In this document: positions 1 to 25,462 of the stretch, in pieces
Numbering within the stretch: the first letter of the stretch is position 1
How the letters are laid out: the number at the start of each line of letters is the position of its first letter
Program-made: the position numbers and the translations under genes
Source of the DNA: a virus
Virus record (IMG/VR): IMGVR_UViG_3300021962_000590
Coordinates: 1-25,462 of that record
Length of the DNA stretch: 25,462 bases
Strand: one strand, 5' to 3'
Notes under the pieces: model-generated
Database searches by the model: none
Told to the model about the DNA's origin: nothing
Seen by the model: the letters and a program-made list of their open reading frames with translations, nothing else

Positions 1-2
1 CT

Positions 3-701
3 AGAGAAGCGCTAAAACAATTTGAAGCACCAGAAATTGAATTTCCCAAGCTTGATATTTCAAAAGTAAAAAAAGGCCAAGAAGTTGTTACACCAAGTAA
101 TGAAATCGGAAATATTGAGGCTTTTTCAGGCTCAGGAGTGCTTGTAAATGTAGATGGGAAAGTTAAGAAATTGAAAATAGACGAACTTGAAGGCACACCG
201 GAATTTATTAAATCAGCAAAAATTGTTATTGATCCCGCACAAGTTGAAGAAGCAGCAAAATCAGCAGCCCTTGGACTTGTTTATCATACGCCCGACAAAA
301 AAAATCTCTCTGTAATGTACCAGCTTTCGGGTGACTTTTACGAATACAAAAGAAAAGACGGAAAGCCGATTGATGATGATATACTAAATCGTATCCAAAA
401 CGGTATGACAATGCCTATAACTAGCGGAGACTCGTATTTAGGTGCTTGGGATTCATCTATAGCAGATTCAAGGGGAACTGTAGTTGCAAAAGAAATACGA
501 GATTTAGCACAAGACGAAAGCGAGCCAGACGATCCAAGCAAACCCTACACTTACACTAAAAAAGTAGGTTTATACAAACAGCCTATTGTAAAAGACTTTT
601 TTAGCACTATTATGGGAGTATCAAAAAAGTATGACAAATCAAAACGAAAGCCAAAGCCAAAGCCAAAGCCAAAGCCAAAAAAAGCTAAGCTCAAATTATA
701 G
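3..701 (+). CDS. C-terminal part of an unrecognised phage protein with Lys-Pro tail (5' end outside window)
   Basis: The reading frame is open from the left edge of the window, so this is the 3' part of a longer gene; the GTG at 138 is only an internal codon. At least 232 residues are visible. I do not recognise the family. The visible part is hydrophilic and mixed alpha/beta-like, with no membrane segment. It ends in a basic Lys-Pro repeat (residues encoded at about 645-690) made by a 6-base repeat, followed by KKAKLKL. Such basic tails are common in virion or DNA-contacting proteins, but that is inference. It lies just upstream of a terminator and opposite the small gene at 777-968. By position before the appendage genes it may be a virion or injection protein. 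Confidence 0.7.
   Translation, partial: REALKQFEAPEIEFPKLDISKVKKGQEVVTPSNEIGNIEAFSGSGVLVNVDGKVKKLKIDELEGTPEFIKSAKIVIDPAQVEEAAKSAALGLVYHTPDKKNLSVMYQLSGDFYEYKRKDGKPIDDDILNRIQNGMTMPITSGDSYLGAWDSSIADSRGTVVAKEIRDLAQDESEPDDPSKPYTYTKKVGLYKQPIVKDFFSTIMGVSKKYDKSKRKPKPKPKPKPKKAKLKL
651..674 (+). repeat. 6-base tandem repeat (CCAAAG)4 coding for Lys-Pro
   Basis: Four perfect copies of CCAAAG followed by a partial fifth sit at the 3' end of the first gene and encode alternating Pro and Lys. The array can change length by slippage without changing frame. Confidence 0.85.
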
Positions 702-765
702 GGCTTTTTTGCTGTTATTGCAAAAAGCAACAAATGCAATGAAAAAACAATTAAAGAAGTAAAAT

Positions 766-790
766 AAAGCCCTTTTTTAGGGCTTTTTAT
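766..790. terminator. Bidirectional rho-independent terminator
   Basis: AAAGCCCT at 66-73 and AGGGCTTT at 79-86 of the 700s form an 8-bp stem with a 5-T loop. A-rich and T-rich flanks lie on either side. It separates the rightward gene ending at 701 from the leftward gene ending at 777 and can serve both. Confidence 0.8.
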
Positions 791-968
791 CATCATGATA
801 GTACAAAGCTTGCTTCATTCTTTGAAGCTCAAATTCGAGCTGTTTAATGCGTTCTTGTGCATGTAATTGTTGCAAATGTTGCATTTGTATTTCATTGTTT
901 CTTTTTTGATCTTGATATCCGCAAAAATATCCGCCCCAAAAACTTATTAGCCCTTCAAGTATTGACAT
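777..968 (-). CDS. Small hypothetical protein, 63 aa
   Basis: This is a real gene rather than a chance frame. It has its own strong promoter (998-1027), a purine-rich ribosome site (GAAGGGGG) about 9 bases before ATG, and a terminator right after its stop. The protein begins with a mildly hydrophobic aromatic stretch (SILEGLISFWGGYFCGY), followed by a Gln-rich amphipathic helix, likely a coiled coil (residues 25-53). The plan resembles small membrane-anchored coiled-coil phage proteins, but I do not recognise a family. Its promoter carries the first copy of the shared palindrome described at 1002-1015, so it is likely co-regulated with the erf operon and the gene at 14265-14468. Confidence 0.7.
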   Translation of the reverse strand: MSILEGLISFWGGYFCGYQDQKRNNEIQMQHLQQLHAQERIKQLEFELQRMKQALYYHDDKKP

Positions 969-997
969 AATAACCCCCTTCTATAAATTTTGGCAAG

Positions 998-1027
998 ATT
1001 GTAGCAAATATGCTTTATATTTGTCAA
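998..1027 (-). promoter_or_regulatory. Strong sigma70-type promoter for the gene at 777-968
   Basis: On the minus strand TTGACA (1027-1022) is followed after 18 bases by TACAAT (1003-998), with a TG one base before the -10 box (extended -10). Transcription would start near 990, just ahead of the small gene. Confidence 0.8.
1002..1015. promoter_or_regulatory. Candidate operator, copy 1 (TAGCAAATATGCTT)
   Basis: A 14-bp imperfect palindrome overlaps the first two bases of the minus-strand -10 box. Sister copies with the same offset lie at 10085-10098 and 14532-14545. Confidence 0.5.
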
Positions 1028-1290
1028 CATTTCAACATAAACTAATGAAGAATACTAATATTATATCTTAATACTTCTTCTTCTTCTTACATTGTGGAAA
1101 TGTCGATAACTAGATGTTTTCTTCTCTAAAAGCAATAGTTTATAAGTTGTCGAAGAACTTTTCATAAGTCGAGAGTTATAAACAAGCTAGAAAAAACCCC
1201 TTTACTTATAGACAATAAATCGACAAACGATGAACAAAATTTGTTGATAATTCTTTTCTCTGCAAGCAATCTACTGAAAAAAAGAGGGTT
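1028..1290. other. Intergenic control region with repeated GTCGA elements
   Basis: This is about 260 non-coding AT-rich bases between the leftward small gene and the appendage cluster. Same-strand GTCGA elements occur at 1102, 1149 and 1168, two of them followed by AACT-like bases and two preceded by ATAAGT-like bases; one inverted copy is at 1220-1224. It should hold the rightward promoter for the gene at 1293, but no convincing -35/-10 pair was found. Confidence 0.4.
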
Positions 1291-1292
1291 AT

Positions 1293-1739
1293 ATGGCTAT
1301 TAGAAACAGCAATAATAATATCACAGGGTACGGCGTAGGAGCCGCAAATATTCAATTAGCACCAGTTCCTGAAAGCTGGAATAGAGCACCAACAACTGCT
1401 GACGTTGGTTTTAAAATTGGCTATCAAGCGATCTATGATGGCACAGTTTATAGTTACACAGGTGCAACAGCGGGGCTAGGTCAATGGGCTGTACTTAACG
1501 GCGGTGTTGTGGGAACTGACGTATTAGTCGCAGGAACTGCAACGGTTTCTAACTCAGCTGTAACCGCTAATTCTAGTATATTCTTAACAAGAGATGGTTT
1601 AAACGCTTCAACAGCTATTGCCGACTTACATGTAAGCAATGTAACAGCTGGTAGTTTTGTAGTTACATCGACACGTCATAACACACTTGCTACTGAAACA
1701 GGGGACGAATCAACTTTTAACTATTTGATTATAAACTAA
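1293..1739 (+). CDS. Putative virion appendage (tail fibre-like) protein, 148 aa
   Basis: It starts at ATG after AAAGAGGG and heads a packed series of structural-type genes. The protein is rich in Ala, Thr, Val, Asn and Gly with alternating beta-like segments and no signal peptide. The N-terminal half has a Trp- and Tyr-containing stretch of the sort seen in phage adaptor domains (SWNRAPTTADVGFKIG). The C-terminal half is a regular beta-rich segment ending FNYLIIN, typical of trimeric fibre or knob modules. This assignment rests on composition and context, not on a recognised family. Its stop overlaps the next ATG (TAATG). Confidence 0.65.
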   Translation: MAIRNSNNNITGYGVGAANIQLAPVPESWNRAPTTADVGFKIGYQAIYDGTVYSYTGATAGLGQWAVLNGGVVGTDVLVAGTATVSNSAVTANSSIFLTRDGLNASTAIADLHVSNVTAGSFVVTSTRHNTLATETGDESTFNYLIIN

Positions 1740-1966
1740 TGACTAGTCAGAGAGCCTTTATCGGTGAATTTGAACCTTACCAAGTGAGAAATGTAAAGAT
1801 GAAAACTAAAGCTCAAAAGCAAGCTAAAGTAAAGAAAGTGATGGAAGAATTTAAAGAAGGTAGCTTACACATGGGCTCTAAGATGGGGCCAATCGTAAAG
1901 AAGCCTCGCCAAGCTCTTGCAATAGCTCTTTCAGAATCTGGACAAGCAAGGAAAAAGAAGAAATGA
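1739..1966 (+). CDS. Small basic protein, DUF6496-like, 75 aa
   Basis: The conserved block runs from about residue 21 and includes KVMEEFKEGSLHMGSKMGP and then QALAIALSESGQARKKKK. It matches my recollection of the DUF6496 family (K-V-M-x-E-F-K-x-G-x-L-H-x-G-S-K-x-G-P), small basic proteins of unknown function. The ATG at 1739 overlaps the previous stop and would be translationally coupled. An ATG at 1799 begins exactly where the conserved part begins and could be the true start. The product is strongly basic, especially at the C-terminus. The family name is from memory. Confidence 0.7.
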   Translation: MTSQRAFIGEFEPYQVRNVKMKTKAQKQAKVKKVMEEFKEGSLHMGSKMGPIVKKPRQALAIALSESGQARKKKK

Positions 1967-2121
1967 AGATTAAAAAGCATTTGCAAGAAGACATCAAAGA
2001 AGCTAAAGAAAGCATTAAAGAAGATAAAAAGCTTATGCAAGCTATGAAGAAACCATCGAAAGCTAAAGTAGAAATAAAAATAAGTGCTAAAAAAGCACCC
2101 TCAGCAATAAAAAAAAAGTAA
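1963..2121 (+). CDS. Small Lys-rich protein, 52 aa
   Basis: The ATG overlaps the stop of the previous gene (ATGA), so the two are probably coupled. About a third of the residues are Lys, with Glu and Asp in the first half, suggesting an amphipathic charged helix followed by a basic Ala-Lys-Pro tail. The family is not recognised. A run of nine A residues (2109-2117) lies just before the stop. In another frame the sequence after it encodes a non-random-looking peptide (PFKGILSQGPYIATQG) ending at a stop near 2192, so a frameshifted extension is possible. Confidence 0.6.
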   Translation: MKIKKHLQEDIKEAKESIKEDKKLMQAMKKPSKAKVEIKISAKKAPSAIKKK

Positions 2122-2198
2122 GTAGAACAGTAAGCAACCCTTTGCCTTTTAAAGGAATCTTAAGCCAAGGGCCTTACATAGCAACACAAGGATAATAA

Positions 2199-2540
2199 AT
2201 GGGTTATCGAAATTCGGCTAAATTTGACACTCTAAGAAGTGCGGGAGTTGCATCTATTGGAGCAAACTATGCTGCCGTCGGCTCTGCTTTGCCGTCTCCT
2301 GCTGTTTGCCTTACTTTTAAGAATGCTACAAATGGTGACGTGTATATATCTACGGATGGCACTAATAACATGCTTTTCTTGCCAGCAAATAGCTTCAATG
2401 TGTATGACATTAGAACCAATTCCCCCTCATACAATGATTTGATGTTTGCTCAAGGCACTGTGTTTTATGCAAAAGATGGGCCTACAGTTGCAACGACAGG
2501 AACATTCTATATCGAAGCTGTAATCGTTGAGAGGCAATAA
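2199..2540 (+). CDS. Putative virion structural protein, 113 aa
   Basis: It starts at ATG with a weak purine site (CAAGGATAATAA). The composition is beta-rich (VCLTFKNATNGDVYISTDG, LFLPANSFNVYDIRTN) and ends FYIEAVIVERQ. There is no signal peptide or membrane segment. Small beta-sandwich proteins of this kind are common in the appendage or neck clusters of phages. Position within the series of structural-type genes supports a virion role, but I cannot name a family. Its stop overlaps the next start (TAATG), indicating coupled translation. Confidence 0.65.
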   Translation: MGYRNSAKFDTLRSAGVASIGANYAAVGSALPSPAVCLTFKNATNGDVYISTDGTNNMLFLPANSFNVYDIRTNSPSYNDLMFAQGTVFYAKDGPTVATTGTFYIEAVIVERQ

Positions 2541-3070
2541 TGAGCCAGGGCGGTATTTTAAGCGATAAAACTTCACCTCTAGCCAATATAGAGACTCTTA
2601 CAGGCGATGTTGGTGGAGCAGTTGGACCCGATGGAGCATTTAATATTAATTTGCTTACAGGAGAAGGGCTGACAACCACAGGCGTTCCAGTATCTAACAC
2701 AATCACTATTACAAGAGATGATACGCCATATAGTGGCACTGGTCAAACAGTAGGAGCTGTTACTGCAGATTTAATAACAATACCTCTTGGCGCTACACCT
2801 GCAACTTATGCTATTGAAGCACGTATTGCGGGATTTGAAAGCACGACACCAGCGGGATGCGGATACAGTTTATTTGCAACGTTTAGAACAACTGGCGCAG
2901 CAGCGGTTGTTTGTGGCACAGTTGATAAAATTACAAACGAAGAAGCCGCACTAATTGCAGCCAATGCAACAATGGTTGCCTCTGGAAACAATGCAGTGGT
3001 ACAAGTTACAGGGGTGGCAGCTCTTACAATAAACTGGAAAGCCTTTACAATACAAACAATGGTGAGCTGA
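2540..3070 (+). CDS. Putative tail/appendage protein, 176 aa
   Basis: It is coupled to the preceding gene by TAATG. The N-terminus contains a fibre-like block (LTGDVGGAVGPDGAFNINLL, then GEGLTTTG and NTITITRDD) that recurs in many phage fibre-like proteins. The C-terminal part (about residues 65-176) is a compact beta-rich domain with a pair of Cys. Similar building blocks, including phrases ending in ITI, occur in the 3070 and 5000 genes, pointing to a family of mix-and-match appendage modules. The function is inferred from composition and context. Confidence 0.65.
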   Translation: MSQGGILSDKTSPLANIETLTGDVGGAVGPDGAFNINLLTGEGLTTTGVPVSNTITITRDDTPYSGTGQTVGAVTADLITIPLGATPATYAIEARIAGFESTTPAGCGYSLFATFRTTGAAAVVCGTVDKITNEEAALIAANATMVASGNNAVVQVTGVAALTINWKAFTIQTMVS

Positions 3071-3321
3071 TGGCTGGTTTTGATAATGATGTGATTTATG
3101 GTTCAAACGTTGACTTTAGAGGCGTTGAACCAGTTCAGGGGCAAGTTACAGCAGATGGCCAGCTTTTAATTGGCTCCACTGCAAGCCCTAATATAAAAGT
3201 AGGTTTTTTGTCGGCAGGCTCAGGAATAGCAATTACAAACGGCTCGGGTAGCATAACCATTGCTGCTCAAGATGTAGCAAAAACAGCAGCAGCATTTACA
3301 TTTTTACTTATGGGGGCTTAA
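3070..3321 (+). CDS. Small appendage-type protein, 83 aa
   Basis: It is joined to the previous gene by TGATG and to the next by TAATG. The protein carries the phrase GQLLIGSTASPNIKVGFLSA and then GSGIAITNGSGSITIA. These match the G-x-L-x-I-G-S-T-G type repeat in the 424-residue protein at 5000-6274. It ends in a short hydrophobic stretch (AAAFTFLLMGA) too short to be a clear membrane anchor. It is probably an adaptor or fibre segment. Confidence 0.6.
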   Translation: MAGFDNDVIYGSNVDFRGVEPVQGQVTADGQLLIGSTASPNIKVGFLSAGSGIAITNGSGSITIAAQDVAKTAAAFTFLLMGA

Positions 3322-3650
3322 TGGCAACAACATATAAGGTTCTAGGACAAAACAAACCCGGAGCAGCATCTTTAACAGATGCTTATACAGTACCAGCAGC
3401 AACACAAGCTTGTATTTCTACAATAACAGTAGCTAATCAGTCAGCTACAGCGACACAATTTAGAGTGTCAATAGCTGTGGCAGGTGCAGTCGATACAGCA
3501 GCTCAATATATTTATTATGATATTGACATTCCGGGAAACAATACATTTGCTGCTACTTTCGGCGTAACGTTAGGCGCAGGCGATGTTGTAAGAGTATACA
3601 ATACGCTAGCTACATGTTCGTTTAATATTTACGGTTGCGAAACAACTTAA
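3321..3650 (+). CDS. Putative virion structural protein, 109 aa
   Basis: It is coupled by TAATG to the preceding gene. It has an all-beta composition: LTDAYTVPAATQACISTITV, then strands IYYDIDIPGNNTF and DVVRVYNTLATCSFNIYG. This resembles small phage proteins found beside fibre and appendage genes in podovirus-like genomes; I know the pattern but not a secure family name. Two internal Cys are present. Its stop is followed closely by AAGGGG, the ribosome site of the next gene. Confidence 0.65.
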   Translation: MATTYKVLGQNKPGAASLTDAYTVPAATQACISTITVANQSATATQFRVSIAVAGAVDTAAQYIYYDIDIPGNNTFAATFGVTLGAGDVVRVYNTLATCSFNIYGCETT

Positions 3651-3658
3651 GGGGATTT

Positions 3659-4270
3659 ATGGCACAAGGATTTATAAATTCACAAAATATTTCATTGCCT
3701 CTAAGTGTTAGTAACGGTGGAACTAGTGCGACTACATTTGCAACAACAAATGGAATTGTTGTCTATGACGGCACAAAACTTGTCAGTGCTACTGGTGCAA
3801 CAATTGATACGAATGGAAATGCTAAATATACATCGAATACCGCTTTTTCAGCTGTTCAAAGTGCTGACATAGCTAACGTGACAGGAGACGGCACGAATTA
3901 TACTGTAATTTGTAATACTGAAATTTTCGATATTGGCAACAATTATAACAATGCTACTGGAATTTTTACCGCTCCTATTACAGGTGTATATTGGTTTGTA
4001 GGAAATGCATGGTTTGGAAATGTAGGTACAGGCACTCGAGGTAATGTAACATTACAAACAACTGCTCGCCGATATGTTGGGTCAGCATTTAACCCCCAAA
4101 CTTTAAAAGATATTGGTAACGATATTGTTCAACATGTCACAGCTATTGCGAATTTGAACGCTGGAGATACAGCATATTTAACAATGGCTATATCGGGACA
4201 AGCAAAAACGGTAAGAGCTAATGGAAACGGTGAACCGATTATGTTTTTTCAGGGAAGATTAGTGCAGTAA
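3659..4270 (+). CDS. Appendage protein with C1q-like C-terminal domain, 203 aa
   Basis: The start at 3659 is favoured by AAGGGG placed 5-9 bases before it. Residues 1-60 form a fibre-like leader beginning MAQGF, with SLPLSVSNGGTSATTF. Residues about 65-203 look like a C1q/TNF-type jelly-roll: NVTGDGTNYTV, TGIFTAPITGVYWFVGNAW and a C-terminal strand IMFFQGRLVQ. The phrase G-x-F-T-A-P-x-x-G-x-Y is a hallmark of C1q domains. In phages such domains sit at the tip of receptor-binding trimers. It is a paralogue of the next gene, sharing the MAQGF start and domain order. Confidence 0.75.
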   Translation: MAQGFINSQNISLPLSVSNGGTSATTFATTNGIVVYDGTKLVSATGATIDTNGNAKYTSNTAFSAVQSADIANVTGDGTNYTVICNTEIFDIGNNYNNATGIFTAPITGVYWFVGNAWFGNVGTGTRGNVTLQTTARRYVGSAFNPQTLKDIGNDIVQHVTAIANLNAGDTAYLTMAISGQAKTVRANGNGEPIMFFQGRLVQ

Positions 4271-4308
4271 AATTATGATAGATACAAGATAAACAAACCA
4301 GAGGACAT

Positions 4309-4977
4309 ATGGCGCAAGGCTTTACATCACAACTTCCAGTACCACTACCAGTAGCCCAAGGCGGTAGCGGTGTAGTTTCTAATACCTCGTACGCAGTCTT
4401 GTGCGGAGGAACAACTTCAACAAATCCTATTCAAAGTGTTGCGTCAGTCGGCAGTGCTGGCGAAGTTTTAGTAAGTAATGGCTCAGGGGCATTACCGACA
4501 TTCCAAGGCGCAACTGGTTTTTTTGCTTATCTAGCTGTTGCTAAAACAAACGTAACAGGCGATGGAACGTTGTATTCAGTTCCTTTCGATTCCTTAAAAT
4601 ACGATACAGCCTCAGGCTTTGATACAACAACAGGTGTTTATACAATTCCTAAAACTGGAATTTGGACACTGGGTTATTTCCTAACATTAACTAATTTAAA
4701 CTCTTCACATACATCAGGGCAAATTGTAATTAGACAGACTGCAGGTGGTGGACAAACATATTACGGCCCAAGAGTTAACTTTGCTGCGATAAGAAGAGTA
4801 ACAAATGATGCGAATACCGTCTCTTTACCTTTTAGTTTTGATACAAATTTTTCAGCTACTGACACTGTGAATGTATCAGTAGCAATATTTAACAATACTA
4901 AAACTGTTGGTGTTATTGAAACAAGTAACGCTAATTATCAAAGTTGCTTTTTTGGTACATGGAGAGGATCAATTTAA
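4309..4977 (+). CDS. Appendage protein with C1q-like C-terminal domain, paralogue, 222 aa
   Basis: It starts at ATG after AGAGGA. The N-terminus MAQGFTSQLPVPLPVAQGGSG parallels the previous protein. It is followed by a fibre phrase (GSAGEVLVSNGSGALP) of the same family as the G-E-I-F-I-G-S-T-G repeats in the next gene. Residues about 75-222 form the C1q-like domain: NVTGDGTLYSVPFD, TTTGVYTIPKTGIWTLGYF and a final strand SCFFGTWRGSI. Two adjacent paralogues with diverged domains suggest alternative or heteromeric receptor-binding tips, though this is inference. Confidence 0.75.
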   Translation: MAQGFTSQLPVPLPVAQGGSGVVSNTSYAVLCGGTTSTNPIQSVASVGSAGEVLVSNGSGALPTFQGATGFFAYLAVAKTNVTGDGTLYSVPFDSLKYDTASGFDTTTGVYTIPKTGIWTLGYFLTLTNLNSSHTSGQIVIRQTAGGGQTYYGPRVNFAAIRRVTNDANTVSLPFSFDTNFSATDTVNVSVAIFNNTKTVGVIETSNANYQSCFFGTWRGSI

Positions 4978-4999
4978 TTGTAATTAAGAAGGTAGTTTA

Positions 5000-6274
5000 A
5001 TGACAAGTCCCACAAATAGCCAAAATGTAAAGTATCTTGCTATTAATGCAGCTAGAAGCCCAAGAATCTATATATTTGAATATACGCCTAATAGCAGTAA
5101 TTGGCGAGGCTTTCAGCTTTTAGATGAAGCTTACGTACCCTCTACAAAGAAATGGTATAAACTATTATCGCTTGCAGGCAATCAAGCGGACTGGCAACTA
5201 CAAGCATCGGATGCAAACGATTTTATTAGCGAAGTTGTAACAGACGCAGGAACGGCAACACCAACAAACAATAGTATAAATTTGCTTGGCACTCAAGGCA
5301 TAAGCACTTCTGCAGTTAACAACACGATTTTAATAGCAAACGATTCAGTAAATACGTTGACATCTGACGCAGGCACTGCAACGGCTAGTGTAAATAATAT
5401 TAATATTGTAGGCGGTGCGGATATTAGCACAAGTGCAGTTGGTGATACCATTACAATTGATTTCACCGGCAGTACGCTTCTTAATGTTGATACAAACGCA
5501 GGAACTGCAACTGTTGCAGGAAATACTCTTGAGATATTTGGATGCACAGGGCTTCAAACATCGGGAGCTGCTAACATTGTTTCGATTACAGCTAACAATA
5601 CAAACCATGCTCCAATTGTAGGTACAGGCACAGGGTTTAGCAATACAGCTGCAGGAGCAACAGGTGAAATATTTATTGGCTCGACTGGAACAGATCCCAA
5701 ATGGAAAACTGCAGGAGCAACAGGTGAAATATTTATTGGCTCAACTGGCAACGATCCCAAATGGAAAACTGCTGGAACAACTGGCCAAGTATTAATGGGA
5801 TCTACAGGTGCAGACCCTGTTTATAATACCATACCAACTGGTGTTCCGTATTGGAATTCGCCAATGGTTCCAGATACTTTTATAACTAGCTCCTATACTC
5901 AAGTAGAAACGAAGACAGGAGCACCGGGAACATTAACGTTTACTTGGACGCCACCAGCTCTTCCAGCTGGTCAAGAAATGTATGCTGTGTATTTTTCAGT
6001 AATAGTAAATTCATCAAACTTTGCAGGATCTGGCACATATTCACTTATTGTTAGGCACAATGTAGTTAGTCTAATGTCGGTTTATGCAGCTTCTTTAATA
6101 GCTACAAACATAACTCAGCTAGCAAATCATCAAACAAACAATGGCTATACAAGCACTTTGACGCTAACAGGGGCAGCAAACAACGCAATAACAGTTTCTT
6201 GCACTAATTTAGCTGTTGGCAATACTATAAGTATTTCTGCCAGATACATGGGTGGCTCATTTGGATATTTTTAA
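5000..6274 (+). CDS. Modular tail fibre/appendage protein with tandem repeats, 424 aa
   Basis: It starts at ATG after AAGGTAG. Residues 1-75 form a folded N-terminal unit (YLAINAARSPRIYIFEYTP, NSSNWRGFQLLDEAYVP), likely for virion attachment. Residues about 77-200 hold three diverged copies of a roughly 36-residue beta repeat (DAGTAT...GISTSA...TI). Residues about 217-277 hold three 20-residue repeats (GATGEIFIGSTGTDPKWKTA), matching a 60-base DNA repeat. The C-terminal 140 residues are a beta-rich domain ending YMGGSFGYF, likely a knob. This is the fibre plan of many phages. The host receptor cannot be read from sequence. Confidence 0.75.
   Translation: MTSPTNSQNVKYLAINAARSPRIYIFEYTPNSSNWRGFQLLDEAYVPSTKKWYKLLSLAGNQADWQLQASDANDFISEVVTDAGTATPTNNSINLLGTQGISTSAVNNTILIANDSVNTLTSDAGTATASVNNINIVGGADISTSAVGDTITIDFTGSTLLNVDTNAGTATVAGNTLEIFGCTGLQTSGAANIVSITANNTNHAPIVGTGTGFSNTAAGATGEIFIGSTGTDPKWKTAGATGEIFIGSTGNDPKWKTAGTTGQVLMGSTGADPVYNTIPTGVPYWNSPMVPDTFITSSYTQVETKTGAPGTLTFTWTPPALPAGQEMYAVYFSVIVNSSNFAGSGTYSLIVRHNVVSLMSVYAASLIATNITQLANHQTNNGYTSTLTLTGAANNAITVSCTNLAVGNTISISARYMGGSFGYF
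5651..5830 (+). repeat. Three tandem 60-base repeats inside the fibre gene
   Basis: Copies run 5651-5710, 5711-5770 and 5771-5830. Copies 1 and 2 differ at only a few positions; copy 3 is more diverged. Each encodes 20 residues of the type GATGEIFIGSTGxDPKWKTA, so copy number can change in frame. Confidence 0.9.
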
Positions 6275-6286
6275 GGGGGAGATTAG

Positions 6287-6445
6287 ATGATTTACTTTAC
6301 AATTCTACTTCACTTTTGCATTGCATGCCTTTTCACATCATGTCAATCTTACAAAGATGACAATATCATTGAAGAAATTGTTGAAGCTATGCTAGAAGAT
6401 AAGACAGGCATCGACATTGATTTAACGCCTATGAGCGAGGAATAA
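6287..6445 (+). CDS. Small putative lipoprotein, 52 aa
   Basis: The ATG follows GGGGGAGA. Residues 1-18 are hydrophobic (IYFTILLHFCIACLF), followed by T-S-C-Q-S, an acceptable lipobox with the lipidated Cys at position 19. The mature peptide of about 34 residues is acidic and helical, ending IDIDLTPMSEE. Export and lipid anchoring in the host envelope would be expected. Tiny phage lipoproteins can be outer spanins or exclusion proteins. No inner spanin or endolysin partner is visible next to it, so the role is open. It is followed two bases later by the next start. Confidence 0.6.
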   Translation: MIYFTILLHFCIACLFTSCQSYKDDNIIEEIVEAMLEDKTGIDIDLTPMSEE

Positions 6446-6447
6446 TT

Positions 6448-6630
6448 ATGATCTCAAAGGGAGATCAGAAGATTGGGGTAGCAACGACTATTAAGCACAA
6501 TCATTCTACTCCAATTTTTTTATGTTGTAACGAGTCTTATAATATCGAAGATATGCCTTCAGATGAAAATGAAAACTCTCAATTTGTATTGTTTAATGAA
6601 ACTTATGATATACAATTTCAAAGTGAGTAA
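6448..6630 (+). CDS. Small hypothetical protein, 60 aa
   Basis: It begins two bases after the stop of the lipoprotein gene and ends two bases before the next start, so it belongs to the same transcript. The product is soluble-looking, rich in Asn, Ser and Glu, with three Cys/His clusters (KHNHSTPIFLCCNE). I recognise no family. The main support is the exact packing between two better-supported genes. Confidence 0.5.
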   Translation: MISKGDQKIGVATTIKHNHSTPIFLCCNESYNIEDMPSDENENSQFVLFNETYDIQFQSE

Positions 6631-6632
6631 TT

Positions 6633-6887
6633 ATGCCTAAAACGCCTGCTTGGCAACGTTCAGAGGGTAAAGACCCCAAAGGTGGGCTCAACGCTAAAGG
6701 TAGAGCATCAGCAAAAGCTCAAGGCATGAATCTAAAGCCACCTGCGCCAAATCCCAAAACAAAGAAAGATGAAGCTAGAAGAAAGTCCTATTGCGCTCGC
6801 AGTAAAGGCCAAATGGAAATGTTTCCAGAAGCTGCAAAAGACCCAAAAAGTAGATTACGATTAGCTAGAAAAGCATGGAATTGTTAA
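6633..6887 (+). CDS. Small conserved phage protein, DUF6321-like, 84 aa
   Basis: The protein starts MPKTPAWQRSEGKDPKGGLN and continues AKGRASAKAQGMNLKPPAPN, then RRKSYCARSKGQ, and ends ARKAWNC. This pattern (T-P-A-W, G-G-L-N-x-K-G-R, N-L-K-P-P, R-R-K-S-x-C-A-R, final W-N-C) is one I recall from small basic phage proteins annotated DUF6321; the name is from memory. The family often lies among virion genes, but its role is unknown to me. It is the last gene of the rightward cluster, followed by a terminator. Confidence 0.7.
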   Translation: MPKTPAWQRSEGKDPKGGLNAKGRASAKAQGMNLKPPAPNPKTKKDEARRKSYCARSKGQMEMFPEAAKDPKSRLRLARKAWNC

Positions 6888-6953
6888 CTTGAAAAAAACT
6901 GCGTAATTTTACATAATAAAGTTAATCTATTTGTAGGAACTTTAAGTTCAAAT

Positions 6954-6988
6954 AAACTCAAACATTGGTAGTGTTTGAGTTTTTTTAT
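6954..6988. terminator. Rho-independent terminator between converging genes
   Basis: AAACTCAAAC (6954-6963) and GTTTGAGTTT (6973-6982) form a perfect 10-bp stem with a 9-base loop and a T run. It ends the rightward appendage cluster just before the methyltransferase gene, which comes from the other side. Confidence 0.85.
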
Positions 6989-6989
6989 T

Positions 6990-8093
6990 TTAACAGGCTT
7001 TATTAACAGAAGTCTCAAAATAATCTACAATTATTCTCTTTTTTACAGAGGTTCGAGCAAGCTCCATATTTTTTTTCAACAAATCAACTTTTTTGTAGTT
7101 TTCGCTAAACAATGCTTTTAAATTTCTAGCTAGCAATCGCACGCCTTCGGGCGGAACCGCATTTCCAATCTGTCGGCGTATTTCACCAACCGATCCTAAA
7201 AAAACAAACGAATCTGGAAATGATTGAAGTCTTGCTCTTTCGCGATTAGTCAAAGCTCTTAATTCCGGATAATGATATCCCCAAGTTCCTCCTCCACCTG
7301 CCGCAATTAATGTTTTAGCAGGTTCGCTTCTGTGAATTCTTCTATAAATTAGGCTGATCATCCCTTTAACATAATGTGGGTCATCTTTGGGAATGTCAGT
7401 GAAATTTCCTCCCTCTGGAATTTTAGCTAATATCTCTTTCGTGCGTGGCATGATTTTCATATGCTCATTATTGTGTAGTACTTTTTCAACTTCATGTAAA
7501 GCTTCACCAGCCGTAAAATATGGCTTATTAACCTTTGGGCCGTGCGTAGGGGTTGGATGTTCAAAATCAAAACATGTATCGTTTCTTACTCCAACAAATA
7601 ATACTCTTTGTCGAAACTGCGGAATACCGTAATCTGCAAAATTATACAACTTGATGCTAAGTGTATACCCGGGCTGAATGGCTTCAAAGTCGCTTATTAT
7701 TTGCTGTATTGCCTTTCCATTATTAGCACTTAAAATCCCTTTCACATTTTCTGCTACAAAAGCTTTCGGCTTTTTTGCATCAATAAACCTCAAAAACTCT
7801 TTGTATAAACTACCTCTATCACCTTCTAAGCCGGGTCTTTTCCAAATAATTGAAAAATCCTGACAAGGGAATCCCCCAATCACAATATCACATGAAGGCA
7901 CGCTTTTCTCGCAATAAGGATCGATTTCTAAAATACTTCTTCGATCAACTTTTGAATCTTTAAAATTCAGTTCGTAAGTATCAGCAGCCCATTTATTAAA
8001 TTCATTCGAGTAGACAACGTCATAGCCTTCTAAATGAAATCCTAAATCAAGTCCTCCACAACCAGCAAACAGTGAAATAACTTTTGGTTTCAC
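6990..8093 (-). CDS. dcm: DNA (cytosine-5-)-methyltransferase, 367 aa
   Basis: It transfers a methyl group from S-adenosylmethionine to C5 of cytosine in a specific DNA site. Motifs appear in order: I FAGCGGLDLGF (cofactor binding), IV GGFPCQDFS with the catalytic Cys, VI AENVKG, VIII FRQRVLFVG, IX RERARLQSFPD and X RRQIGNAVPP. The target-recognition region lies between VIII and IX (about residues 185-290). The start is GTG at 8093, preceded by AAGGAA. A 45-residue basic C-terminal extension follows motif X. No restriction endonuclease gene is adjacent, so it is probably an orphan enzyme protecting phage DNA from host restriction. The target site cannot be read from sequence. Confidence 0.93.
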   Translation of the reverse strand: MKPKVISLFAGCGGLDLGFHLEGYDVVYSNEFNKWAADTYELNFKDSKVDRRSILEIDPYCEKSVPSCDIVIGGFPCQDFSIIWKRPGLEGDRGSLYKEFLRFIDAKKPKAFVAENVKGILSANNGKAIQQIISDFEAIQPGYTLSIKLYNFADYGIPQFRQRVLFVGVRNDTCFDFEHPTPTHGPKVNKPYFTAGEALHEVEKVLHNNEHMKIMPRTKEILAKIPEGGNFTDIPKDDPHYVKGMISLIYRRIHRSEPAKTLIAAGGGGTWGYHYPELRALTNRERARLQSFPDSFVFLGSVGEIRRQIGNAVPPEGVRLLARNLKALFSENYKKVDLLKKNMELARTSVKKRIIVDYFETSVNKAC

Positions 8094-8205
8094 AATTTTA
8101 TTTCCTTTTGCCTTTAATGATAATGCATTTACTTTTTTTTATATTGATAATAAAATATATAAACTCGTTTTTAATTCAATGTCACAAAAACATGTCGTAA
8201 AAAAA

Positions 8206-8227
8206 GGCCCTCGTCTGCTTAAGGGCC
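8206..8227 (-). terminator. Rho-independent terminator of the recombination operon
   Basis: On the minus strand GGCCCT pairs with AGGGCC around a 10-base loop, followed directly by a run of T. It lies 14 bases past the yqaJ stop and upstream of the methyltransferase gene, which therefore needs its own promoter in the AT-rich 8094-8205 stretch. A TTGAAT / TATTTT pair spaced 16 is a candidate. Confidence 0.8.
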
Positions 8228-8240
8228 AAACCACTTTGGT

Positions 8241-9089
8241 TTATTTAAGTTTTTTAATAGTCCAGTTCTCAGAACCTTCAGAGCGATATTTCTCTAAATC
8301 AATGCCGGTGATGTCTGGTATAGCATCGTATTTAATACGCCCCTTCACGTAATTCTTTGTAATCTTGTAGCCGAAAGCTTCAGTATCTCTACCCTCACAA
8401 AGATCGATGATTTCTTGCTTTGCAAGCTCTTTTAATGCTTCATGCGACTCAATAGTTAGCTTATGATATTCGAAGCGTTTAATCGCCTCTTCTAAGCGTT
8501 TATCATCATTTTGATTTATAATCAAACTTGCGGGATCAGTAAAAAGCATTTCATCGTAAAACTTTTTCTCTTCTTCGATAAGCTTTAGAATGAACTCTTC
8601 ATCTCTATGCACTACAAGAAGTATTGATTTTCCTTCCCAGAAGCAGAAATAGTGACATACTTTTAGATCCGTGACAAATAGCGCGTGTTGCATTTGACAG
8701 CGGTAATACTGGGGTATCTCTCGTCTTTGTGCTTGCTCAAAAGCAGATTTACCGCATTTTATTTCGACAATATGTTGCCCACCTTCCGCTAGCCCATCAA
8801 GTGACGCCATAGCCCAAAAGTACTCATCATGAACACATACTTCTGGGATAACTATTACATTCTCTTGAAGCATATAAACTTCACGAGCTCTTGGCTCAAG
8901 CTCACGCCCAAGCCTCATTGCTTCGTTTTCTTCTTGCTCTTGAGCAACTCCAAGCTTTTGTTTAAGCACATCTTTTCGGCTCTTGTATGGATTTAAGCCC
9001 ATGATGGATGCTGCATCAGTGCTAGTAATGCAGCATTTTCTCTTCTCAATCCATTCTTTAGAGCCTTGTTCTAATTGTAGTATCTTCAA
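8241..9089 (-). CDS. YqaJ-family (lambda Exo-like) 5'-3' exonuclease, 282 aa
   Basis: This family degrades one strand of duplex DNA ends to expose 3' single strands for annealing. Visible landmarks are GSKEWIEKRKCCITSTDAAS and MGLNPY near the start, GRELEPRAREVY, the metal-binding MASLDG and IVEIKCG (the D...E-x-K core of the PD-(D/E)xK fold), and the helix QYYRCQMQHAL. Its length fits phage YqaJ proteins. It overlaps ssb by four bases (ATGA), giving coupled translation. Together with SSB and ERF it forms a phage two-component recombination system. Confidence 0.9.
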   Translation of the reverse strand: MKILQLEQGSKEWIEKRKCCITSTDAASIMGLNPYKSRKDVLKQKLGVAQEQEENEAMRLGRELEPRAREVYMLQENVIVIPEVCVHDEYFWAMASLDGLAEGGQHIVEIKCGKSAFEQAQRREIPQYYRCQMQHALFVTDLKVCHYFCFWEGKSILLVVHRDEEFILKLIEEEKKFYDEMLFTDPASLIINQNDDKRLEEAIKRFEYHKLTIESHEALKELAKQEIIDLCEGRDTEAFGYKITKNYVKGRIKYDAIPDITGIDLEKYRSEGSENWTIKKLK

Positions 9090-9436
9090 AATGGTAGCTC
9101 ATCTGTTACAGAGATTTCAGAAGCGGTTTTTTCTATTGATTTGCTGGGCAAGAAATAAAGATTAGTGATGACTAATTCTAAAGATACTTGCGTAGCTCCT
9201 GATTTGTCTGCATATGTTCGTGGCTTCTTTAAATCACCTTGCACCCCAATAAGCGAGCCTTTCTTCAAAAAGCTAATCATCTTATCGTGTGTATCGCCGA
9301 ATGCTGTGCATCTAATCCAGAAAGTATCTTCATCTTTTCCGCATGCTATTGAGAAAGTTGTTACCTTTTGCCCTTGCTGTGTAAATCGTGATTCAGGGTT
9401 TTTGCCGAGAAACCCGATGATATTTAGTTGTTTCAT
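9086..9436 (-). CDS. ssb: Single-stranded DNA-binding protein, 116 aa
   Basis: An OB-fold protein that coats single-stranded DNA during phage replication and recombination. The N-terminus NIIGFLGKNPESRFTQQGQK followed by VTTFSIACG, then DTFWIRCTAFG and KKGSLIGVQGDLK, is the classic SSB order. It ends in an acidic tip DELPF, the partner-binding tail of the DDIPF type. It is shorter than typical bacterial SSB because the linker is short. It lies between erf (2 bases away) and yqaJ (overlap), clearly one operon. Confidence 0.93.
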   Translation of the reverse strand: MKQLNIIGFLGKNPESRFTQQGQKVTTFSIACGKDEDTFWIRCTAFGDTHDKMISFLKKGSLIGVQGDLKKPRTYADKSGATQVSLELVITNLYFLPSKSIEKTASEISVTDELPF

Positions 9437-9438
9437 AG

Positions 9439-10050
9439 CTATTTACTTTGTAATTGTTTAATGATTTTAATTGCTTCTTCATGCGTTAATTGCGTAATTT
9501 CTTTTACTTTAAAATGATCTAAAATACTTTGTAAATTAGAACCAGTTTTTTGCACTAAATGCAAAATAGTATTCTCTTGAGTTTTGCTTATCGGAGGATC
9601 AATTTTCTGTTGTCTGACTTGATCTTTTTTTTCTATACAACTATCTGAATCTACAACTTTTTTACAAGCTTCGCCGTCATCGTCATCTTCACCAGTTGCT
9701 ATACAGAATATAGAACTTAGCGCATATCTACGAGCGTAAGTTATTGCTGAACCGAATTTTTGCATGTCAACGATTGCCATGAGCAAAGGCATTACACTGA
9801 TTATAAATTGTCCGCTTTTGTGTGCTATACGAGTGCGTAATAAGTAGTTTGTGCCATCGTACTCGGGGTATTGCATTACTGAAATGCCGTGCTTTGCAGT
9901 GATCGGCCGTAATACTTCAATGATACTTTCTAAACTTGCGTACTCATTTTTTAAGTGGGGATTCTTTTTATCTTTAATAGCTTTTTTTACTTCTTGTTGA
10001 ACAATTGCAATTGCTTCATCTAAATCTTTTGTTTCTTGTGAACTTTCCAT
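9439..10050 (-). CDS. erf: ERF-family single-strand annealing protein, 203 aa
   Basis: ERF proteins (named for P22 Erf) anneal complementary single strands and promote phage recombination or circularisation. The domain spans residues about 8-125: NPHLKNEYASLESIIEVLRP, the core GISVMQYPEY, GQFIISVMPL and the signature MQKFGSAITYARRYALSSIF followed by GEDDDDGE. A basic, Lys-Gln linker and a C-terminal helical segment follow. It is the first gene of the leftward erf-ssb-yqaJ operon and starts about 40 bases downstream of the promoter at 10081-10109. Confidence 0.9.
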   Translation of the reverse strand: MESSQETKDLDEAIAIVQQEVKKAIKDKKNPHLKNEYASLESIIEVLRPITAKHGISVMQYPEYDGTNYLLRTRIAHKSGQFIISVMPLLMAIVDMQKFGSAITYARRYALSSIFCIATGEDDDDGEACKKVVDSDSCIEKKDQVRQQKIDPPISKTQENTILHLVQKTGSNLQSILDHFKVKEITQLTHEEAIKIIKQLQSK

Positions 10051-10080
10051 TTTACTTTCTCTTGAAATTAATAAAACTAT

Positions 10081-10109
10081 AATGTAGCATACTCGCTATA
10101 AACATGCAA
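10081..10109 (-). promoter_or_regulatory. Promoter for the erf-ssb-yqaJ operon
   Basis: On the minus strand TTGCAT (10109-10104) is followed after 17 bases by TACATT (10086-10081), with TGC just before the -10 box (extended -10). The geometry and bases match the promoters at 998-1027 and 14528-14557. Confidence 0.7.
10085..10098. promoter_or_regulatory. Candidate operator, copy 2 (TAGCATACTCGCTA)
   Basis: A 14-bp palindrome with TAGC/GCTA arms sits between the divergent erf operon and the HTH gene, overlapping the first two bases of the erf -10 box. A regulator bound here could control both directions. Confidence 0.5.
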
Positions 10110-10133
10110 TTAAATAAATACAAAGGATTATAT

Positions 10134-10361
10134 ATGAGATTAAAGGACTGGATGCAAAAAAATAGAGTATCATATCAAAAGTTAGCTGATGCCGTTGGAT
10201 CGACACCGAGAGTATTACACAGATGGAGTTTGCAAGATGCGCCATCAAGCATATACATAGCTTCTAATATTATTAAAGCTACAAGGGGCGAAGTTACACT
10301 TGAAGATTTAGCTCAAGAGTACTTAGACAGTGAAAAGTTTCATAATAACGAAGACAGCTAG
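10134..10361 (+). CDS. Small helix-turn-helix DNA-binding protein (Cro/CI-like), 75 aa
   Basis: The start at 10134 is chosen because AAAGGA lies 8 bases upstream; an ATG at 10104 lacks such a site. Residues 2-50 resemble an XRE/Cro-type HTH: LKDWMQKNRVSYQKLADAVG (helices 1-2) and STPRVLHRWSLQ (turn and recognition helix), then a third helix and an acidic tail. It lies divergent from the recombination operon with a palindromic operator between them, the usual arrangement for a phage regulator. It could be a Cro-like or CI-like repressor of the TAGCnnnnnnGCTA sites; that link is inference. Confidence 0.75.
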   Translation: MRLKDWMQKNRVSYQKLADAVGSTPRVLHRWSLQDAPSSIYIASNIIKATRGEVTLEDLAQEYLDSEKFHNNEDS

Positions 10362-10478
10362 TAAAAACCCCCACATCAAAACTATTGCGAGCGCAACTTC
10401 ATCATTTTTTGCGCTATGATACAATTCTTTTATAACCTCTCTCCACGTCGAGGGGGGTTTTTTTGGGCAAAAGTTCAT
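10323..10478 (-). CDS. Small membrane protein, 51 aa
   Basis: The ATG at 10478 has a good ribosome site (AAGGAG, about 9 bases upstream); a longer frame upstream lacks one. Residues 1-28 are soluble (MNFCPKKPPSTWREVIKELY). Residues about 29-48 form one transmembrane helix (EVALAIVLMWGFLLAVFVIM), ending KLFTV. Size and single helix are compatible with a pinholin- or exclusion-type phage protein, but no family is recognised. Its end overlaps the end of the convergent HTH gene by 39 bases, so each transcript is partly antisense to the other. Confidence 0.6.
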   Translation of the reverse strand: MNFCPKKPPSTWREVIKELYHSAKNDEVALAIVLMWGFLLAVFVIMKLFTV

Positions 10479-10542
10479 ATTTACTTGCTCCTTAAATACT
10501 TTTACCTTACAACATAGATTTTTTAAAGTAATGCGAAAAAAG

Positions 10543-10579
10543 AAAAACCCCAAGAGCTACTAACCTCTTAGGGCTTTTT
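10543..10579. terminator. Bidirectional terminator
   Basis: CCC-AAGAG pairs with CTCTT-A-GGG (one bulged A) around an 8-base loop, with T runs on both strands. It insulates the small membrane gene from the replication region. Confidence 0.75.
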
Positions 10580-10760
10580 GTGTCTCATATTTTGCGATAT
10601 GAGTCGCGCGAAGCGCATTGAATCCCACATTTAACCATATTAAACTAAATGTCGGGGTCCCCAATAATTAACTTACAAACTCAATGGGGGCTATTAAAAT
10701 AATAACAAATGTTGTTTTATTGCAATAGTTAAATAAGTTTGTAAATACTTAGAGGTATTT
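10580..10760. other. Intergenic region ahead of the replication genes with nested inverted repeats
   Basis: Non-coding, about 180 bases. It holds a perfect 7-bp inverted repeat CTCATAT/ATATGAG (10584-10603) and GGGGTCCCC (10654-10662). A wide 9-bp inverted repeat TTACAAACT (10673-10681) / AGTTTGTAA (10736-10744) encloses a smaller AACAA/TTGTT. A TTGCAA (10720-10725) about 16 bases before TAAATA may be the promoter. Position next to O-like initiators makes it a candidate origin or initiator-autoregulation site. Confidence 0.45.
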
Positions 10761-11117
10761 ATGAGTAATGATAATCTTGTTCTAGCTGACCTGTATGAAG
10801 ATGGTTATACGTGTATCCCAAATTATTTTTTAGACAATTTTTCAACTGAAATATCCCCATCAGAATTTGTTATTATGATTTGTTTATTCAGACATGCAAA
10901 ATATAAATCTTTGAATTCTGAATTCATAGATGAAATATCACTTATTGAAATGTCTAAATATGCAAATTTAGCAAAAAAAACTATTGTGACAAGTTTAGAA
11001 AAACTTTTACAAAAACAATATATTTTTCGAATAAAACACGTTGTTTCAAACAATAGACATCAAACAAATAAGTATATACTTAATACTGAAAAATTGTTTG
11101 GTGTTAAAGATGAATAA
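10761..11117 (+). CDS. Winged-helix replication-initiator-like protein 1, 118 aa
   Basis: It starts at ATG after AGAGGT. The pattern DGYTCIPNYFLDNF, SPSEFVIMICLFRH, DEISLIEMSKYANLAKKTIV and LEKLLQKQYIFRI matches the N-terminal DNA-binding domain of phage replication protein O and related winged-helix initiators. It lacks the C-terminal helicase-interaction region, so it may act only as a DNA-binding partner or regulator. It overlaps the next, paralogous gene by 8 bases. Family assignment is by pattern and by the following helicase gene. Confidence 0.7.
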   Translation: MSNDNLVLADLYEDGYTCIPNYFLDNFSTEISPSEFVIMICLFRHAKYKSLNSEFIDEISLIEMSKYANLAKKTIVTSLEKLLQKQYIFRIKHVVSNNRHQTNKYILNTEKLFGVKDE

Positions 11118-11646
11118 AAAAAGTTTTTCTTTTAGTGAAAATTACAATGAAGGGTTTTTAGCAATACCGAGACATTTTCTAAAAAATTATCGCAACAAAT
11201 TAGCTCCGTCTCAATTTCTTGTGATCATCTGCATTTTTGAAAAAACGCTAGGTTTTCAAAAACTAGAAGACCAAATCTCTCTATCACAGCTAGTAGAAAT
11301 GAGCGGTCTAACTAAGCAGACATGCATTAATTGTTTAAAGTCTCTTGAAGAACAGAATTTTATATTTATAGATAGAACAACTAAAGAAAAAATTGATCAA
11401 ACAAACGTCATTAAATTAAATATAAAAAAATTATTTGCAGGTAGTCTAAAAATCACACAGGGGGAGTCTAATCAAAATAATTTATGTAGTCTAAAAATCA
11501 TACACACAAAAGAAACTAAACAAAATAAAAGAGAATTTTTTTCTTTTGAAAAAAAAGAAGAGTATCCCGAAATTCCCATCTTAAATAACGAAATGTTACA
11601 GAATGCCCAAAATTTCGATTTTAAGGCAGTGAATACACTTAGCTAA
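11110..11646 (+). CDS. Winged-helix replication-initiator (O-like) protein 2, 178 aa
   Basis: The start at 11110 is chosen because the conserved part begins there and the gene then overlaps the stop of its paralogue. The N-terminal domain mirrors the previous protein: EGFLAIPRHFLKNY, APSQFLVIICIFEK, DQISLSQLVEMSGLTKQTCI, LKSLEEQNFIFIDR. Residues about 115-178 form a polar linker and an acidic C-terminus, the place where lambda O-type proteins contact the helicase system. It probably recognises the origin and helps load the DnaB-like helicase encoded 46 bases downstream. Two O-like paralogues in tandem suggest duplication. Confidence 0.75.
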   Translation: MNKKSFSFSENYNEGFLAIPRHFLKNYRNKLAPSQFLVIICIFEKTLGFQKLEDQISLSQLVEMSGLTKQTCINCLKSLEEQNFIFIDRTTKEKIDQTNVIKLNIKKLFAGSLKITQGESNQNNLCSLKIIHTKETKQNKREFFSFEKKEEYPEIPILNNEMLQNAQNFDFKAVNTLS

Positions 11647-11692
11647 CCCAACACACTAACCAAAGACTTTAACGCAAGGACGATGCCCTAAA

Positions 11693-13012
11693 ATGCAAAA
11701 TAACATAGATGCGATGATAAACATAGAAGCAGAAAGAGAAGTAATAGCTTGTTCGTTATTTGACTTCGATATGCGTGATGAAATTTTAAGAAATTTAGTA
11801 GCGGATGATTTTCAAGAACCAACTTTTCGCAAGATTTTCGAAGAGCTCGAAAAGATTAAAAAAGATCAACTCCTCGGCGATCATTTCTTAGTAGCTGAAA
11901 GATTGCAAAAACATAATATTACTCTAAGCTTTATTGAAAGCTTGTTAGCTAGTGCAAGCTACGATATTGAAGTATCTGATAGACTAACGATTCTTAAAAA
12001 ATATTCATCGTGTCGAAAGTCTTGCAACGAAACAAACAGTTACTTAAGAAATATCGCTGAAAACCCACTTTCAATAGCTGAAGAAAGAGACGATCATGTT
12101 AAGAAGCAATTAGATTTGCCGCTTTTTATTAAAAGCGAATCAAAAACTTTCGCAAAACTATACGAAAATTACAAAGGGGATAAAACTTTTCAGGAGTATG
12201 TAAAAGAAGTTATGGAATTGCGCAAACAAAATAAATTACCAATGAACGGTCTGTCTTGGGGCTATCAGAGCTTAGATTTAAAGACCTCGGGCATTACTCA
12301 AGAACATCTAGTGATAATTGGAGCTCGACCAGGCGTTGGGAAAACTACTTTTAGTTTAAATGTATGCTTGAATCTTATTCTAAAGCAAATACCTTGTTTG
12401 TTTATATCTCTTGAGATGCCGGGCAAAGCACTTTCAACAAAAATGACATGTAATTTAGCAAATCTATCGATGAAAAAAGTTGAAGAAGGATTGATATATG
12501 AAGATCAATATAAAAAGCTTTGCGCTATTTCTGAAACACTAAAGAAAACGCCTTTTCATGCAGTTGATGAAAGCATGTATATTAATGACCTTGTACAATC
12601 AGTTAAAGAGCATGTAAGAAAGCACAAAGTTAAAGTCGTGTTTATAGACTATTTGGGACTTATTAAAAATCGTCAACGCTTCGATAGCAAAACTAATGAA
12701 GTAAGCTATCTAACTCGTGAGCTAAAATGCCTTGCAAAAGATACTAAGACCGCAATTATATGTCTTTCCCAGCTCTCACGAGCATCCGAAAAAGAAAATC
12801 GCAGGCCAACAAAGAGTGACTTAAGAGACAGCGGACAAATAGAAGCCGATGCAGATTTAATATTGTTGCTTCATGAAAACGTACAAAAAAGAGACGATTA
12901 TTACTTAACGAATTTTGAAGTAATCGTAGAGAAAAATAGATTTGGCCCTACAGGACTACTAGAGTTTAACTTCGATAAAGATGTCGGCAAAGTGATAGAA
13001 AAAAATGCTTGA
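11693..13012 (+). CDS. dnaB: Replicative DNA helicase, DnaB-like, 439 aa
   Basis: A hexameric 5'-3' helicase for the phage fork. The N-terminal DnaB domain spans residues about 8-105 (EAEREVIACSLFD, DDFQEPTFRKIFEELEKI). The RecA-like motor spans about 165-430: Walker A GARPGVGKTT, LFISLEMPGKALSTKM, Walker B VVFIDYLGL, the sensor motif CLSQLSRASE, and DLRDSGQIEADADLILLLH. The C-terminus is standard (FEVIVEKNRFGPTG). Length is near the family norm. The ribosome site (AAGGAC) is farther than usual from this ATG. Confidence 0.93.
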   Translation: MQNNIDAMINIEAEREVIACSLFDFDMRDEILRNLVADDFQEPTFRKIFEELEKIKKDQLLGDHFLVAERLQKHNITLSFIESLLASASYDIEVSDRLTILKKYSSCRKSCNETNSYLRNIAENPLSIAEERDDHVKKQLDLPLFIKSESKTFAKLYENYKGDKTFQEYVKEVMELRKQNKLPMNGLSWGYQSLDLKTSGITQEHLVIIGARPGVGKTTFSLNVCLNLILKQIPCLFISLEMPGKALSTKMTCNLANLSMKKVEEGLIYEDQYKKLCAISETLKKTPFHAVDESMYINDLVQSVKEHVRKHKVKVVFIDYLGLIKNRQRFDSKTNEVSYLTRELKCLAKDTKTAIICLSQLSRASEKENRRPTKSDLRDSGQIEADADLILLLHENVQKRDDYYLTNFEVIVEKNRFGPTGLLEFNFDKDVGKVIEKNA

Positions 13013-13030
13013 GGATGGAATATCGAATAG

Positions 13031-13249
13031 ATGAAAAATAGAGATAAGATTTACAAAGCACTTGTAAGAGACTACAGAGCCGGTAATCGGCTCTTTTACG
13101 ATGCTTTAAATGAAAAACCAATAAACGCCTTCAGGCTTTCATCTGCGATGTTTTATTTGAATAAAGTTACTTCTGAGATACTTAAAAGCAAGTTTAGCGA
13201 TATAATTACACAGTGCGAGCAAGAAAATGAAAGTAAAGATCCCTTATAA
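13031..13249 (+). CDS. Small hypothetical protein, 72 aa
   Basis: It lies 18 bases after the helicase gene and overlaps the RusA-like gene by 23 bases, so it belongs to the replication operon. The product is helical and basic at the N-terminus (KNRDKIYKALVRDYRAGNRL) and acidic at the end. No motif or family is recognised. Its place between helicase and resolvase suggests an accessory replication or recombination factor, but nothing in the sequence proves this. Confidence 0.6.
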   Translation: MKNRDKIYKALVRDYRAGNRLFYDALNEKPINAFRLSSAMFYLNKVTSEILKSKFSDIITQCEQENESKDPL

Positions 13250-13577
13250 GCTATTCCCAATTGCAAATTCATATGAACACTGGCAATCACGTATGAAACG
13301 TGTTAGGCAAGAATACCTAATCGTCAATAGCTTTCTTAAGGAATTACCTCCTCTTCCTGTAGTTGTAAAGCTTACGAGAATTGCACCCCGCTCATGGGAT
13401 AGTGACAACAATACAATAGCTTTCAAGAATATACGTGATGCTATAGCGAAAAAGTATTTCCCCAAAAGCAGAAATGGGATGATGGATAGTTACAGGGGCT
13501 TTGAATGGCAATATTATCAGACTCGAGGAGAGCCGAAAGAATATGCTATAGAGATTGAGATTGTAGAAAAATGCTAA
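13227..13577 (+). CDS. rusA: RusA-like Holliday junction resolvase, 116 aa
   Basis: RusA enzymes are small dimeric nucleases that cut Holliday junctions. The key block is PRSWDSDNNTIAFKNIRDAI, which carries the spaced Asp residues and Lys that bind metal and cut DNA. A third acidic site is likely near MMDSYRGFEW. Length matches the family (about 115-130). It is the last gene of the rightward replication operon and would resolve structures made by the ERF/YqaJ recombination system before packaging. The product begins MKVKIPYKLFP, a typical N-terminal strand. Confidence 0.82.
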   Translation: MKVKIPYKLFPIANSYEHWQSRMKRVRQEYLIVNSFLKELPPLPVVVKLTRIAPRSWDSDNNTIAFKNIRDAIAKKYFPKSRNGMMDSYRGFEWQYYQTRGEPKEYAIEIEIVEKC

Positions 13578-13811
13578 GTAAGCTTTTTTATTTTGGCGAA
13601 CTTACTTAGCGCAAGATTAAATCTAGGTTGATTTATGTCTTCAGCTTATCAATGATGTGTTTTTTTGTCTAGAATAATGAAAGCGCGCGACCGACGTAAC
13701 GAGCGCGCATTATTTATTTGCTTTAAATTGAACGATAGATATACTCGAAAGAGTTAGAAATCTTCTATAAGATCCCTTTTCTAAGCTCGCTAGTGCATGT
13801 TACTGCGTGTG
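13573..13811. other. Intergenic region with several stem-loops
   Basis: About 235 bases without a gene. A perfect 10-bp inverted repeat GCTAAGTAAG/CTTACTTAGC (13573-13610, 18-base loop) overlaps the rusA stop. A GC-rich hairpin GCGCGC/GCGCGC stands out in the AT-rich surroundings (about 13684-13708). A CGCTAG/CTAGCG pair lies near 13788-13818. These may end converging transcripts or form a small structured RNA. Only the first resembles a terminator, and it lacks a T tail. Confidence 0.5.
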
Positions 13812-14153
13812 CTAGCGTTTTATCAAATACACAACTAAAACAATTAACATCATTAAGTTTAAAGAAAAATTAATATACCAAAACTTTTTCGCCCTTTTAA
13901 ATAAATTCATCTGTTTTTCAAAAGTGCTACTTACTTCATTTTCTTTTACTTCAATTTCATCTGTTTTCTGTAAAAGCTTATTTTTGTAATCCGCATGTTG
14001 CGCTAAAATATTGCAAAAAGTTGATGATGGCAAATTGTTATCTTTTGCGTATCTCGTAATACTTTTTTTTGATAAAACGAAATCTTTGACAATTTCTTTT
14101 TTTTCTTTATCTGTTCTAAAAACTTTTTTTTGTTTCTTTTGTATAGTTACCAT
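13812..14153 (-). CDS. HTH-like protein with C-terminal membrane anchor, 113 aa
   Basis: The ATG at 14153 is chosen for its AAAAGGGA site; a longer frame reaches through a terminator hairpin. Residues about 10-50 resemble a simple helix-turn-helix of the transposase/Psq type: KEKKEIVKDFVLSKKSITRY then AKDNNLPSSTFCNIL. A charged linker follows. Residues about 92-110 form a single transmembrane helix (FSLNLMMLIVLVVYLI) before a basic end. A DNA-binding-like domain tied to the membrane is unusual. It may be a membrane-bound regulator or a superinfection or exclusion protein. Confidence is good for the gene and low for function. Confidence 0.6.
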   Translation of the reverse strand: MVTIQKKQKKVFRTDKEKKEIVKDFVLSKKSITRYAKDNNLPSSTFCNILAQHADYKNKLLQKTDEIEVKENEVSSTFEKQMNLFKRAKKFWYINFSLNLMMLIVLVVYLIKR

Positions 14154-14169
14154 AATTTCCCTTTTGTGT

Positions 14170-14194
14170 AAAAAAAAACCCCTCAAATGAGGGG
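14170..14194 (-). terminator. Terminator placed directly before a ribosome site
   Basis: CCCCTC/GAGGGG with a 4-base loop is followed on the minus strand by nine T residues. It ends the transcript of the gene at 14265-14468. The ribosome site and start of the gene ending at 13812 lie immediately after it, so that gene seems to be reached only by read-through. Confidence 0.75.
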
Positions 14195-14264
14195 CATTGA
14201 TGATGTTACAAAGACAGTAACGAAAAAAGATATAAACTAATTATAGTTATTCCGCAAGCAATTG

Positions 14265-14468
14265 TTAGTCGTCGTCGTTTGTTTCTTCAAGTGAGCTATA
14301 GTAATCATCACGTGCATCTTCTTCGAAGTCACGAATTCTTTTAAGTTCAGAAAGTTGATGCTCAAATATTGTCTGTTCGTAATCTGCAATTAATGTAGTG
14401 TTGCTCTGTAAGTTTTTTGCATAATCTTTTGTAAATTCTACAAGTTTGTCGAAATTAATTAGTGTCAT
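14265..14468 (-). CDS. Small acidic hypothetical protein, 67 aa
   Basis: It starts at ATG after AAAGGGA and has a convincing promoter at 14528-14557 carrying the third copy of the shared palindrome. The protein is a single acidic helical chain (LVEFTKDYAKNLQ, HQLSELKRIRDFEEDARDD) ending in EETNDDD. Small, highly acidic early phage proteins often inhibit host enzymes or mimic DNA, but no known family is recognised. It is transcribed away from the packaging genes and ends at the terminator near 14180. Confidence 0.65.
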   Translation of the reverse strand: MTLINFDKLVEFTKDYAKNLQSNTTLIADYEQTIFEHQLSELKRIRDFEEDARDDYYSSLEETNDDD

Positions 14469-14527
14469 AGTATCCCTTTTATTCTAAGCTTTTTTTGTTA
14501 AACATATCATTGTTTGTTATGAGTATT

Positions 14528-14557
14528 AATATAGCAAATACGCTATAAATAAAGCAA
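14528..14557 (-). promoter_or_regulatory. Promoter for the gene at 14265-14468
   Basis: On the minus strand TTGCTT (14557-14552) is followed after 18 bases by TATATT (14533-14528), with TGC immediately before the -10 box. The spacer sequence closely matches that of the promoter at 998-1027. Confidence 0.75.
14532..14545. promoter_or_regulatory. Candidate operator, copy 3 (TAGCAAATACGCTA)
   Basis: A 14-bp palindrome with TAGC/GCTA arms has the same offset from the -10 box as the copies at 1002 and 10085. Confidence 0.5.
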
Positions 14558-14585
14558 TGGATTTGTAAATAAAAAGAAAAATAAG

Positions 14586-14614
14586 TTGCTTTTCTCTCGT
14601 AAAATAATTAGATT
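14586..14614 (+). promoter_or_regulatory. Promoter for the packaging operon
   Basis: TTGCTT (14586-14591), a 17-base spacer and TAGATT (14609-14614) lie 25 bases before the first packaging gene. Unlike the three leftward promoters it has no palindrome, so it may be under different control. Confidence 0.65.
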
Positions 14615-14638
14615 AAAGAAAAAATTATTAGGGTTAAG

Positions 14639-15070
14639 ATGGCTGAATATAAATATAATAGTTATGTAATAAGCAATTTAGCAAAAAGCTTGCGAACATG
14701 GGCTGATAATGATGATTCATACATACTCTTAGAGTGGATGAATGCTAATAAACTGCTCTACGAGCAGCTCTGGGACTTCAAGAAAAAGAGTGATGAATTC
14801 GCAAAGGCGGTTAACTATGCTAAACAGCGTATTTCAGTGCGTTTACACAAGAGACTTGCTGAGAATAAAATTAACGCAAGTTACTATCATCGCATTATAC
14901 GTATGTACGATACTGGATTAGAAAGAAAAGAAGACGAAGATAAAGAGCTAGAGTACAAGCTAAAAGCTAAATATGAGACGAAAGAGAGTGCGAATAACGT
15001 TGTAGTTAACGTTGCAGACTATAAAAACGTTGAGATTGAGAAGAAAACAAAGAAGCGTAAAAATGATTGA
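14639..15070 (+). CDS. Putative terminase small subunit, 143 aa
   Basis: It is the first gene of the packaging operon. The protein is helical and charged: ISNLAKSLRTWADNDDSYIL, then a second unit LLYEQLWDFKKKSDEFAKAV followed by KQRISVRLHKRLAENKINAS. The layout (short helical DNA-binding unit, central helices, charged tail KKTKKRKND) and position five genes upstream of the large terminase fit small terminases, which recognise the packaging site. No motif is diagnostic, so the call is by pattern and context. It overlaps the next gene by 8 bases. Confidence 0.6.
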   Translation: MAEYKYNSYVISNLAKSLRTWADNDDSYILLEWMNANKLLYEQLWDFKKKSDEFAKAVNYAKQRISVRLHKRLAENKINASYYHRIIRMYDTGLERKEDEDKELEYKLKAKYETKESANNVVVNVADYKNVEIEKKTKKRKND

Positions 15071-15245
15071 TTTAGACATTACGTTAAAAAGCATAGATTG
15101 CACGTATAAGCAAAGCTTTATTGTTTCACGAGACATTAGCTTAAGTGAAGAAAGCGAAGAGCTAAAAGAGCTTGTAAAAAGCGCGCAAAGCAATGCTAAA
15201 TTTGTTGCTGATACAATTACTATTAAGCTTTCTTTTAAGTTGTGA
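15063..15245 (+). CDS. Small hypothetical protein, 60 aa
   Basis: The ATG overlaps the end of the putative small terminase gene. The product begins with a beta-like stretch (IDLDITLKSIDCTY), then an acidic helix (SEESEELKELVKSAQS), and ends TITIKLSFKL. I recognise no family. Packing within the packaging operon supports a real gene. Confidence 0.55.
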   Translation: MIDLDITLKSIDCTYKQSFIVSRDISLSEESEELKELVKSAQSNAKFVADTITIKLSFKL

Positions 15246-15309
15246 CGAATTTCTTGCAAAAAAGAAACAAGCTTATTAAAGTGTAGCTACAAACAAATTA
15301 AGTGAAATT

Positions 15310-15507
15310 ATGGCTTGGATTGATGTAGAAGAAGAAAAACCTGTGCTTAAACATATGCTAGAAAATTATGAGCTCGTCTCAGACAGCGTACTAATTAGAA
15401 TCGCAGATGAGTTTCATGTTGCAAGATATTCTGAATATGATAAGTGGATTTTAGATAGTACCAAAAATTATTTGTACGGAGTAGAGAGTTGGAAAAAGAT
15501 ATCTTAA
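15310..15507 (+). CDS. Small protein resembling DUF551, 65 aa
   Basis: The pattern W-I-D-V-E-E-E-K-P near the start, then SVLIRIADEFHVARYSEYDK and the end YGVESWKKI, follows the shape of the short DUF551 phage domain (W-I-x-V...P...V-L-V...A-x-Y...V-x-x-W). That family is widespread in phages and has no known activity. The match is by eye. It lies between two hypothetical genes of the packaging operon and its end overlaps the next start by 19 bases. Confidence 0.6.
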   Translation: MAWIDVEEEKPVLKHMLENYELVSDSVLIRIADEFHVARYSEYDKWILDSTKNYLYGVESWKKIS

Positions 15508-15866
15508 CTTTTATTGAAGTTGATAAAAACATACTGTCTAATTTAAAAAACGTTGCACGCTTAGAATGCTCAATAGATGAATCGCATTATACACTTAATG
15601 TGAAAGCATTTGTTGAAGTTGTAGATACTTGCAAAGAATATAACTTAGCTCATTACTTTTTTTTCTTTCCGCATAATCCCTTGAGAGCACTTGTAGAAGA
15701 AAATAAATCTGCGCAAATAAAACAATTTTGCAGTAAGTTTCTTGAAAGGATTGTTACGTTTAAAAAAAGATTTGTGTCGCAAGACGATATTGACGAGCTG
15801 TTTTTAGAGCTGCTAGAAGAATTAAGCCAAAGAGAGTTCTACACACAAGTTTATAAGAGAGTATGA
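15489..15866 (+). CDS. Hypothetical protein, 125 aa, TTG start
   Basis: The likely start is TTG at 15489, with GGAG about 6 bases upstream and no ATG in a suitable place. The protein is mixed alpha/beta with an aromatic stretch (LAHYFFFFPHNPLRALVEEN) and a long C-terminal helix (DDIDELFLELLEELSQREF). It is not a clear membrane protein. It overlaps the large terminase start by 4 bases (ATGA), so translation is coupled. The role is unknown; a packaging accessory role is suggested only by position. Confidence 0.6.
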   Translation: MEKDILTFIEVDKNILSNLKNVARLECSIDESHYTLNVKAFVEVVDTCKEYNLAHYFFFFPHNPLRALVEENKSAQIKQFCSKFLERIVTFKKRFVSQDDIDELFLELLEELSQREFYTQVYKRV

Positions 15867-17161
15867 CGATAAATTTGCCTCACAACTATAAGCCAAGGGC
15901 ATATCAGTTGCCAATCTTGAAGGCTCTAGATAACGGCGTAAAGCGTGCCGTTTGGGTCGTGCACAGGCGAGGGGGCAAAGATGTCACGATACTTAACTAT
16001 GTCATCAAAGAGCTAGCTAAAAGTACTAAAACTTGCTTCTATGTGTTTCCTTCATACGCGCAAGCAAAGAAAGCTATTTGGGATGCAATTAATAGCGATG
16101 GTTTTCGAATCATAGACTACATACCGACGCAAATTATTGCTCAAAAGAACGCTCAAGAAATGAAAGTACGCTTTAAAAATGGCTCTCTTTTACAGCTTAT
16201 AGGCTCTGACAACATCGACAGCATAGTAGGAACCAACCCATCAATTATTGTGTTCTCTGAGTATGCTTTGCAAGATCCAAGCGCATGGGACTACTTGAGG
16301 CCAATCCTGAAGGTCAATAAAGGCGTTGCTATCTTCATATCTACGCCAAGAGGGCGTAATCACTTTTGGGACATGTTTAGGCTTGCACGAGATAACGAAG
16401 AATGGTTTTGCGAGCTTCTCACAGTTGAAGACACAGATGTTTTGACTCAAGAAGACATTGAGCAAGAACGTAAAGAAAACATGAGCGAAGAGCTTATTCA
16501 ACAGGAATATTATTGCAGTTTCGATAGGGGTGTCGAGGGCTCATACTACGCTAAACTACTGCTAAAGATGGAACAGCAGGGGCGAATTACAGAGCTATTC
16601 TACGATGAGTACAAAGTGGTTCATACAGCATGGGATTTAGGTTGGGACGACTCAACAGCTGTTATATTCTTTCAAATAGACGCAGGAAGCGTAAAGATAA
16701 TTGACTACGAAGAACACAATAACAAGACTTTAGCGCAAATGAAGTCTATAATAGCTTCAAAGCCCTACCGATACGGATATAACCTTTTTCCGCACGATGT
16801 AGAGCAGATTGACGGACTTTCTACAGGATGCACACGTAGAGAGATACTAGAAGACTTGCAAATACCTGTGACTACTGTGAAGCGTAATCTCATTGCTGAT
16901 GGCATTGAAAGCGTCAAAGCTCTCATGTCATCTAGATTAATGATTAGCACACGATGCGATAAACTGCTAAAGGCTATCGAAAGTTATCATAAAGACTATG
17001 ATATGAAGAACAAAGTCTATAGCAATAAGCCAAGGCATGACTGGTCTTCTCATGCATGCGATGCCCTAAGGTATATGTCGGAAGGCCTTTCTTTAATTAA
17101 TGCTGCTCAAGGTAGCGTAGAAAACGACTATAAAGCACTTAGAAACTTCTGGGGATCTTAG
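15863..17161 (+). CDS. terL: Terminase large subunit, 432 aa
   Basis: The packaging motor ATPase and headful or end-cutting nuclease. The ATPase part has an adenine-binding region (YKPRAYQLPIL), a variant Walker A VVHRRGGKD, Walker B IIVFSEYAL with its catalytic Glu, and a coupling motif FISTPRGRNHFW. The RNase H-like nuclease part begins WDLGWDDSTAVIFF (first Asp), continues with a central block FPHDVEQIDG, and ends HDWSSHACDALRYM with the final Asp. Length is normal. The Walker A lacks the usual G-K-T/S because K is followed by D, a variation tolerated in some phage terminases. Confidence 0.93.
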   Translation: MTINLPHNYKPRAYQLPILKALDNGVKRAVWVVHRRGGKDVTILNYVIKELAKSTKTCFYVFPSYAQAKKAIWDAINSDGFRIIDYIPTQIIAQKNAQEMKVRFKNGSLLQLIGSDNIDSIVGTNPSIIVFSEYALQDPSAWDYLRPILKVNKGVAIFISTPRGRNHFWDMFRLARDNEEWFCELLTVEDTDVLTQEDIEQERKENMSEELIQQEYYCSFDRGVEGSYYAKLLLKMEQQGRITELFYDEYKVVHTAWDLGWDDSTAVIFFQIDAGSVKIIDYEEHNNKTLAQMKSIIASKPYRYGYNLFPHDVEQIDGLSTGCTRREILEDLQIPVTTVKRNLIADGIESVKALMSSRLMISTRCDKLLKAIESYHKDYDMKNKVYSNKPRHDWSSHACDALRYMSEGLSLINAAQGSVENDYKALRNFWGS

Positions 17162-17279
17162 CAAGCTAGCGCACTTTATTTGTTTTTTGTTTTGAGCTGT
17201 ATGAACGAATGCTAGCTTGCGATTTAACAAGCAATTAGATACGATAGGATCGGTTAAAGTGCGGGTTCCGCGTGAGGTA
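17161..17279. other. Structured intergenic region between terminase and portal genes
   Basis: A perfect 10-bp inverted repeat GCAAGCTAGC (17161-17170) / GCTAGCTTGC (17211-17220) encloses 40 bases; a further 60 bases follow before a terminator. No open frame is supported. It could be a small non-coding RNA or the folded 3' end of the terminase mRNA. Confidence 0.5.
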
Positions 17280-17307
17280 GGGTCTAATTAATTTTAGGCC
17301 CTTTTTT
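17280..17307 (+). terminator. Rho-independent terminator after the packaging genes
   Basis: GGGTCTAA (17280-17287) pairs with TTAGGCCC (17294-17301), with one G-T pair, followed by six T. It separates the terminase and portal transcripts. Confidence 0.8.
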
Positions 17308-17308
17308 A

Positions 17309-17337
17309 TTGCATCTGTAATTTTCTTTTGAGATATT
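17309..17337 (+). promoter_or_regulatory. Candidate promoter for the portal operon
   Basis: TTGCAT (17309-17314) is followed after 17 bases by GATATT (17332-17337), directly after the terminator and 22 bases before the portal start. The -10 box is imperfect. Confidence 0.5.
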
Positions 17338-17358
17338 AAGCTAAAAGATAAAGGTACT

Positions 17359-19443
17359 ATGCGCAATAACGATCCACTATTCTGGCCCAATTCTTCTTTC
17401 TCTCAATCGCTTCGTCAAAGTATGGAGAAGAACTATACTGACTCTATAAACATACTACAAACGCAATGGTATCAAGCTGATCTAGACGATCGCTTTGCAA
17501 TGTCTGATCAAGACCTCTGGGGCTTGATATTTCCGGGTGTTGCTACATACAGAAGAAAGATTTTCAACTTTAACTTGATCAATCGTGTTGTGCAGATGAT
17601 TTCAGGGTATCAGAGAAGGAATCGCAAGTCTACTGTATGCATTCCAACACTGTCACCGATGCAAAAGACAGCTGACCAGCTTACCAAATGTTTGTATCAC
17701 GTTCACAACCAAGCAGGAGCTTATCAGGTATACTCTGATGCATTTGAAAAAGGTGCGCTTACTCAAGGTATAGGGCTCATAAGCATTTACAAAGATACAA
17801 CAAACGATCCTGTTAGCGGCGATATCAAGGTTAAATATGTAGATTTTAAAAGCATATTGATTGATCCCTACTTTAGATGCCACGACTTAAGCGATTGTAG
17901 GTACGTTTGGACAAGACAATTCTTTGATAGGCAAGAAGCTTCTTTACTATATCCTCAGTTTGCTGATGAAATTCTTAGTATGCCGAAAGGCACGTATAGA
18001 GATGATAAGTTTTATTACATGCCTGAAGTCTATCAAATACAATTTCCGAACCTCATAGCCTTCGATGAGTATTGGTATTTGTCGCAACGTGAAGCGGTTT
18101 ATTTAGTTGATAAAGAAACTGAAGAGTGTCAAGAATGGGAAGGCACAGACGAAGACTTTAAGATGATCAAAATACAGTTTAAAGATCGCTTAAAAATAAT
18201 AAAGAAAAACAAGCCGACAGTTAGAAGAGCAATAATAATTAACGATCGAGTACTTATAGATGAACCAAACCCCTACGGTCTCGATAGATACCCTTACGTA
18301 CCGTTTTTAGCGTACTTCTCACCAAACACACCATACTACGCATACAAGTTTAGAGGGGTTGTGAGGGACCTTAGGGACGCTCAGTACTTATTTGGACGTT
18401 TAAAGGTAACTTCGCTTGATATACTAGAAAGTCAACAAATGGGTCTTAAAGTAAAGAAAGGGGCTCTTGTTACTCCTGATGATGCTCTGAACCAAGGCAA
18501 TGGACGTGTTTTATCGATAGATCCTAAGTTTCAAATGTCTGACGTAGAGCCAATGCCGATCATTCCGCCTGCGCCGACGATGATACAAATGGAAGAGCAG
18601 CTAAAAACATTAGTAATGGAGATCTCTGGCGTCAACGAAGAGCTTCTTGGTTCGGCTGTAGATGATAAAGCTGGCATTCTATCAATGCTACGCCAAGGTG
18701 CAGGCCTTACAACACTTCAAAAGCTATTTGATCAGTTTGATGAGTCCCAAAGGCTGTGTGGAGATATCATTATAGAGATGATACAGAAAAATTGGACTTA
18801 CGGAAAAATAAAAAGAATCATAGGTGAAGAGCCTACAGCTGAATTTGACAACAAAGCGTTTTTTAAATATGGCTGTAAAGTAGTTCCAGGTGTGTTAACC
18901 GAATCTCAAGCGCAATTAGAAGTGCAACAGTTGCTTTATGCTAAAGAAATGGGCGCGCCCATTGAATGGTCTGACATACTTCCAAAGATGACAATACAAG
19001 GTAAAGATGAACTGCTTGAAAAAGTTAAAGCTCGGGAAGTTGGTCAAGCGCAACAAGCGCAAGCAATGGCTCAATTGCAAATGCAACAGCTTGCCGGCGA
19101 CAATGCAATGAAACAAGGCTACTCACAAGCTCAACAAAGCTTAGCAGCAGAAAGAATGGCTAAGATACAACTTGATCAAACACTTAACTTTGAACGATTG
19201 AATAGAGCAGAAGAAGATAAAACAGGCGCAACACTCAATTTAGTTAAAGCAATAAAAGAAATACAAAATATTGATTTAGACCAATTTCAGAAAGCGTTAT
19301 CTATAGTACAATCAATTGAACAAAAGAATGAGCAAGCAGTGCAGCAATCAATACAGATGCAGCAACCGAGCCCGCAATTACAATTACCGCAAGAACAACA
19401 AACACAACAACTCCAAGAGGCGAATTATGGACAAACTATCTAA
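17359..19443 (+). CDS. Portal protein, P22-like, 694 aa
   Basis: It forms the ring at the capsid vertex through which DNA enters and leaves. The order of conserved blocks fits the P22-type portal family: NFNLINRVVQMISGYQRRNR near residue 70, then FKSILIDPYFRCHDLSDCRY, EYWYL, PNPYGLDRYPYVPFLAYFSP, RGVVRDLRDAQYLFGRLK, ISGVNEELLGSAVDDKAGIL, and FDQFDESQRLCGDIIIEMIQ. Residues about 575-694 are a Gln-rich helical tail, as expected for the barrel of this family. Length is normal. The start has AAAGG about 6 bases upstream. The next small gene begins inside its 3' end. Confidence 0.92.
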   Translation: MRNNDPLFWPNSSFSQSLRQSMEKNYTDSINILQTQWYQADLDDRFAMSDQDLWGLIFPGVATYRRKIFNFNLINRVVQMISGYQRRNRKSTVCIPTLSPMQKTADQLTKCLYHVHNQAGAYQVYSDAFEKGALTQGIGLISIYKDTTNDPVSGDIKVKYVDFKSILIDPYFRCHDLSDCRYVWTRQFFDRQEASLLYPQFADEILSMPKGTYRDDKFYYMPEVYQIQFPNLIAFDEYWYLSQREAVYLVDKETEECQEWEGTDEDFKMIKIQFKDRLKIIKKNKPTVRRAIIINDRVLIDEPNPYGLDRYPYVPFLAYFSPNTPYYAYKFRGVVRDLRDAQYLFGRLKVTSLDILESQQMGLKVKKGALVTPDDALNQGNGRVLSIDPKFQMSDVEPMPIIPPAPTMIQMEEQLKTLVMEISGVNEELLGSAVDDKAGILSMLRQGAGLTTLQKLFDQFDESQRLCGDIIIEMIQKNWTYGKIKRIIGEEPTAEFDNKAFFKYGCKVVPGVLTESQAQLEVQQLLYAKEMGAPIEWSDILPKMTIQGKDELLEKVKAREVGQAQQAQAMAQLQMQQLAGDNAMKQGYSQAQQSLAAERMAKIQLDQTLNFERLNRAEEDKTGATLNLVKAIKEIQNIDLDQFQKALSIVQSIEQKNEQAVQQSIQMQQPSPQLQLPQEQQTQQLQEANYGQTI

Positions 19444-19621
19444 AGCAGGATACGTTAACGGCGATATGTCTCCGCACGTATCAGATTATCAAAAACCAAT
19501 GAATGCATTTGCAGAAAGCCAGTATGGCACAACTACAGATTACATCGCTAGACAAGATAGACATCAAGAAGGCATGGCTAAAGATATTAGAAAGCAATCT
19601 TATAAAGGCAGATATTCATGA
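19427..19621 (+). CDS. Small hypothetical protein, 64 aa
   Basis: The start at 19427 follows AAGAGG and overlaps the end of the portal gene by 17 bases. The product is hydrophilic (MDKLSKAGYVNGDMSPHVSD, then FAESQYGTTTDYIARQDRHQ) and ends basic, with no known motif. Its stop overlaps the next ATG (ATGA). It may be a minor virion or assembly protein; this is inferred from position only. Confidence 0.6.
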   Translation: MDKLSKAGYVNGDMSPHVSDYQKPMNAFAESQYGTTTDYIARQDRHQEGMAKDIRKQSYKGRYS

Positions 19622-19797
19622 TTAAGCAAAAGCCAAAAAAAATGGCTTGCAAAGTGCCTGTGCAAAAAGGCTCAATTGATGCTGATCCCGTTACAATGGC
19701 TATGGAGACTTTTGATCAAAAAGTTTATGGCGATAAAAAAGATCAGCAATCGAGACGAAGTGCGCAAAAGCCAAAATTAAAGATGCCAAAAAAATAG
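19618..19797 (+). CDS. Small basic hypothetical protein, 59 aa
   Basis: The ATG overlaps the stop of the previous gene (ATGA) and the frame runs to the stop at 19795-19797. The protein is Lys-rich at both ends (MIKQKPKKMACKVPVQKGS and QKPKLKMPKK) with a short acidic middle (DADPVTMAMETFD). I recognise no family. The gene is small but the overlap and the terminator 33 bases past the stop support it. Confidence 0.55.
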   Translation: MIKQKPKKMACKVPVQKGSIDADPVTMAMETFDQKVYGDKKDQQSRRSAQKPKLKMPKK

Positions 19798-19830
19798 CTG
19801 TCATGTATAGTCAGAGACTTTGAATAATTC

Positions 19831-19863
19831 GAGGTATAATTTAGATAGTTATACCTCTTTTTT
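19831..19863 (+). terminator. Rho-independent terminator before the Hc1-like gene
   Basis: GAGGTATAA (19831-19839) pairs with TTATACCTC (19849-19857) around a 9-base loop, followed by six T. It comes only about 20 bases before the Hc1-like start, leaving little room for a separate promoter. Confidence 0.85.
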
Positions 19864-19881
19864 AACTTATAGGAATCTCTG

Positions 19882-20178
19882 ATGGCTAAGAAAAAAGAAT
19901 GCAAAACACTAGTACAAGACACTGATAAACTTGTAACTATCACAAACGAAATTTTAGAAACTCTAAAATTTATTGAAGGCGAACTTATTTGTAACTTAAA
20001 CAAGAAGTACAATTATGCAGCTGCACAGCGCGTAAGAGTAGCCTCCATACATCTTACACGCATTTTAAAAGAATATAGAAAAGAAAGCTTAGCATTCGCT
20101 AAAAAGAAACCGAAAATAGAACTTCCACAAGTATGCGAAAAAGCTAAAGGTAAAAATGGAAAATCTAAGTGCGCATAA
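19882..20178 (+). CDS. Histone H1-like protein of the Hc1 family, 98 aa
   Basis: Hc1 proteins bind and condense DNA; in Chlamydia they compact the nucleoid of elementary bodies and silence transcription. The diagnostic block is YAAAQRVRVASIHLTRILKE followed by YRKESLAFAKKKPK (residues about 45-77). It matches my recollection of chlamydial Hc1 (A-A-A-Q-R-V-R-T-x-S-I-K-L...Y-R-K-E-S). The N-terminal helix (residues 13-38) is also in place. The basic C-terminal tail is short compared with cellular Hc1. It starts at ATG with TAGGAA before it, and its end overlaps the next gene by 23 bases. It may compact phage DNA or alter host transcription. Confidence 0.85.
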   Translation: MAKKKECKTLVQDTDKLVTITNEILETLKFIEGELICNLNKKYNYAAAQRVRVASIHLTRILKEYRKESLAFAKKKPKIELPQVCEKAKGKNGKSKCA

Positions 20179-20713
20179 AAGCGAACCTGAATTTGAAAAC
20201 CAAAGCTTAATTGATCCCTCACGTAAAACCGTGGGGGCAATATATCGTGATGCTCAGATAGAAAACAAAAAAGATCTTGAAGGCGCAACCGTAGCAGATG
20301 TTGGCAAAATGTTTTTGAAAAGCTTTGTAGATGATTTAAATGAGGCTTTGCAATCAGATCCGTTTAATGGCAAACCTTTTTACGTGCAAGTATACGAAAA
20401 GTGGGACTATCAAATGGAAAAGGCTTTACGTCGAATGCTTAACAAATTTGCCTTTAGGCCATATCCTGAAGCTGGCACCGCTGTTTTTTGGACTGATCCT
20501 AGTACACATGAAGTTAGATTTTGTTGGGATCTTCCGCACCCCGCTGAAATGCACAATATTTTGGCAAATGAACTTTTATTCCCTCATGAGCTTGTAACAC
20601 AGCTTAAAGCATGGAAACGCATTGATTTGTATCACTTTGGCTTCCACAAGAACATGATGGGCGACTGGGAAGCTAATCCAAAATGGAAAGATAAAACATT
20701 AGCTCAATGCTAA
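20156..20713 (+). CDS. Conserved phage hypothetical protein, 185 aa
   Basis: It starts inside the end of the Hc1-like gene, after AAAGGTAAAA. Residues 30-110 are helical (VADVGKMFLKSFVDDLNEAL, EKWDYQMEKALRRMLNKFAF). Residues about 115-175 form a characteristic aromatic block: VFWTDPSTHEVRFCWDLPH, MHNILANEL, LVTQLKAWKRIDLYHFGF. I believe similar proteins accompany portal and capsid genes in podovirus-like genomes, but I cannot name the family or its function. It is the last gene before the leftward zinc-binding gene. Confidence 0.65.
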   Translation: MENLSAHKSEPEFENQSLIDPSRKTVGAIYRDAQIENKKDLEGATVADVGKMFLKSFVDDLNEALQSDPFNGKPFYVQVYEKWDYQMEKALRRMLNKFAFRPYPEAGTAVFWTDPSTHEVRFCWDLPHPAEMHNILANELLFPHELVTQLKAWKRIDLYHFGFHKNMMGDWEANPKWKDKTLAQC

Positions 20714-20714
20714 T

Positions 20715-21059
20715 TTAAAGCTTAAGCTTTCTCCAGTCAACTTGAGGCGCATTTATTTTGTGCCTCCAATTACCTGCAATATTTAGTCTATTTCCCTCTT
20801 CTGCACATTTCTCAGAGCAAAATTTCCAGCGCCTGCCTTTGACAATAGTTTTACAAATCAAACATTTCTTGTCAGGTTCATCTAGAATAGTTTTTTTCAT
20901 TTTATTTTGATAAGTACACTTATTACAGATAGTATCATCTCTTCCCATTAGGTGTAAAAAATTAGACGGTTCTTTGTCTACGCTACATTGTGAACAGATC
21001 ACATACACCCCCGGGTAAAATTTATCTAGAAAATAAAATTTTCTGGTGTTACATAGCAA
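20715..21059 (-). CDS. Cys-rich zinc-binding protein on the opposite strand, about 114 aa
   Basis: It interrupts the rightward virion operon in antisense. Two pairs CSQC...CNKC form one likely zinc site (residues about 22-50); a second site is CLIC...CSEKC (about 68-85), the MYM/HNH-style ribbon. After it comes NIAGNWRHKINAP. The start is uncertain: TTG at 21059 gives the full length and a GTG some 17 codons inside is an alternative; no strong ribosome site is seen. The double zinc ribbon resembles homing-endonuclease-like phage genes, which often sit alone between virion genes, but the catalytic histidines cannot be assigned. It is therefore called only as zinc-binding. Confidence 0.6.
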   Translation of the reverse strand: MLCNTRKFYFLDKFYPGVYVICSQCSVDKEPSNFLHLMGRDDTICNKCTYQNKMKKTILDEPDKKCLICKTIVKGRRWKFCSEKCAEEGNRLNIAGNWRHKINAPQVDWRKLKL

Positions 21060-21061
21060 TT

Positions 21062-21086
21062 AAAAAAGAAACAATCGTTCTTTTTT
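21062..21086. terminator. A/T hairpin between the zinc gene and the scaffold gene
   Basis: AAAAAAGAA (21062-21070) pairs with TTCTTTTTT (21078-21086) around a 7-base loop. It could stop rightward transcription, but an all A/T stem is weak. A TTGTAA (21091-21096) beyond it might be part of a promoter for the scaffold and capsid genes. Confidence 0.4.
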
Positions 21087-21153
21087 CTGGTTGTAACGTG
21101 TCTCACCAACACATAACACGGCTGTTAATGGCTCGCCACCAAAAGGAAAATTC

Positions 21154-21873
21154 ATGGAAGAAGCTCCAAACGAATACGAGGAAGTCGTTGAACCTCAAGC
21201 TCAAGACCATGAGGAAGCGATTAATGCTCCTCAAGCTAGTTCTAAAAGCCAAGACGATTGGCAAGAGAAAAACTGGCGAGAGATGCGTAGATCGCACGAT
21301 GAACTCAAGCAGATCGCTAGATCGCAAGCAGAGATTATCGAACAACTAAAGCAACAACTGACACCTAAAGAAGTAGATGAATTTGAAGGCATAGCCGACG
21401 ATGACTATCTACCTGTGGGCAAAGTTAAGCAGTTAGTTGAAAAGAAAGCTCGTGCAATTGTTCAAGCAGAAACTCAAAAGATTTTGCAACAACAAGAGCA
21501 AGCAAACTTTCTAGATAAGCTCAAAAGGCAATACGGCGACTTTGACGACATCGTTAACCAAGAAACATTAGCAATTTTAGAGAAACAAGACCCTGATTTA
21601 GCGGAAACCATTGCAGGACTGAAAGACCCCTATAAAATCGGTCTACAGTCTTACAAGTACATCAAGGCTCTTGGTATTGCTGATAAAGTGCCACAAGCAC
21701 GCCGTGTTGCAGAAGTAGACAAGAAGATTGAGAAGAACGCTAAAACCGTTCAAACACCTCAAGCGTACGATAAGAGGCCTATGGCTCAAGCCTTCAAAAC
21801 TACTGACGCAGAAAGGGCAGCAATTTACAAAGAGATGATGGAATACGCTTCAAGGTCTGGTTACTCTTACTAA
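21154..21873 (+). CDS. Putative scaffolding protein, 239 aa
   Basis: It lies directly upstream of the capsid gene, 13 bases apart, with AAAAGGAAAA before its ATG. The protein is acidic at the N-terminus (MEEAPNEYEEVVEPQAQDHE) and then almost wholly helical and Gln/Glu/Lys-rich, with long coiled-coil stretches (residues about 35-75 and 85-125: QAEIIEQLKQQL, ARAIVQAETQKILQQQEQAN). It ends with a basic-to-amphipathic C-terminal helix (DAERAAIYKEMMEYASRSGY). This is the profile of phage scaffolds, which guide coat assembly and are later expelled. The call is by context and composition. Confidence 0.8.
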   Translation: MEEAPNEYEEVVEPQAQDHEEAINAPQASSKSQDDWQEKNWREMRRSHDELKQIARSQAEIIEQLKQQLTPKEVDEFEGIADDDYLPVGKVKQLVEKKARAIVQAETQKILQQQEQANFLDKLKRQYGDFDDIVNQETLAILEKQDPDLAETIAGLKDPYKIGLQSYKYIKALGIADKVPQARRVAEVDKKIEKNAKTVQTPQAYDKRPMAQAFKTTDAERAAIYKEMMEYASRSGYSY

Positions 21874-21886
21874 CTAAGAGAGAACT

Positions 21887-22426
21887 ATGACAGTTTCAAT
21901 CGCAACAATGCCTCCACAAATACAACAGAGGTATAACGCTAAATTGTTGTCTACTCCTGAAAGAAATCTTGTTCACATGTTATTTGCAACTCCTGTAGAG
22001 CTTCCAGATAACCAAGGTTTTATCGATAGACAATCTAGATATGATCGCTTAGATCTATTCCCAGTGCCTCTTGATGACGCACAGATTAATCCACCACCAC
22101 AAGCACTAAACCGTGTTGATGTGGATTGTAGAGTGCGTGTTTATGCAACTTATACTGTACTTACACGCCAAGTAACAATCACAAACGAAGATCCAGTTCT
22201 CAATAGCGCTGCAGCCCGTTTAGGCCAAGCACTTAGAGAAACTCAAGACGTACTCGTAAGAGATGCTCTCGAAGCTACTGCATCGGTCATAAACTGTGTG
22301 GGGGGTACAAACGGCGATTTACCAACAGAAATGACGGTAACCGATATTGACGACGTTGTAACAGTACTGCAAAACAACTCTGCGGAATACATTACAAACA
22401 TCGTTGAAGCTGACCTCAAATTCGGT
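21887..22426 (+). CDS. Major capsid protein, exon 1 (N4-gp56-like; residues 1-180)
   Basis: The coat protein of the head. The spliced gene joins six exons: 21887-22426, 22669-22784, 22995-23129, about 23360-23452, about 23682-23754 and about 24515-24568, giving roughly 335 residues. Exon 1 encodes the N-terminal half with blocks I recall from the N4-gp56 capsid family: TYTVLTRQVTITNEDPVLN, LGQALRETQDVLVRDALEAT and the stretch up to EADLKFG. The frame then reads into the intron and stops at 22483. The exon 1/2 junction restores G-T-S-P-I-G in frame. Without splicing only a truncated 198-residue product would be made. Family naming is from memory. Confidence 0.88.
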
Positions 22427-22668
22427 AAAATAAGTGCCGAAATAAAACCTTGGGTAATTGACTTGAAGTGCCTTGCAGCGTAGCAACTGAAGGTTAACAA
22501 GGCGCAAGCAGCTTCAAGCATGCAGCGTGAGAGACTAAACCCTGAGGACCATGTCGAGGATAAGCTCGATATGGTATGTGATAGTCCGAACTCTACGAAT
22601 AAATAAAGGTAGAGAAGCAAACAGAAATGATTTGCTCGCCTAGAAATAGGTTACAAAGTAACAAAATG
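22427..22668 (+). ncRNA. Group I intron 1 in the capsid gene (242 bases)
   Basis: Exon 1 ends TTCGGT, which pairs with the guide GCCGAA at the start of the intron, giving the required U-G pair at the splice site (P1). AAGT just before the guide pairs with ACTT at the start of exon 2 (P10). P7 is GACTA (22533-22537) with TAGTC (22582-22586). Hairpins CTCTAC/GTAGAG, AGCAAA/TTTGCT and CCTA/TAGG follow (P9 region), and the intron ends in G. No protein is encoded. Confidence 0.92.
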
Positions 22669-22784
22669 ACTTCACCGATTGGTGATAGCTATGGATGTAT
22701 GTTATCTACAAGAATGATCCCTGTTTTAAATAATATGACAGGCTTTATTCGTAAGTTTCAATATCCAAGAATTGACCAGACGCT
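22669..22784 (+). CDS. Major capsid protein, exon 2
   Basis: It continues the coat protein in frame from TSPIGDSYGCMLSTRMIPVL through MTGFIRKFQYPRIDQT, ending in codon phase 2 (CT). Unspliced, the frame would run on to a stop at 22839. Confidence 0.88.
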
Positions 22785-22994
22785 AAACTTTGATGGTGTC
22801 TATAAATCTAACCTGATTGAGGTGGAAGCCGTAGCGTAAATACGTCGGTGACACTGCGGAACCTGAAAAGGACCGTAAGAGACTAAGCGGTTAGAGCCGA
22901 AAGGCAAGCGATAGTCCGAACCAATTCGAAAGATTTGGAGAGGGGAATAACAAGACCCTCCGCCTAGCAATAGGTCATAAAAAGTAACAGTTAG
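22785..22994 (+). ncRNA. Group I intron 2 in the capsid gene (210 bases)
   Basis: Exon 2 ends AGACGCT, which pairs with guide GGTGTCT (7 bp with terminal U-G; P1). TGAT before the guide pairs with ATCA at the start of exon 3 (P10). P7 is GACTA (22881-22885) with TAGTC (22912-22916). P9-region hairpins CCAA...TTGG, GAGGG/CCCTC and CCTA/TAGG resemble intron 1, and the intron ends GTAACAGTTAG. Confidence 0.92.
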
Positions 22995-23129
22995 ATCAAC
23001 AGAATGGGGCGGTGTTAACAACGTGCGTTTCTTTGTTTCAGAACAAGGTAGCGTAACCCCAGCGGCTTCTTTGCTTGGTAACGATGTGGCTAACTGCTTC
23101 GTTGCTGCTAAAGAATCGTATAAAGTGGT
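22995..23129 (+). CDS. Major capsid protein, exon 3
   Basis: The junction gives L-S-T-E-W-G-G-V-N-N-V-R-F-F-V-S, matching the usual G-E-x-G-S-V-x-x-x-R-F stretch of this capsid family, then AAKESYKVV. The 5' boundary is firm; the 3' end (23129 or 23130) depends on which U pairs with G in P1 of the next intron. Confidence 0.85.
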
Positions 23130-23359
23130 TCGAGTAATAAGCCCAGGCCACTATAAATCCTTTCTGATCGTCTTAGAGGTCTTAACAGGTAATGCTGAAG
23201 ATAATAAGGGGCAAGCAATCGAAAGATGTGCAGCCTGAGAGAACAAGCGAAAGGACATCGAAAGATGAAGCGATGTTCCGATCCTTATGGAAACATAAGG
23301 AGGCTGGCAGAAATGATCAGCCCGCCTATCGTAAGATAGGTCATAAAGTAACAGCACGG
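23130..23359 (+). ncRNA. Group I intron 3 in the capsid gene (about 230 bases)
   Basis: Exon 3 end AGTGGT pairs with GCCACT (P1). P7 is GAACA (23241-23245) with TGTTC (23274-23278), a compensatory change from introns 1 and 2. Hairpins GCTG/CAGC and CCTATC/GATAGG and the motif AAAGTAACAG follow. The 3' end is less sure: 23354, 23359 and 23384 all keep the exon frame with a suitable 5' site, and no clear P10 was found. Confidence 0.85.
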
Positions 23360-23452
23360 ACACTTTAAGCCTGTAGAGTGTCCGACGTGGCAAGCAGGCG
23401 GTAAGGCTAGATTTATTTATCTGCCTCCTGGGTACAACAATGACCCTTGCAT
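23360..23452 (+). CDS. Major capsid protein, exon 4
   Basis: It encodes HFKPVECPTWQAGGKARFIY then LPPGYNNDPC, keeping the Gly-rich and N-D-P blocks near the C-terminus of this capsid family. The 3' border after GCAT is supported by a 7-bp P1 helix. The first few codons are uncertain. Confidence 0.8.
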
Positions 23453-23681
23453 AAATAAAATTTTGAGTGTGCAAGTAAAACCCGATTTGATTGACTTGGA
23501 AGCCTACAGCGAAAGCCATGGCGACAAGGCGCAAGCAGCGTAAAGCGTGCAGCGTGAGAGCAGTAAGCAATTGGGATCCTTCGGGATATGCGGTACTCCG
23601 ATCCACACAACGAAAGGTGTGGAGGTAAGCTGAGAAGACTTACCCGTTTTTAGCCTGCTGGACGTAACAAACCTCGCTCCG
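23453..23681 (+). ncRNA. Group I intron 4 in the capsid gene (about 229 bases)
   Basis: Exon 4 ends CTTGCAT, which pairs with guide GTGCAAG (7 bp with terminal U-G). P7 is the GAGCAGTA region (23557-23564) with TACTC (23594-23598). The core AAGGCGCAAGCAGC...GCAGCGTGAGAG is nearly the same as in intron 1. The 3' end is placed after G at 23681 because this restores the frame C-M-H-T-A-G-C-S-F-Y; a start of exon 5 at 23676 is also in frame. Confidence 0.82.
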
Positions 23682-23754
23682 GCATACAGCGGGCTGTTCC
23701 TTTTACCAGGGTGAATATGTAAAATTGGCTCTGGGATGGTTTTTGGAGGCTGCA
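23682..23754 (+). CDS. Major capsid protein, exon 5
   Basis: It encodes HTAGCSFYQGEYVKLALGWF then LEAA. The frame meets a stop at 23755-23757, inside intron 5. The exact 3' border is not fixed because no clean P1 pairing was found for the next intron; it lies within about 23735-23756. Confidence 0.7.
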
Positions 23755-24514
23755 TAAGCCAAAAAACTAAAAATTAATCTTCACTGATTAACTTGGACGC
23801 CTAAGGTTATATAGTGACAATATAACTATGGTAACAGGGACGAAGATTATACTTTTTATGATGCAGTGTATTATAATCCTTTAAAAAGGAGGCAATGCAT
23901 GAAGACTTGTAAATTATGTAAGGTAACTAAAGAATATGAACATTTTCCAAAACATAGTTCTTATTCAGATGGATATTACTCCAGATGCAAAGAATGCAAT
24001 TATAGATTGGAAAAAGAATGGAGACAAAACAATCCAGAAAAGAAAAATGAAATACGCACAAGGTATAGACAAAATAATAGGGAAAAAATTCGTGAGCAAG
24101 ATAAACAATTTTATGAAAAAAATTGCGAACGTCTTAGAGAAAAGCAAAAAATTGATAAAATTGAAAACCCTCACAAACATAAAGCCTATAAAGAATATCG
24201 AGTCGCATTATCAAATGGAAAGATTAAACAAACTGATTACTGTCAAATATGTGGCATTAAAAACATGCCTCTTGATGGTCATCATGCAGATTATGAAAAA
24301 CCATTGGAAGTCATTTGGATTTGCAAAAGTTGCCATATGTACATACATAAAAAAATATAATCACGTTGAGAGACTGAGTGTGAGGACTCTTTATAAGAGA
24401 AGCGACAGTCCGATCTTAAATGAAAGTTTAAGAGGGAGATTTGAAGCAGTTTCCCCGCTACTAAAATTGTTAGTAGTCAGTAAACGATGTAAATTGTTGA
24501 AAGTAACAGGTTTG
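23755..24514 (+). ncRNA. Group I intron 5 in the capsid gene, carrying an HNH gene (about 760 bases)
   Basis: The start region GATTAACTTGGACGCC matches introns 1, 2 and 4. P7 is GACTG (24372-24376) with CAGTC (24406-24410), another compensatory pair. P9-type hairpins CTTAAA/TTTAAG and CTACTA/TAGTAG and the end motif AAAGTAACAG follow. The endonuclease gene is inserted ahead of the P7 5' strand, in a P5/P6 loop-like position. Both ends are approximate: P1 and P10 could not be assigned. With its own homing enzyme this is the likely mobile member of the set. Confidence 0.82.
23899..24360 (+). CDS. Intron-encoded HNH homing endonuclease, 153 aa
   Basis: The start at 23899 is chosen because AAGGAGG lies 8 bases before it. 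Cys pairs CKLC and CKEC near the N-terminus form a zinc finger of about 30 residues. A highly charged helical linker follows (residues about 35-105). The C-terminal HNH domain reads CQICG, then DGHHADYEKPLEVIWICKSCHMYIHKK, split here into the catalytic DGHHADYEKP and the metal-binding CKSCH. Such enzymes nick or cut intronless alleles and so spread their intron. It lies wholly inside intron 5. Its AT-rich, Lys/Asn-rich codon use differs from the capsid exons, as expected for an invading gene. Confidence 0.9.
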   Translation: MKTCKLCKVTKEYEHFPKHSSYSDGYYSRCKECNYRLEKEWRQNNPEKKNEIRTRYRQNNREKIREQDKQFYEKNCERLREKQKIDKIENPHKHKAYKEYRVALSNGKIKQTDYCQICGIKNMPLDGHHADYEKPLEVIWICKSCHMYIHKKI

Positions 24515-24568
24515 CAATGCATTACAAACGATCTTTGGATCCAAAACCTAAGATCAACAGGAATTTAA
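24515..24568 (+). CDS. Major capsid protein, exon 6 (C-terminus)
   Basis: It encodes CITNDLWIQNLRSTGI and the stop at 24566-24568. The ITNDxWIxNLRST ending is one I recall from capsids of this kind and follows naturally on LGWFLEAA of exon 5. The 5' border is approximate. The stop overlaps the ribosome site of the next gene. Confidence 0.7.
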   Translation, partial: QCITNDLWIQNLRSTGI

Positions 24569-24578
24569 GGAGGAAATT

Positions 24579-25462
24579 ATGCTACCATATCAAATCGTTG
24601 AAGGTGGATCTTTTACTTCCGATTCCACTTTAAGTAAACAAGTAGCTCTATCTTGCGCTCCTGATCTATTCTGGATCAGAAACCGCACAGCATGGGGCGA
24701 TGATGCAGCTGAAACAAGCGTTGAAAGCTGGTATAGAATAGGCATGGCAGCAGGTGCAGCCCAGACAACAGACCAAGCAAACGTAACAGGTGCTTTGTCT
24801 TCTGAGGCAGTAACAAGCGGTGGTTTTACACTGATTGATACAGCAGCGCCCCCTTCTTTTGCCTCTCTTGCAACAACTGCGATCACAGGTATTGCCGGTA
24901 CATTTGTCGTGTCAATGGCAAACACTGGTAATATCGCTGTTGGTGATTATGTAAGACTCATCAATACAACTGGTGAGCTACAAATTGCAGGATATAGCTT
25001 TCAAGTTACAGCGGTAACGGCAAACGTATCTATCACTCTTGGCTATATGGCCTCTTCTGGTATTACATTTGCAGCGGATGCAACGGCTGGTTTTGTAAAA
25101 AAATACATTCCTAACCTCATGTATCCTCGTTGGAGCTATATTGCAAACATCACTCAAGCAGCGCAAGCGGTTGTATTCTTTACAGCTAAAAATGATTACA
25201 CCCCTGGTGAGATCATTAGCTTAAGAGTACCTCAAGAGTATGGAATGATTGAAGCTAACTTAGTTCCTGCACGTGTTTTAAGCGTCACAAATAGCTCAAC
25301 TGTATCTTCAGTAACGCTAGACCTAGACACTTCAGGCTTTAGTGCGTTTACATTCCCAACAAGTGCCGTTGCTGCTGCTGGTGTTTCGCCTGCTGTTGCT
25401 GTGCCTTCATCTTCTGGCGTTGTGCCATTTGCTGGAAGCGCAACAATACCGCAACAACCTCC
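24579..25462 (+). CDS. Virion-associated protein, 3' end outside window (at least 294 aa)
   Basis: It starts at ATG after a near-perfect AAGGAGG and stays open to the window end. The product begins MLPYQIVEGGSFTSDSTLSK and ALSCAPDLFWIRNRTAW. It is then Ala-, Thr-, Ser- and Val-rich with many beta segments and a block MYPRWSYIANITQAAQAVVF. No signal peptide or membrane segment is seen. Position directly after the capsid gene and the low-complexity beta style suggest a decoration, head or tube protein, but I recognise no family. Confidence 0.75.
   Translation, partial: MLPYQIVEGGSFTSDSTLSKQVALSCAPDLFWIRNRTAWGDDAAETSVESWYRIGMAAGAAQTTDQANVTGALSSEAVTSGGFTLIDTAAPPSFASLATTAITGIAGTFVVSMANTGNIAVGDYVRLINTTGELQIAGYSFQVTAVTANVSITLGYMASSGITFAADATAGFVKKYIPNLMYPRWSYIANITQAAQAVVFFTAKNDYTPGEIISLRVPQEYGMIEANLVPARVLSVTNSSTVSSVTLDLDTSGFSAFTFPTSAVAAAGVSPAVAVPSSSGVVPFAGSATIPQQP

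Follow-up and report, generated by a model that had tools for sequence, protein, structure and literature searches.

A gene for a small basic protein of the Hc1 type, the chlamydial histone family that includes HctA, lies between the portal and head genes of a tailed dsDNA phage with a P22-like portal and terminase. The phage is known from the IMG/VR virus record IMGVR_UViG_3300021962_000590, which is linear and probably a fragment, and whose 25,462 bases form the whole stretch of DNA analysed here (the window). We consider it probable that a host-type Hc1/HctA gene was acquired by tailed phages infecting Chlamydiota, and that it encodes a late, nonspecific DNA-binding hairpin protein. The Hc1 domain as such is already known in other phages; what is probably new is its occurrence in a chlamydial form, on a tailed phage whose host is probably a member of Chlamydiota. 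For Chlamydia, the review PMC8466579 describes only small single-stranded DNA phages (Microviridae), and a literature search, largely outside subscription papers, found no tailed chlamydial phage. The Chlamydiamicrovirus phages (Chp1-4, phiCPG1, phiCPAR39) are a parallel as phages of Chlamydia, but they are Microviridae with single-stranded DNA of ~6 kb (PMC8466579), whereas the window belongs to a tailed dsDNA phage. Such a lineage, carrying a host nucleoid histone, would give a handle on how phages deal with a host whose genome is condensed between infections.

The 98-residue protein matches the Pfam Hc1 profile (PF07432) with 37.1 bits (E=2.9e-9), above the curated gathering cut-off of 23.5 bits, and a six-frame search recovers the same match at 19882-20178, so that the profile search proposed with an earlier sequence-only reading bears out its naming of an Hc1-type protein at this place. 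The match aligns protein residues 42-75 with profile positions 24-57 of 57, i.e. most of it lies in the second half of the domain, and the motif block found in the protein is YNYAAAQRVRVASIHLTRILKEYRKES. Against the NCBIfam HctA model (NF051889) the protein reaches 32.3 bits (E=1.2e-7), below the equivalog cut-off of 100. Among IMG/VR contigs the gene was found in two others only, L002 and L003, where it occupies the same place. The L002 copy is 83% identical to that of the window in the alignment (portal 92%) and the L003 copy 43% identical (portal 87%); both pass the Pfam cut-off (27.7 and 26.4 bits, respectively) and both stay under that of NF051889 (29.6 and 30.2 bits). When a profile HMM made from 30 Chlamydiota Hc1 sequences was run on ~150 viral loci and on phage contigs from Chlamydiota bins, the only ORFs it matched were these same three. 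Between the window and L002 copies dN is 0.097 and dS 1.188 (NG86), which gives a dN/dS of ~0.08. Given this ratio and the same placement in two related phage contigs, the ORF is a real gene under purifying selection.

In the AlphaFold2 model (mean pLDDT 74.7) helices 6-38 and 45-75 form a hairpin, and the tail is disordered from residue 81. A search of PDB sequences with the 98-residue protein gave no match, and a fold search with the predicted model gave nothing at E 0.001 or better, helical hairpins being unspecific. The protein resembles chlamydial Hc1/HctA in being small and basic (predicted pI 9.7) and in its helical N-terminal domain with the pattern AAAQRVR..SI.L.....YRKES. It differs from it by an N-terminal extension and a small insertion in the turn, by four cysteines, compared with none in 28 of the 30 cellular Hc1, and by its C-terminal end, where the long Lys/Ala-rich tail is much reduced. 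The short basic tail corresponds to residues 76-98; taken as 29 residues, the C-terminal tail holds 9 K/R and 2 D/E, compared with 59-78 residues and 23-27 K/R in the three full-length chlamydial Hc1 measured. One Chlamydiota Hc1 (L153) is likewise tailless. Tight DNA binding is usually credited to the long Lys-rich tail of Hc1. The reduced tail suggests that the function may differ from that of cellular Hc1, and argues against strong compaction.

Features of the window discussed in the text, with coordinates, strand and the basis of each assignment.
Feature	Position	Strand	Basis
Hc1-like protein gene, 98 aa, ATG start	19882..20178	+	Pfam PF07432; conserved in L002/L003; AlphaFold2 model
Intrinsic terminator	19831..19863	+	11-bp stem, T6; between 59-aa ORF and Hc1 gene
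Small conserved phage ORF bordering the slot on the left, 59 aa	19618..19797	+	homologues in 33 loci
Conserved phage ORF bordering the slot on the right, 185 aa	20156..20713	+	homologues in 137 loci
Portal protein, P22-like (PF16510)	17359..19443	+	family match
Terminase large subunit	15863..17161	+	family match
Putative scaffold-like protein	21154..21873	+	position and composition only; without family match
Major head protein gene, six exons, five group I-like introns	21887..24568	+	
Single-stranded DNA-binding protein (SSB), chlamydial affinity	9086..9436	-	model match, phmmer, tree

The gene had been described as standing between portal and scaffold genes. The portal and the phage head genes are there, and the scaffold assignment is only plausible. 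Among 76 relatives that span the region from the portal to the 185-aa ORF, two carry Hc1 and about 74 do not; in those inspected of the latter, the slot is empty or holds unrelated small ORFs. The Hc1 gene is a rare accessory in this lineage. L002 and L003 have a hairpin at the same place as the terminator of the window, and terminator-like hairpins at the slot junction were also seen in most of the few inspected relatives that lack Hc1. The 185-aa ORF begins at an ATG located 23 nt within the Hc1 gene. In L002 and L003, too, an in-frame ATG overlaps with Hc1, which makes coupled translation likely. With a terminator upstream and an overlap with the next head gene, the Hc1 gene is therefore probably translated together with the head genes, which are late. 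Promoter-like sites near it were found at no more than chance level.

We propose that a tailed-phage lineage infecting Chlamydiota took up a host-type Hc1/HctA gene, and that the acquired gene would have settled in the variable slot that separates the portal block from the head gene block and would be expressed late. The small basic helical hairpin with its disordered basic tail would then bind DNA late and without sequence specificity, coating host or phage DNA as cellular HctA does, but by way of a weaker, shortened tail, and may act on the host nucleoid or on packaging. Of the roles considered, late DNA binding is the most likely because of the homology and the charge of the protein. The sequence-only reading went further, to compaction of phage DNA, silencing of host genes or lysis timed with the developmental cycle, roles that are conjectural here. 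It is possible, if doubtful, that the protein instead serves virion structure or packaging, as a basic helical accessory that enters the capsid with the DNA or aids head assembly and whose Hc1 fold is only a DNA-neutralising module. Its place between portal and head genes, the overlap with the next head gene and the short tail are in line with this, as are the conserved cysteines, absent in most cellular Hc1, which could form disulfide links in the virion; however, the about 74 of 76 relatives without Hc1 have nearly the same head module, and the gene is therefore dispensable for head assembly in the lineage.

A role in host takeover or in the developmental cycle, where the protein would bind the host chromosome and repress transcription or mimic the RB-to-EB switch as HctA does, seems unlikely to us. 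Overproduction of HctA in E. coli leads to nucleoid condensation, and in C. trachomatis HctA knockdown leaves condensation visible and weakens the next infection cycle, HctA-deficient EBs being poor at starting it (PMC13317200). These observations and the probably host-derived sequence speak for such a factor, but location in the head-gene region suggests expression too late for takeover, and the chance level of promoter-like sites nearby and the reduced tail point the same way. A more far-reaching idea, which we regard as quite improbable, is that the trimmed, cysteine-bearing copy of the host histone steers the chlamydial cycle, and that late condensation of host or phage DNA lets phage genomes travel in the infectious elementary body; if true, such travel would be an entry route into an otherwise closed intracellular host.

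In Chlamydiota, a repeated genome scan, whose pattern was shaped by two chlamydial segments and whose matches were confirmed with the window protein, found Hc1 in 138 of 151 genomes; a scan of Chlamydiota genomes with the phage Hc1 alignment alone had given no matches. Hc1 also occurs in Bacteroidota, both in a control genome and as proteins annotated as 'histone H1' on plasmids. In the Lak megaphages of Prevotella an Hc1 protein, found with a Bacteroidota bait sequence, scores 79.3 bits with Pfam Hc1 and 43.8 bits with NCBIfam HctA, and in phage contigs of marine type the two contig proteins scanned reach 42.6-45.7 bits with Pfam Hc1. The Hc1 domain alone was therefore rejected as host evidence, Lak and Bacteroidota proteins matching the same models; as Hc1 recurs in unrelated phages, the name alone is no basis for assigning a chlamydial host.

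In a tree of 47 Hc1 proteins (56 columns; sequences fetched from the records), a branch supported at 99/98 separates the three phage copies and the 30 Chlamydiota Hc1 from the Hc1 of Bacteroidota and other phages. The residues AQRVR and YRKES side with Chlamydiota, and core-block identity separates the groups weakly (13-18 of 30 vs 14 of 30). A topology that places the phage copies with Bacteroidota is worse by 6 log units but is not rejected with these 56 columns (AU p 0.28). The claim that the AAAQRVR...YRKES block is a chlamydial signature thus stands as to the presence of the block and its chlamydial affinity and falls as to exclusiveness, since Bacteroidota and other phages share the Pfam Hc1 domain; the suggested phylogeny with cellular Hc1 likewise gave the grouping with Chlamydiota and left the Bacteroidota alternative unrejected.

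The Bacteroidota 'histone H1' and Lak megaphage proteins share with the window protein the same Pfam domain, the absence of a long tail and, for Lak, a phage location, but they show a GxRARK...L..EFRK pattern and lie across the 99/98 branch, and Lak megaphages are 540-kb phages of another host phylum, in whose records Hc1 is unannotated. The Lak Hc1 / histone H1 proteins, unannotated in L232 and L234, have 59 aa and are close to Bacteroidota plasmid copies. Three contigs of marine type (L325-L327) and a 462-kb uncultured phage (LR756500) likewise have an Hc1 domain, with the motif GNKAA..R.RK, but differ by the absence of YRKES, by forming a separate clade and by another gene context. The short Hc1-domain ORFs of the three contigs (L325:1972-2202, L326:1-210 and L327:894-1118), in contigs that look marine and have a conserved neighbourhood, are followed by a 450-aa putative PhoH/PIN-type ORF, and a PHROG search with the short protein gave no match.

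Evidence on the host from other genes is independent of Hc1. The SSB of the window scores 100 bits with NCBIfam PRK06293, compared with 57.5 for the general ssb model; among the genomes tried, the PRK06293 cut-off was passed only in Chlamydiota, with weaker matches in 10 of 14 controls. In phmmer comparisons the window SSB matched Chlamydiota SSBs with 55-93 bits (12 of the 14 at 72-93), and eight SSBs chosen among the stronger matches from 50,697 phage and 72,556 plasmid records with at most 57 bits. In the SSB tree it stands outside and beside the cellular Chlamydiota clade (89/75), a position that shows affinity with Chlamydiota but does not show descent. DnaB was also considered as a host marker: its top matches include a Chlamydiifrater plasmid helicase (30%, 160 bits), but Proteus and Salmonella score as high.

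A portal profile, searched within Chlamydiota, matched 9 of 232 genomes (best E 0). The nine portal-bearing contigs are all of phage size (5-41 kb); mis-binning is possible for them since they are without clear chromosomal flanks, and the rarity of the close lineage in IMG/VR, where its patterns match only about 130-240 of 2.9 million contigs, counts against it. Clear chromosomal flanks for a portal match were found only for a 106-aa portal fragment, which lies together with a terminase in a 125-kb Chlamydiota contig (G048; L356), where the neighbours are MFS transporter, IS3 and purB genes. A terminase remnant with stop codons in an 860-kb Chlamydiota contig (G033; L353) sits between leuS - KDO transferase and two PPi-phosphofructokinase genes; it is 56-63% identical to the window lineage but also 49-55% identical to some named phages, so that this remnant alone is not exclusive. 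Two larger Chlamydiota chromosomal contigs (G110, L355, 2.9 Mb; G029, L358, 2.1 Mb) hold terminases that share about 51-52% identity with the one in the relative L020. The window terminase itself is 39% identical to its best match among named phages and 63% identical to a terminase in a Chlamydiota bin (G114). A search for near-identical DNA in Chlamydiota genomes found none that was convincing except the phage contigs and the terminase.

Taken from these genes, the host is probably a member of Chlamydiota. The chlamydial host that the sequence-only reading had drawn from Hc1 is therefore probable on independent grounds (SSB, portal contigs, terminase and portal remnants), and the relatives of the protein are not solely from unrelated free-living hosts. 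That the host belongs to Bacteroidota and the gene is a Bacteroidota-type histone H1 domain as in the Lak megaphages is highly improbable: the Lak protein does match both Hc1 models better and the AU test does leave this grouping open, but the best tree and the AQRVR and YRKES residues favour Chlamydiota, as do the SSB, the portal contigs and the chromosomal remnants.

Elsewhere in the window, two adjoining C1q-like domain proteins (3635-4270 and 4309-4977) are probably parts of a tail fibre or spike, and a cytosine-5 DNA methyltransferase gene (6990-8093, minus strand) adjoins a recombination block of ERF, SSB and a YqaJ-type exonuclease. The exons of the major head protein gene (21887-22426, 22669-22788, 22996-23130, 23388-23453, about 23680-23712 and 24515-24565) together span nearly all of an intact relative of 315 aa. 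The five gaps carry covarying group I intron-like pairs (GACTA/TAGTC, GACTA/TAGTC, GAACA/TGTTC, AGTA/TACT and GACTG/CAGTC, respectively), and the last also contains an HNH-like ORF; an Rfam search gave no match over threshold. In seven relatives (L082 to L087 and L089) the head gene has one or two interruptions at the same sites (after aa 180 and after aa 286), and in most inspected relatives it is uninterrupted, which is why we regard the interruptions as mobile introns.

Follow-up and report, generated by a model that had tools for sequence, protein, structure and literature searches.

A phage major capsid gene with five predicted group I introns whose in-frame readthrough tails resemble an SsrA-like degron

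Among the closest systems described so far, a crAss-like phage of the Zeta group (cMAG OLRF01000054) carries its capsid ORF in five fragments, and three of the four gaps hold group I intron-type domains (Yutin 2021, PMC7886860). For the mycobacteriophages LittleE (capsid) and BAKA (tail gene), RT-PCR has demonstrated group I intron splicing (Pope 2013, PMC3706429). The gene for the major head protein of Lactococcus phage Tuc2009 has a group I intron, too, but only a single one, and T4 td and nrdB are phage group I introns that reside in nucleotide-metabolism genes instead.

Here, we describe an N4-gp56-family major capsid gene (21887-24568, plus strand) with six in-frame exons and, between them, five putative group I introns. 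It lies in a window, i.e. the whole stretch of viral DNA analysed, of 25,462 nucleotides. As in OLRF01000054, the major capsid ORF is split, but with five gaps rather than four and in a different phage lineage. Each of the following exons was placed by alignment to an intronless homologue together with splice-aware alignment.

21887..22426, plus strand: capsid exon 1, residues 1-180, last base U
22669..22784, plus strand: capsid exon 2
22995..23130, plus strand: capsid exon 3
23388..23452, plus strand: capsid exon 4
23676..23712, plus strand: capsid exon 5
24515..24568, plus strand: capsid exon 6, includes the stop codon

When joined, the exons amount to 948 nt and encode 315 aa, a protein that matches TIGR04387 (N4-gp56 major capsid) over residues 7-307 at 120.6 bits (E 8.6e-35; curated cut-off 60) and phrog_1357 'major head protein' at E 9e-24; exon 1 alone scores 77.6 bits against TIGR04387. 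The closest IMG/VR relatives of the exon 1 protein are mostly 315-aa ORFs without interruption, and one relative (L002) with 98% identity over exon 1 has no introns at sites 1-3. An intronless homologue aligns to the window in six blocks, in order and spanning residues 1-315, and because such relatives align continuously with the joined exons, the intron junctions are fixed. A sequence search of the PDB gave no meaningful match, and the AlphaFold model of an intronless capsid (L003) had a mean pLDDT of 32 and was unusable. Two relatives sit in contigs of MAGs from Verrucomicrobia and Acidobacteria; as these may be mis-binned viral contigs, no host is claimed.

Given no knowledge of intron structure and guided only by a capsid profile and a soft bias towards insertions preceded by U and ending in G, a splice-aware dynamic program recovered five insertions with the boundaries of the predicted introns listed here.

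22427..22668, plus strand: group I intron 1, 242 nt; P1 guide 22436-22441; P3 22448-22455; P7 22531-22537 with 22582-22587
22785..22994, plus strand: group I intron 2, 210 nt; P1 guide 22795-22801; P3 22807-22814 with 22889-22895; P7 22879-22885 with 22912-22917
23131..23387, plus strand: group I intron 3, 257 nt; P1 guide 23146-23152; P3 23158-23165 with 23249-23255; P7 23239-23245 with 23274-23279
23453..23675, plus strand: group I intron 4, 223 nt (in frame) or 224 nt (terminal G); P1 guide 23469-23475; P7 23558-23565 with 23594-23599
23713..24514, plus strand: group I intron 5, 802 nt; P1 guide 23728-23734; P3 23778-23785 with 24380-24386; P7 24370-24376 with 24406-24411
23866..24360, plus strand: endonuclease ORF of intron 5; phrog_2340 endonuclease, endonuclease VII/HNH-like, E 1.3e-28

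All five introns have a P1 of 6-7 bp with U.G at -1, in which the final U of the 5' exon pairs with a guide G (5/5), and a P10 of 3-5 bp to the 3' exon. In a core alignment of the five window introns with 13 from relatives (n=18), P3, P4, P6 and P7 are paired in every sequence, 98.8% of cells are paired, both partners vary in the majority of pairs and double changes number 94 compared with 23.7 in shuffles, the P3-P7 pseudoknot included; slid controls reach just 42-50% pairing. We note that loops were trimmed by hand, which biases the alignment towards structure. The G-C pair of the guanosine site in P7 is invariant (18/18) and the adjacent bulged base is present. A terminal G and a restored frame go together in introns 1, 2, 3 and 5, and conflict by one base in intron 4. 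Features of mobile introns are seen in the endonuclease ORF, which only intron 5 has and which is located in its P6 loop (its listed start codon is GTG, with an ATG at about 23899), and in the existence of intronless relatives at every site; cleavage by the endonuclease is inferred.

A sequence-only reading of this DNA had proposed five group I introns in an N4-gp56 capsid gene, and both proposals are borne out, the former by alignment to intronless relatives, covariation and P1/P10 pairing, the latter by the TIGR04387 score and a spliced protein that aligns continuously with intronless homologues. Its P1 and P10 helices for introns 1 and 2 and its restored frames hold and extend to all five introns, except that junction 4 is one G short. 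It overlooked this one-base problem as well as the alanine tails described below. To the extent that alignment and predicted fold can decide, we regard the five insertions as confirmed group I introns of one family; their splicing in vivo is inferred, since we have no RNA data. That head production would depend on splicing follows from the same gene layout, with the same proviso.

The same reading had named a missing Rfam Intron_gpI hit as a result that would refute it, and there is indeed none: RF00028 gave zero matches in the window at E<=10 and likewise zero in our scans of relatives. Yet the same model also missed the T4 td intron used as a control and found T4 nrdB only below threshold. 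We therefore keep the lack of a match as a limitation of RF00028, a detection aid and not a defining feature, and a Bastillevirinae study voices a similar complaint about the Rfam group I model (PMC11878797). A covariance model of our own (R1), built from 16 of the 18 aligned introns, matched all five window introns, with E values between 3e-48 and 7e-25 and intron 5 split into two partial matches, one per half; it matched no further intron there. As window introns are part of R1, these matches show only consistency and the absence of others, and it is the covariation test that carries weight. With previously described introns, R1 scored 30.5 bits for LittleE, left td unmatched and gave only a short weak match for nrdB. 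Because the Rfam model is largely blind to this intron family, many viral metagenomes probably contain intron-split capsid genes that have been wrongly annotated as fragments.

If the frame of each 5' exon is read on into the intron, it stays open for 14-35 codons before it reaches a stop, at these places:

22481-22483, plus strand: stop of intron 1 readthrough tail ...DLKCLAA, in P5
22837-22839, plus strand: stop of intron 2 readthrough tail ...EVEAVA, in P5
23236-23238, plus strand: stop of intron 3 readthrough tail ...AIERCAA, at the P6 3' strand
23541-23543, plus strand: stop of intron 4 readthrough tail ...DKAQAA, in the P6 loop
23755-23757, plus strand: stop of intron 5 readthrough tail ...GWFLEAA, before P3

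All five tails end in Ala, four of them in Ala-Ala and the fifth (intron 2) in Val-Ala, and the ends (CLAA, EAVA, RCAA, AQAA, LEAA) fall at differing places in the RNA fold. When 162 distinct introns from related capsid genes are read in the same way, Ala-Ala-stop occurs 81, 0 and 1 times in frames 0, +1 and +2, respectively, and Ala-stop 107, 11 and 7 times. These introns are related, so the counts are not independent events; grouped into 39 clusters, an Ala-Ala majority is found in 17/0/0. The bias draws on all three insertion phases (0, 1 and 2), which indicates that the frame has been adjusted site by site. About half of this wider set lack an Ala-Ala end and a third lack Ala, in part owing to uncertain junctions in distant relatives. 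At residue -3 most tails have Leu, and YALAA or YAIAA recurs, with exact YALAA among the tails. Upstream ORFs in other contigs end in Ala in 12/20 cases (e.g. FALAA, FALVA, QAKAA) versus 2/40 in other frames. As a sequence pattern, the predicted in-frame alanine tail is well supported.

In the mycobacteriophages, readthrough of the LittleE capsid (...GWNSVATAAA*) and the BAKA tail gene (...SDDLAAAAA*) also ends in alanine (AAA), and these virion-gene introns differ from ours in being one per gene; mycobacteriophages are GC-rich, so alanine runs are commoner there. We found no mention of an alanine tail in the accessible portion of the LittleE/BAKA study (PMC3706429), nor any readthrough-tail analysis in that of the OLRF01000054 study (PMC7886860). 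The Tuc2009 intron has no alanine tail (...PAWS*), and T4 readthrough ends FLG (td) and SFA (nrdB).

What might such tails be for? The SsrA tag of E. coli ends YALAA, its terminal Ala-Ala is the key determinant for ClpXP, and YALAA alone on GFP suffices for degradation (PMC7652416). Our tails share the C-terminal Ala-Ala, often LAA and at times exactly YALAA, but would be encoded in cis by the intron and reached by normal termination, unlike the SsrA tag, which tmRNA adds. We propose that the five introns are mobile members of a single family that spread into the major capsid gene, and that guanosine-initiated self-splicing would generate the 315-aa capsid protein, the 5' site being set by P1 and its guide and the 3' site by P10 and the terminal G. 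Each intron would in addition be tuned so that the readthrough frame stays open until it meets a stop codon immediately behind Ala-Ala (in one case Val-Ala), as bacterial ribosomes begin translation before splicing completes. Given the resemblance to the SsrA tag, capsid fragments made from unspliced RNA would go to ClpXP-type proteases rather than poison head assembly, and we infer that the pattern fits a need to clear fragments of an assembly protein able to poison a shell. Exons, introns, fold, reading frames and in-frame alanine bias could all be demonstrated at the level of sequence; recognition by ClpXP and a benefit to the phage are inferred. The alanine tail as a putative SsrA-like degron is moderately supported, with its function and protease-dependent degradation inferred, and we hold the explanation as a whole, spliced introns plus in-frame degron tails, to be probably correct. 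In the limited literature available to us we found no intron-encoded degron, an absence that is no proof. It is an open problem how introns can be tolerated in the phage structural gene with the highest expression when translation precedes splicing. Such a degron would answer it directly, and the idea is testable by simple reporter fusions and in two M. smegmatis phages that can be cultured and whose introns are known to splice.

Of the alternatives, the one that survives best sees ordinary, spliced introns in which Ala-Ala was selected for another reason, for instance efficient termination that keeps ribosomes off the ribozyme core, without any protease. In line with this, the stops always lie before or at the edge of P7, and we have no protease data. 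Termination needs no specific residue pair, however, and it would leave unexplained why the bias reaches Leu at -3 and literal YALAA/YAIAA. Moreover, introns of this family in ribonucleotide reductase genes have stops that are not preceded by Ala-Ala (GCNP* or GTNP*, no Ala end), and the intron of phage SRB7757, in a gene that by eye is anaerobic reductase-like, has the tail WAR*. So to our minds, a role in termination alone seems unlikely, although it cannot be ruled out.

Junction 4 invites a different doubt, namely that the capsid gene is a decayed pseudogene and that the head protein comes from another copy or a helper phage. The window here reads ...CTCG|CTCCGG with a single G, one short of intron-bearing relatives at this site (L005, L043, L049), which read ...ATG|GTTAAGA, i.e. 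the terminal G followed by an exon G. Guide pairing sets the 5' site after U 23452, so that a splice at the terminal G (23676), which makes the intron 224 nt long, puts the reading frame out by one and gives the protein a different C-terminal end; only an intron that ends in C (223 nt) preserves the frame. The junction 4 sequence was absent elsewhere in the contig collection, where the sole match was a chance one in an unrelated contig. From the available sequence we cannot tell whether the missing base is a sequencing error or a mutation. An assembly error would account for it equally well, all six exons are undamaged apart from this base and closely resemble functional relatives, four junctions are perfect, five cores keep their pairing and no second capsid-like match was found in the window. 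On these grounds we consider decay improbable, more so than the termination scenario.

Returning to the degron reading, we found that relatives of the window carry a second kind of insertion. At capsid codon 80, eleven close-clade loci (there are further cases) carry an insertion of 38-59 nt, and it is precisely these eleven that also bear a full intron at codon 102. Comparable inserts are present at three further sites in a second N4-type capsid family. Overall these mini-inserts measure 30-59 nt, too short for a catalytic core, and yet among 38 of them a P1 of >=6 bp with U.G is present in 38/38 and a P10 of >=3 bp in 36/38, a combination seen in 0.7% of shuffled mini-inserts. P10 averages 4.8 bp with the insert's own exon versus 0.4 with the exons of other sites. 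In-frame Ala-Ala-stop occurs in 32/38 (one was not assessable, its contig start being too close) compared with 0/76 control frames. In 38- and 41-nt inserts the frame enters the next exon, and 9/10 such exons read TGCCGCGTAA, which yields an out-of-frame CAA*; these synonymous codons are found in 0/86 intronless alleles. An insert-exon hairpin could be an alternative cause favouring the TGCCGCGTAA codons. As the codon-102 introns have no tail of their own, the upstream mini-insert may supply it. Ribosome bypass was rejected for the mini-inserts, as take-off and landing triplets differ in the cases examined. We prefer the reading that they are excised in trans by the ribozyme of a neighbouring intron. 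The nearest precedent are putative small group I introns of 63-75 nt in fungal rRNA genes of Phialophora, one of which was reported to self-splice in vitro (PMC3160393); like the mini-inserts, they keep P1, P10 and 3' exon pairing and lack most of the core, but ours are 30-59 nt, in phage capsid genes and beside full introns. A two-part system may be envisaged, made up of full group I introns and of core-less 30-59-nt mini-introns with P1, P10 and terminal G only, in which both kinds specify an SsrA-like degron in frame and thereby clear capsid fragments translated from unspliced RNA, the mini-introns being excised by the neighbour's ribozyme; on this larger proposal we are evenly divided. If true, one ribozyme serves several introns per gene, widening what group I introns can be. 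The window shows only the full-intron part, and mini-introns occur in relatives.

The mini-inserts also bear on the idea that Ala-Ala-stop is a mere by-product of RNA sequence, i.e. of a conserved GCAGCRUAA in P5 or GCAGCCUGA in P6. Motifs of the GCAGCRUAA/GCAGCCUGA type are indeed met repeatedly in P5 and P6 of these related introns, but a by-product is expected in all three frames (observed, 81/0/1), the window's Ala ends fall in different structural elements, and core-less mini-inserts together with exon codons outside any intron share Ala-Ala-stop, so that we see this idea as very improbable and close to refuted. That the insertions are removed as inteins, by ribosome bypass or by DNA-level processing is scarcely tenable even without RNA data, given in-frame stops in every insertion, the presence of P1, P10 and a covarying catalytic core, and the splicing of introns in comparable genes of LittleE and BAKA (PMC3706429).

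The degron reading of the full introns aside, how unusual is their number? Of 182 capsid loci, 87 are intronless; one intron is present in 46, two in 24, three in 11, four in 11 and five in 3, the last being the window, L165 and L282 (four full introns plus one mini-insert). The set pools two samples with different biases, one drawn by similarity to exon 1 and the other by exact intron motifs, and includes some repeat views of one contig and some uncertain short calls in distant relatives, and these are not, therefore, population frequencies. We set aside 26-40-nt insertions that distant relatives have near codons 85-95 and 115, as these may be residue insertions. Five introns, which the sequence-only reading had called exceptional, are the upper end of a range and not unique to the window, with L165 and L282 alongside, several loci at four and a published crAss-like capsid gene in five fragments (PMC7886860). 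The alanine tail is the more interesting result than the intron count. Full introns occupy 17 sites in the close clade, and a gene-blind scan with an exact 24-nt intron motif matched at least 120 stretches of viral contigs. This motif derives from capsid introns of one clade and is biased towards it, with no obvious bias towards unrelated capsid families. Among the matches listed, most are in head genes: 79/119 fall, by profile, within the window's capsid family; others lie in genes for capsid proteins of phrog_283, 267 and 1328 and a few in portal and ribonucleotide reductase genes. The intron family of the window recurs, in other words, in several unrelated families of capsid proteins.

Relatives of the capsid gene on other viral contigs (L-numbers) carry at codon 80 core-less inserts of 38-59 nt that have the P1 and P10 helices of a group I intron and end in G, and in every locus listed the gene with such a mini-insert also contains a full intron, at codon 102. 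A second N4-type capsid family has mini-inserts of this kind too, and there they occupy three sites.

Codon 80, example: L155 4963-5000
Codon 80, further loci: L166, L199, L212, L236, L276, L277, L279, L280, L282, L291, L294, L296, L304, L311, L314, L327
Second family: L293, L297-L300, L305, L309, L310, L313, L315, L317, L318, L321, L322, L324, L325, L330-L333, L336

At what is apparently the same mini-insert site, L303, L307, L312, L326, L329 and L337 have extra coding-like sequence 5' of the guide, and their insert is perhaps a mini-intron with an endonuclease ORF. In L195, two capsid fragments (3-198, 1029-1206) match one profile region (about 121-185), so that an exon may have been duplicated.

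As for the introns themselves, P7 in some of them has an additional unpaired base adjoining the guanosine site (GAGCAGUA/UACUCC), as seen in window intron 4 (23558-23565) and in introns of L064, L079 and L005. Two members of the intron family reside in phages with named bacterial hosts, and both lack the alanine tail, the in-frame readthrough peptide that ends in alanine.

L342 (Roseobacter phage CRP-118) 3005-3206: in ribonucleotide reductase gene
L343 (Nitratidesulfovibrio phage SRB7757) 4014-4220: in reductase-like gene

Among other genes of the window, a cysteine-rich ORF lies immediately upstream of the capsid operon on the opposite strand; it looks zinc-binding, with no Pfam match above cut-off and no PHROGs match. 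A DNA methylase gene is also present.

20715-21059, minus strand: cysteine-rich ORF, 114 aa
6990-8093, minus strand: C-5 cytosine DNA methylase (Pfam PF00145, E 2e-74)
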